From the NCBI GenBank assembly GCA_031286985.1, contig JAITTL010000013.1, positions 1 to 50,557 on the forward strand: a stretch of 50,557 nucleotides of DNA. Reading direction: 5' to 3'. The notes under the pieces were generated by a model. The model was not told where the DNA came from, made no database searches, and saw nothing but the letters and a program-made list of their open reading frames with translations. Both the position numbers and the translations under genes were made by a program. This document shows positions 1-50,557 of this stretch, piece after piece. Position 1 is the first letter of the stretch, and every line of letters starts with the position of its first letter. This DNA comes from Endomicrobium sp. Lineage in GTDB: Bacteria; Elusimicrobiota; Endomicrobiia; Endomicrobiales; Endomicrobiaceae.

Positions 1-237
1 CTTAGTACGAGAGGACCGGAATGAACATACCTCTGGTGTTTCGGTTGTTCCGCCAGGAGCATTGCCGAGTAGCCAAGTATGGATGAGATAAACACTGAAA
101 GCATATAAGTGTGAAACTCACCTCAAGATAAGGTTTCCCTGAAGGGCACTTGTAGACTACGAGTTTGATAGGCTGGAAGTGTAAGTACAGTAATGTATGT
201 AGCTAACCAGTACTAATTGCCCGATTGGCTTGGTCAC
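1..237 (+). rRNA. rrl: 23S ribosomal RNA, 3' end (partial)
   Basis: The window opens inside domain VI of 23S rRNA. The sarcin-ricin loop core AGTACGAGAGGACC is at about 4-17, where EF-Tu and EF-G act. The conserved GCTAACCAGTACTAATTGCCC near the 3' end is at about 202-222. The exact 3' terminus is estimated; homologous molecules end a few bases after the GGCTTGGTC segment. The 5' part lies outside the window. Confidence 0.95.
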
Positions 238-401
238 ATTTTCTAATCTTTGTCTTTATGTTTAATGATTGTGCGTTTATTGTATGATTATATAGATTCT
301 ACTTGAGTTTCAATTTAGTTTGAAAACACCGATTTGGTTTTACCTTATGCTGCCCGTTTGTCGTTTGGGTTTGCGATGACGTTCTTTGAATAAAATTGTT
401 T
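238..401 (+). other. 23S-5S internal spacer
   Basis: About 164 bases separate the 23S end from the 5S start. I see no tRNA, no ORF with a ribosome binding site and no clear terminator. It probably contains rRNA processing sites, but no specific one can be assigned. Confidence 0.6.
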
Positions 402-518
402 TCCGGTGGTTATTCCGATGGTGTCACACCCGATCTCATTCCGAACTCGGAAGTTAAGCCCATCAGGGCCGATGGTACTTGGACCGTAGGGTCCCGGGAG
501 AGTAGGTCGCTGCCGGAT
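402..518 (+). rRNA. rrf: 5S ribosomal RNA
   Basis: About 117 bases. The 5' TCCGGTGGT pairs with the 3' GCTGCCGGA to form helix I. The internal CGAACTCGGAAGTTAAG block around 441-457 is the universally conserved loop B/C region, and GGGAGAGTAGGTCGC is the usual 3' arm. It lies directly downstream of the 23S gene on the same strand, as expected for an rRNA operon. Ends may be off by one or two bases. Confidence 0.95.
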
Positions 519-699
519 TACGTTTTTCTGTTGTATATAAATTTTTGAGTTACATGAAAAAATAGGGGTTGGCGATGTTTATCAGATGGTTAGTGGGTGT
601 TTTTGAGAATAAATTGTTAATGTGATGAATTGCTAAAATGGTTGCTGATGGTTTAAAATTTCGTTAGTTAGTCAAAGATAGTAAGATGTCTAAGAAAAG

Positions 700-740
700 A
701 TATTAAAAGGGATGAAAATTCCCGTCTTACCGAGACGAAG
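700..740 (+). promoter_or_regulatory. L10-type ribosomal protein leader
   Basis: Two adjacent hairpins precede rplJ. GGGA (709-712) pairs with TCCC (720-723), and CGTCT (723-727) pairs with AGACG (733-737) around the loop TACCG; the shared base means they abut tightly. The ACCGAGACGAAG segment resembles the L10(L12)4 binding site found in front of rplJL in many bacteria, where L10 represses its own operon. The match is from memory of the motif; covariance scoring was not possible. Confidence 0.6.
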
Positions 741-757
741 TGTTTTTTTGATACCTT

Positions 758-788
758 AAACTTCTCTCATGAGAAGTTTTTTATTTAT
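758..788 (+). terminator. Intrinsic terminator or attenuator before rplJ
   Basis: Perfect 9-bp stem AAACTTCTC (758-766) / GAGAAGTTT (771-779) with a TCAT loop, followed by a T-rich tail TTTATTTAT. It sits only about 33 bases before the rplJ start and just after the L10-type leader, so it would act as an attenuator of rplJL-rpoBC if transcription starts upstream. It could instead simply end the rRNA transcript if the rplJ promoter lay after it, but there is little room for that. Confidence 0.7.
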
Positions 789-821
789 ATTAAAAATTGA
801 GATTGGTTGTAGGAGTGAAAA

Positions 822-1346
822 ATGCCGAGTGTAAAAAATCAAAAAATTGTAAAGGATTTGTCTAAAAAACTTAGGGCTGTGAAAGGCTTAATATTAACGG
901 AATATCATGGTCTTGCTGTGGAGGAAATTTCGGAACTTCGTTCAAAGCTTCGTTCGTTTGATAGCGAATATGCTGTTGTTAAAAATACTTTGAGTGAAAT
1001 AGCTTTTAAAGATGTTGGAATTGAAGTGGATAAAAAGTTTTTAGGTCCGACAGCTCTCGTTATTGAAAATGGAGATATTGTGTCTCCTGCGAAAGTTGTT
1101 GTTGATTTTATAAAGACGCATGCTAAATTGAAAATAAAGGGTGGTTTTTTAGAAGGAAGATTTATAAGTGCTGAAGTTGTTGAACAGTTGTCTGCTCTTC
1201 CTTCGAGAGAGGTTCTCGTTTCAAAAATGTTAGGGAGTATGAATGCTCCAATCAGTGGGTTTGTTAACGTTTTGAGTGCAAATATTAGAAGATTTTTGAC
1301 AGTTGTGGATGCAATATCGAAAAAACAAGCGGCACAGATAAACTAG
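822..1346 (+). CDS. rplJ: 50S ribosomal protein L10
   Basis: 174 residues, normal for L10. L10 anchors L7/L12 dimers to the 23S GTPase-associated centre, forming the stalk that recruits translation factors. The N-terminal part carries the family's KLRAVKGLILTEYHGL segment and the conserved VVKNTL motif near residue 54. The C-terminal helix, which binds L12 dimers, ends in KKQAAQIN. The start has an AGGAG ribosome binding site at about 810-814. It heads rplJL-rpoBC, downstream of an L10-type leader and attenuator, so autoregulation is likely. Confidence 0.96.
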   Translation: MPSVKNQKIVKDLSKKLRAVKGLILTEYHGLAVEEISELRSKLRSFDSEYAVVKNTLSEIAFKDVGIEVDKKFLGPTALVIENGDIVSPAKVVVDFIKTHAKLKIKGGFLEGRFISAEVVEQLSALPSREVLVSKMLGSMNAPISGFVNVLSANIRRFLTVVDAISKKQAAQIN

Positions 1347-1436
1347 ACGAGGACATTTTTTGAGGTTGAACTATAAAATTACGTATGAAAATGTTCGGAA
1401 ACAAAAGAGAAGATAAATAATCGGAGGGTAGTGAAA

Positions 1437-1817
1437 ATGGCAGAATTATCAAAAAATCAGTTAATTGAGGCAATTTCTTCGTTATCGGTTATTGAACTTT
1501 CAGAGCTTGTAAAGGCATTAGAAGAAAAATTTGGTGTATCAGCGTCGGTACCGGTAGCAGTTGCAGCAGCTCCTGTAGTTGGAGCTGCACCATCAGTAGA
1601 AGAAAAGACAGAATTCAATGTCGTGCTTAGTGGTGCAGGTACAAGTAAAATCAATGTTATTAAAATTGTAAGAGAAGTTACTGGTCTTGGTCTTAAGGAG
1701 GCAAAAGATCTTGTAGATGGTGTTCCTAAAACAGTAAAAGAGAATGTTGCAAAGGCGGAAGCCGAAGAAATAAAAAAGAAACTCATAGATGCTGGCGCTA
1801 CAGTTGAACTTAAGTAG
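1437..1817 (+). CDS. rplL: 50S ribosomal protein L7/L12
   Basis: 126 residues with the classical layout: N-terminal dimerisation helices, an Ala/Val/Pro hinge at about 35-52, and a C-terminal domain containing [20 protein letters not shown], the factor-binding face. I chose ATG 1437 (MAELSKNQ): the GGAGG at 1423-1427 is well spaced from it, while an in-frame GTG at 1431 is too close. The gene follows rplJ by 90 bases. Its product forms the flexible stalk that stimulates EF-Tu and EF-G GTP hydrolysis. Confidence 0.96.
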
Positions 1818-1914
1818 AGATAATAACGAGTAGAAATAATAACAAAATGGTATAAAGGCATTCACGTAAATAGACACTTTCGGTGAGTTAGGTGTTGTGT
1901 GTCTGTGTTTGATA

Positions 1915-1946
1915 TTGACAAATAGTGTTTGTTGAACTGATAGATT
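1915..1946 (+). promoter_or_regulatory. Possible promoter upstream of rpoB
   Basis: A perfect -35 TTGACA (1915-1920) lies in the 159-base rplL-rpoB spacer. The best -10 candidates are poor: TGATAG at 1938-1943 with a 17-base spacer, or TAGATT at 1941-1946 with 20. It could be a weak internal promoter, but rpoB may equally be read through from rplJ. Confidence 0.25.
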
Positions 1947-1976
1947 GTTTATTTTGAGAAGAATGGGTTTAAAATA

Positions 1977-4900
1977 ATGGATAAAGTTAATTTTGGTAAA
2001 ATTGGAAACACTATAGATCCTCCACTTCTTTTGAAAATGCAAAAGGATTCTTTTGTTGAATTTTTACAACAAAACGTTTCTCCTGAGAAACGAAAATTTC
2101 AAGGATTAGAAGGCGTTTTCAGAGATGTGTTCCCTCTAATAAATTCAGATGAAAGTTTGGTTTTAGAGTATGTTTCTTATTCTTTTGGTGAACCTAAATA
2201 TTCTGTTGAAGAGTCTATCGTTAGGGATGCTACCTATGCGTTACCTTTGAAAGTCAAGTTAAGACTCGTGCATAAAAAAGAAGATGGTAAAGAGAATGAG
2301 CTTTCAGAGCAGGAAGTATATTTTGGGGATGTCCCTATTATGACTGATACAGCTACGTTTATTATAAACGGAGCTGAGCGTGTTGTTGTCAGTCAGATTC
2401 ATCGTTCTCCTGGAGTAATTTTTGAAGAAGATGAGGACAAAAAGATTACCATTTTAGGAAAACCTTCATATTTTGCAAGAATAATTCCATATAGAGGGGC
2501 ATGGGTTGAATTTGAATTTGATAAAAATGGTATTTTGTATGTAAAAATTGATAGAAAAAGAAAGGTGTTTGTTACTGTTTTTTTGCGTGCGTTAGGATTT
2601 GAGAGTGATGATGAGATTTTGAGCCTTTTTAAAGAATCCAAAGAGGTGTCGTTAGATAATGTTTTAACTTCTCTTTCTATGGAGTATCTTGCAGAGGATA
2701 TTTATGACAAAAATACAGGTGAAATAATTGCGGATTTTGGGAGAGAATTAAAAGAAGATTTAGTCAAAAAACTTCAAGATAAAGGTTTTACTACAGTATC
2801 GGTTTTAAAAGATTCTTCTATTTTTTTAACGTTGAAAAAGGATTTTATAAAAAGTCAGAAAGAGGCAATAAATCATATATATAAGGTTTTGAAAACTCAA
2901 GAATTTATCATACAAGAAAGGGCCCAAGGGTTTTTGGAAGAACTTCTTTTTAAATCTGTAAGAAGATACGATTTAACAACTGTTGGACGATATAAAATAT
3001 TAAAAAAACTCGCACCTATTTTTAAGTATTATGAAAAAAACTTTAATTTATCAATACCTTCGGAAACTAAGAGAACGCTTACGAAAGAAGATGTAGTGGC
3101 TACGTTAAAATATTTTTTGATGTTGTATAATGGCGACAGTGAATTTACGGAAGATGGACAGACCATTAAAATTGGGTTGGATGATATTGATCATTTAGGA
3201 AATAGGCGTGTTAGATCTGTTGGAGAACTGTTGGAAAATCAAATAAGAATTGGGCTTGTTCAGATGGCAAGGCTTGTAAAAGAGTATATGAATTATCAAG
3301 ATAAAGAAAATGTTACACCAAGATCTTTAGCAAATATTACTCAATTTGTTGCTCAGATAAGAAAATTTTTTGGGACTTCGCAGCTTTCACAATTTATGGA
3401 TCAAATAAATCCTTTAGCAGAGCTTACACATAAGAGAAGGCTTTCCGCCTTAGGTCCAGGTGGATTAAACAGAAAAAGAGCTGGATTTGAAGTTAGGGAT
3501 GTTCATCATACACACTATGGTAGGATATGTCCTATTGAAACCCCTGAAGGATCAAATATAGGTTTAATAACGTCTCTTTCAACTTTTGCAAAAATTAATT
3601 CATATGGTTTAATAGAGACACCGTACAAAAAAGTAGAAGATGGTAAAGCAACGGATAAGATTGAATATTTGACAGCAGATAAAGAAGATGGATTTTTTGT
3701 TGCACAAGCAAATACCGCTTTAGATGATAAAGGAAAGATTCTATCGGATTCAGTCCAGGGACGTAAATGGGGTGATTTTTTGTTTCAAGCTCCAGCCAAA
3801 GTTGATTATATGGATATTTCTCCTATGCAGGTGATATCCGTTTCGGCTGCATTGGTTCCGTTCTTGGAACACGATGATGCGAATCGTTCTTTGATGGGTT
3901 GCAATATGCAACGTCAAGGCGTACCTGTTTTAGTGACAGAAGTTCCGATAGTTTCGACCGGTATTGAAGAAAAAGTCGCTAGAGATTCTGGGGTAATTGT
4001 GGTTGCAAAGTCAGATGGAGAAGTTGTGTCTGTTTCTTCAGATGAAATAATGATTTACTCTAAAAATGGTAAAGTAGAAATATATAAGCTAAGAAAATAT
4101 GCACGATCCAATCAAGATACTTGTATCAATCAAATCCCCTTAGTTGTCTTGGGTGAATTTGTTAAGAAAGGGCAAATAATAGCTGATGGTCCAGCGACAA
4201 GTCAGGGTCAGCTTGCTTTAGGACAAAATCTTCTTGTTGCATATATGTCTTGGGATGGTTATAACTTTGAAGATGCGATGTTATTGTCTGAAAAATTAAT
4301 ACACGATGATAAATTTACATCCGTTCATATCAAAGAATTTCAGATTGAGGCGAGAGAAACAAAAGGACGTCCAGAAGAGATAACGAAGGATATTCCAAAT
4401 ACTGGTTCGGAAGATCTTTTAAATCTTGATGAAGATGGAATAATTAAAGTTGGGTCAATGGTTCAAAGAGGTGATATTCTTGTTGGAAAAACAGCGCCTA
4501 AAGGTGAACAGCAAACGACACCGGAAGAAAGGTTGCTTAGAGTGTTGTTTGGAAAAAAAGCAGAGGATGCCCAAGACGCATCGCTTAGAGTACCACCAGG
4601 GGTATCTGGTAAAGTTATAGCTGTAAGAACTTTTGTTAGGCTTGAAAAGCTTACAAATAAGGAAAAAAAGAAAAAGCAGGATAGCATGATCGAGATTTAT
4701 GGAGCTGCAAAGGAGAAACTTCGTAAGGATAAGAAAGAGCAGCTTGCGCGTGCAAAAAAATCGGAAGTAGCGAAAATAGAAGCTCTTTATGTAGCAAAGG
4801 AAGAAAATTTGAAACGTAGTTATGAGAATGAAAAAGAGAGATTTAGAAAGGGTGACGATTTGCCGGTTTCTGTTAATAAGACCGTAAAAGTTTACATTGC

Positions 4901-5735
4901 GGCAAAGCTAAAAGTCCAGATTGGGGATAAGCTTGCTGGAAGACATGGAAATAAAGGTATTGTTGCAAGAATACTTCCAGTTGAAGATATGCCAAGGTTG
5001 CCGGATGGGACGCCAGTTGATTGTGTTCTTTCCCCACTTTCTATTCCTTCGCGTATGAATGTGGGACAACTTTTAGAGATTATGTTAGGTTGGGCTGGAA
5101 AAGAACTTAAAACGCAGATGGTGACGCCTGTGTTTGATGGAGCGAGTGAAACTCAGGTAAAAGATTATGTAGAAAAAGCAAAAGCAAAAATATTAACTGA
5201 AAGAAAAAAAATGTTAATTGAGCGCGGAGTAAAAGGTAAAGAGCTTGAAGAGTCTTTAAGCAAATTTGCTGCTGAAGGTTTACCTACAAATGATTGTAAA
5301 ATTACACTTTATGATGGAAGAACAGGTGAACCGTTTATGGAAAAAGTGACAGTGGGTGTTATGTATGTTATGAAACTTAATCATCTTGTAGAAGATAAAA
5401 TGCATGCAAGATCTACAGGTCCTTATTCGCTTATTACACGTCAGCCTTTGGGTGGTAAAGCACAATTTGGTGGGCAAAGATTTGGAGAGATGGAAGTGTG
5501 GGCCATAGAAGGTTATGGTGCAGCCCACGTACTGCAAGAGTTTTTAACTGTTAAATCAGATGATGTTGATGGAAGGGTAAAAATGTATGATTCAATCGTT
5601 AGAGGTGAATTAATATCGCCACCTGGCGTTCCTGAATCGTTTAAAGTTTTGGTGAGTGAATTGAGAGCATTAGGTCTTAGTGTAGAGCTTTTAGATGTTG
5701 AAAAAAACAATCAAGAAAAAAATGGAAAAGAATAA
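1977..5735 (+). CDS. rpoB: DNA-directed RNA polymerase subunit beta
   Basis: 1252 residues. The beta subunit forms one jaw of the RNA polymerase active-site cleft. The rifampicin-pocket segment FFGTSQLSQFMDQ starts near residue 464 and is followed by RRLSALGPGGL. The active-site SWDGYNFEDA is near 758, and the C-terminal clamp segment GGQRFGEMEVWA is near 1165. It is shorter than the E. coli protein (1342), consistent with lacking some lineage-specific inserts. The ribosome binding site is weak (GAGAAG at about 1955-1960). rpoC begins on the next base after its stop. Confidence 0.98.
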   Translation: MDKVNFGKIGNTIDPPLLLKMQKDSFVEFLQQNVSPEKRKFQGLEGVFRDVFPLINSDESLVLEYVSYSFGEPKYSVEESIVRDATYALPLKVKLRLVHKKEDGKENELSEQEVYFGDVPIMTDTATFIINGAERVVVSQIHRSPGVIFEEDEDKKITILGKPSYFARIIPYRGAWVEFEFDKNGILYVKIDRKRKVFVTVFLRALGFESDDEILSLFKESKEVSLDNVLTSLSMEYLAEDIYDKNTGEIIADFGRELKEDLVKKLQDKGFTTVSVLKDSSIFLTLKKDFIKSQKEAINHIYKVLKTQEFIIQERAQGFLEELLFKSVRRYDLTTVGRYKILKKLAPIFKYYEKNFNLSIPSETKRTLTKEDVVATLKYFLMLYNGDSEFTEDGQTIKIGLDDIDHLGNRRVRSVGELLENQIRIGLVQMARLVKEYMNYQDKENVTPRSLANITQFVAQIRKFFGTSQLSQFMDQINPLAELTHKRRLSALGPGGLNRKRAGFEVRDVHHTHYGRICPIETPEGSNIGLITSLSTFAKINSYGLIETPYKKVEDGKATDKIEYLTADKEDGFFVAQANTALDDKGKILSDSVQGRKWGDFLFQAPAKVDYMDISPMQVISVSAALVPFLEHDDANRSLMGCNMQRQGVPVLVTEVPIVSTGIEEKVARDSGVIVVAKSDGEVVSVSSDEIMIYSKNGKVEIYKLRKYARSNQDTCINQIPLVVLGEFVKKGQIIADGPATSQGQLALGQNLLVAYMSWDGYNFEDAMLLSEKLIHDDKFTSVHIKEFQIEARETKGRPEEITKDIPNTGSEDLLNLDEDGIIKVGSMVQRGDILVGKTAPKGEQQTTPEERLLRVLFGKKAEDAQDASLRVPPGVSGKVIAVRTFVRLEKLTNKEKKKKQDSMIEIYGAAKEKLRKDKKEQLARAKKSEVAKIEALYVAKEENLKRSYENEKERFRKGDDLPVSVNKTVKVYIAAKLKVQIGDKLAGRHGNKGIVARILPVEDMPRLPDGTPVDCVLSPLSIPSRMNVGQLLEIMLGWAGKELKTQMVTPVFDGASETQVKDYVEKAKAKILTERKKMLIERGVKGKELEESLSKFAAEGLPTNDCKITLYDGRTGEPFMEKVTVGVMYVMKLNHLVEDKMHARSTGPYSLITRQPLGGKAQFGGQRFGEMEVWAIEGYGAAHVLQEFLTVKSDDVDGRVKMYDSIVRGELISPPGVPESFKVLVSELRALGLSVELLDVEKNNQEKNGKE

Positions 5736-8700
5736 ATGGCTAAGATAAATTTTCAAAACCAAAAGAAAAAGATGGATAATCTTAATTTTGCAAATTTTGA
5801 TGCTGTTAGGGTATCAGTTGCTAGTCCTGAACAGGTGCATTCGTGGTCTTATGGTGAGGTCAAAAAACCAGAAACGATTAATTATAGAACATTTAAACCA
5901 GAGCGAGATGGTTTATTTTGTGATAGAATTTTCGGACCAACGAAAGATTGGGAATGTCATTGTGGAAAATATAAGTACGTAAAACACAAAGGAGTAATTT
6001 GTGATAGGTGTGGTGTTGAGGTAACGGAATCAAAGGTAAGAAGGGAAAGATTTGGCCATATTGATCTTGCAGTTCCTGTGGCTCATTTATGGTTTTTGAG
6101 AAAGCCGCCTTCAAGAATCGGGATTCTTTTAAATATGAAAATTTCTGATTTAGAGAATGTTGTTTATTATGCAAAATATATTGTTACGGAAAATTTAAAA
6201 GACCATGCGCAAATTTTTTCCCCAATCAAAAAGGGTGTGTTTTTAAAAGAAGAAGAATTTGCTTTATTTAGATGTGGAATAGATAGTTTTGCAGTAAAGG
6301 AAGAATTTAAAAATGTGTTCGATGGGATTGTTGCTGAAGAGATAAGTCTTGACGCTGATTCCACTGTAGCTTTGAAGCAGCTTAAGGCTTTGGTAAAAGA
6401 TCAGGCAGTTTTTGCCGAAATGTCTGCTGACGAACTTGCAAAAAAAATAATTTCCAATATTGAAAAAGGTGATACATATTACAAAGTTTATTTTAAGCCA
6501 CACGCTGTATATTATTATTGGAATTTGGATTCAGCAAGTCGTAGTGAGATAAAGAATATACTTTTTAAAAAATTTGAAAAAAGTGAAACTGTTTTGATAA
6601 CAGAACCAGATAGAAAAATTAGAATAGAGTTTTTTGATATTGAAAAAGATAAAATTTATGAAGAACTTCGAAAAGATTCTGAGGCTCTTAAAAAGTATGA
6701 AGGGTGTTTAAGAGTTGAAATTTCAAAAAATGATATCCCTTTTATAAGAAATTTTTCAAGACCGGATAAGATTGTGTTGCTTGAAGAAAGTGACATAAAA
6801 AACATGAGGAATGGATATGGTGGTAATTTAAAAGTCGATATTGGAGCGTCAGCAATAAGAAAGCTTTTGGCAGGAATTAATTTGGAAGAAGAGTTAAAAA
6901 ATATTCATGCTGAAATACAAAAAACAAAATCAGATGCAGAAAGAGCAAGATTGATTAGAAAACTTAGAATTGTTGAAGGATTTTTAAATTCTAAGACAAG
7001 ACCTGAGTGGATGATTCTTACAGTACTTCCTGTGATACCTCCAGATTTAAGACCTCTGGTTGCGTTGGATGGCGGCAGATTTGCAACTTCTGATCTGAAT
7101 GATTTATATAGAAGAATTATCAATAGAAACAATAGACTTCGTCATATTGAGCAATTAAAGTCTCCAATGGTTATGATAAATAATGAAAAGAGGCTTTTGC
7201 AAGAAGCTGTTGATGCTTTAATAGATAATGATTCAAGAACAAGGCCTGTTACAGGAGCTGGCAACAGAGCACTCAAATCATTATCTGATAGTTTAAAAGG
7301 AAAACAAGGGCGTTTCAGACAGAATTTGCTTGGAAAAAGAGTCGACTATTCTGGAAGAAGTGTTATAGTTGTTGGCCCACATTTAAAATTAAATCAATGT
7401 GGACTTCCTAAAGAAATGGCTTTAGAACTTTTTAAGCCGTTTATTATAAAAGAATTGATAAAACAGGAAAATGCAACACTAAAATCAGCGAAGAGAATGT
7501 TGGAAAGAGGCGATGCAAAAGTTTGGAATATTTTGGAAAAAATTACGCAGAATCATCCTGTTCTTTTGAATAGAGCTCCTACATTACATAAATTGGGCAT
7601 TCAGGCTTTCGATCCTGTTTTAGTTGAAGGTAAATCGATTCAGCTTCATCCTTTAACTTGTGCTGCGTTCAATGCGGACTTTGACGGGGATCAGATGGCG
7701 GTTCATTTGCCTATGTCTCTTGAGGCGCAACTTGAAGCAAAAATTTTGATGATGGCTACGAGGAATATTTTATCGCCGGCATCAGGAAAGCCTATTGCGG
7801 GTCCTTCTCAAGATATGGTTTTGGGGAGTTTTTATCTTACGAAAGAGAAAGCGGGTGTTCCGGGTGAAGGTAAAATTTTTTCGTCCGTGAGTGAAGTTAT
7901 AAGTGCTTATCAGGCTCAAAAAATTGATTTGCAGGCAAAGATTAAAGTTGCAGGAATTACAGCTATAAGAGATGATAAATTGAAAGAAAATGAACAATTG
8001 GATGTTACAAAATGGAAAAATTATATATCTGAAGAAGGTAAAGAAATTGTCAACTATACAACTGTTGGAAGAATAATTTTTAATGAACAGCTTCCTAAAA
8101 ACGATGATAATTCTTATTCATTGGGATATCAAAACAAAAGTATGACGAAGAAGGATCTTGGGAATCTTGTTGATAGATGTTATAGAGAGCTTGGGCAGTT
8201 TAGGACTTCTGTTCTTTTAGATGAAATAAAAAATATGGGTTACAAATATTCAACTTTGGCAGGAGTTTCTATTTCTATAAATGAAATGAAAGTTCCACCG
8301 AAAAAAGAGAAGATGGTAAAAGAAGCAAAAACAAAAATTAAGGAAATCGAGAAACAGGCAAAACTTGGGTTGATAACGGAGTCGGAACGTTATAATAAAA
8401 TAATCGATATTTGGACAAAAGTTACTGATGAGATTGCAGATATTATGTTTGATGAAATGAGAAAAGAAGAGACGGAAAGTTACAAATACGGAGAAAATCG
8501 ATTCAATTCAATATTTATAATGGTTGATTCTGGGGCAAGAGGATCGAGGCAACAAGTAAGACAACTTGCTGGAATGCGTGGTCTTATGGCGAAGCCTCAA
8601 AAGAAACTCACAGGAGGTATGGGTGAAATTATAGAAACGCCTATTATCTCAAACTTCAGGGAAGGTTTAACGGTTTTAGAATATTTTATTTCAACTCATG

Positions 8701-10478
8701 GAGGGCGTAAAGGGTTAGCTGATACAGCGTTGAAAACGGCTGAGGCTGGTTATCTTACAAGAAGGCTTGTAGATGTGGCTCATGATGTTGTTGTAAGGGA
8801 TGTTGATTGTGAAACTGTAAATGGGGTGTTTATAGGGACATTGCGTAATGGTGATGAAGTAGTTGAAAAAATAGATGAACGTGTTATAGGTAGAGTAGCT
8901 TTAGATAATGTTGTAGATATTGTTCGCGATGAAACTATAATAAAAAGGGGAGAGCTTATTACCTCAGAAAAAGCTCAAAGGCTTGTTGAAGCAGGTATTG
9001 ATAAAATTGGCATCAGGAGTGTTTTGACATGTGAGTCAAAACATGGTGTATGTTCAAAGTGTTATGGAGTCAATCCTGCTACAGGGAAACAGGTTGAAGT
9101 TGGCGAAGCTGTGGGCATTATTGCGGCTCAATCGATTGGTGAACCTGGCACACAGCTCACTCTGAGGACGTTTCATATTGGGGGCGCTGCAAGTCGTGTT
9201 GTGCAACGTTCAGAAATTTATGCTGAAAATAATGGGGTTGTTGATTATTATAATCTAAAAACTATTGTAAACAGGGATGGTGAGACTATTGTATTGAGTA
9301 GAAATGCAGAACTTGCATATACGGAATATCCTGTTTATAGGAGACAAGTTTATAAAGTTCCTTATGGTGCTGTAATTGAAATTCAAAATGGGCAAAAAAT
9401 AGAGATTAAAATTGATTCTGTAACAGGAATGAAAAAGAATGTGTTGATAGCAAAATGGGATCCTCATTCAAAACCAATTATTTCGGAGTTTGAAGGAGTT
9501 GTACATTTTGTTGATGTAAAAGATGGAGTAACTTTACGTAAAGAAAAATCTAAAATAACAGGACAAATTGAGAGAATTATTGTTGAACATTCTTCATATG
9601 GAAAAAGACCTAGGATTGTTATAAAAAAGGACAATAAAATTCTCATTGAATATCCACTCCCCATAGGCACAACTCTTGTTACACGTGATGGTGATAAAAT
9701 CAAAACCGGTGATGTTTTAGCAAAAATTTCCCAAGAGGTTTCAAAATCAAAAGATATCACTGGGGGATTACCAAGAGTTGCTGAATTGTTTGAAGGGAGA
9801 AAACCGAAAAATGCTGCTATTGTTTCAGAAATTGATGGTATAGTACATTTGGGTGGACCCACAGCAAGGGGTAGTATAAAAGTTGTAATTGAAAATTCTG
9901 AAACAAAAATGCAGAAAAATTATCTAGTACCTGCAGGACGTCATTTAGTTGTTTATGAAGGAGATAGGGTTAAGGAAGGTGAAGCTATTTCTGATGGAGC
10001 TGTGAATCCTCATGATATTCTTAAAGCTAAGGGACCCAAAGAAGTTCAGGAGTATCTCGTCAATGAAATTCAACAAGTTTACAGACTTCAGGGTGTAACG
10101 ATAAATGATAAACACATTGAAATTATAGTAAGACAAATGTTATCCAATGTCAGAGTAATTGATTCTGGAGATAGCAGATATCTTAATGGTGAAATTGTTT
10201 CAGGGCGTAAATATGAAATAGATAGAAAAGCTGTCAAAATGAGAGCTGGAAAAGCCCCTGTGGCACATCCAGTTCTTTTAGGTATAACAAAGGCAGCGTT
10301 GTCTTCAGAATCATTTATTTCTGCAGCGTCTTTTCAAGAAACAACTAGAATTTTAACAGAGGCTGCTGTTTCAGGGCAGGTTGATCGTTTGGTCGGATTG
10401 AAAGAAAATGTTTCAATAGGACATTTGATACCAGCTGGGACAGGGTTATGTGAAATTGAAAAAGGAAATGATAAGTAA
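5736..10478 (+). CDS. rpoC: DNA-directed RNA polymerase subunit beta'
   Basis: 1580 residues. The beta' subunit holds the catalytic magnesium loop NADFDGDQM near residue 645. The N-terminal zinc ribbon CxC...CxxC is at about 74-92, and a second zinc site including [11 protein letters not shown] is near 1098. A stretch of about 120 residues around 190-330 appears loosely conserved and may be a lineage insert. ATG 5736 directly abuts the rpoB stop, implying translational coupling. An alternative start at 5772 (MDNLNFANF) is possible because the first 12 residues look dispensable. Confidence 0.98.
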
Positions 10479-10502
10479 ATTTTATTTAAGGAAACAAAAA
10501 CG

Positions 10503-10889
10503 ATGCCAACAATTAATCAGTTGATTGCAGATGGAAGAAAAGATGTAACAAGAAAAACAAAATCTCCTGCGCTTAAGAGTTGTCCTCAAAGAAGAGGTGT
10601 TTGTACAAAAGTTTATGTAACGACTCCTAAAAAACCTAATTCTGCTTTGAGAAAAGTTGCAAAAGTAAGGCTTACATCTGGTTACGAAGTTTCATCATAT
10701 ATTCCGGGTGTAGGGCATAATTTACAAGAACATTCTCTTGTACTTATCAGAGGTGGACGTGTTAGAGATTTGCCCGGTGTGCGTTATCATATCGTGAGAG
10801 GAATTTTAGATACAACTGGAGTTGATGGGCGTAAGCAAGGTAGAAGCAAATATGGGGCCAAGAAAGGAAAATCTTCGGCAGCAAAATAA
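10503..10889 (+). CDS. rpsL: 30S ribosomal protein S12
   Basis: 128 residues. S12 lies at the decoding centre and controls fidelity. The [11 protein letters not shown] motif near residue 40 and [12 protein letters not shown] near 87 hold the two lysine positions where streptomycin-resistance changes occur; the lysine of KKPNS is present, and the second position reads RVRDLPGVR. An AGGA ribosome binding site precedes ATG 10503 by about 10 bases. This opens the str cluster, 24 bases after rpoC, so it may share its transcript. Confidence 0.97.
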
Positions 10890-10934
10890 GTGTAAATAAA
10901 AAGGAATTATTGAAAAAATAAAGAGGTGTTATTA

Positions 10935-11414
10935 ATGCCACGCAAAGCGTTAAAACCAAAAGAAAAAAGAGGCTTACCTGAACCTGATTCAAAATTTTGT
11001 TCAGTAATAGTAGGTAGATTTATAAGCAAACTTAATTTTGCAGGTAAAAAGAGTATAGCGGAGGCGATTGTATACGATTCTTTTGATATAATAAGGGAAA
11101 GGACCGGTGAGGATCCAATTGTGGTTTTTAATAGAGCTTTGGAAAATATAAGACCGTTGCTTGAAGTAAGGCCTCGTAGGGTTGGTGGAGCCACTTATCA
11201 GATCCCTATGGAAGTTCCTGAGTTTCGGTCGATAACACTTGCTATTAACTGGCTTATAGAAATTGCAAGAAGTAAGACAGGAAGGCCAATGTGTGAAAAG
11301 CTTGCTCAAGAATTCATCGATGGTAGTAAAAAAGAAGGTGCTGCGATAAAAAAGAGGGAAGATACGCACAAAATGGCGGAAGCTAACAAAGCGTTTGCTC
11401 ATTATCGTTGGTGA
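10935..11414 (+). CDS. rpsG: 30S ribosomal protein S7
   Basis: 159 residues. S7 nucleates assembly of the 30S head and lines the E site. MPRKALKPKE, FISKLNFAGKKS and RRVGGATYQIP are family signatures. I placed the start at ATG 10935: the AGAGGTG at 10922-10928 fits it, and the in-frame GTG at 10926 is inside that ribosome binding site. It ends in AHYRW, the common S7 C-terminus. It lies between rpsL and fusA, as in most bacteria. Confidence 0.96.
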   Translation: MPRKALKPKEKRGLPEPDSKFCSVIVGRFISKLNFAGKKSIAEAIVYDSFDIIRERTGEDPIVVFNRALENIRPLLEVRPRRVGGATYQIPMEVPEFRSITLAINWLIEIARSKTGRPMCEKLAQEFIDGSKKEGAAIKKREDTHKMAEANKAFAHYRW

Positions 11415-11532
11415 GATTAGTGTTTGTTTTTTAAATTCGTACTTCTTTATACGTTGGCTCGTGCAATGATTGAGAAATTTTGTAAGAAAATAGCATAGGT
11501 GTTTGATTTTTAATAAAAGAAAAGGGAAGAAA

Positions 11533-13614
11533 ATGGCTAGAGAGTATCCGTTGAGTAAGGTTAGAAATTTTGGGATTGCAGCGCATATCGATGCTGGAAA
11601 AACAACTACAACAGAGAGAATTTTGTATTATACTGGAAGAACTCATAAAATTGGTGAAGTTCATGAAGGTGCTGCAACTATGGATTGGATGGAACAGGAA
11701 CGAGAAAGAGGGATTACGATTACTTCTGCTGCCACGTATTGTAAATGGCAGGATATGCAATTTAACATTATTGATACTCCTGGACATGTTGATTTTACTG
11801 CGGAAGTTGAGAGATCGTTAAGAGTTTTAGATGGTGCGGTTGTAGTTTTTGATTCTGGCAACGGAGTTGAGCCTCAATCTGAAACTGTTTGGAGGCAGGC
11901 AGATAAATATGGTGTTCCAAGAATTGTTTTTTCAAATAAGATGGATAAAATTGGTGCAGATTTTTTTATGGTTGTAAACGATATAAAGGAAAAACTCGGG
12001 GCTATTCCTCTTCCCATTCAGATTCCTATAGGTGCTGAATCTGATTTTCAAGGGATAGTTAATTTGGTGACGATGAAAGCTCATGTTTGGTCAGGTGAAG
12101 AGCTTGGTGCAAAATTTGAAATAGTGGATATTCCAAAAGAATTGAATGAAAAGGCGTGTCGTATGCACAATGAAATGATAGAGCTTATTGCAGATTATAA
12201 TGACGATGTGATGAATAATTTTATGGAAGGAAAAGAGTCAACAATATTTCAGATAAAACAGGCAATAAGAAATGCAACTTTACAAATGAAATTGATTCCT
12301 GTGCTTTGTGGAACAGCTTTTAAAAATAAGGGTGTGCAGCCTGTGCTCGATGCAGTGTGCGATTATTTACCATCACCGCTTGATAGAAAAGCGTATAAAG
12401 GAATAAATCCTTATACGGGTGAAGCAGATGTCAGAGAATTTGATGATAAGGCCCCATTTAGTGCGTTGGCATTCAAAATTCAAGCGGATCCTTATATAGG
12501 GAAATTGACATATTTTCGAGTATATTCTGGAACATTGGGAATTGGTTCATATGTTTATAATCCAGGTAAAAATGCAAAAGAAAGAATTTCGCGTATAGTT
12601 CGTATGCATTCAAATAACAGAGAGGAAATAAGGTCAGTTGAAGCTGGTGATATTGCGGCTGCTGTAGGTTTAAAAAATACGAGCACCGGTGATACTCTTT
12701 GTGATGAAGAAAAACCTATATTGCTAGAATCTATGGATTTTCCGGACCCGGTTATTGATATTGCAATTGAACCTAAGTCTAAAGCTGACGAAACAAAACT
12801 TAGTGTAGCTTTAAGTAAGCTTGCGGAGGAAGATCCTACGTTTAGAGTTAGAACTGACGAAGAAACCAATCAGACCATTATAGCAGGAATGGGTGAATTG
12901 CATCTTGAAATTTTAGTCGATAGAATGAAGAGGGAGTTTAATGTGCAGGCAAATGTAGGAAGACCTCAGGTTGCATATAGAGAGACAATTAAAAAAGCGC
13001 AGGAAGCAGAATCAAAATATATCAGACAGACTGGAGGACGTGGACAATATGGGCATGTTGTTCTTACTGTTGAACCTCAATCGCCAGGTAAAGGTTATGA
13101 ATTTGTAAATAAAATTGTGGGAGGGGTAATCCCTAAAGAATATATTCCAGCAATAGATAAAGGTATTAAAGAGGCGATGACTTCTGGGACTTTAGCGGGA
13201 TATCCTGTGGTGGATGTAAAAGTGACCATTACAGATGGTTCGTTTCACGAAGTTGATTCATCTGAAATAGCGTTTAAAATTGCGGGGTCCATGGCTTTCA
13301 AAGATGCTTGTAAAAAAGCAAGTCCTGTTATTTTGGAACCAATAATGAGAACGGAAATAGTTGTTCCTGAAGAATATATGGGTGATGTTATTGGTGATTT
13401 AAATTCAAGGCGTGGTAAAATCGTGAATATGGAAGCAAAGAACAAGGTGCAACATATTAAGGCGAATGTGCCGCTTGCTGAAATGTTTGGATATTCGACA
13501 TCGTTGAGATCTCTTACGCAAGGCAGAGGGAATTATAGCATGGAACCTTCACATTATGAAGAAGTTCCAAAGCAGGTTGCTGACAAAATATTAGAAAAAA
13601 CAAATAAAGTGTAA
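11533..13614 (+). CDS. fusA: Elongation factor G
   Basis: 693 residues. EF-G is the translocase GTPase of protein synthesis, and also acts in ribosome recycling with RRF. The G1 loop AHIDAGKTT is near residue 18, the canonical switch I RERGITI near 58, DTPGHVDF (G3) near 82 and NKMD (G4) near 136; the C-terminal domains IV-V include [12 protein letters not shown] 11533 (MAREYPLS) follows GGGAAG, and I prefer it over an in-frame TTG at 11503. tuf starts 10 bases after its stop. Confidence 0.97.
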
Positions 13615-13624
13615 GGGGAATAAA

Positions 13625-14824
13625 ATGGCAAAAGGAAAATTTGACAGAAGTAAGGCGCATGTTAACGTAGGAACAATAGGGCATGTTGATCATGGAAAAA
13701 CGACATTGACAGCGGCGATAACGAAGGTTTTGGGAGATAAAGGGTTAGCAGAGTATGTACCATACGATGAGGTAGCAAAAGCATCAGAATCGCAAGGAAG
13801 AAGAGATGCGACAAAAATAGTAACAATAGCGGTTAGTCACGTAGAGTATTCTACGGATAAGAGACATTATGCGCATATAGATTGTCCGGGACATGCAGAT
13901 TATGTCAAGAACATGATCACAGGAGCAGCGCAGATGGATGGGGCTATATTGGTGGTGAGCGCGCTGGATGGTCCGATGCCACAAACGAGAGAGCATATAT
14001 TGCTAGCAAGACAGGTGAATGTTCCGTCGATAGTGGTGTTTTTAAACAAGTGTGATGCAGTGGAAGATAAAGAGTTAATAGATTTAGTGGAAATGGAAGT
14101 TAGAGATTTGCTGACGAAGTATAATTTTCCCGGAGATAAAACACCAATAATAAGGGGAAGTGCATTGCAGGCCTTGGAGGGAAAAGAGGAAGGAGTTAAA
14201 GCGATAATGAAGTTGATGGAGGCGGTAGATGAGACGGTATTGTTACCGGAGAGAGCAATAGACAAACCATTTTTAATGAGCGTAGAGGATGTGTTTTCTA
14301 TAACAGGAAGAGGAACTGTGGCTACAGGAAGAGTAGAGAAGGGAAAGGTAAAGGTGGGAGAAAATGTGGAGATAATAGGAATACAAGATACAAGAAAATC
14401 TGTTGTGACAGGAGTAGAGATGTTTAAGAAGTTGTTAGATGAAGCTCAAGCTGGAGACAATATAGGAGTTTTGTTAAGGGGAATAGAGAAAGGACAGGTG
14501 GAGAGAGGGCAGGTTATAGCTTTCCCAGGATCAATAAAGCCGCACAAGAAGTTTAAGGGGCAGGTGTATATATTGACGAAGGAAGAAGGTGGTAGACATA
14601 CACCGTTTTTTAATGGATATAAGCCACAGTTTTATTTTAGGACGACAGATGTTACAGGAGTAGCGCATTTGCCAGAAGGAGTGGAAATGGTGATGCCTGG
14701 AGATAATGTAACGATGGATATAGAGTTGATAATGCCGGTGGCGATGGAAGGTCAGTTGAGGTTTGCGATAAGAGAAGGTGGAAAAACAGTAGGGTCAGGA
14801 GTTGTGACAGAAATAATTGAATAA
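13625..14824 (+). CDS. tuf: Elongation factor Tu
   Basis: 399 residues. EF-Tu delivers aminoacyl-tRNA to the ribosome. G1 GHVDHGKT is at 19-26, G3 DCPGH at 86-90 and NKCD (G4) near 141. Domains 2-3 are full length and end in [10 protein letters not shown]. Two oddities stand out. Switch I reads KIVTI (64-68) where nearly all EF-Tus have RGITI, though the Mg-binding Thr67 is kept. Isoleucine is encoded almost only by ATA, unlike in fusA next door. The ribosome binding site AAGGGG lies just before ATG 13625. The gene appears intact and should be functional. Confidence 0.96.
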
Positions 14825-14924
14825 TGATTGTATGTAGATAGGTTAATTGCAAGAGTAAGTGTGAAATTTGAGATCGGCAGGTGAATGATGTTGTGGGTTA
14901 AAAAATAAAACAGGATTAAAATTT

Positions 14925-15251
14925 ATGATGAATGAAAAAACTGTGCCAACGCAGCGTTTGAGGATTAGGCTACGTGCACATGATCACAAAATGTTGGATG
15001 ATTCGCTTGCTAAGATAGTAGAGACAGCAAGACGTACTGGTGCGGCTATAACGGGGCCCATACTTTTACCTACTAATGTAAGAAAATACACAGTTAATAG
15101 ATCTGTTAATACTAATAAGAAATCAAGGGAGCAGTTTGAGATGAGAATTCATAAAAGATTAGTAGATATTTGCGAACCTTCGTCGAAGACTGTTGAAGAA
15201 TTAATGAAACTTGACTTGCCTGCAGGTGTAGATATTGAAATAAAGATGTGA
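14925..15251 (+). CDS. rpsJ: 30S ribosomal protein S10
   Basis: 108 residues. S10 is a 30S head protein that, as NusE, also joins NusB in antitermination. [13 protein letters not shown] at about 12-24, TGPILLPT near 44 and the C-terminal [11 protein letters not shown] are family hallmarks. It starts ATG-ATG at 14925/14928, and either could be used. It is the first gene of the S10 cluster, 100 bases after tuf. I see no clear S10 leader hairpin. Confidence 0.96.
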
Positions 15252-15287
15252 TTTTTTTGAAAAATATTTGAATTGTAGAGAGAGAAT

Positions 15288-15962
15288 ATGTTAAAATCAA
15301 TCATTGGGAAGAAAGTTGGCATGACGCAGATTTTCAGCGACAAGGGAAACCTTATACCTGTGACTGTGGTAGAAGCTGGGCCTTGCGTTGTTACTGGTTT
15401 GCGCACAGTTGAAAATGATGGTTATTCTGCTGTTCAAGTTGCTTTTTCGGATGTAAAAGAAAAAAATCTTGATAAATCTCAACTTGGTTTGTTTAAGAAG
15501 AATAATCTTTCACCAAAGAGGATTGTAAGAGAGTTTAGGGTTGCAGATATTGCGGAATTTTCTATAGGACAAGAAATAAAAGTGGATGTGTTCAAAGTTG
15601 GAGATTATATTGACGTTTCTGCTGTTACGAAAGGCAAAGGGTATACAGGTGTTATTAAAAGGCATAATTTTGGTATGCAACCTGTTACGCATGGTCAGTC
15701 AGATAGGACTCGAGCGAGAGGATCAAGTGGTGGGCAGGGACCTCAGAAAGTTTTGAAAGGTATGAGAATGTCTGGACATTTAGGTAATGAATTTGTTACA
15801 ATACAGAGGCTACTCGTGGTACACGTTGATGTTGAGAAAAATATGTTGCTCGTTAAAGGAGCTGTTCCTGCTGTAAAGACGGGAATATTGTTTATGAGTG
15901 GCACCGTTAAGAAAATTTCGATTATGAAAGAAGTGAAAATTAGGGAAATTAAAAAGAAGTAG
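15288..15962 (+). CDS. rplC: 50S ribosomal protein L3
   Basis: 224 residues. L3 organises 23S domain VI and reaches toward the peptidyl-transferase centre. The N-terminal IGKKVGMTQIFSDKGNLIPVT is diagnostic (only part quoted). The central loop HGQSDRTRARGSSGG and KGMRMSGHLGNE near 160 form the extension; GQS includes the glutamine that PrmB methylates in many bacteria. The GAGAGA upstream of ATG 15288 is an adequate ribosome binding site. Confidence 0.95.
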   Translation: MLKSIIGKKVGMTQIFSDKGNLIPVTVVEAGPCVVTGLRTVENDGYSAVQVAFSDVKEKNLDKSQLGLFKKNNLSPKRIVREFRVADIAEFSIGQEIKVDVFKVGDYIDVSAVTKGKGYTGVIKRHNFGMQPVTHGQSDRTRARGSSGGQGPQKVLKGMRMSGHLGNEFVTIQRLLVVHVDVEKNMLLVKGAVPAVKTGILFMSGTVKKISIMKEVKIREIKKK

Positions 15963-16096
15963 CTTGTGGATTTTTCAGAATTTGGTTAGATGCGCGGAGT
16001 TTTTGAGAATTTAAGATTTGAGTAAATAAATTATATACGAAAGTAAGTGTTTAGTGGGCGGTGCGTTGGTTGTGTCCGAAAAACACGTAGAGAGAG

Positions 16097-16720
16097 ATGA
16101 TGGATATTACAGTATACAGTACAAAAGGACAAGAAGTGAGAAATATGGAACTTCCGTGTTTTTTTGGTGTAAAAGTATCTGGTGTTCTTTTGCATGAAAT
16201 TACGGTTGCGTATCTTGGTAATCAAAGATCGGGGACGCACAAGACGAAGACGAGAGGAGAAGTGTCTTTTTCAGGGGCAAAGCCGTGGAGGCAGAAAGGT
16301 ACAGGTAACGCTCGGGCAGGGCAAAGAAATTCGCCTTTGTGGAGGAAGGGTGGAATAATTTTTGGCCCACAGCCGAGGGATTATTATACAAAGATGTCAA
16401 AACAAAAGAAGAGAATTTCTTTGAATATGGCGTTTTCTGCGCAATTTCAGAAGGGTAATATTGTTATTGTTGATTCTGTGAAAATCAATAAAGTTAAAAC
16501 AAGAGAAATCGTTGAGATTTTGAAGAATCTGAAAATTGAAGATAAGAAAGTTGTTTTTGCTATTCCTGATTATTCAGATTTTAGAATAGCTTCTAGAAAT
16601 ATAAAAAATGTTGTGGTTGAAAATATTAATAATATCAATGCGTATCAGGTTCTTTGGGCGGATAGGTTAGTCCTTACACCTGAGGCTATCGATTTAATAA
16701 AAGAAAGACAATCGAAATAA
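16097..16720 (+). CDS. rplD: 50S ribosomal protein L4
   Basis: 207 residues. L4 binds 23S domain I and lines the peptide exit tunnel. The tunnel loop is recognisable in GAKPWRQKGTGNARAGQRNSP at about 55-75 (macrolide-relevant region). It begins ATG-ATG at 16097/16100 behind GAGAGAG. The 134-base gap after rplC is wide for this operon and contains nothing I can assign. In E. coli L4 also regulates the S10 operon; no sign of that is visible here. Confidence 0.94.
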   Translation: MMDITVYSTKGQEVRNMELPCFFGVKVSGVLLHEITVAYLGNQRSGTHKTKTRGEVSFSGAKPWRQKGTGNARAGQRNSPLWRKGGIIFGPQPRDYYTKMSKQKKRISLNMAFSAQFQKGNIVIVDSVKINKVKTREIVEILKNLKIEDKKVVFAIPDYSDFRIASRNIKNVVVENINNINAYQVLWADRLVLTPEAIDLIKERQSK

Positions 16721-16754
16721 ATTAAGTTGATTGTTTCTTATGTTTGGGAGAGAA

Positions 16755-17042
16755 ATGGATATTCGAAACATTATCAAAAGACCTATAATTACAGAAAAGG
16801 CGGCGGTTTTGAAAGAGAAAAGCAACAAGTATACCTTCGTGGTAGATAAAGATGCTAATAAGTTTCAAATAAAACAAGCCGTGGAATCTTTGTTTGGTGT
16901 GAAAGTAAAAAATGTTCATACGTCAATTTATGCTGGTAAAAGTAAAAGAGTTGGTGCACGATCTGGTTATAAAAGTGATTGGAAGAAAGCGATAGTAAAG
17001 CTTGGTGATGGGCAGGAAATTCAGATGTCTGACGAAGCATAG
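16755..17042 (+). CDS. rplW: 50S ribosomal protein L23
   Basis: 95 residues. L23 sits at the tunnel exit and docks trigger factor and SRP. IIKRPIITEKA near the N-terminus and YTFVVDKDANKFQIKQAVE (30-50) are typical. ATG 16755 (MDIRNIIKRP) has GGGAGAG just upstream and gives the normal length. An in-frame TTG at 16731 would add eight unlikely residues and lacks its own ribosome binding site. Confidence 0.94.
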   Translation: MDIRNIIKRPIITEKAAVLKEKSNKYTFVVDKDANKFQIKQAVESLFGVKVKNVHTSIYAGKSKRVGARSGYKSDWKKAIVKLGDGQEIQMSDEA

Positions 17043-17179
17043 AAATTGTTTTACAATAATAGTAAAACAAGACTGTTTTTGTTCATGAGAAAATGAATTG
17101 ATGTGTAGAAGTAGTAGATAAATGTGGACGCATAATAGTGTTTGGAAAATTAAATTGCGTTTGATAATGGGAAAAAGGA

Positions 17180-18013
17180 ATGCCGATAAAAACGTTTAGG
17201 CCGTATACGCAGTCAAGAAGACAAATGTCTGTTTCAGATTTTTCTGATATAACTAAAGTGTCTCCTGAGAAATCTTTGATAAAAATTGTGAAGAAAAAAG
17301 GTGGGCGTAACAATACTGGTCAAGTGATGGTTCGTTTTAGAGGTGGTGGTCGAAAAAGATTTTATAGAATTATCGATTTTAAAAGAAATAAATTTGGTGT
17401 TCCAGCAAAAGTAATAGCGATTGAGTATGATCCTAATCGTTCAAGCAGAATAGCTCTTTTAGAGTATCAGGATGGTGAGAAGAGATATATAATTCAGCCT
17501 TTAGGTGTAAATGTTGGAGATTCGTTGATGTCTGGGCCTGAGGCAGAGATAAGGTCCGGAAATTCGCTTCCGCTTGCAAATATTCCTGTGGGTTCTTTCG
17601 TGCATAATTTAGAACTTGTGGTTGGCAAAGGTGGACAACTTGTTCGTTCTGCAGGAGTGGCTGCTCAACTTCTTGCGAAAGAAGGGGATTTTGCTCACAT
17701 AAGAATGCCTTCTGGGGAAGTGAGGCTTATTCGGATAGATTGTTATGCTACGATTGGGCAAGTTGGGAATTTAGATCATGAAAATATTGTGATAGGATCT
17801 GCAGGAAGAAGTCGTCATATGGGCAGAAAACCTCATGTTCGTGGAACAGCGATGAATTCTGTTGATCATCCTCATGGTGGAGGTAGAGGTAAGTCAAAAG
17901 GTAACAATCAGCCCAGAAGTCCTTGGAATCAGCCTGCTAAGGGGTTTAAGACAAGATCGAAAAAGGTTTGGGATTGGATGATATTGAGTCATCGTAATAA
18001 AGTTAGAAAATAA
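17180..18013 (+). CDS. rplB: 50S ribosomal protein L2
   Basis: 277 residues. L2 is required for subunit association and tRNA binding near the peptidyl-transferase centre. The N-terminal OB part ([14 protein letters not shown]) and C-terminal [18 protein letters not shown] near 225-242, with the functionally important His in HPHGGG, are intact. AAGGA precedes ATG 17180. The 137-base gap after rplW is unusually wide for an S10 operon. Confidence 0.97.
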
Positions 18014-18031
18014 TAATTAAGAGGAACAATA

Positions 18032-18316
18032 ATGAGTCGTTCAACAAAAAAAGGGCCTTATGTAGATGATAAGCTTTTGAAAAAAATGCAAAAATTGAAT
18101 GAAGTCGGCGGGAAAAAGGTAATTAAAACATGGGCAAGGGCAAGCGTCATAACTCCGGATTTCGTTGGACATACGTTAGCGATACATAATGGGAAAAAGT
18201 TTTTACCTATATTTATATCAGAACAAATGGTAGGACATAAGTTGGGTGAATTCGCTCCGACGAGGATTTTCAAAGGGCACAGTGGGATGACGAGGCAAGA
18301 AACTTCGCTTACATAA
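18032..18316 (+). CDS. rpsS: 30S ribosomal protein S19
   Basis: 94 residues. S19 is a 30S head protein contacting S13 and forming bridge B1a. [11 protein letters not shown] at the start, [16 protein letters not shown] near 36 and [11 protein letters not shown] near 75 are diagnostic. GAGGA upstream supports ATG 18032, 18 bases after rplB. Confidence 0.96.
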
Positions 18317-18391
18317 GCAAGGTTGTTTTAAAGAAGAGTGTAATTAATGATCATGTATTTACGTTAGAGTGTAAAAGAAAAGGATATAAAA

Positions 18392-18766
18392 ATGGAAGCA
18401 AAAGCGACAGCAAAATTTGTTAGATGTACTCCAAGAAAAGTTAATGAAGTTCTTGCGCTTATAAGAAATAAAAAAATTGGAAAGGCATTTGAAATTCTTT
18501 CTTTTCTTCCAAAATCTGCAGCGCCGCTTGTTGAAAAAGTTTTAAAAAGTGCGGTTGCAAATGCAGGAAAACTTAAAGATTTTTCGGATTTCGTCGTAAA
18601 AGAGGCATGGGTTGGAAATGGGTCTATGTTGAAACGAATGAGACTTGGTTCAAAAGGAGTGGGCATGCCTGTTAAGAGGAGGATGGCTCATATTACGGTG
18701 GTTGTTGCAGCTGCTGGAAACATGATGTCGTCTTCTGGTAAAAAGATGTTAAATATTAAAAAGTAA
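18392..18766 (+). CDS. rplV: 50S ribosomal protein L22
   Basis: 124 residues. L22 spans the 23S domains and lines the exit tunnel. AKFVRCTPRKVNEVLALIRNK (8-28) is the family N-terminus. The beta-hairpin that reaches the tunnel is in RMRLGSKGVGMPVKRRMAHITVVV near 85-110; only its pattern is given here. ATG 18392 follows AAAGGA. The order rpsS-rplV-rpsC is the standard one. Confidence 0.95.
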   Translation: MEAKATAKFVRCTPRKVNEVLALIRNKKIGKAFEILSFLPKSAAPLVEKVLKSAVANAGKLKDFSDFVVKEAWVGNGSMLKRMRLGSKGVGMPVKRRMAHITVVVAAAGNMMSSSGKKMLNIKK

Positions 18767-18825
18767 TTTTGGATACTGATAAAAGCAAGTCGATATAAAA
18801 ATATTTTCCGGGAAAGGTAGGAGTT

Positions 18826-19530
18826 ATGGGTAATAAGGTGCATCCCAAAAGTTTGAGGTTAGGGTATATTAAGGAATGGGAATCTAAGTGGTTTAATTTG
18901 AGAGATATGCCTGATTTGATAGAAGAGGATCATCGCATAAGGGCTTATTTAAAAAATAAATTTAAATTAGCTTCTGTGGCCAGGATAGTAATTGAAAGAC
19001 CTGGTAAATATTTGCGTGTGAATATCTATACATCTCGTCCTGGTATTGTGATAGGGAAAGGTGGACAGGGTATTGAGAGTTTGAGAAAAGAAATCGAGGC
19101 TATGACTACAAAGAAAACATTTGTAAATGTTATGGAAATTAAAAATCCTGAAGTTGATGCTCAGCTTGTGGCTGAGGGTATTGCTTTTCAATTGGAAAGG
19201 CAGATCGCTTTTCGGAGGGCAATGAAAAAAACAATCGAAAAAACAATGGCATCAGGAGCACAAGGGATAAAGGTTATGGTTTCTGGTAGACTTGGTGGGA
19301 CGGAAATTGCAAGAACAGAGTGGTTGAAAGAAGGAAGAATCCCTTTGCAAACTTTTAGAGCGGATATAGATTATGGTTTTGCGGAAGCTCGTACAACTAT
19401 GGGACAAATAGGAATTAAGGTTTGGATATTTAAAAAAGAGCTTTTCAAAAAAACAACCAAAGAATTGCTTGAAGAAGTAAAACTTGTAGATGCGTCGATA
19501 TTGTCGGAACAGGTAGAAGAAGTTAAATAG
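18826..19530 (+). CDS. rpsC: 30S ribosomal protein S3
   Basis: 234 residues. S3 lines the mRNA entry channel and has helicase activity together with S4. MGNKVHPKSLRLGY is the invariant start. The KH-domain GxxG is in RPGIVIGKGGQGIESLRKE near 67-85. The second domain includes GAQGIKVMVSGRLGGTEIART, with channel-lining Arg and Lys residues. Ribosome binding site TAGGAG at about 18815-18820. Confidence 0.97.
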   Translation: MGNKVHPKSLRLGYIKEWESKWFNLRDMPDLIEEDHRIRAYLKNKFKLASVARIVIERPGKYLRVNIYTSRPGIVIGKGGQGIESLRKEIEAMTTKKTFVNVMEIKNPEVDAQLVAEGIAFQLERQIAFRRAMKKTIEKTMASGAQGIKVMVSGRLGGTEIARTEWLKEGRIPLQTFRADIDYGFAEARTTMGQIGIKVWIFKKELFKKTTKELLEEVKLVDASILSEQVEEVK

Positions 19531-19559
19531 ATTGAGATATAATTACAAAGGACATTCGT

Positions 19560-19973
19560 ATGTTGATGCCTAAAAGAGTTAAATATAGAAAAACACATAG
19601 GGGAAGAATGAAGGGTATGGCTAAAGGTGGGACCTATTTAGCCTTTGGCAAATATGGATTACAGGCTCTTGAGCCAGTGTGGATAAATAGTAATCAGATA
19701 GAGGCGGCTCGTGTAACGCTTACAAGGTTTATAAAAAAAGGTGGAAAGGTTTGGATTAGAATATTTCCTGATAAACCAGTTACTAAAAAACCTGCTGAAA
19801 CAAGAATGGGTAAAGGTAAGGGTGATCCTCAGTTTTGGGTGGCAGTAGTAAAACCTGGAAGAGTAATGTTTGAAATGGAGGGCGTGCCTGAGGCTGAGGC
19901 AAGAAAAGCTTTGAGGTTAGCATCTAACAAACTTCCCATACATACAAAAGTTTTGGTTAGAGCTGATATTTGA
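19560..19973 (+). CDS. rplP: 50S ribosomal protein L16
   Basis: 137 residues. L16 organises the A-site region of 23S rRNA and is installed late in assembly. [19 protein letters not shown] and [19 protein letters not shown] are signature segments. ATG 19560 gives the common MLMPKR start; the ATG at 19566 is less likely. AAAGGA upstream is the ribosome binding site. Confidence 0.96.
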
Positions 19974-19980
19974 GGAGATA

Positions 19981-20187
19981 ATGAAAAGTAAAAATTGGAA
20001 TGCAGTGAAAATTATGACGGATATTGAGTTAAATGTAAAGCTAAACGAGTTGCGAGATAAGCTTTTTAAATTGAGGTTTCGTCATTCAACAACTCCTTTG
20101 AAAAATCCTCTTGAGATAAGGGAGATAAGAAGGAATATTGCGAAAATTAAGACGCTTGTTGCTCAAAAAAGAAAAATTAAAAATTAA
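19981..20187 (+). CDS. rpmC: 50S ribosomal protein L29
   Basis: 68 residues, two antiparallel helices as usual for L29, which sits near the tunnel exit. The core ELRDKLFKLRFRHSTTPLKNP and the end IRRNIAKIKTLVAQK match the family. ATG 19981 has GAGGAG directly upstream (7 bases after the rplP stop). The first 10 residues (MKSKNWNAVK) are a slight extension over many homologues. Confidence 0.93.
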   Translation: MKSKNWNAVKIMTDIELNVKLNELRDKLFKLRFRHSTTPLKNPLEIREIRRNIAKIKTLVAQKRKIKN

Positions 20188-20207
20188 GAAGATAATAGGA
20201 AGGAACA

Positions 20208-20471
20208 ATGTTAGAACGTGGAAAGCGTAAGTGTTTTATTGGTATAGTTGTAAGTGATAAAAACGATAAAACGAGGTTGGTTTCTGTCGAGAGAACGTAT
20301 AGGCATTCTTTTTACGATCGTGTTCTTCGCAGTAAAAGTAAATTTTCAGTTCACGATGAGAAGAATATTTCTCATTTGGGGGATAGTGTTAAGATAATGG
20401 AATCAAAGCCATTGTCAAAAACGAAAAGGTGGGTACTTGTCGAGGTTGTCGGCAAGATGTTAGAAAATTAA
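20208..20471 (+). CDS. rpsQ: 30S ribosomal protein S17
   Basis: 87 residues. S17 is an OB-fold primary binder of 16S rRNA in the 30S body. GKRKCFIGIVVSDKNDKT, the VERTYRHSFYDRVLR segment and GDSVKIMESKPLSKTKRW are diagnostic. AGGAA precedes ATG 20208. The order rplP-rpmC-rpsQ-rplN is conserved. Confidence 0.95.
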   Translation: MLERGKRKCFIGIVVSDKNDKTRLVSVERTYRHSFYDRVLRSKSKFSVHDEKNISHLGDSVKIMESKPLSKTKRWVLVEVVGKMLEN

Positions 20472-20498
20472 AAATATATTTATCTGGGGATAATAAGT

Positions 20499-20867
20499 AT
20501 GATTCAGGAAAGGACAATTCTAAATGTGGCAGATAATTCTGGAGCGAAAAAGATTCGTTGTTTCAGAGTTACAAAAGGGCTAAAGCGTCGTTATGCGAGT
20601 ATTGGTGATGTGATTCATGCGTCGGTACAGGATGCATTGCCGCATGCAAATATTAAAAAAGGTGAGGTTGTTAAAGCGGTGGTAGTTCGTACTGTAAAGG
20701 AGATTCGTCGTATGGATGGAACTTATATTAAATTTGATGATAATGCAGCTGTGATTATTAATGATGAAGGAGAACCTAAGGGGACTCGTATTTTCGGGCC
20801 AGTTGCAAGAGAGCTTAGAGAAAATAATTATCTTAAAATAATTTCCTTAGCACCGGAAGTGGTATAA
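20499..20867 (+). CDS. rplN: 50S ribosomal protein L14
   Basis: 122 residues, the standard length. L14 sits at the subunit interface (bridge B8) and binds RsfS. It starts with [19 protein letters not shown] and contains [20 protein letters not shown] and [13 protein letters not shown], all classical. ATG 20499 follows a weak GGGGAT. A 107-base spacer follows before rplX. Confidence 0.97.
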
Positions 20868-20974
20868 ATATTTGTTCCATTGATAACTGATGACAAAATG
20901 AGCCGAGCATAGATTTCGGATGTTTTGGGTGTATGTGTTTTCGATATGGAGCAAGAAAAAAAGGGAATCAATAG

Positions 20975-21286
20975 ATGCTTAACATTAAGAAAAAAGATAG
21001 AATCGTGGTCCTGTCTGGAAAAGATAAGGGAAAGCGGGGAGAAGTGCTTGAAGTTTCGTCAGGTAAAGATAGAGTTATTGTTTCGAAAATAAATTTTGTA
21101 AAAAGGCATGTCAAGCCTACTCAAAAAGATCAGGGTGGAATTAAAGAAAAGGAATCATCAATTGCCATAAGCAATGTTATGCTTGTGTGTCCGAAGTGTG
21201 ATCAGGCGTCTAGGCCTAAATTTGATAGGCTTTCTGATGGAAAGAAGGTAAGGGTGTGTCGTAAATGTGGAGAGATGATTATGTAG
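20975..21286 (+). CDS. rplX: 50S ribosomal protein L24
   Basis: 103 residues. L24 is an assembly initiator with an N-terminal KOW domain (KKDRIVVLSGKDKGKRGEVL, residues 4-23). The C-terminal part has CPKC (near 72) and CRKC (near 95), a zinc-ribbon-like arrangement seen in part of the family. AAGGGA upstream supports ATG 20975. Confidence 0.95.
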   Translation: MLNIKKKDRIVVLSGKDKGKRGEVLEVSSGKDRVIVSKINFVKRHVKPTQKDQGGIKEKESSIAISNVMLVCPKCDQASRPKFDRLSDGKKVRVCRKCGEMIM

Positions 21287-21384
21287 TGTGTATTTTTAAT
21301 CTGATCGTTAGTGTTGATGTTAGATGTGGTTGTTGTGTAGAGGAATCGATTTTGAAAGCAAGATAGGAAATATATAAGGGAAAA

Positions 21385-21948
21385 ATGATGAATAAACCTC
21401 GCTTAAAAGAATTTTATAAGAAAGATGTTATGAGTGGACTTGTAAAACAATTTGGCTTTAAGAACGTGCATCAGATTCCCAAAATGGACAAAATTGTCAT
21501 TAATGTTGGTTTGAGTGAAGTAAAGGAAAACATTAAAGTTTTGGATGTTGCAATTGCTGATCTTGCGGCTATTACTGGCCAAAAACCTTTAATATGTCGT
21601 GCAAAACAGTCGGTATCAAATTTTAAAATACGCCAGGGAATGCCGATAGGTATTAAGGTGACACTTAGAGGCGCGATTATGTACGAGTTTTTGGATAGGC
21701 TTATAAATATTGCGATACCTCGTATAAGAGATTTTAGAGGAATTGATCTCAGAGGTTTTGATGGATATGGAAATTTCAATTTGGGGTTGGCTGAGCAATA
21801 TATTTTTCCTGAAATAAATATTGACAAATCTGATAAAGCGAGGGGAATGAACATAACCTTTGTGACAACAGCTAAAAAAGATGAACATGCTAAGACATTG
21901 TTGAAAATGTTTGGAATGCCGTTCAAAAAAGAGGTCGTAAGTAATTGA
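21385..21948 (+). CDS. rplE: 50S ribosomal protein L5
   Basis: 187 residues. L5 binds 5S rRNA in the central protuberance. [33 protein letters not shown] and the [20 protein letters not shown] region are diagnostic. It starts ATG-ATG at 21385/21388 behind AAGGGA. A 98-base spacer separates it from rplX. Confidence 0.96.
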
Positions 21949-22010
21949 AGTGATGTTGAATTTAGGTACGATCTAGATACGACAGTAAATAAAGTAAAGG
22001 ATATTTTTCT

Positions 22011-22196
22011 ATGGCAACAACTTCAGCGGAAGCAAAAATGCGCAAGCCTCAAAAGTTTGCGACACGGCATAGGAATAGATGTCGTTTATGTGGTAGGCCG
22101 AGGGGATTTTATAGAGATTTTGGGCTTTGTAGGATATGTTTGCGTAAATTAGCTCATAATGGCGAAATTCCGGGTGTGACAAAATCAAGTTGGTAG
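22011..22196 (+). CDS. rpsN: 30S ribosomal protein S14, zinc-binding type (type Z)
   Basis: 61 residues, the short zinc form. The four cysteines C24, C27, C40 and C43 (CRLC...CRIC) make the zinc ribbon; it ends in GVTKSSW. The N-terminus [19 protein letters not shown] is typical of short S14. AAAGGA precedes ATG 22011. S14 completes the 30S head; its position between rplE and rpsH is the standard one. Confidence 0.95.
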
Positions 22197-22224
22197 AACT
22201 TAATTTTTAAAAGAGGATGATTTA

Positions 22225-22617
22225 ATGGTTACAGATTCAATTTCAGATATGTTTACGCGTATTCGCAACGCTAATATGAGATTACATGAAAAGGTTGATG
22301 TTCCGTCCTCAAAAATCAAAATAGAAATTGCAAAAATTTTAAAAGAAGAAGGGTATATTTTGAGCTATACAAATATTGAGGATTGTCATGGTGTTTTGAG
22401 AATTAATCTTAAGTATACATCTGCAGGAAAAGCTGTTCTTCAGGGAATAAGGAGAATTTCTAAATCTAGTTTAAGAATATACAGAGGTTATGAAAATATG
22501 CCTAAAACCGTTGGAGGATTAGGTGTTACAATTGTGTCTACTTCTAAAGGTTTAATGACTGATAGACAGGCAAAAAGAGAAAAAATTGGTGGAGAAGTGA
22601 TAGGGTGTGTTTGGTGA
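22225..22617 (+). CDS. rpsH: 30S ribosomal protein S8
   Basis: 130 residues. S8 is a primary 16S binder in the central domain and represses the spc operon in E. coli. DSISDMFTRIRNANMR at the start and the C-terminal GLMTDRQAKREKIGGEVIG are diagnostic. AGAGGA precedes ATG 22225. A run of T bases follows the gene (about 22641-22649), but I see no convincing stem before it. Confidence 0.96.
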   Translation: MVTDSISDMFTRIRNANMRLHEKVDVPSSKIKIEIAKILKEEGYILSYTNIEDCHGVLRINLKYTSAGKAVLQGIRRISKSSLRIYRGYENMPKTVGGLGVTIVSTSKGLMTDRQAKREKIGGEVIGCVW

Positions 22618-22715
22618 TTTTGAGTATATAGTATGTGTTGTTTTTTTTTGAGAAATTATGATCGATTATATTTTGAATTATCAAAAAGAAGGAAATTTAT
22701 ATTGAGGGTCGAATA

Positions 22716-23285
22716 ATGAGTCGCTTAGGTAAAAAACCGGTTCAAATGTCAGAAAAAGTAAAAGCAGAGTTTAGAAATGGCGTATTAGAAGTAGAGGGGC
22801 CTGGTGGTAAACTTTTACAAACGATAGTAAATGATAAGATAAATATAAAAATTAATAATGGAACCATACTTGTCGAGGCGATGGGGTGTTCTCGAGAACA
22901 CAATATGTTGCACGGGCTTACAAGAGGGCTTGTTGTCAATATGGTTGAGGGGGTGTCAAAAGGTTTTAAGAAAGAATTAGAGGTGATAGGGCTTGGATAT
23001 AAAGCGAATATAGAAAATGGAGTGAAATTAATTCTTTTTGTTGGGTTTTCTCATTCTGTAAATCTTCAAATTCCTTCTACCGTGAAAGTTACTACTGCTG
23101 TTACTCCTGACAAAAATACTTTAATCACAGTAACAGGGATAGATAAATATGAGGTTGGAGCATTTGCTTCTAAGATTAGAGCTGTGAAACCTCCAGAACC
23201 TTACAAAGGCTTTGGTATAAGGTATTTAGGTGAGAAGATTATAAGAAAAGCCGGTAAGGCTGCTGCAGGTTCGGGAAAGAAATAA
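22716..23285 (+). CDS. rplF: 50S ribosomal protein L6
   Basis: 189 residues. L6 has two similar alpha/beta domains and lies near the sarcin-ricin loop. MSRLGKKPVQM starts the protein; EVIGLGYKANIENG near 90 and PPEPYKGFGIRYLGEKI near 155 are signatures. GAGGGT precedes ATG 22716. The C-terminal tail RKAGKAAAGSGKK is basic, as usual. Confidence 0.96.
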   Translation: MSRLGKKPVQMSEKVKAEFRNGVLEVEGPGGKLLQTIVNDKINIKINNGTILVEAMGCSREHNMLHGLTRGLVVNMVEGVSKGFKKELEVIGLGYKANIENGVKLILFVGFSHSVNLQIPSTVKVTTAVTPDKNTLITVTGIDKYEVGAFASKIRAVKPPEPYKGFGIRYLGEKIIRKAGKAAAGSGKK

Positions 23286-23337
23286 GAATTGTGTAAAATA
23301 TGTTTTTGAATATTTATTTTTAAATAGAGGATGTTAG

Positions 23338-23697
23338 ATGAAAGATGCAAATAAAAGATTTGATTATCGAGTAAAAAGAGTTAGGAGTAAGATATGTGGA
23401 ACGCGGGAAAGACCGCGTTTAAGTGTTTATCGAGGGCATAAGCATATCTATGTGCAAATTATTGATGATAGTAAAGGTGTTACAGTTGTGTCTGCGTCGA
23501 CGTTATCTTCTGAACTTAAAGGTAGTTTAAGTGTTACTGATACCGTTGTTGCAGCTAAATCTGTAGGTGTTTTAATTGCGAAAAAAGCAGTGGAAAAGGG
23601 TGTAAAAAAAGTGGTTTTTGATCGTAGGGGATATGAATATACAGGTAAGATCAAGGCTCTTGCAGATACAGCGAGGGAGAATGGGTTGGAGTTTTAA
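23338..23697 (+). CDS. rplR: 50S ribosomal protein L18
   Basis: 119 residues. L18 binds 5S rRNA together with L5. [20 protein letters not shown] (25-44) and [19 protein letters not shown] near 92 are typical. AGAGGA precedes ATG 23338. A 126-base spacer follows before rpsE. Confidence 0.96.
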
Positions 23698-23823
23698 GTT
23701 GTGAATTTTGTCATGTTGATTAATTGTTTGGTAAAAGAGCAGTTGCATGCATATCTTTTTGGTATAATTGTGATTGTTGATGTATGATAAGTAGTATAAT
23801 GCGCAGTTTTATGGGGGTGGAAG

Positions 23824-24330
23824 TTGGCTGAAAAAACAGGAAAACATCGATCAAATGATGATGGTTTGAGGGAGAATGTTGTTGCCGTTAATAGGGTAGC
23901 TAAAGTTGTTAAAGGTGGAAAGAGATTTTCTTTTAATGCTTTGGTAGTGGTAGGTGATGGGGCAGGAAAAGTGGGTTGTGGGCTTGGTAAAGCAAATGAA
24001 GTTCAGTCTGCGATTCAAAAAGGTAGTGCTCAAGCATCGAAACATATGGTTTTGGTTCAGTTGAAGGGCAGTACTATTCCTCATGAAATATTAGGTGTTT
24101 CTGGAGCGGGAAAAGTTTTGTTGAAACCTGCTGCCCCAGGCACTGGCGTTATTGCAGGTGGAGCGGTGAAAGCGGTTCTTGAGGCTGTAGGAATAAGAGA
24201 TATTCTTACGAAATCGATGCGTTCTTCAAATCCTTTTAATGTGGTTTATGCTACGATTGCGGCTCTTAGGGAGCTTCGTTTAAAAGAGGATGTTGCAAAA
24301 GTTAGAGAGAAAGGGGTTGCAGAGATATGA
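23824..24330 (+). CDS. rpsE: 30S ribosomal protein S5 (TTG start)
   Basis: 168 residues. S5 lies at the mRNA entrance and affects decoding accuracy. [21 protein letters not shown] (residues 18-38; trimmed), [17 protein letters not shown] and [15 protein letters not shown] are signatures. The start is TTG 23824, behind the purine-rich GGGGGTGGAAG; the nearby ATG at 23811 is in another frame and hits a stop at once. Its stop overlaps the rplO start (ATGA), so rpmD, normally between them, is absent. Confidence 0.95.
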
Positions 24331-24773
24331 TAGGTTTGGATAATTTACGGCCTGCCAAAGGTTCGAAACATAGAAGAAAAATTGTTGGACGTGGGGTAGG
24401 TTCCGGTCATGGCCGTACATCTACGCGTGGTTCTAAGGGCCAAAGATCTCGTTCAGGAGATGGAGCAAAAAAAATAGGATTTGAAGGTGGGCAGATGCCT
24501 ATTTTTAGGAGAATTCCAAAAAGAGGTTTTAATAGCCAGTTTCGTAAAGAGTATGAAATTGTCAATGTTGGAAGTTTGAATAAATTTGAAGATGGAGTAG
24601 AAGTTACACCTGTGATATTAAAAAAAGCCAGGCTTGTTGGAAAGGCAAAATTTGTAAAAATTTTGGGTGTAGGTGAACTTAAAAAATCTTTGATAATTAA
24701 AGTTGCTGCTTTTTCAAAATCGGCAATTGAAAAAATCGAAGCTGCTGGTGGAAAGGTAGAGATTGTTAAATAA
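24327..24773 (+). CDS. rplO: 50S ribosomal protein L15
   Basis: 148 residues. L15 is a late-assembling 50S protein. [21 protein letters not shown], the [18 protein letters not shown] segment and [11 protein letters not shown] are diagnostic; only parts are quoted. Its ATG overlaps the rpsE stop by four bases (ATGA at 24327-24330), implying translational coupling. secY follows after 124 bases. Confidence 0.96.
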
Positions 24774-24897
24774 AATTCAATTGGAATGAGGACGTATAAT
24801 TTTGTTGAAATTTTTGGTGTGTTGTCGATTTTATATTTTTGATAATTTTTAACAAAGCGCCGACTAGTTGGCGTATATTTGATAGTGAGAAAAAGAT

Positions 24898-26241
24898 ATG
24901 TTGAAAAGTTTTGCTGATATATTTAAAGTACCTGAGCTTCGCAAGAAGGTGCTGTTCACGCTGTTTATAATTATTGCCTATAGAATAGGGGCTACTATTC
25001 CGATTCCTGGTATAAACAGTGAAGCGGTGAGGTCTTTGTTTGCAGCGCATAATAATGGTTTATTAGGTTTTTTGGATATGTTTTCAGGTGGTGCTCTCAA
25101 TAAAATGTCCGTTTTTTCTATGGGTATTATGCCTTACATCAACGCCTCCATCATCATGAGCTTAATGCAAGGTGCGCATGTTATGCCTTATTTGGATAGG
25201 CTTGCAAAGGAAGGAGAGCAAGGTCGAAAAAAGCTTACACAAATTACGAGATATGGAACCCTTATACTCGGTACAGCGCAATCTTTTGGTTTGACTATGG
25301 CGATAACCAAAATGCCTACGCCGTTAGGGTTACCTATAGTTGTTGATTCGTCGGCATCGTGGATTGCTCTGATCGTTATGACTTTAGTTGCTGGTACGGT
25401 TTTAATCATGTGGCTTGGCGAACAGGTTACGGAAAGAGGTATAGGAAACGGGATTTCACTTATAATTTTTGCGGGTATAGTTGAAAGGCTCCCACATGCA
25501 TTTTTAAGCATTGTAAAGCTTGTCAGAATGGAAGAATTATCAATGTTATTTGTTTTGGCTATCGGTTTTATCGTAATTGCGGTTTTGATGGCGGTTATTT
25601 GGATTGAAACGGCTCAGAGAAAAATACCTATACATTATGCAAAAAAAATGATTGGAAGAAAGATGTATGGTGGACAAACATCGTTTTTACCAATAAAGAT
25701 AGATCAGTCCGGTGTTATAGCCGTGATATTTTCGTTGGCTATTTTATCTGCACCTTTAACCGTAGCTCAGTTTGCTCCGAATTGGACGGTTTGGGGTTTC
25801 CCTTTATCTAAAAAAATTATGGAGCTGTTTAACAGTGGTTCTGTGCTATATAGTTTGGTTTATATGTTTTTGGTTATTTTCTTTTGCTATTTCTACAACT
25901 CGATATCTTTCAATCCTAAAGATTTGGCGGAGAATATGAAAAAATCAGGTGGTTTTATTCCTGGAATAAGGCCAGGAGACCCAACTTCTACGTATATACA
26001 AAAAGTTTTGGAAAAGGTTACTTTAGGCGGTGCGCTATTTGTTGCATGTATTGCTGTTTTACCAGATTATTTGAGATCTTCAATGGGTGTTCCGTTTTTT
26101 TTCGGTGGGACGTCTTTGCTTATAGTGGTTGGTGTATCGCTTGATACCATAGGACAGATAGAGTCACATCTTATTATGTGTCATTATGAAGGTTTTATGA
26201 AGGAAGGCCGTGTGAAAGGTAGATGGTTTAACGTAAAGTAA
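24898..26241 (+). CDS. secY: Protein translocase subunit SecY
   Basis: 447 residues with about ten hydrophobic membrane segments. SecY is the channel of the Sec translocon in the inner membrane and works with SecE, SecG and the SecA motor (secA is at 35226). Signatures: RIGATIPIPGIN near residue 30, MGIMPYINASIIMSL near 80, GIGNGISLIIFAGI near 180 and the C-terminal YEGFMKEGRVKGRW. AAAAAG is a weak ribosome binding site. rplO-secY-adk-map-infA is a common gene order. Confidence 0.97.
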   Translation: MLKSFADIFKVPELRKKVLFTLFIIIAYRIGATIPIPGINSEAVRSLFAAHNNGLLGFLDMFSGGALNKMSVFSMGIMPYINASIIMSLMQGAHVMPYLDRLAKEGEQGRKKLTQITRYGTLILGTAQSFGLTMAITKMPTPLGLPIVVDSSASWIALIVMTLVAGTVLIMWLGEQVTERGIGNGISLIIFAGIVERLPHAFLSIVKLVRMEELSMLFVLAIGFIVIAVLMAVIWIETAQRKIPIHYAKKMIGRKMYGGQTSFLPIKIDQSGVIAVIFSLAILSAPLTVAQFAPNWTVWGFPLSKKIMELFNSGSVLYSLVYMFLVIFFCYFYNSISFNPKDLAENMKKSGGFIPGIRPGDPTSTYIQKVLEKVTLGGALFVACIAVLPDYLRSSMGVPFFFGGTSLLIVVGVSLDTIGQIESHLIMCHYEGFMKEGRVKGRWFNVK

Positions 26242-26302
26242 TATGTTTTTTGTTGATCTTTTTGTGTTGAGTTAATTTTTAAAGCCAAGAAGGTAGTAAA
26301 TA

Positions 26303-26938
26303 TTGAATTGTATACTTTTGGGACCTCCTGGAGCTGGTAAAGGAACGCAGGGAAAGAAGATAGAAGAGGCGTTTGGTGTGGTTCATTTGTCCACAGGTGA
26401 CATGTTTAGAGAAGCAAGAAAATCAGATAAAGTAGTAGATGAATTAATTGCGTTAGGACAACTTGTTCCAGATGATATAGTTGTGGATGTAATAAAAAAA
26501 CGTCTCCAAAAAGAAGATATAAAAAAAGGTTTTCTTTTAGATGGATTTCCAAGGACTTTGAATCAAGCAAAAGAGTTTGATGTAGTTCTTGAGACTAGAC
26601 AAATAAAAATAGATTTGGTTTTTTTTATAGATGTACATTTTGAAGAATCGGTTAAAAGAATAGCAGGAAGAAGAGTCTGTCCGTCATGTGGGGTAAGTTA
26701 TCACGTGATAGCAACTCCTCCTAAAGTGCCTGATAAATGTGATTTTTGTTGCAATTTACTTGTTCAAAGAAATGATGATAGAGAAAGTATTGTTAGAGAT
26801 CGACTTAAAATTTACCGAAAACATTCGGAACCTTTAGTTGATTATTACAAAAGGGCTGGTTCGATTGTGTATATAGATGGTTCGAAGGGCGAATTAGATG
26901 TATTTAAGCAAATAAGCAAGCATTTAGAAATAAGGTAA
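26303..26938 (+). CDS. adk: Adenylate kinase (TTG start)
   Basis: 211 residues. Catalyses ATP + AMP = 2 ADP in the cytoplasm. The P-loop [10 protein letters not shown] is at 7-16, STGDMFR near 30, the AMP-binding DGFPRT near 82, and the LID domain carries CPSC...CDFC (about 126-150), the zinc-binding form of the lid. The start is TTG 26303 with AAGGTAG upstream; no in-frame ATG exists nearer the P-loop. Confidence 0.96.
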
Positions 26939-27008
26939 AAAATATTCGGCTATGTATTGTTTTGGTGAAGTGTTTCGGGGTTGAATTTTTGCTAGAGGAT
27001 AAAGTAAG

Positions 27009-27788
27009 TTGTATTTTAAAAAACAAAATGTAAAATTAAAGACAACGAAAGAAATTGAGAGAATGAGAATTGCCGGGATGGTTGCAGGTGAGGTTTTACA
27101 AAAACTCTCTGAAATAATAGAACCTGGAATAACAACAAAAGAAATTGATACTTTTTCTGAAAAATATATAAGATCAATGAAAATGGTACCAGCGTTTTTT
27201 GGTGTAGTAGGAGCAGGTGCTCCTTTTCCAGCTTCAGCGTGTGTGTCAGTCAACGACGAAGTGGTGCATGGTATCCCAAGTGTTTCGCGCGTGCTTAAGT
27301 CAGGTGACATAGTTTCTGTAGATATTGGTGTTGTTTATGAAGGTTATTATGGAGATGCAGCAAAAACTTATGCGGTAGGCTCTGTATCCGACGTTGCAGA
27401 GCAACTCCTTAAAATTACTGAATTGTCTTTACAGAAGGGAATTGAGCAGGCATTGTCTGGAAATAGTCTTGGTGATATTTCCAGAGCGATTCAAAAAACA
27501 GTGGAAGATGCAAGATTTTCCGTAGTTAGGGATTTTGTTGGGCATGGTATCGGTCGGGCTTTGCATGAAGCGCCTCAGATTCCAAATTACGGTAAATCTG
27601 GGACAGGGGTTGAGCTTCTTCCAGGGATGGTTCTGGCGATAGAACCTATGGTAAATGTTGGGGGTTATGAAGTTTGCATGCAAGACGATGATTGGACAGT
27701 TGTTACCAAGGATGGGAGTTTAAGTGCTCATTTTGAACATACCGTTGCAGTGACTGAAAATGGATATGAAATTTTAACAAAGGTGTAA
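27009..27788 (+). CDS. map: Methionine aminopeptidase, type I (TTG start)
   Basis: 259 residues. Removes the initiator Met from new proteins. Metal ligands are recognisable: Asp in [14 protein letters not shown] (both Asp), His in [12 protein letters not shown], Glu in [10 protein letters not shown] and Glu in [19 protein letters not shown] is the substrate-site signature. The start is TTG 27009, eight bases after AGAGGAT. infA begins two bases after its stop. Confidence 0.96.
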
Positions 27789-27789
27789 A

Positions 27790-28011
27790 ATGGGTAAGGA
27801 AGAAAAAATTATTGTTGATGGCGTGGTTTTGGAGTCATTGCCAAATGCGGTATTTAGAGTGGAAATTACAGAAGGTGGGCATAAAATTTTGGCCCATGTT
27901 TGCGGTAAGATAAGAATGCATTATGTAAAAATTCTTCCAGGTGATAAAGTAAAAATTGAGCTTTCTCCCTATGATTTAACAAAAGGCAGAATAATATATA
28001 GAGAAAAGTGA
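27790..28011 (+). CDS. infA: Translation initiation factor IF-1
   Basis: 73 residues forming one OB-fold. IF-1 blocks the A site during initiation and helps IF-2 and IF-3. [22 protein letters not shown] is the family N-terminus (trimmed) and [19 protein letters not shown] the C-terminal half. It starts one base after the map stop, so it is probably coupled to it. The usual infA-rpmJ-rpsM order follows, with a 220-base gap before rpmJ. Confidence 0.96.
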
Positions 28012-28124
28012 TGATGTGTCGAAATTGAGTTCGATAGAACGATTGTGAAAATTGCGTAACGGATGTATCAGGAATAATAAATTTTTCGAAATAGCGACTG
28101 ATTTATGATAAAAATTGTACGAGT

Positions 28125-28152
28125 TTGCCAATTTTTCGACTTTATTTAGAAT
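28125..28152 (+). promoter_or_regulatory. Possible promoter upstream of rpmJ-rpsM
   Basis: TTGCCA (28125-28130) and TAGAAT (28147-28152) with a 16-base spacer lie in the 220-base infA-rpmJ gap. Each differs from consensus at one position. A second -10-like TACAAT is at 28182-28187 without a good -35. The unusually long gap makes an alpha-operon promoter plausible, but the evidence is only sequence similarity. Confidence 0.3.
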
Positions 28153-28231
28153 AGAGGCTGCTTTAGTGTGTTATTATTTGGTACAATATGCGGAGTTAAG
28201 AGAGGGTATAAAAGCAAAATTGGGGTGTTAG

Positions 28232-28345
28232 ATGAAAGTAAGAGCATCGGTAAAATCGATTTGTCAAAAGTGTAAAATTGTGAAACGTAAGGGTGTAGTA
28301 CGGGTTGTATGCTCTGATCCGAGGCACAAGCAGAGACAGGGATAG
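28232..28345 (+). CDS. rpmJ: 50S ribosomal protein L36
   Basis: A 37-residue protein, easily missed because of its size. It reads [14 protein letters not shown] and ends [12 protein letters not shown]11, C14, C27 and H32 form the zinc-binding CxxC...C...H set of the zinc-type L36. L36 binds 23S rRNA at the base of the L7/L12 side. TTGGGGTG upstream of ATG 28232 is only a fair ribosome binding site. The position between infA and rpsM is the standard one. Confidence 0.94.
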
Positions 28346-28433
28346 TAGTGGTTGTGCGGTTTTTAGTAGATATTAGTTTTGTTTTTTAAGGTATGAAATA
28401 AAAATAGAAGTAAAGAATTTGGAGGATAGATAA

Positions 28434-28823
28434 ATGGCTCGTGTGGCTGGGGTGGATTTACCGAAAAATAAAAGACTTGATATAGCGTTAAGGTATGTCT
28501 ATGGCATTGGTCCTGCTATATCAAATGGAATCATTGAAGAGTTGTCTTTAGATCCTGCAAAAAGGGTTAAAAACTTGACTGAAGGTGAGGTTAATAAGAT
28601 AAATAATCTTATAACTAAAAATTTGAAAGTTGAAGGAGATCTCAGAAGAGAAATTCAGGCAAATATTAAGAGACTCATAGAGGTGGGAAGTTATAGAGGG
28701 TTGCGTCATAGAAGGAATCTTCCTGTTAGAGGGCAAAGATCCAAAACTAATGCGCGTACGAGACGTGGTAATAGAAAAACTGTAGGAGCTACGAAGGCTC
28801 AGGCTCCAGGAAAGAAGGGTTAG
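28434..28823 (+). CDS. rpsM: 30S ribosomal protein S13
   Basis: 129 residues. S13 is a 30S head protein forming bridges B1a/B1b with the 50S and touching P-site tRNA through its tail. [20 protein letters not shown] (2-21) and [27 protein letters not shown] near 93-119 are diagnostic (parts quoted). GGAGGATAG is a strong ribosome binding site. A 142-base spacer follows before rpsK. Confidence 0.96.
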
Positions 28824-28965
28824 ACGTTGAAGTGTTGCGTTCGTTAGAAAATTGTAAAATATTTGAAGCGATATGAGAGCAGCAGACGGTTTTGTTTATT
28901 GTTGATTTTTTGTGGTGTGCAAAAATGCACTTATAAATGAAATAATGAAATGTTGAGAGGGTGGT

Positions 28966-29358
28966 ATGGTAAAAGATAAGAAAGTAGGTGTATCTAAAAA
29001 AAAGAAATATACGGGTGGAGTTGCAAGAGCCTATATATTGTCGACATTTAACAATACCATTGTGAATATAGCAGACGAAAGAGGGAATACTTTGACCTGG
29101 GCTTCAGCTGGAGGATCAGGATTTAAAGGGGCAAAAAAGGGAACGCCATTTGCAGCGCAAATGACGGCCGTGGCTGTTGGGAAGAAAGCTATGGATATGG
29201 GTGTTAAACAAGTTGCAGTTTTTGTAAATGGGCCTGGCCCTGGAAGAGAGACGTCGATAAGGGGTTTGCAAAGTTCAGGTTTAGGTATAACGGCTATAAA
29301 GGATGTTACGCCTGTTCCTCATGATGGGTGCCGTCCTCCTAAACTAAGAAGAGTGTAG
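28966..29358 (+). CDS. rpsK: 30S ribosomal protein S11
   Basis: 130 residues. S11 lies on the 30S platform near the E site. [20 protein letters not shown] (22-41), the [16 protein letters not shown] segment and [16 protein letters not shown] are diagnostic; the end [10 protein letters not shown] is typical. GAGAGGGTGG precedes ATG 28966. Confidence 0.97.
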
Positions 29359-29438
29359 ATGGTAAATAATAATACATGAAAATGCAGAGGTTGTAGTTTA
29401 GGCAAAGGTTTGTAAATAATTTTGGAGGTTTTTGATAG

Positions 29439-30071
29439 ATGTCTCGATATCTAGGAGCAGTGTGTAGGTTGTGTCGTAGAGAAAGAGAGAAACTTTTTCT
29501 AAAAGGTGAAAAGTGTTCCTCAAATTGCGCTCTCGATAAAAAAAAGGGTAAAAATGGTCCAGGACAGCATGGAATTTTAAAAGGAAAGGTGTCCGATTAT
29601 TCAAAACATTTGCGTGAAAAGCAAAAAGCAAGAAGAGTATATGGGTTAACGGAGGAGCAATTTAGTCATTATTATAAGGTAGCTGAGAAAATGGAAGGTT
29701 CCACCGGCGAAAATTTGCTTCAAATTCTCGAAATGAGATTGGATAATGTGGTTTTTCGTTTAGGGCTTGCCTCGTCTAAAAAAATGGCAAGACAGACCGT
29801 AAGCCATGGCAATATATTGGTTAATAAAAAGAGGGTAAATGTTCCTCGATATCAGGTAAAGATTGGTGATGTTATAACTCTTCCTGAGAAATATGGGACG
29901 AGTGATGGTATAAAAAAACTTGTTGCAAAAACGGCAATGAGCGTTGCGACTCCGACATGGTTGAGTTTTGATAAAGATAAAATTGTAGGGACAGTTATAA
30001 GCAAACCAGTTGCGGGAGAAGTTGTTTATCCTATAAACAGTCAACTCATCGTTGAATACTATTCGAAATAA
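29439..30071 (+). CDS. rpsD: 30S ribosomal protein S4 (zinc-binding form)
   Basis: 210 residues. S4 initiates 30S body assembly and represses the alpha operon in E. coli. MSRYLGAVCRLCRRE opens it; C9, C12, C26 and C30 make the zinc knuckle of the C+ form. The S4 RNA-binding domain includes RLDNVVFRLGLASSKKMARQ and HGNILVNKKRVNVP (about 95-130). GGAGG upstream gives a strong start at ATG 29439. Confidence 0.96.
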   Translation: MSRYLGAVCRLCRREREKLFLKGEKCSSNCALDKKKGKNGPGQHGILKGKVSDYSKHLREKQKARRVYGLTEEQFSHYYKVAEKMEGSTGENLLQILEMRLDNVVFRLGLASSKKMARQTVSHGNILVNKKRVNVPRYQVKIGDVITLPEKYGTSDGIKKLVAKTAMSVATPTWLSFDKDKIVGTVISKPVAGEVVYPINSQLIVEYYSK

Positions 30072-30112
30072 ACTAAACAGCCAAATGGGCTTGTTGAATG
30101 AGGTTATAAAGA

Positions 30113-31093
30113 ATGAAATTTCAGAATTTAGAGAAGTTAAGTAAACTCGTTTTAGATGAAAAAACTGCCTCAGAGTTTTATGGTCGCTTTACCGCAGAAC
30201 CTCTAGAACGTGGGTATGGGCACACGATAGGTAATTCATTGAGGAGAATTTTACTTTCGAGTCTCGAAGGGGCAGCCATTACTTCAGTGAAAATTGAAGG
30301 AGCTTTACATGAGTTTGCAGTTTTGAAGGGAGTCAAAGAAGACGTAGCGCAGATTATTTTAAATTTAAAAAAAATTAGGGTAAAGCTCCGTTCAAATGGG
30401 CCGGAAAGGCTTTATTTAAAAATCAAAAAAGCTGGCAAAGTTACCGCAAAAGATATTGAATCAAATACCAGTGTTGAAATAATGAATCTCGACCAGGAAA
30501 TTGCAAATATAGATAATGGGACGGTCCTTGAGATGGAAATGGAAGTGTCATTGGGAAGAGGATATATGCTTGCTGAGGAAATGCAATCGAGTAAATATTC
30601 AGTAGGTACAATATTTTTGGATTCGTTGTTTTCTCCGATAACGAAGGTTGACTACGAAGTTGAGAATGCTAGAGTGGAACAAACTCTTAATTACGATAAG
30701 CTTATAATAGAAATATGGACTGATGGCTCTGTATCACCAAAAGATGCTTTGAAAAAATCAGCAAAAATATTGAGAAACATTCTTGTAATTTTTACAGGAG
30801 ACTTTGTTGAACCGCAAGAAATTGTTGTAAATGAGCCTTTGATAGGTAATGGTAAAATTTTAGAAGAAGGAATTTGTAATAAGCCTATAAGTGATATGGA
30901 CCTTTCAACAAGAGCTTTGAATTGTTTAAAAAATGCTGGGATTGAAACTATTGGAGATTTGGTTCGAAAAAAGGAGAAAGATGTTTTGGATTTCAATAAT
31001 TTAGGAAAGCATTCGTTTGGGGAAATTAAAGAGAAACTTGAAGAATTAAATTTAGGTTTTGGTATGGAAGTTAACAGTGGGGCGAAAAAATGA
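30113..31093 (+). CDS. rpoA: DNA-directed RNA polymerase subunit alpha
   Basis: 326 residues. The alpha dimer scaffolds RNA polymerase assembly. Its C-terminal domain contacts UP elements and activators. The N-terminal domain includes EPLERGYGHTIGNSLRRILL (30-49), the assembly interface. The linker lies near 235-250, and the C-terminal domain has LSTRALNCLKNAGIETIGDL. Its stop overlaps the rplQ start (ATGA at 31090-31093). Confidence 0.97.
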   Translation: MKFQNLEKLSKLVLDEKTASEFYGRFTAEPLERGYGHTIGNSLRRILLSSLEGAAITSVKIEGALHEFAVLKGVKEDVAQIILNLKKIRVKLRSNGPERLYLKIKKAGKVTAKDIESNTSVEIMNLDQEIANIDNGTVLEMEMEVSLGRGYMLAEEMQSSKYSVGTIFLDSLFSPITKVDYEVENARVEQTLNYDKLIIEIWTDGSVSPKDALKKSAKILRNILVIFTGDFVEPQEIVVNEPLIGNGKILEEGICNKPISDMDLSTRALNCLKNAGIETIGDLVRKKEKDVLDFNNLGKHSFGEIKEKLEELNLGFGMEVNSGAKK

Positions 31094-31443
31094 TAAAAAC
31101 TTATAATGGAAGTAAGCTTGGAGTTACTAGTTCTCATAGAAAAGCGTTGCTGCGCAATTTGGCGACAGGGTTGTTTTTGTATGAGCAAATAAAAACTACG
31201 TTGCCGAAGGCAAAAGAGCTTGTTGGGTATTCTGAAAAGCTTGTAACAAGAGCAAAGAAGGCGGATTTGAGTGCTATTAGAGCTATAAGCGGTGAAATAA
31301 GTAATAAAAGTGTAGTGAAGAAGATATTTGATATTTTAGTTCCCAGATATAAAGAAAGAAAGGGTGGATATACACAGATTGTAAGAATTGGTACCAGGCG
31401 TGGAGATAACGCAGAGGTTGCTATAGTTAAATTGATAGTATAA
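31090..31443 (+). CDS. rplQ: 50S ribosomal protein L17
   Basis: 117 residues. L17 sits near the tunnel exit on the 50S back side. [20 protein letters not shown] (10-29) and [13 protein letters not shown] are signatures, and [20 protein letters not shown] is near the C-terminus. It starts inside the rpoA stop (ATGA), so it is translationally coupled. It ends the alpha operon. Confidence 0.96.
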
Positions 31444-31449
31444 AAAAAG

Positions 31450-31477
31450 AAGAGATAAAGTAAGTAAATCTCTTTTT
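31450..31477 (+). terminator. Weak terminator-like hairpin after rplQ
   Basis: AAGAGAT (31450-31456) pairs with ATCTCTT (31468-31474) around an 11-base loop and is followed by a short T run. The stem is A/T-rich and the tail short, so termination is likely to be partial. mreB starts 40 bases later and may be reached by read-through. Confidence 0.35.
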
Positions 31478-31516
31478 GTGTTGTATTTAAGAAGGATAGC
31501 GAGGATAGAAATAAGA

Positions 31517-32545
31517 GTGTTCAATTATATTTTGGGCTTTTTTTCGAACGATATGGGGATAGATCTGGGAACGGCGTCAGTGCTTGTTTTCGTTAAGGGG
31601 CAGGATATTGTTTTGAGAGAGCCATCGGTTGTAGCGATGGAACGTGATACGAAACGGGTGTTAGCTATAGGAATAGAAGCGAAAAAAATGTTAGGTAAAA
31701 CCCCGGCAAACATAATAGCTGTAAGACCTTTAAGGAACGGTGTGATCGCAGATTTTGAAGCGACAGAAAGGATGATTAGGTATTTTATAAAGAAAGTACA
31801 CAATAAAAAAACGTTGCTTCATCCCAGAGTGGTTATAGGTGTTCCGTCAGGAATAACTGAAGTTGAAAGAAGGGCCGTTAGGGAGTCAGCTGAGCAGGCA
31901 GGAGCTAGAGAAGTTCATCTTATTGATGAGCCTATGGCGGCGGCAATAGGTGCCGGTATCCAGATTCAAGATTCTGAAGGAAGTATGATAGTTGATATTG
32001 GTGGAGGTACTACTGAAGTTGCTGTTATATCTTTAGGTGGAATGGTTGTTGCAAAATCGCTTGATGTTGCTGGAGATAAAATGGATGAAGCTGTAGTTCA
32101 GTATTTTAGGAGAAAATATAATCTTACAATTGGTGAAAATACAGCAGAATCGGTCAAGATAAAAATAGGTTCTGTGTTTCCTCTGGAACAAGAGTTGACA
32201 ATGGATGTAAAGGGTAGAGATTTATTAACGGGCCTTCCAAAAACCGTAAGTATCACTTCAGAAGAGATTAGGGCTGCGTTGGCAGATCCAGTTGTGAAAA
32301 TAGTGGAAGTTGTAAAAAATGTTCTTGAAGAAACTCCAGCTGAACTTTCGGCAGATCTTGTAGACAGTGGTATAATATTAAGTGGAGGAGGTTCTCTTGT
32401 AAAAGGACTTCCGGAGCTTCTATCCCAGGAAACAGAACTTCCAGTAAATCGTGCCGATGATCCTCTTACTTGTGTTGCAAGAGGCACTGGTGCATATCTA
32501 GAGGAATTAGATAATATAAAAAAATCCAGAAAAAAAAGTTTATAA
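31517..32545 (+). CDS. mreB: Rod shape-determining protein MreB (GTG start)
   Basis: 342 residues. MreB is the bacterial actin that guides cell-wall elongation under the inner membrane. Actin-fold phosphate loops are present: [16 protein letters not shown] near the N-terminus, [12 protein letters not shown] near 135-150, [14 protein letters not shown] near 158 and [15 protein letters not shown] near 285. I chose GTG 31517 (then [11 protein letters not shown]) because GAGGAT at 31501 is well placed; an in-frame GTG at 31478 adds 13 unlikely residues. The usual mreC and mreD do not follow; instead the sequence becomes non-coding. Confidence 0.95.
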
Positions 32546-32819
32546 CACATCTGTAAAACACATGTTGATATGTTAATTTCTGCTTATATCCCTTAAATTT
32601 AAACTTTTGTATTTCATGCTCAAAATCTTAATCGATATTATGATTTAGTTTTCAAAATATCTCTCATTCATTGTCAATCCAGAAGCATAAGCATATAGGA
32701 ACATTTTTTAAAACAAGGCGACCATACATAAATTGAATGGACAATAAATTGTAAATATAAAGCAAGTTTCGTAAATTTTTAAAATAGAAAAAACGAAGTG
32801 ATTTTTGGAAACCCGTTTG

Positions 32820-32977
32820 TTACAAGCAATACACCAGTAAAAATAACAATATTCTTGCTGTGGTTTCTATTGTTCCATAATGTTTTCTATGAGTTCAAAG
32901 AACCGTAGAAATCTATTTATAAAACTTACAAGCCCTGCTAATATGCTCATAAAAAATGTTGTGCCATTGGTATTCAT
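32820..32977 (-). pseudogene. Possible remnant of a small membrane protein gene
   Basis: From ATG 32977 the minus strand encodes 36 residues with a hydrophobic amphipathic stretch (FMSILAGLVSFINRFLRFF) up to TAG at 32869-32867. In a shifted frame the same strand continues with ETTARILLFLLVYCL before TAA at 32822-32820. The pattern suggests a broken membrane-protein gene, but I do not recognise the family, and chance cannot be excluded in AT-rich DNA. The Fur-box-like site lies about 32-46 bases upstream. Confidence 0.25.
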
Positions 32978-33008
32978 TTAATGGTTGTTATCCTGTTAAA
33001 ATAATATA

Positions 33009-33023
33009 TGAGAATTATTATCA
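33009..33023. promoter_or_regulatory. Fur-box-like 7-1-7 palindrome
   Basis: TGAGAATTATTATCA is a 7-1-7 inverted repeat with one mismatch to the classical Fur/Per core TGATAATnATTATCA. It lies just upstream of the possible minus-strand membrane-gene remnant and downstream of the broken thioredoxin-like gene. No fur gene is in the window. In AT-rich DNA such a match can arise by chance, so this is tentative. Confidence 0.4.
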
Positions 33024-33110
33024 ATAATGTATAAAATTTTTTCAAATGCGAAGGGAGAATATCTCTCAGAGTTGAATAGCATTGCTTCTTATGGCATGAA
33101 TTTCTAAGAC

Positions 33111-33699
33111 TTACAGATAGTTAAATAAGTTTAAACATATAGACATAGAACAATACAATAAGGTGTAAAGAATTAATTTAAAATGAATGCCTTTTATTTT
33201 TAATTCCTTTATTAGCGCGTTTATAACTTCCTTCCATTCTTTCTCAATTCTTCTTATTCTTATATTCTTTTCATAATATCCTCTATAATATTTAATTATT
33301 TCGCTATTTGTATCTATTATAAAAAACGAAGGGAAAGCGTTTATTTTATATTTTTCACATACTTTATCGTCGCCAAGTAAGACGTTGTATTTAATATCAT
33401 TATCTTTTATAAACTGTTTTATCGTTGATTGTTTTTCGTCAATATTAATGCCCACTAGGACCACATCGTTAGAATTCACAATTTTATGTAACTCTTTTAT
33501 TGCAGGGATAGTTTTTCTGTAAGATGGACACCATTTTGTCCAAAAATCTAAAAAAACTATTTTACCCTTACAATGGGATAGGTTGAAATGGGTTCCGTTT
33601 ATATCAGGAAGTGAGAAAATTGGGGCTTTTTTGAGCAAATATAATACTTGTCATAAAAATAACTATGCAAACAGATACCAAATATTTTTTTAAGGACAT
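33111..33699 (-). pseudogene. Thioredoxin-fold (TlpA/ResA-like) protein gene, frameshifted
   Basis: The only minus-strand gene. ATG 33699 starts a clear signal peptide (MSLKKYLVSVCIVIF...IIFA, 22 residues). The thioredoxin-like part (KAPIFSLPDINGTHFN, KIVFLDFWTKWCP, NAFPSFFIID) is in the next frame. The break falls in an A6 tract (T at 33627-33632 on the + strand); five A's would join the frames as ...FAQKAPIFSLPD. The active site also reads WCPSY instead of WCPxC: Tyr at 33519-33521 replaces the resolving Cys. Intact relatives are periplasmic thiol-disulfide proteins. The tail after about residue 150 looks unrelated. Transcriptional slippage could rescue the frame but not the cysteine. Confidence 0.75.
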
Positions 33700-34041
33700 T
33701 GATAATGGTAACTCCTCATCTTTATCCCAGATTCAATTTTTACTCACTTTTCAAATTTCTAATTTTGTCGCTTTTCTGTCTTAACCTATGCAAGCGTAAT
33801 CGTTTGATTTTATGAAATCAAGAAGCAAGTTTAAAATGAAGTTTATGGGTGGTGGAGGATAAAGTTCTTAATGGATAATTATTACAAAGTTTAGTATAAC
33901 GACGGATATAAAACGTATTGGATTTTTGAGTTGTAGGGCTAAAACAAGACCGTAAATAGTAAAAATGAAAAGTACAAAAGCCAAAATTCTTTAATTTGAT
34001 TATGCGCAGTTAGAAAATAAAATGTAAATTTTTAGGATTGT
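33700..34041. other. Gap between the thioredoxin-like gene and hemW
   Basis: About 340 bases with no ORF that looks real on either strand. A small perfect hairpin TTGATTT/AAATCAA (33804-33810 and 33815-33821, TATG loop) lacks a T tail and has no assignable role. The region must hold the divergent start signals of hemW and the minus-strand gene; I cannot point to a convincing promoter. Confidence 0.5.
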
Positions 34042-35127
34042 ATGTTAGGCTTATACATTCATATTCCGTTTTGCAGACAAAAATGTTTTTATTGCGATTT
34101 TTTTTCTCTACAGTATGATGTTTTTTTGATAGATAAATACATTGATGTTTTGACAAAACATATTGAACAATTTAGTGGTAAGAGAATACATTCCATATAC
34201 ATTGGCGGAGGAACCCCTTCCGTTTTAAATTTAGGGCAGTTGCAAAAACTTTTACAAGCATTAGAAGAAGCTTTTGATTTACACGCAATACAGGAATTCA
34301 CAATTGAGTTAAATCCTGAGTCAGTTTCGAAAGAAAAATTGCAGCTTCTTAAAAATTTCGGAATAAATAGATTGAGCATAGGACTTCAAACAGTTGATGA
34401 TAAGTCCTTAAGATATTTAGGAAGGAAGCATAATTTTGAGATTTTTTGTGATGCTTATCAAACAGCAAGAAATGTAGGTTTTGGTAATATAAATATTGAT
34501 TTGATATATGGTCTACCAGATCAAACAGTGAAGGATTGGTGGAAAGTTTTAGAAAAAGCCTCGTCTTTCAAAAGTGAACATTTGTCCCTTTATCCTTTAA
34601 CGATAGAAAAAAATACACCTTTCTATGAGTCTGGGGTTGTTCCAGATGATGATATTCAAAGAACTATGTACGATGTGGCTGTGGAGTTTCTAGGTAAAAA
34701 AGAATATATACACTATGAAATTTCAAATTGGGCTAAAAGAGATATGGAATCTTTTCATAATATGAATTATTGGCGTAATTTTGAATATCTAGGAATTGGT
34801 GCCGGTGCTTGTGGGTATTTTAAAAGGGAAAGATATAAAAACGTTGAAGATGTTGAAAGTTATATCAAGTCGATAAACGATGATTTGGATGTTAAAGTTG
34901 AAAAAGAATATATAAACGATGAGCTATATGAGACAGAAAGAATTATGTTGGGGTTGCGGCTTTTAGATGAAGGAATAGATATTAGTTGTCTAGATAATGT
35001 TAAACATCGTAGAGCGCTTTTAGAATGTTTGGAAGATAAAATCCTAGAAGAGCAAAATAATAAAATAAAACTTACCAAAGAGTCTGTCTTCGTTTTCAAC
35101 CAGATCATTTTAAAATTTATTAAATAA
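34042..35127 (+). CDS. hemW: Radical SAM protein HemW (coproporphyrinogen III oxidase-like)
   Basis: 361 residues. C11, C15 and C18 (CRQKCFYCDF) form the CxxxCxxC cluster site of radical SAM enzymes. YIGGGTPSVL near 55, the ELNPES motif near 95 and RLSIGLQT near 113 fit the HemN/HemW family. The CDF after the third Cys, rather than CxC, and the length favour HemW, a haem-handling protein, over true HemN. AGGA precedes ATG 34042. No other haem gene is nearby. Confidence 0.88.
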   Translation: MLGLYIHIPFCRQKCFYCDFFSLQYDVFLIDKYIDVLTKHIEQFSGKRIHSIYIGGGTPSVLNLGQLQKLLQALEEAFDLHAIQEFTIELNPESVSKEKLQLLKNFGINRLSIGLQTVDDKSLRYLGRKHNFEIFCDAYQTARNVGFGNINIDLIYGLPDQTVKDWWKVLEKASSFKSEHLSLYPLTIEKNTPFYESGVVPDDDIQRTMYDVAVEFLGKKEYIHYEISNWAKRDMESFHNMNYWRNFEYLGIGAGACGYFKRERYKNVEDVESYIKSINDDLDVKVEKEYINDELYETERIMLGLRLLDEGIDISCLDNVKHRRALLECLEDKILEEQNNKIKLTKESVFVFNQIILKFIK

Positions 35128-35225
35128 AATAAACAAAAAATTGATGAAAATTGTAAATTTAGTCAAATAAATTGTAGAATCATAGACGTAGGCAATTTTT
35201 GTAAGTAAAAAGGTGGGATCCGAGG

Positions 35226-37814
35226 ATGTTGAAGAGATTTTTAGGGGCAATTTTTGGTTCACAAAATGAAAGAGATATAAAAGCTATAAGTCCAATAGTG
35301 GAAAAAGTTAATTCTTTTGAACTCTCTGTAAAACGGCTTACGGATGATGAATTAAAAAATAAAACAGTTGAATTCAGGCAGCGGCTTTCAAAAGGTGAGA
35401 CTCTAGATGATATTTTACCAGAAGCTTTCGCATGTGTTAGAGAAGCTTCTGTAAGGACAATAGGATTAAGACATTTTGATGTGCAAATAATTGGTGGATA
35501 TATTTTGCATACAGGTAAAATTGCCGAGATGAAAACAGGTGAAGGTAAGACTTTAGTTGCTACGCTTGCAGCGTATCTTAACGCATTACCACAAACAGGT
35601 GTGCATATAGTTACTGTTAATGATTATCTTGCTAAAAGAGACAAGGAATGGATGGGTGCAATTTATGAAAAACTTGGACTTACAGTTGGTAATGTCGGCC
35701 ATGGAACAAAGAATGATGAAAGAGTAGCAGCATACAATTGCGATATAACTTATGTTACAAATAACGAGATAGGGTTTGATTATTTAAGGGACAACATGGT
35801 TATCTCGAAAGATGATAAAGTTTTGCGTCCCCTAAATTATGCCATCATAGATGAAGTAGATTCCATTTTAGTGGATGAAGCAAGAACACCTCTTATTATT
35901 TCTGGTGCTGGGGAACAGTCAACAGATAAATATTATATTTCGAACAAGATAGTTCCTATGCTTAAAGGTAGAAAAGTTACTGAAAGTGAAGAAATAAAGG
36001 CAAAATACGACAATGTTGATTTATCAAAAGGCTACGACTATATTGTAGATGAAAAAAATCAATCTATAGTTTTAACGGAGCAGGGTATTCAGAAAGCAGA
36101 AAAGGTGCTAGGTGTGAAAAATATTTACGATGATTTGCAATCTGAATGGGTTCATCATATAACGCAAGCTGTAAAAGCTCATAATTTATACCGTAGAGAT
36201 GTTGAGTACGTTGTAAAGAATGGTGAGGTTGTAATTGTAGATGAATTTACCGGAAGGCTTATGCCGGGAAGAAGATGGTCTGACGGCCTTCATCAGGCTA
36301 TTGAAGCAAAGGAAAATTTAAAAATTGCCAATGAAAACCAAACACTTGCAACGATAACTTTTCAAAATTTTTTTCGATTGTATAAAAAAATTGCAGGTAT
36401 GACGGGAACTGCATCTACAGAGGCAGCTGAGTTTTGGGAAATCTATAAACTTGGCGTTGTTGAGGTTCCTACAAATAACAAAATGATAAGGAAGGATTAT
36501 CCTGATGTTATATATAGGACTGAAAGAGAAAAAGATAATGCTATAGTTAATGAAATTGAGTTGTCATGGAAAAAAGGTCAGCCTGTGCTTGTCGGCACGA
36601 GGTCAATAGAAAAATCTGAGAAGATTGCGACAATGCTTAGGAAAAAAAATATTCCACATAACGTTTTAAACGCTAAATATCACGAACAAGAAGCTCAAAT
36701 TATTGCTGCAGCTGGTGCAAAAGGTACGGTTACAATAGCCACCAATATGGCTGGTAGAGGTACTGATATTATTCTTGGTGCGGGTGATACGATTCAAAAC
36801 GAGGAGGTTAAAAAATATGGAGGACTTTATATAATAGGGACTGAAAGGCATGAATCGCGAAGAATAGATAATCAGTTGAGGGGACGTGCAGGCAGACAGG
36901 GTGACCCCGGATCTACAAGGTTTTTCCTTTCTATGGATGATGAACTTATGCGTCTTTTTGGTTCTGAAAAAATGTCCATTATGATGCAAAAATTGGGTTT
37001 GAAAGAAGGGGATGATATTCAGCATCCTTTGATATCAAAAGCTATAGAACGTGCGCAGAAAAAAGTTGAAGGGATGAATTTTGACATAAGGAAACAATTG
37101 ATAGATTTTGATAATGTTATGAATAAGCAAAGAGAGGCTATTTACGGATTAAGAAGTAAGATTCTTGAAGGTGACGATATATCAGATATTATTAAAGGCA
37201 TGATTAATGAATCTGTTGAGGAAAAACTTGGTAAATGGGCTGTTGCAAAGTATTGTGAAGAATGGGATTGGGGAAGTATAGATGCATGGCTATCTAGAAT
37301 TTTTTGCATCAAATATGAGGTTGGTAGCAAAGATGAATTAGGTTTTTTGACTAAGGAGTCCTTTCAGTCAAGTGTTTGTGAGAAAATTATTGAAGCGTAT
37401 AAAAAAAGAGTAGAAGAACTTCCTTGGGAACAGATGTCCCAAATACAGAGAATGGTCCTTTTGCAGATGATAGATTCTTCATGGCGCGATCATCTATATG
37501 AGCTTGACCACCTAAGACATGGTATTGGTTTTAGGGCTTACGCACAAAAGGACCCAAAAATTGAATATCAAAAAGAATCTTTTTCATTATTTGAATCTAT
37601 GATAAAGAGAATAAGAGAAAACACAATAGAATATATATTTAAAATTAATATCGATGTAAAATCGCAAGAAGCTGATGCAAATTTTGCAAATTTAAATATT
37701 GGAAACTATGATAAAAATGATAAAATCAAGCATAAAGATTTAAGTAAAATAGGAAGAAATGATATTTGCCCATGTGGAAGTGGTAAAAAATATAAAAAGT
37801 GTTGCTGTGTGTAG
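35226..37814 (+). CDS. secA: Protein translocase ATPase SecA
   Basis: 862 residues. SecA is the motor driving preproteins through SecYEG. Walker A is in EMKTGEGKTLVATLAAYL near residue 100, Walker B DEVDSILVDEARTPL near 208, GRLMPGRRWSDGLHQA near 343 and NMAGRGTDIILG near 507. The C-terminal ICPCGSGKKYKKCC zinc motif, which binds SecB and lipids, is intact and followed by CV. AGGTGGG lies before ATG 35226. A solitary gene by spacing; secY is about 10 kb upstream. Confidence 0.97.
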   Translation: MLKRFLGAIFGSQNERDIKAISPIVEKVNSFELSVKRLTDDELKNKTVEFRQRLSKGETLDDILPEAFACVREASVRTIGLRHFDVQIIGGYILHTGKIAEMKTGEGKTLVATLAAYLNALPQTGVHIVTVNDYLAKRDKEWMGAIYEKLGLTVGNVGHGTKNDERVAAYNCDITYVTNNEIGFDYLRDNMVISKDDKVLRPLNYAIIDEVDSILVDEARTPLIISGAGEQSTDKYYISNKIVPMLKGRKVTESEEIKAKYDNVDLSKGYDYIVDEKNQSIVLTEQGIQKAEKVLGVKNIYDDLQSEWVHHITQAVKAHNLYRRDVEYVVKNGEVVIVDEFTGRLMPGRRWSDGLHQAIEAKENLKIANENQTLATITFQNFFRLYKKIAGMTGTASTEAAEFWEIYKLGVVEVPTNNKMIRKDYPDVIYRTEREKDNAIVNEIELSWKKGQPVLVGTRSIEKSEKIATMLRKKNIPHNVLNAKYHEQEAQIIAAAGAKGTVTIATNMAGRGTDIILGAGDTIQNEEVKKYGGLYIIGTERHESRRIDNQLRGRAGRQGDPGSTRFFLSMDDELMRLFGSEKMSIMMQKLGLKEGDDIQHPLISKAIERAQKKVEGMNFDIRKQLIDFDNVMNKQREAIYGLRSKILEGDDISDIIKGMINESVEEKLGKWAVAKYCEEWDWGSIDAWLSRIFCIKYEVGSKDELGFLTKESFQSSVCEKIIEAYKKRVEELPWEQMSQIQRMVLLQMIDSSWRDHLYELDHLRHGIGFRAYAQKDPKIEYQKESFSLFESMIKRIRENTIEYIFKINIDVKSQEADANFANLNIGNYDKNDKIKHKDLSKIGRNDICPCGSGKKYKKCCCV

Positions 37815-37876
37815 ATTTTCTGTTTTTTGTGTAATATACGTGTTGTTGATTTAAAAATTTGACACAAATAGATAAT

Positions 37877-37884
37877 GGGGGGGG
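37877..37884 (+). repeat. G8 homopolymer at the ribosome binding site
   Basis: Eight consecutive G bases lie five bases before ATG 37890 and form its ribosome binding site. Such tracts are rare in AT-rich DNA and prone to slippage, which would change the Shine-Dalgarno spacing. An ATG at 37875 overlaps the left end of the tract in the same frame. Confidence 0.7.
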
Positions 37885-37889
37885 TATTT

Positions 37890-38708
37890 ATGTCAACTGA
37901 TAAAATATGTCACTCAACCGAATCTACAATCACTAAAATGGAGTTGATAAAATCGCTAAATTACGAGCGCTCTGAAAAAGAGTTTCTGAAAAATATTATT
38001 GGAAAACTGCCTGGCCATATATATTGGCTAGATCGAAAAAATGTATATCTAGGTTGCAACGATTCTCAGGCTGAGGATTTTGGATTGAAGTCAAGAGATG
38101 AAATTGTAGGAAAAACAAATTATGATTTACTTTCATTTGAGGAAGCGGAAATATTAAATAAAGTTAATAATACAGTTATGGATACTGGCCATGTTTATGA
38201 GGAAGAGGAATCTATTTCTTCTGTACATGGCCGTCCCGGGGATTATCTTTATTTATCAAAGAAAGCCCCTTTGTTTGATATTCATGGGAAAATTGTAGGT
38301 CTGCTGGGTGTATCTATAGATATAACGGAACGAAAGAGGGCAGAAGAACTGCAAAGGAAATTGAAAATTCAGCAAGAGTTTTATGAGGTAGCCAAGGGAC
38401 TAGCACGTAGCGTTAATTCTCCAATAGTTGCTTTGAAGATGATAGAGTATATATCTGCAGATAAATTATCAGAAATAGAGAAGAAGATGTTAAAAATGGC
38501 AATAGAAAGTGTTGAAAAAGCAACAACTACTTTATCTGCTTTGAGGATGGTTTCGGGTGTACCTGTAGGGTCCGAACTCCCTGAAGAGGAGAAAAAAAAA
38601 TTAGATATATCAATAAAAAGTGTTGAAAAAATTGCAAATACTTTACTTCAAAATTGTATAAAAATGCAAGAGGCTAAATTTGAAAAAAGTGATACATGCT
38701 GTCGATGA
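37890..38708 (+). CDS. PAS-domain protein with degenerate histidine-kinase dimerisation region
   Basis: 272 residues from ATG 37890. A PAS domain spans about 30-145 (PGHIYWLDRKNVYLGCNDSQ through VGLLGVSIDITERKRAEEL). After it comes a HisKA-like helix pair in which the usual AHDIRSP phosphoacceptor motif reads ARSVNSP, so the His is Arg173. The helical segment LSEIEKKMLKMAIESVEKA is echoed by LPEEEKKKLDISIKSVEKI near 230-255, suggesting a duplication. No HATPase domain follows. It could be a sensor or adaptor without kinase activity, or a decaying kinase. An A6 tract at 38683-38688 precedes the stop; the alternate frame stays open for 28 codons. Confidence 0.75.
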   Translation: MSTDKICHSTESTITKMELIKSLNYERSEKEFLKNIIGKLPGHIYWLDRKNVYLGCNDSQAEDFGLKSRDEIVGKTNYDLLSFEEAEILNKVNNTVMDTGHVYEEEESISSVHGRPGDYLYLSKKAPLFDIHGKIVGLLGVSIDITERKRAEELQRKLKIQQEFYEVAKGLARSVNSPIVALKMIEYISADKLSEIEKKMLKMAIESVEKATTTLSALRMVSGVPVGSELPEEEKKKLDISIKSVEKIANTLLQNCIKMQEAKFEKSDTCCR

Positions 38709-39399
38709 CTATTCAGATATCGTGCTTGGAAATAAGGCATTATTCGTAGGTGATGTTTCTGTGGTAGATTTGTGATACCAAAGTCAGATTAGCAAAATGT
38801 TGTACTTTGTACCATTATAGGTTTATTAGCGGTGAGTGCGTCCCTTAAGATAAATCTGTTTTTTTGATATGGGTAGCCTTTATTTCGCTCGTTTTCGTGA
38901 TGGTGAGAACAGTCTTTATTGGTTTGTCACAATGCTTAAAATCTATACGATTTCTTATGTCTAGACGGTAATTGTGGCTTGTTTTTTGCGGATGGATGTG
39001 TCTTGCTCTACATTTTGGAGTTTGGGACTAAATGATGAACAATTACATAATCATGTAAAGAGCATAGATAGCAACAATACCATCTGCAACAATGTTCTAT
39101 TTTTTGAAAGTGATGATGGTTATAAGATGGTAAACAAGCAAAATCATCTAGTTTTTTTTTTGAGAAATTTGTTTTATGCAAAAAATTATTTTCAAAAATT
39201 CCCGATCTTTTAGCCAAAATTAGTTTACTTCAAAACAGTGAAAGACATAAGTGATTTGACGATGGGCGAGTATATGCAGGCTCCACAGCATGTTGTGAAG
39301 ATTTCTTGCCTAGCATATCAAGAAAATTTGCACTGCAAGGGGCAAAAATTCTTATAAATCACACAAAAAACAGTCACACTTAGATGAGTTAAGAAATAA
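38709..39399. other. 691-base gap between the PAS gene and dxr, apparently decayed
   Basis: No convincing gene. The first part stays open in the frame reached by removing one A from the A6 tract at 38683-38688, reading HAVDDYSDIVLGNKALFVGD and ending near 38776. A 79-codon ORF at 38974-39213 lacks a ribosome binding site and any recognisable motif; it ends near a T10 run at 39152-39161. I interpret the stretch as remnants of one or more genes, perhaps of the same signalling locus. Confidence 0.5.
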
Positions 39400-40563
39400 A
39401 TGAAAAAAATAACAATTTTAGGATCATCTGGCTCGATAGGTATACAAGCGCTAGATATAATTTCCAAAATGAAGAATGATATTTGCGTTGAAGGACTTGC
39501 TGTAGGTTCTAATGTAAAAATTTTGAAATCTCAAATCAAAAAATTTAAACCATCTGCTGTATCCGTAAATGATCATAATGATGCTGAAAATTTAAAAAAA
39601 TGGTGCAAATCAAACAATATAAAAATCGATGTTTACAGTGGGGTGTTGGGCCTTAAAAAACTTGTAACAATGCAAAAGGTTGATATGGTTCTTGCGGCAA
39701 TAGTGGGATCTATAGGGTTGCAATCCATAGTAGCGGCAATAGTAGCAAAAAAAGATATAGCTATAGCAAATAAGGAGTCTCTGGTTATGGCTGGTAATTA
39801 TATAATGAGCCTTGCAATTAAGAATGGTATTTCTATATTACCAGTTGATAGTGAGCATTCAGCAATATTTCAGTGCTGTGATGGCAGAAAAAGATCGCAA
39901 ATAAAAAAAATAATACTTACCGCTTCTGGAGGCCCATTCTATAAATACAGCAAAAATTTTTCCAATATAACAGTTGATCAGGCTTTGGAGCATCCAACGT
40001 GGAAGATGGGTAAAAAGATAACTATTGATAGTGCCACGCTTATGAATAAGGGGTTAGAGGCCATAGAAGCATCTGTTCTTTTTGGTGTACCTATGGACAA
40101 GATTGAAATTGTTATACATCCACAGTCAATAGTGCATTCAATGGTGGAATATGTAGATGGTTCAGTAATGGCTCAACTTTCAAATCCAGATATGCGTATA
40201 CCTATACAATATGCGTTAACATATCCAGAAAAATTTGCATCTAAGGTCAAGCCTTTAAACCTTGTTAACGTTGGCAAATTAGAGTTTTATAAACCGAATT
40301 TTAACAAATTCCCCTGTTTAAGGCTTGCATACTACTCGGCCAAAAAGGGATATACTTACCCTGCGGTAATGAATGTTGCAAACGAAGTGGCGGTTGATGC
40401 TTTTTTGAAAAAGAAAATAAAATTTACAGATATTGCAAAAATAGTTGAAAAAACAATTAAATCACATAAAGTTTCCAAAAAAACAGTGCTAGGTACTTTT
40501 TTAAAAATTGATTGTTGGGCAAGGCAGTATGCGAAGAACTTAATTGAAAATGGAGTAAAATGA
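39400..40563 (+). CDS. dxr: 1-deoxy-D-xylulose 5-phosphate reductoisomerase
   Basis: 387 residues. Converts DXP to 2-C-methyl-D-erythritol 4-phosphate with NADPH, the first committed MEP-pathway step. The NADPH loop LGSSGSIG is at 6-13, NKESLVMAG near 125, PVDSEHSAIFQC near 148-159 (metal-site Asp and Glu), and KMGKKITIDSATLMNKGLE near 200-220, with His in QSIVHSMVE. It is full length. The ribosome binding site is weak (AAGAAA). ispG follows after 284 non-coding bases. Confidence 0.97.
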   Translation: MKKITILGSSGSIGIQALDIISKMKNDICVEGLAVGSNVKILKSQIKKFKPSAVSVNDHNDAENLKKWCKSNNIKIDVYSGVLGLKKLVTMQKVDMVLAAIVGSIGLQSIVAAIVAKKDIAIANKESLVMAGNYIMSLAIKNGISILPVDSEHSAIFQCCDGRKRSQIKKIILTASGGPFYKYSKNFSNITVDQALEHPTWKMGKKITIDSATLMNKGLEAIEASVLFGVPMDKIEIVIHPQSIVHSMVEYVDGSVMAQLSNPDMRIPIQYALTYPEKFASKVKPLNLVNVGKLEFYKPNFNKFPCLRLAYYSAKKGYTYPAVMNVANEVAVDAFLKKKIKFTDIAKIVEKTIKSHKVSKKTVLGTFLKIDCWARQYAKNLIENGVK

Positions 40564-40847
40564 TCGACAACTTGTATACTAAACCAATGAAAACGCTTTT
40601 GTATTGTATGAAAAAGCAAATAATTATATAATTGCAGTGTAGCATGTTGAGCAATTGGTAAAACGATGGTATTGAGATATATTTGCGTTTTGTTACTTGA
40701 TTAGGTAAAGTTAAATATTGTTGAGTTTGTGAATAGTCTGTGTTATTTAAGAGGCATTTATGTGTGTTTTGCCAAAATTTGGAAGCATAAATGAACGTGG
40801 ATAAAGAGGTGTTTTGTCTATAAATTAAAGTTTGGTCTAGTTTGGTG
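40564..40847. other. 284-base dxr-ispG spacer
   Basis: No ORF with a ribosome binding site and no recognisable remnant. In many bacteria a site-2 protease gene (rseP) lies next to dxr, and in some it sits between dxr and ispG, so this long spacer could mark a deletion. That is inference only; I see no protease-like fragment. Confidence 0.4.
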
Positions 40848-41939
40848 ATGAAATTTTATAGAAGATCTCAGACAAAAAAAATAAGCATAGGCAATGTTAC
40901 GATAGGTGGTGGAGCTCCTATTGCGGTACAGTCTATGACAAATACAAATTCAAGAGATCTGAAAAGCACTATAGTGCAGATAAAGCAACTTGAAGAGGCT
41001 GGTTGCGAGATAGTGCGCGTCTCTTTTCCAGATCTAGAATCTGTGTGTAACATCAAGAAAATAAAAAAAAGTATAAAAATCCCTTTAGTGGCAGATATTC
41101 ATTTTGACTATAGAATAGCTCTTGAGGCAATCAAACAAGGTGTTGATAAATTAAGAATTAATCCAGGAAATATTGGCTCAAAAGATAAAGTTGAAATCTT
41201 AGTAAGAGAAGCGAAAAGAGCTCATGTTCCTATACGAATTGGTGTAAATGCCGGATCTTTAAAAAAAATTCATAGATCCAAGAGTGATTTGTTGCGTGCC
41301 AAAGCTTTAGTAAACGTAGTAATGGAGCATGTAGAAATTTTGGAAAAGAATGACTTTGATAATGTAGTTGTTTCTTTAAAATCTTCGAACATTTATGCAA
41401 CAGTGCGAGCGTATGAAATTTTTGCCTCAAAAAGAAATTATCCCCTACATTTGGGAATCACGGAAGCGGGGCCAATTTTTAGTGGGTCGGTAAAATCTGC
41501 GGCTGGGTTAGGAATAATGCTGTACAATGGAATTGGGGATACAGTAAGAGCTTCCCTTACGGCAAATCCAGTGGAAGAGGTTAAATTGGCTCGTTCTCTT
41601 TTGCAGTCCATGGGGTTTCGCAGTTTTGGTATAGATATTGTTTCGTGCCCTACATGCGCAAGATGTCAGGTTGATTTAATAAAAATAGTTTCAGAATTTG
41701 AAAAGAAAACCTCTGGTATGAAAGGTTTGAAAAGACTCTCTAAACCTGTAAAGGTAGCCATTATGGGCTGTATTGTAAATGGACCTGGAGAGGCTAAGGA
41801 TGCTGATTTTGGAATAGCTGGTGGAAAGGATGTTGGAGTATTGTTTAAAGATGGTAAAATCGTAGATAAAGTCAACCCAGATGAATGGATTCCCAGATTG
41901 ATTTCTATGATAAGAAGTTATCAAGGATCGCAGGAGTGA
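40848..41939 (+). CDS. ispG: 4-hydroxy-3-methylbut-2-en-1-yl diphosphate synthase
   Basis: 363 residues from ATG 40848; GTG 40845 and TTG 40842 are in-frame alternatives. IspG reductively converts MEcPP to HMBPP using a [4Fe-4S] cluster. Cluster residues: CPTCARCQ near 267 and GCIVNGPGE near 306, which also supplies the fourth ligand region and Glu. The TIM-barrel part has GGGAPIAVQSMTNT near the start and ADIHFDYRIAL near 82. greA begins four bases after its stop. It works in the same pathway as dxr. Confidence 0.96.
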   Translation: MKFYRRSQTKKISIGNVTIGGGAPIAVQSMTNTNSRDLKSTIVQIKQLEEAGCEIVRVSFPDLESVCNIKKIKKSIKIPLVADIHFDYRIALEAIKQGVDKLRINPGNIGSKDKVEILVREAKRAHVPIRIGVNAGSLKKIHRSKSDLLRAKALVNVVMEHVEILEKNDFDNVVVSLKSSNIYATVRAYEIFASKRNYPLHLGITEAGPIFSGSVKSAAGLGIMLYNGIGDTVRASLTANPVEEVKLARSLLQSMGFRSFGIDIVSCPTCARCQVDLIKIVSEFEKKTSGMKGLKRLSKPVKVAIMGCIVNGPGEAKDADFGIAGGKDVGVLFKDGKIVDKVNPDEWIPRLISMIRSYQGSQE

Positions 41940-41942
41940 TAG

Positions 41943-42407
41943 ATGGCAGAAATTTATTTGACAAGAGATGGTAGAGAAAAGCTTATCAAAGAATTGGAAG
42001 AACTTCAAAAAAGAAAACCGCTAATTCAAGATGAGATTGCAAGAGCGAGAGAGCTTGGTGACTTCAAAGAAAACGCAGAATTTCATGCTGCAAAAGAAAC
42101 TCTTACTAATCTTATGCGTAGGATAGTTGAGCTTGATTCAAAAATATCATGCGCAAGAATTATTGAAGAACAAGATATTGATCCAAATAAAATTTTTATA
42201 GGTGTTACAATGGTAATACAAGATGAAGATGGTGATAATTACAGGTACAAGATTGTTGATTTGGAAGAAGCAGATCCTTCAGCAAATAAAATATCGGTTC
42301 AATCTCCTCTTGTGCAGGGGCTGTTGGGGCATAAAGCAGGTGAAACAGTTACTGTCGAGTTGCCTGCTGGTAAAGCAAAGTTTAAAATAATAAAAATTTC
42401 AAGATAA
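41943..42407 (+). CDS. greA: Transcription elongation factor GreA
   Basis: 154 residues. GreA enters the RNA polymerase secondary channel and stimulates cleavage of backtracked RNA. The N-terminal coiled coil (1-75) carries the catalytic acidic pair D40 and E43 at its tip (RELGDFKENAEFHAAK). The C-terminal FKBP-like domain contains SVQSPLVQGLLGHKAGETV. AGGAG precedes ATG 41943. It probably shares a transcript with ispG. Confidence 0.96.
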   Translation: MAEIYLTRDGREKLIKELEELQKRKPLIQDEIARARELGDFKENAEFHAAKETLTNLMRRIVELDSKISCARIIEEQDIDPNKIFIGVTMVIQDEDGDNYRYKIVDLEEADPSANKISVQSPLVQGLLGHKAGETVTVELPAGKAKFKIIKISR

Positions 42408-42452
42408 TTTTGACTATTCTTTGAGTCTTGAATTTTGGTTTAAGAAGGTTGT

Positions 42453-44153
42453 ATGCTTTTTTCCAAATTGTTGATTCCAACGTTAAAAGAAGCTCCATCT
42501 GATGCTGACATAGTTTCTGCAAAACTTATGGTAAGGTCCGGGATGATTCGTAAACTTGCATCTGGGTTTTACGAGATTTTGCCTTTAGGCCTAAAAGCTT
42601 TGAGAAAGATTGAAAATATAATAAGGCAAGAGCTGAATGCTGTTGGCGGGCAAGAGATGGTGCTTCCTTTGATTTTTCCAAAGGAGTTGTGGCTGGAAAC
42701 GGGAAGATGGAGTGTTTACGGGAAGGAACTTTTTAGGTTAAAAGATAGGAAAGATGCTGAATTTTGTCTTGCTCCTACAGCGGAAGAAGCCATAGTAGAT
42801 TTAATAAGAAAAAATATTAGATCGTATAAACAACTCCCAATTATGTTATATCAATTTGGGATTAAGTTTAGGGATGAAATTCGTCCGCGTTTTGGGGTAA
42901 TGCGTTCAAGAGAGTTTTTAATGAAAGATGCTTATTCTTTTCATGTAGACGAAGGAGATTTGGATAAATATTACAAGATAATGTTTGACGCTTACATAAA
43001 TATATGCAGAAGGTGCGGATTTAAATTTTGTGCTGTTGAGGCGGCTTCAGGGGCAATAGGTGGGTCTTTTTCACATGAATTTATGGTTCTTGCAAACTCT
43101 GGGGAAGAAGATATAGTTTGGTGCAAATGTGGATATAGCGCAAATAGCCAAAAGGCTGAAAGTTTAAAGATTGAACAATTGAAAGAGGAATTTCTTTCTA
43201 TGACAGAGGTGTTCACGCCGAATATTGGTAGTGTAGATGATGTTGCAAAATTTTTAAGTTTGTCACCAGATAAATTCATAAAGACAATGGTTTATATAGC
43301 GGATGGAAACCCTATTGCTGTTCTAGTGAGGGGTGATCACGAAGTAAATGAAGTAAAACTTAAGTTATTGCTTAATGTGAGCGATTTAGCGCTTGCTGAT
43401 GGGCAAATAGTTGTTTCTATTACAGGTGCTCCAGTAGGTTTTATGGGGCCATTTGGTCTTAAAAACATAAAAATTGTGGCTGATTTATCAGTTGTTGATA
43501 TACCAAATGCGGTCGTTGGCGCAAATAAAAAAGACTACCACATAAAAAATGTAAACTATAGAAGGGATTATAATGTTGATTTAGTTGCTGATATAAGAAG
43601 AATCAAGCATGACGATGTTTGTCCTAGATGTAAACAAGAAAAATTAAGGTTTTCAAGAGGTATAGAAATAGGGCATACTTTTAAACTTGGCACTAAATAT
43701 TCAAAATCAATGAATGCTGTATATCTTGATTCAAACGGCAAAGAAAAACCCATTGTCATGGGATGTTATGGTATAGGAGTTACCAGAATACTTGCAGCAA
43801 CAATAGAACAGTCACATGATGAAGATGGTATAATATGGCCAGAGAGTATTGCTCCGTTTGAAGTGACAATTGTTCCGATAGATTATGCTGACTTAAGAAT
43901 TAAAAATGTAACGGATAAGGTATGTGAAGAGTTGTCTAGAAAAGGGTTAGATGTTCTGATTGATGATAGGGATGAAAGAGCAGGTGTCAAATTTAAAGAT
44001 GCGGATTTGGTAGGTAGTCCGTACAGAATAACAATCGGGGAAAAGAATCTTATAAACGGGAACGTAGAATTAAAATCAAGAAGAGATAAAAGTAGTAGGT
44101 GTTTAAAACCTGAAGCTGCAGTATCTGAAATTTTAGAGATATTTCCAAGATAG
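42453..44153 (+). CDS. proS: Prolyl-tRNA synthetase (bacterial type)
   Basis: 566 residues. Class II synthetase that charges tRNA-Pro. VRSGMIRKLASGFYEILPLGL (26-46; trimmed), LAPTAEEAI near 110, the motif 2 region FRDEIRPRFGVMRSREFLMKDAYSFH near 140-165 and motif 3 GCYGIGVTRILAA near 436 are present. The segment at about 225-390 is the INS editing domain that clears Ala-tRNA-Pro, marking the bacterial rather than archaeal/eukaryal type. AAGAAGG precedes ATG 42453. A terminator follows at 44190. Confidence 0.97.
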   Translation: MLFSKLLIPTLKEAPSDADIVSAKLMVRSGMIRKLASGFYEILPLGLKALRKIENIIRQELNAVGGQEMVLPLIFPKELWLETGRWSVYGKELFRLKDRKDAEFCLAPTAEEAIVDLIRKNIRSYKQLPIMLYQFGIKFRDEIRPRFGVMRSREFLMKDAYSFHVDEGDLDKYYKIMFDAYINICRRCGFKFCAVEAASGAIGGSFSHEFMVLANSGEEDIVWCKCGYSANSQKAESLKIEQLKEEFLSMTEVFTPNIGSVDDVAKFLSLSPDKFIKTMVYIADGNPIAVLVRGDHEVNEVKLKLLLNVSDLALADGQIVVSITGAPVGFMGPFGLKNIKIVADLSVVDIPNAVVGANKKDYHIKNVNYRRDYNVDLVADIRRIKHDDVCPRCKQEKLRFSRGIEIGHTFKLGTKYSKSMNAVYLDSNGKEKPIVMGCYGIGVTRILAATIEQSHDEDGIIWPESIAPFEVTIVPIDYADLRIKNVTDKVCEELSRKGLDVLIDDRDERAGVKFKDADLVGSPYRITIGEKNLINGNVELKSRRDKSSRCLKPEAAVSEILEIFPR

Positions 44154-44189
44154 CGGTTTTGGTTGTAATATAGTTGTTTTAAATTAACG

Positions 44190-44232
44190 ATACTAGTTTC
44201 CTTTGAGTTCATGGGCTTCTAGTATTTTTTTT
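44190..44232 (+). terminator. Terminator after proS
   Basis: ATACTAG (44190-44196) pairs perfectly with CTAGTAT (44219-44225) across a 22-base loop with CC/GG that may pair internally, followed immediately by T8 (44225-44232). It sits 37 bases after the proS stop and before lpd, the expected place for an intrinsic terminator. The large loop lowers certainty. Confidence 0.6.
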
Positions 44233-44275
44233 GATGTGTGGATATGAAAATGATTTACAATAAAAAAGGGATAAA

Positions 44276-45628
44276 ATGAATTCAGATAAATATGATATCG
44301 CTGTTATAGGTTCAGGGCCTGGTGGATTTACGGCAGCTGTGAGATCTTCACAGTTTGGAGCAAGAGTCGTATTGATAGAAAAATCATTTATGGGTGGTAC
44401 CTGTTTGAACTGTGGTTGTATTCCAACAAAATTTTTATGGCAAGCGTTAAAAATGAAGCAAAAAATTCAAAAATCTTATGAATATGGGTTTAAGACGTTT
44501 TTAGAGCCTATTGTTTTTGCGGATATAGTTGCGAAAAAAGATAAAAATATATCCAGTATAAGAAAAGGAATGGATTTAGTATTAAAATCGCATGATGTTA
44601 CCGTTGTAAGTGGAGCTGCTTCGTTTAAGGATAAAAATACTCTTAGGGTGCTAAATGATGGCAACAGCACAAATATTTTTGCAGATAAAATCATTATTGC
44701 TGTTGGTACGGACCCGTTAATCATTAAAAATCTCGAATTTGATAGGGTTAAGATAATTGATTCTACAGATGTTTTAAATTTGCAAAAGATTCCGAAAAAT
44801 ATGCTTATAATTGGTGGTGGCGTTATAGGTATTGAAATGGCCACAATATTTGCTGGATTTGGTTGCCATATAACTTTGGCTGAACGAGAAAACAAATTGC
44901 TACCAAATGAAGATAATGAAATATCCGAAGAAATAAAAAAAAATTTATTAAGGCAAGATGTTGAAGTTCTTACAGAATGTACAAACGCACTTGATAATCT
45001 TGATAACATGGATAAATATGAAAAAGTATTGATAGCTACAGGGCGAACACCAAAAGGTGATTTAAACTTGGAAAAAGCTAATATTAAAATAACTAAAAAT
45101 GGTTTTATAGAAACAGATGAATTTTGTCAAACAAGCACAAGTAACATATATGCTGTTGGTGATATTGCAGGGAAAACCTTGCTTGCATATACTGCGCAAA
45201 ATGAAGGAGCCATAGCTGCAGAGAATGGAGTTAAAGGAAATTCTATAAAGATCGATAACTCTGTTGTCCCTCAAGTTGTTTTTGCTATGCCACAAAGTTC
45301 TTCAGTGAAAGTGTCAAATTTTTTAAACTATAAAGATATAATATTTGGAAAATTCTCGCTCACAGCAAGTAGCAGGGCTTTTATTGAAAATGAACGTTTG
45401 GGTTTTGTAAAATGCGCTGTAGATAAAGTAACAAAACGACCGTTAGCTTTTTGGATTATAGGTGCGCATTGTGATGAACTTGTAAACACTGCTTCACAAA
45501 TCCTAAAAAATGGAATAAAGCTGTCTAGAGAAACTATGTTTCATCCGTCATTTGGTGAAAGTTTGTTTAATGCTTACGAGGACGCGTTTGGAATGTGTAC
45601 AGAGATAACAAGGAAAAAAGTAAAATGA
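44276..45628 (+). CDS. lpdA: Dihydrolipoyl dehydrogenase (L-protein/E3)
   Basis: 450 residues. Reoxidises dihydrolipoyl groups with NAD+. The FAD loop GSGPGG is at 12-17, the redox disulfide C43/C48 in GGTCLNCGCIPTK (with an extra Cys46 between them), the NAD loop GGGVIG near 181, TGRTP near 260 and the C-terminal HPSFGE near 423 with the catalytic His-Glu. AAGGG precedes ATG 44276. The gcvT start overlaps its stop (ATGA), pointing to the glycine cleavage L-protein, though E3 for a 2-oxoacid complex is possible. Confidence 0.93.
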   Translation: MNSDKYDIAVIGSGPGGFTAAVRSSQFGARVVLIEKSFMGGTCLNCGCIPTKFLWQALKMKQKIQKSYEYGFKTFLEPIVFADIVAKKDKNISSIRKGMDLVLKSHDVTVVSGAASFKDKNTLRVLNDGNSTNIFADKIIIAVGTDPLIIKNLEFDRVKIIDSTDVLNLQKIPKNMLIIGGGVIGIEMATIFAGFGCHITLAERENKLLPNEDNEISEEIKKNLLRQDVEVLTECTNALDNLDNMDKYEKVLIATGRTPKGDLNLEKANIKITKNGFIETDEFCQTSTSNIYAVGDIAGKTLLAYTAQNEGAIAAENGVKGNSIKIDNSVVPQVVFAMPQSSSVKVSNFLNYKDIIFGKFSLTASSRAFIENERLGFVKCAVDKVTKRPLAFWIIGAHCDELVNTASQILKNGIKLSRETMFHPSFGESLFNAYEDAFGMCTEITRKKVK

Positions 45629-46689
45629 AAAAGCTCTTTTTATTTAGTGAGCATGAAAAGCTTGGAGCAAAATTTATGGAATTTTGTGGTTGGGAAATGC
45701 CTGTACAGTACACGTCTGTTATTGATGAACACAACGCCGTGAGAACAAACGTCGGTGTGTTTGACATATCTCATATGGGAACTTTGATAATTACAGGTAT
45801 TGATGCTGAAAAGTTTTTAAATTGGATGACGCTTGGCAATATCTTAGGACTGCCAGACAAAAGGGCTAAATATTCAATGTTTTTAAATGAAGATGGTGGT
45901 GTAAAGGACGATGTTATAGTTTATAGACTTAACGATGAGTATATGGTTGTCGTAAATGCAGGGAATTTGAAAAAAGACTTTGATTGGTTGAATAAACATA
46001 AAATTGAAGGGGTCGAAATAAAAAGTATAAGTGATGATATTTGTATGATTGCCGTACAGGGCCCCAAGGCTGATAAAGTGTTGCTCAATATTTCAGAAAT
46101 TAAGTTTGAAGATATGCGGTACTTTACAGTGTCAAAATTAAAACTTAAAGATATAAATGCTAGTTTTTGTAGAATTGCTAGAACAGGCTATACAGGTGAA
46201 GATGGATTCGAGATTTTTATATCAAAAAAACATGCGGTTGATCTTTGGCAACAACTTATGGATTTTTCAGTAAAACCATGTGGACTTGGTTGCCGTGATA
46301 CGTTACGGCTTGAAGCTTGTATGCCCTTACATGGGCATGAAATCAATGAAAATATTAATCCTATTGATGCGGGATTTCAACAAGTAATAAACTGGAGCAG
46401 CGATTTTATGGGTAAGACCAATCTACTGCCTTTGAGAGACGCTCCATTAAAAAAAATGATAGTCTTTGAGTGTATGTCTGGTATCGCAAGAAATTCAAAC
46501 GAAGTTTTCGCAAACGGTAAAAAGATTGGTTATGTAACAAGCGGTTCGTTCTCTCCAACATTAAAGAAATCAATAGGAATGGCTTTGATTGATGCTAATG
46601 TTAATTTAAATGGACTAGAAATTATGGTTCGCGATAATAGAAGGAAAATAAAGGTGGTTACGAAACCGTTTTATAAAAGACAGAAATGA
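45625..46689 (+). CDS. gcvT: Glycine cleavage system T-protein (aminomethyltransferase)
   Basis: 354 residues. Transfers the methylene group from H-protein aminomethyl-lipoate to tetrahydrofolate, releasing ammonia. FMEFCGWEMPVQY near 18-30, VFDISHMG near 53, ARTGYTGEDGFEIF near 190 and CRDTLRLEACMPLHG near 228-242 are signatures. ATG 45625 overlaps the lpdA stop; an in-frame ATG at 45595 would extend 30 bases into lpdA and is less likely. gcvH and gcvP do not follow. Confidence 0.94.
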   Translation: MKKLFLFSEHEKLGAKFMEFCGWEMPVQYTSVIDEHNAVRTNVGVFDISHMGTLIITGIDAEKFLNWMTLGNILGLPDKRAKYSMFLNEDGGVKDDVIVYRLNDEYMVVVNAGNLKKDFDWLNKHKIEGVEIKSISDDICMIAVQGPKADKVLLNISEIKFEDMRYFTVSKLKLKDINASFCRIARTGYTGEDGFEIFISKKHAVDLWQQLMDFSVKPCGLGCRDTLRLEACMPLHGHEINENINPIDAGFQQVINWSSDFMGKTNLLPLRDAPLKKMIVFECMSGIARNSNEVFANGKKIGYVTSGSFSPTLKKSIGMALIDANVNLNGLEIMVRDNRRKIKVVTKPFYKRQK

Positions 46690-46986
46690 AAGTAGACTAT
46701 TGCTCTGATGACAAAATATAATCAATGCGTTTTAGATTCAAACTATAAAAATAATAGCCTTTCTCATTGCATAAAAGTCCAGCCTTTTTAAGATGATGTT
46801 TGGATCCCAATTTATAGAGAAGTAATCTCAAAAAGTTTCTCATTTGCAACAAATTGCAAGTATATGGCCTTTAGAATTGTGATATGCTTAATCATGACAT
46901 TGTTGATTCGGATAATCGGCCAAATACTTTTTAGTGATTAAAGTTATATCTCAGTCTTGTTGAATCTTCCTTAATAAAAACGATAA
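46690..46986. other. Gap between gcvT and the secretin gene
   Basis: About 297 bases, AT-rich, with no ORF that looks like gcvH, gcvP or the missing N-terminal domains of the secretin. A 16-base stretch TTGCAACAAATTGCAA (about 46845-46860) holds a short direct repeat. I see no convincing promoter or terminator. Confidence 0.5.
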
Positions 46987-47721
46987 ATGAAAAAGATAAT
47001 TATAATCATTAGTCAATTTTTGGTTTCTTTAGTGTCCATTGTGCATGCATCATCACGATTGTACCAATCGGAACCAATGGTTGAAATTGAAGTTGAAATT
47101 ATTGAGGTAAATGAAAACAAAATCAAGGATTTTGGATCTGAGTTACCTTCTATTTTTTCTGTAGAAGAATCAAACATCCCTTCCATTATTGAATCCGGTG
47201 CTTTTCGTAGGACAACAAAATTTACTGCGACTCTTAAAGCTTTGGAAGAGAACGGAATTGCAAAAATTTTATCAAAGCCTAAACTTGTTACAAAATCTGG
47301 TACGAGAGCTAGTTTTATGGTCGGTGGAGAAATCCCGGTTGCAACGGGGACTAGAGTCAAAAAATTTCATACAAAGTGGAAAAAATATGGAATAATCATG
47401 GAGATCACCCCGACGATTATAAAGCACGATAAAATTGATATTGTTATTGACACGGAGCTTTCAAGAATAGATAGGTCTGTTTTGGGTGCCGATAAATGTC
47501 CCGGAATATCAAAAAGGCATGCTTTTTCAAATCTACAAATAAAAAATGGGGAAACAGTTGTTTTAGCCGGGCTTATCGAGACTACAAAAGAAACAATCGT
47601 AAAAGGTGTTCCTTTTTTAAAAAGTATTCCAATTTTAGGAATATTATTTCGCCACAAGTGTGATGTTGAAAAGAAAACAAACATACTCATTTTTGTTACC
47701 ACAAAATTACTACTGGTATGA
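46987..47721 (+). CDS. Secretin-core protein (CpaC/RcpA- or PulD-like, short)
   Basis: 244 residues. A signal peptide (MKKIIIIISQFLVSLVSIVHA) is followed almost at once by the secretin beta-domain: VEIEVEIIEVNEN at about 32-44, LKALEENGIAKILSKPKLVT near 80-100, GGEIPV near 117 and the family signature VPFLKSIPILGILF near 215-228. Secretins form outer-membrane rings in type II, type IV-pilus and Tad systems, normally 400-700 residues with N0/N1 domains that dock to the rest; these are missing. The downstream TadE-like genes favour the Tad type. The next gene starts in its stop (ATGA). Confidence 0.82.
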   Translation: MKKIIIIISQFLVSLVSIVHASSRLYQSEPMVEIEVEIIEVNENKIKDFGSELPSIFSVEESNIPSIIESGAFRRTTKFTATLKALEENGIAKILSKPKLVTKSGTRASFMVGGEIPVATGTRVKKFHTKWKKYGIIMEITPTIIKHDKIDIVIDTELSRIDRSVLGADKCPGISKRHAFSNLQIKNGETVVLAGLIETTKETIVKGVPFLKSIPILGILFRHKCDVEKKTNILIFVTTKLLLV

Positions 47722-47912
47722 TTATGAAGACAAACAAAGGACAAAATTTAGTAGAGTTTTTGCTTGTATTAACGGTGTTGTTTATTGTAGGATTCGGCGT
47801 TGTTTGGATTTATAAAAAATTTTGGGTATCAAAATATAAAAAAATTTTTGCTGTATTAGAAATAAACGCTAGGATAAAAAAGTCAAAATATCAAGAAAAT
47901 TATGTCAAATGA
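47718..47912 (+). CDS. TadE-like short pseudopilin-type protein
   Basis: 64 residues. After MIMKTNKGQ comes a single hydrophobic helix beginning NLVEFLLVLTVLFIVGF. The KGQNLVEF pattern is that of TadE/TadF-like pseudopilins, where prepilin peptidase cuts near the start and a Glu sits at about +5. The remainder is basic and short, with no soluble domain. Its ATG overlaps the secretin stop and its stop overlaps the next start, so three genes are translationally chained. Confidence 0.65.
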   Translation: MIMKTNKGQNLVEFLLVLTVLFIVGFGVVWIYKKFWVSKYKKIFAVLEINARIKKSKYQENYVK

Positions 47913-48481
47913 GACAATACATATTTGATAATAAAGGCCAATCTCTTGTCGAAGCACTGGTGGTTGTTATGTTTATTACAGTTATTGTGCTATTGTTTAT
48001 AAAAATTTGTAAAATTGTTGTTGATGGTATGCTTGCAAATGAGGCTGCATTTGTTGCAGCACGTTCAGCAGCTGTTACCAAAATGGGCAAACGTTCTGCC
48101 GAAGCAAAAAACAAGATAAAAAATTATCTTGCATTTTTTTCTTGTACTGCAACCAATTTTGATCTTATGTTTTTTACGCTTTCCAACAAAAAAAGTGTTG
48201 TAAAATATTTTAAAAAGTCTGATGGAATCGGCGAAAATATTCTCGATGAAATGAACGATTCTTTAAAGCAAAAAAATAAATCTGTAAATATTTGGAAAGG
48301 TAGAAAACATGCAAGGGACTATTCTGGCCAAGTTGTGACTAAAGAAACGGTTAAAATATATTATTCAGCCAGGCTATTGTTTAATAGAAGGTACCAGGCG
48401 GCAAGAAATAGAATGGTAGCCTCTCCAGATGAAAAATATTATTATAAGGCTTTTCCAGAGGCAAAAAAATTTGAAGAATAA
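47909..48481 (+). CDS. TadE-like protein
   Basis: 190 residues. MRQYIFDNKGQSLVEALVVV starts with the same GQSLVE pattern and one membrane helix (about 12-40). NEAAFVAARSAAV near 49-61 matches the conserved NEAARAAA-type segment of TadE-like proteins. The soluble part is Lys-rich and without further motif. It starts inside the preceding stop (ATGA at 47909-47912). TadE-like proteins are minor pseudopilins needed for Flp pilus assembly. Confidence 0.75.
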   Translation: MRQYIFDNKGQSLVEALVVVMFITVIVLLFIKICKIVVDGMLANEAAFVAARSAAVTKMGKRSAEAKNKIKNYLAFFSCTATNFDLMFFTLSNKKSVVKYFKKSDGIGENILDEMNDSLKQKNKSVNIWKGRKHARDYSGQVVTKETVKIYYSARLLFNRRYQAARNRMVASPDEKYYYKAFPEAKKFEE

Positions 48482-49511
48482 TAGAGGGCAAACGTTATAT
48501 TATTTTTTGATTTTTATAAGTATATCCATCGTTAGCTTAGTTGCTATGTTGAATATAGCACAGTTGATAAGAAGTAGAATTACAATGCAAAATGAAGCAG
48601 ATAATATAGCTGTTTCTTTAGCAACTTATAAAGCAAGAGTCCTAAATTTTTTAGGAGAAATCAATTATTTTATGGGATTGATTTTGTCGCTTGGAATGAA
48701 CATTGAGAAAACACAAGAGGTATCGTATTCAACAGACATTGTAGGTGGTTTTCCAGCAACGATGAATCCTATACAGGAAAATTTCTTATCCGATGTAAAA
48801 CACGGTTACTTGAGGAATAAGCAAAGTGATGGTGTGGAAAAAAAAAGACAAATAATTGAGATATTGCAAACGATACAAGAAGAAGCGATAAAGAATTATT
48901 TTTCATATTATCATGACATGGGTTCAAAAAAGATTAACTGCAATTATGATGTTTCCCTGTTTCCTGCAAAACCTGAGCCTAACTTAGGATTAAAACGTAA
49001 CGCCAAGGGAATACAATATTACTCCATAATTAACGATTGCATATATCTGAATCATGGTAGGCATTTACATTCTCTACAAAAAAGTAAATACAAAAAAAAC
49101 AAATATTCTTGGTTTGTTGAAGGAAGTAAGTTTAGTGCGCAAAAAATTAGAGTTGTACTTCGACAAAAAACAAAGAATGGAGGATCTTTATTTGCAAGAT
49201 TGTTGAGAATTCAACCTTTACAGATTACAGTTTACTCAGCGGCTTCACCTTATAATGTTGAAGGGTCAATGTTTCCAAAAAAGGAAGGCGCTTTTACTGG
49301 TGTACCAAAAATAGTTAAACATTCGACAAAAAATACGTTTGTTCAAAAATTAAATCTGCCAAAAAATATAGTTACGCGACAAAAGGAAAAAAGTTGCAAT
49401 CAGATGCTAACTGATACTAATAGTGATGAAGATAATCCAATTGATGCTTATTTATGCTCAAAAACAGGAGGATGGACAGCTCACTTAGTTCCGTACAACG
49501 GAGACAAGTAG
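48471..49511 (+). CDS. TadG-like putative pilus-assembly protein
   Basis: 346 residues from TTG 48471, preferred because AGAGG lies about 10 bases upstream and it yields MKNNRGQTL, parallel to its neighbours; ATG 48429 would overlap the previous gene by 53 bases. One N-terminal membrane helix (YYFLIFISISIVSLVAML) is followed by QNEADNIAVSLATYKARV, resembling the LQNAADAAALA segment of TadG/TadE-G proteins. The rest is a large predicted extracytoplasmic part with four or more Cys. It ends the four-gene run. Confidence 0.65.
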   Translation: MKNNRGQTLYYFLIFISISIVSLVAMLNIAQLIRSRITMQNEADNIAVSLATYKARVLNFLGEINYFMGLILSLGMNIEKTQEVSYSTDIVGGFPATMNPIQENFLSDVKHGYLRNKQSDGVEKKRQIIEILQTIQEEAIKNYFSYYHDMGSKKINCNYDVSLFPAKPEPNLGLKRNAKGIQYYSIINDCIYLNHGRHLHSLQKSKYKKNKYSWFVEGSKFSAQKIRVVLRQKTKNGGSLFARLLRIQPLQITVYSAASPYNVEGSMFPKKEGAFTGVPKIVKHSTKNTFVQKLNLPKNIVTRQKEKSCNQMLTDTNSDEDNPIDAYLCSKTGGWTAHLVPYNGDK

Positions 49512-49512
49512 T

Positions 49513-49542
49513 TTGTTGTGTTGTTGTGTTATTGTGTATAAT
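49513..49542 (+). promoter_or_regulatory. Possible upstream tandem promoter
   Basis: TTGTTG (49513-49518) and TATAAT (49537-49542) with an 18-base spacer lie directly after the TadG-like gene, in a T/G-rich simple-sequence stretch. It would be a second, weaker promoter for the repeat-protein gene. Confidence 0.35.
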
Positions 49543-49565
49543 TAAATTTGTAACTAATTAACGGC

Positions 49566-49594
49566 TTGACATTTAAGTTAAGGGTTTGTATAAT
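49566..49594 (+). promoter_or_regulatory. Consensus sigma-70 promoter of the repeat-protein gene
   Basis: A perfect TTGACA (49566-49571), a spacer of exactly 17 bases and a perfect TATAAT (49589-49594). This is the best promoter match in the window. Transcription would begin near 49601, leaving a leader of about 98 bases before ATG 49699. It indicates strong, possibly constitutive expression separate from the TadE/TadG-like genes. Confidence 0.85.
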
Positions 49595-49698
49595 CGGGCT
49601 TCAGGATTATTAGGGGATCGGATTGAGGGTGGATGTGCAGAGAGGGGGAGGTTTGTTGGTTTGCAAAAAATAAATTAGAAAAAAATAGGAGGCAGTTA

Positions 49699-50557
49699 AT
49701 GGGAACGATTGTGGGGTTAGTAAGCAGGAAGATTAGATTTTTTGTGGTTTTATGTCTTGTGTGTATGATTGGGGTTTGTTTGTCGAGAAGTGGGTGGTCC
49801 CTTAATTATATCGGCTATTCCGTTGGTGCGGATGGTGTGACGGTTCGCGGTTATCGCGTAACACATAAAGAGGACGCAGTGATATGTAGGAAAATAGATG
49901 AAGCATTAGGAGCCCCTATAAGAATCAATGGTTTAAGAAAAGGCAAAGAAGTTTTTTTGGCGGCTAAAGATGATATTGCTAAAAGTAAGAGAAGGAGTTC
50001 TGATGGTAAGTATTTGGAATATAGAATTAGAGATATTTCTGGCAGTACTGACGAAGATAAAGGCAAGATAGCGTTTTGGAAAAGCTTCCAAAAGGAAGGA
50101 TTGAGCTATTTTAGAGACGATTTCAAATTTAATGGTCCTGATTGTTTGATTAAAGGTGAAGATGGATATGAAGATGAAGATAGTGAATATAACAGCACTA
50201 GCGAAGATGAATATGGATATGAATATGAAGATGAAGAAGGTGATGGAAAAGGAAAAGGTGATGGACTAAGAGTACCAGAAGGTGATGGAAAAGGGAAAGG
50301 TGATGGAAAAGGAAAAGGTGATGGAGCAGGAAAAGGTGATGGAAAAGGAAAAGGTGATGGACCAATAGTACCACCAGCAGTTCAAGATGATGGAAAAGGA
50401 AAAGGTGATGGAAAAGGAAAAGGTGATGGAGCAGGAAAAGGTGATGGAAAAGGAAAAGGTGATGGACCAATAGTACCACCAGCAGTTCAAGATGATGGAA
50501 AAGGAAAAGGTGATGGACCAATAGTACCACCAGCAGTTCAAGATGATGGAAAAGGAA
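49699..50557 (+). CDS. Secreted or membrane-anchored Gly-Asp-Lys repeat protein (3' truncated by window)
   Basis: At least 286 residues; the frame is open at the window edge. AGGAGG at 49687-49692 is a near-ideal ribosome binding site. Residues 9-30 (SRKIRFFVVLCLVCMIGVC) form a positively charged plus hydrophobic signal or anchor. Residues 35-150 make a non-repetitive domain that I do not recognise (NYIGYSVGADGVTVRGYRVT ... GPDCLIKG). Residues 152-180 are highly acidic (EDGYEDEDSEYN...). From 181 on it consists of GDGKGK and PIVPPAVQD repeats. Function unknown; surface or cell-wall association is a guess. Neighbouring Tad-like genes may or may not be related. Confidence 0.8.
   Translation, partial: MGTIVGLVSRKIRFFVVLCLVCMIGVCLSRSGWSLNYIGYSVGADGVTVRGYRVTHKEDAVICRKIDEALGAPIRINGLRKGKEVFLAAKDDIAKSKRRSSDGKYLEYRIRDISGSTDEDKGKIAFWKSFQKEGLSYFRDDFKFNGPDCLIKGEDGYEDEDSEYNSTSEDEYGYEYEDEEGDGKGKGDGLRVPEGDGKGKGDGKGKGDGAGKGDGKGKGDGPIVPPAVQDDGKGKGDGKGKGDGAGKGDGKGKGDGPIVPPAVQDDGKGKGDGPIVPPAVQDDGKG
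50239..50557 (+). repeat. Nested in-frame tandem repeat (18/51/105 bases)
   Basis: The 18-base unit GGTGATGGAAAAGGAAAA (GDGKGK) recurs with minor variants. The block GGACCAATAGTACCACC starts at 50359, 50464 and 50515, giving periods of 105 and 51 bases, which differ by exactly three 18-base units. All units keep the reading frame. The array continues past the window edge, so copy number is unknown. Confidence 0.95.

Follow-up and report, generated by a model that had tools for sequence, protein, structure and literature searches.

A short Tad-type secretin and its minor-pilin genes in Endomicrobium: the probable outer-membrane half of a pilus machine encoded at two chromosomal loci

Tad (type IVc) pilus machines comprise Flp, TadA-G, TadV, TadZ and RcpA-C (CpaA-F in Caulobacter), and the Endomicrobium genome considered here shares with them a secretin, an RcpC/CpaB protein, TadA, TadB, TadC, TadE-like proteins, a TadG-like protein, a Flp-type pilin and a peptidase. 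According to the accessible text of PMC6668835, Tad is present in Elusimicrobia and is almost exclusively found as a single locus, multi-locus arrangements being very rare. A Tad-like region is known in Endomicrobium agilis TA21/TA26 and in E. proavitum, with pseudogenes in Rs-D17, as reported in the available part of PMC8809381, which speaks of one large chromosomal Tad region and in which a short secretin goes unmentioned. Among the titles and displayed abstracts of a literature search that covered few subscription journals, none describes a split of the Endomicrobium Tad genes or a short secretin. The Tad system of Endomicrobium is already published, and what is less ordinary is its stable split and its secretin devoid of an N-domain.

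The window, i.e. the whole stretch of DNA analyzed (50,557 bases), is contig C33 of a 34-contig, 984-kb assembly (G000) from the genus Endomicrobium/Endomicrobiellum, a group of termite-gut symbionts. Four intact plus-strand ORFs of 244, 64, 190 and 346-360 aa lie at its positions 46987-49511 (Table 1), and very probably represent one half (outer membrane and minor pilins) of a Tad (type IVc) pilus machine whose genes occupy two chromosomal loci. The initial annotation had recognized in them a secretin core, two TadE-like proteins and a TadG-like protein, and this four-gene set is upheld, with the roles of E1, E2 and G leaning on orthologues. In a Pfam profile search SecS was matched as a secretin core, and E1 as TadE-like under the curated cut-off. 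E2 taken alone gave a weak match, and its orthologue in L040, a relative from another family of the order, matches TadE at 0.012, also below cut-off; in the profile search of the window ORF no domain was matched by G alone, and its L040 orthologue matches the Pfam family Tad (PF13400) at 3.4e-6, above cut-off. These assignments rest on the L040 orthologues and on orthologue alignments of G and E2.

Table 1. Coordinates and basis of assignment of the module genes in the window and of the TadA gene located elsewhere in the genome.
Feature	Assignment	Position	Strand	Basis
SecS	Short Tad-type secretin (RcpA/CpaC relative); signal peptide and barrel, without N-domain	46987..47721	+	PF00263 1.1e-40
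E1	Small Flp/TadE-type minor pilin; GQNLVEF, class III prepilin-like motif	47718..47912	+	PF07811 7e-4, below cut-off
E2	TadE-like minor pilin/pseudopilin; GQSLVEA	47909..48481	+	Orthologue alignment; TIGR03816 0.014
G	TadG-like protein; TTG 48471 favoured, ATG 48429 possible	48471..49511	+	Orthologue alignment; L040 orthologue PF13400
TadA	TadA with predicted fused ParA/MinD-like domain	L023 (G000:C7) 12848-14836		PF00437 1.2e-58; 662 aa, no internal stop

The four genes had been described as linked throughout by ATGA overlaps, which is correct for the SecS/E1 (47718-47721) and E1/E2 (47909-47912) junctions and fails for E2/G, where the overlap amounts to 53 nt from the ATG or to 11 nt from the TTG. 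The latter codon is favoured because an 11-nt E2/G overlap is found in the orthologues L026, L027 and L030, and it is most likely the start of G; the profile match to G lends it no support, since the row used to build that profile had already been trimmed at 48471. Only two other junctions among the 45 plus-strand ORFs of at least 100 aa in the window overlap by 1-11 nt, so that the packing of the module stands above background. E1 directly follows SecS in 13 of the 15 genus secretin loci fetched (it is missing at L034 and L035), and the overlap is of 4 nt in 12/13 listed genus loci for E1/E2 and in 7/13 for SecS/E1. No Rfam match to a leader RNA element was obtained in 30000-50557. A phage origin was considered and rejected: the hit to protein IV of filamentous phages in PHROGs (4.1e-39) reflects the common secretin domain, and the neighbours are Tad and housekeeping genes.

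Downstream of G, an ORF at 49699-50557 that runs off the contig end encodes a secreted-looking protein with DGKGKGDG repeats, for which ATG 49699 is a better start than 49633, and it is preceded by a 12/12 sigma-70 consensus (49566-49594) and an AGGAGG stretch. Its leader of about 30 residues is common to seven ORFs of this genome (including L163-L168), six of which run off a contig end, and was matched in none of the 58 relatives searched. These ORFs make up a lineage-specific secreted family, by which the assembly seems to be interrupted.

The absence of motor, platform and pilin reported by the initial annotation is true of the window, where neither TadA, TadB/C, peptidase nor Flp was seen, and does not extend to the genome, in which a search for the remaining Tad parts located them on contigs C7 and C4. 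Contig C7 encodes, on one strand, a TadE (match 3.1e-9), a Flp-type pilin, a CpaB/RcpC (PF16976 1.3e-14, over cut-off), TadA and the adjacent TadB and TadC (two PF00482 matches over cut-off). The pilin, located between TadE and CpaB, is a 55-aa ORF bearing the class III prepilin motif GQGMVEYILI; it matches Flp_Fap at 9.4e-6, short of the Pfam cut-off that its L040 counterpart passes (3.4e-11). A prepilin peptidase of TadV or PilD type is found on C4 (PF01478 4.5e-17, over cut-off), and is not Tad-specific, given that it is retained in nine genus genomes that have neither half (G001, G006, G007, G011, G012, G014, G020, G023 and G027). Genome-wide, SecS is the one secretin and TadA the one secretion ATPase above cut-off, and therefore the two halves are each other's only visible partners. 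TadA is also the only T2SSE match over cut-off in the search for a PilB/GspE-type motor of T4aP or T2SS, and no N-methylated (PulG/PilA-type) pilin was detected in the genome by PF07963 at E 0.1; PF07963 matches below cut-off occur in two E1 orthologues.

Gene order in related genomes supports the suggestion that the module is a fragment of a split locus. Both observations that the initial annotation had named as refuting its motorless module were made: the remaining Tad genes lie elsewhere in the genome, the module genes being normal components of single loci in L037, L040 and L129, and reading frames are disrupted in a sister genome (G018). In relatives from other families of the order, some with extra genes in the run, the same genes are ordinary members of one locus: L037 (same contig as L125) and L040 (identical to L128) hold SecS, E1, E2, G, TadE, Flp, CpaB and TadA in one run, which in L040 additionally includes TadB and TadC, L129 is a single locus with SecS, E1, E2, G, TadE, CpaB and TadA, and the short contig of L130 holds SecS, E2, G, TadE, Flp and an incomplete CpaB. 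Of the 14 genomes outside the genus in which both are placed, nine have the short secretin and the best TadA-like match at most 15 kb apart on the same contig (in G050 this match is a shorter paralogue). Within the genus, the halves stand on different contigs in all 14 genomes possessing both (several of the L097-L141 loci duplicate contigs of the L024-L042 set and were counted once). The lower bound on their separation ranges from 4.1 to 77.9 kb over 13 of these 14 genomes (G032 omitted), being 12.5 kb here and 77.9 kb in G013, so that the split cannot be put down to contigs having broken there.

In several genus members, as in Endomicrobium species such as L112, L115, L117 and L119, the module follows lpd-gcvT, and the order lpd-gcvT-SecS-E2-G is seen again in other Endomicrobium species, with TadE kept downstream of G in L110, L119 and L121. 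TadA was found in 10 of the 11 Endomicrobium species genomes outside the genus set, that of L122 giving a partial weak match only, and, on comparison of coordinates, cannot share the secretin contig in L107, L109, L110, L114, L115 and L121. In G036 the motor cluster and G are near lpd-gcvT (L093, G036:C1) and SecS, E1 and E2 are on another contig (L041, G036:C3), apparently a different split.

The two halves are also kept and lost together. Among 35 genus genomes, 14 harbor an intact secretin and TadA, one the secretin only (G018), one TadA only (G034) and 19 neither, the secretin fragment of G020 being scored as absent. The linkage is nearly perfect, and significant by Fisher's test both in the 35 genomes (p 9.3e-8) and in the 23 that are at least 80% complete (p 1.6e-4), values that overstate the case since the genomes, being related, are not independent. 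Genomes holding both SecS and TadA have an intact TadG-like gene, and G034, an assembly 81% complete, has TadA with neither secretin nor TadG-like gene. This joint loss across the genus shows the dismantling of a pilus in endosymbionts.

The Tad of this symbiont could also be a relic which no longer works, its outer half having begun to decay as the genome is reduced; we consider this unlikely, although several observations point in that direction. Genus genomes devoid of the module are mostly smaller (0.2-1.3 Mb vs 0.8-1.4 Mb), and remnants of G persist in G006, G007, G012 and G023; in the sister G018 the reading frames of E2 and G are disrupted, tadA being broken as well. The window copies of E2 and G carry in-frame deletions in stretches conserved among orthologues and lie on long branches: distance ratios of this genome relative to its sisters are 1.67 for G, 1.52 for E2, 1.42 for CpaB and 1.37 for SecS, compared to 1.10 for TadA and 1.07 for TadB. 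Deletions and faster evolution together could reflect early decay or relaxation. Against this, ten genes from the two loci are free of internal stop codons in this genome. Comparison within two close sister pairs gives a dN/dS of 0.16-0.33 for SecS, E2, G and TadA, indicative of purifying selection on SecS, E2 and G; the highest values, 0.42 for TadB and 0.55 for CpaB, go with a dS of just 0.07 and 0.04. Relative to G024/G025, the genes of this genome give 0.14-0.42, unreliable values as dS often exceeds 1, and SecS, E2 and G remain below 1 (0.15-0.42) with dS near saturation.

A second alternative, compatible with a Tad encoded at two loci, concerns its use. The pilus likely serves to adhere to or contact surfaces, in the gut of the termite or in the host protist, and DNA uptake is possible; that it is chiefly a DNA-uptake pilus serving ComEC seems to us rather improbable. 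Such a role for Tad is proposed in the available part of PMC8809381, and ComEC is encoded in 14 of the 15 genomes with SecS vs five of the 20 without. Nevertheless, four of the genomes that retain the peptidase with neither SecS nor TadA (G006, G007, G020 and G023) also keep ComEC, and the losses of ComEC and of SecS both track small genome size and low completeness. Finally, a separate envelope device working without the C7 motor, which the initial annotation had entertained as a reduced export device or a repurposed envelope complex and which the tight cassette, found next to gcvT in many genomes and at a distance from the motor, might recall, is highly improbable, as the motor half is present in the genome and co-occurs with the module, the secretin is found without TadA in just one of 15 genomes, where TadA is a pseudogene, and secretin, G and TadA all remain in G010 and G032, where the secretin stands alone with G on another contig.

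We thus return to a single Tad pilus machine encoded at two loci, in which the prepilin peptidase on C4 would cleave the class III prepilins, TadA together with TadB and TadC would polymerize the Flp pilin, and the TadE- and TadG-like minor pilins would prime or tip the fibre, which, with CpaB as a periplasmic conduit, would leave the cell through the SecS ring. The locus would ancestrally have been one cluster that was split in the Endomicrobium lineage, the SecS half coming to lie beside lpd-gcvT. What appeared as a puzzle, a secretin module with no motor, becomes a clear case of a split machine.

The motor also displays a variation. Residues 1-235 of TadA match ParA/MinD structures (Z 18.4, rmsd 3.2, 226 aligned; the fold is common to many ParA-like proteins) in an N-terminal model of 300 aa with a mean pLDDT of 76.5, suggesting that the motor carries a fused TadZ-like domain. 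No separate TadZ gene was seen beside TadA on C7, an absence which the fused domain may explain. A P-loop is usual in ParA/MinD-fold proteins. It is not evident in this domain of the genus sequences, from which it appears to be lost, and FCPU426-type relatives keep a GGVG stretch. Some relatives encode, directly after or near the short secretin, a further TadA-like ATPase of smaller size (L040:4518-5567, L038:10504-11562, L130:1068-2309 and L139:8455-9522), in which it could act as a retraction motor; none was found in this genome by the ATPase profile search.

As for the secretin, RcpA of P. aeruginosa (8odn) and SecS have the barrel in common. Whereas RcpA possesses an N-domain (28-112) and an S-domain contacting TadD, as given in the available part of PMC10499894, SecS has 31 residues, signal peptide included, ahead of the first core strand. 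Its AlphaFold model (mean pLDDT 70.8) matches GspD (Z 12.7, rmsd 6.9, 163 aligned) and RcpA (Z 11.1, rmsd 6.3, 157 aligned), in a structural list that favours no one secretin family and in which missing families were not treated as excluded; by sequence profile RcpA ranks second among solved structures (E 3.2e-31). Alignments were restricted to distinct sequences, namely 45 secretins longer than 200 aa (that of G039 was missed through ORF pruning) and 25 CpaB (the broken one of G018 excluded). The region before the core spans 1-64 residues, mostly 21-30, in 36 Elusimicrobiota-type secretins, and 96-143 residues in four FCPU426-type secretins (one titled Proteobacteria). The N-domain PF13629 is present in the one FCPU426-type secretin tested (1.4e-17) and was detected in the Caulobacter control; it was matched in none of the 59 genomes of the group, a search that an N-domain of another family could escape. 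A detached N-domain encoded by a neighbour gene is not supported: in L040 and L038 a small lipoprotein-like ORF precedes SecS, the one in L040 giving weak Ig-like matches only, and the window shows no such gene immediately ahead of SecS.

The accessible text of PMC12307814 reports that the RcpA N-domain of P. aeruginosa binds RcpC, and that of PMC10499894 that a linker joins this domain to the barrel. Each of the 20 aligned Elusimicrobiota CpaB has a charged, helix-like C-terminal segment that finishes in a KEALEI..KY-like stretch, and the five outside sequences (four FCPU426-type, one Vibrio) lack it. We tentatively propose, as a possibility that we regard with some doubt, that in the Elusimicrobiota Tad the secretin lost its N-domain and the CpaB segment would dock directly on the base of the barrel, forming a minimal Tad pore with a different interface between secretin and alignment ring. 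A secretin without N-domain would offer a natural minimal Tad pore for probing the coupling between secretin and alignment ring.

The Tad systems of PMC8809381 belong to the same genus group and are of the same kind as the one described here, and TA26 has an orthologue (L117) of the window module; in TA26 (apparently G024) the two halves occupy separate contigs, with no less than 60 kb between them, in contrast to the one region of which the available part of that paper speaks. A stable split throughout the genus is likewise a counter-example to the near-exclusive single-locus Tad of PMC6668835, as far as its accessible text goes. Compared to the usual Tad, this genome has two loci instead of one, a predicted ParA/MinD-like domain fused to TadA and a secretin without N-domain. 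The single-locus layout is usual and not obligatory for Tad (PMC6668835), and the N-domain of the secretin is taken here as an accessory rather than a defining feature. Overall, we regard this as an ordinary Tad pilus whose genes are divided between two loci and whose secretin varies modestly in structure.
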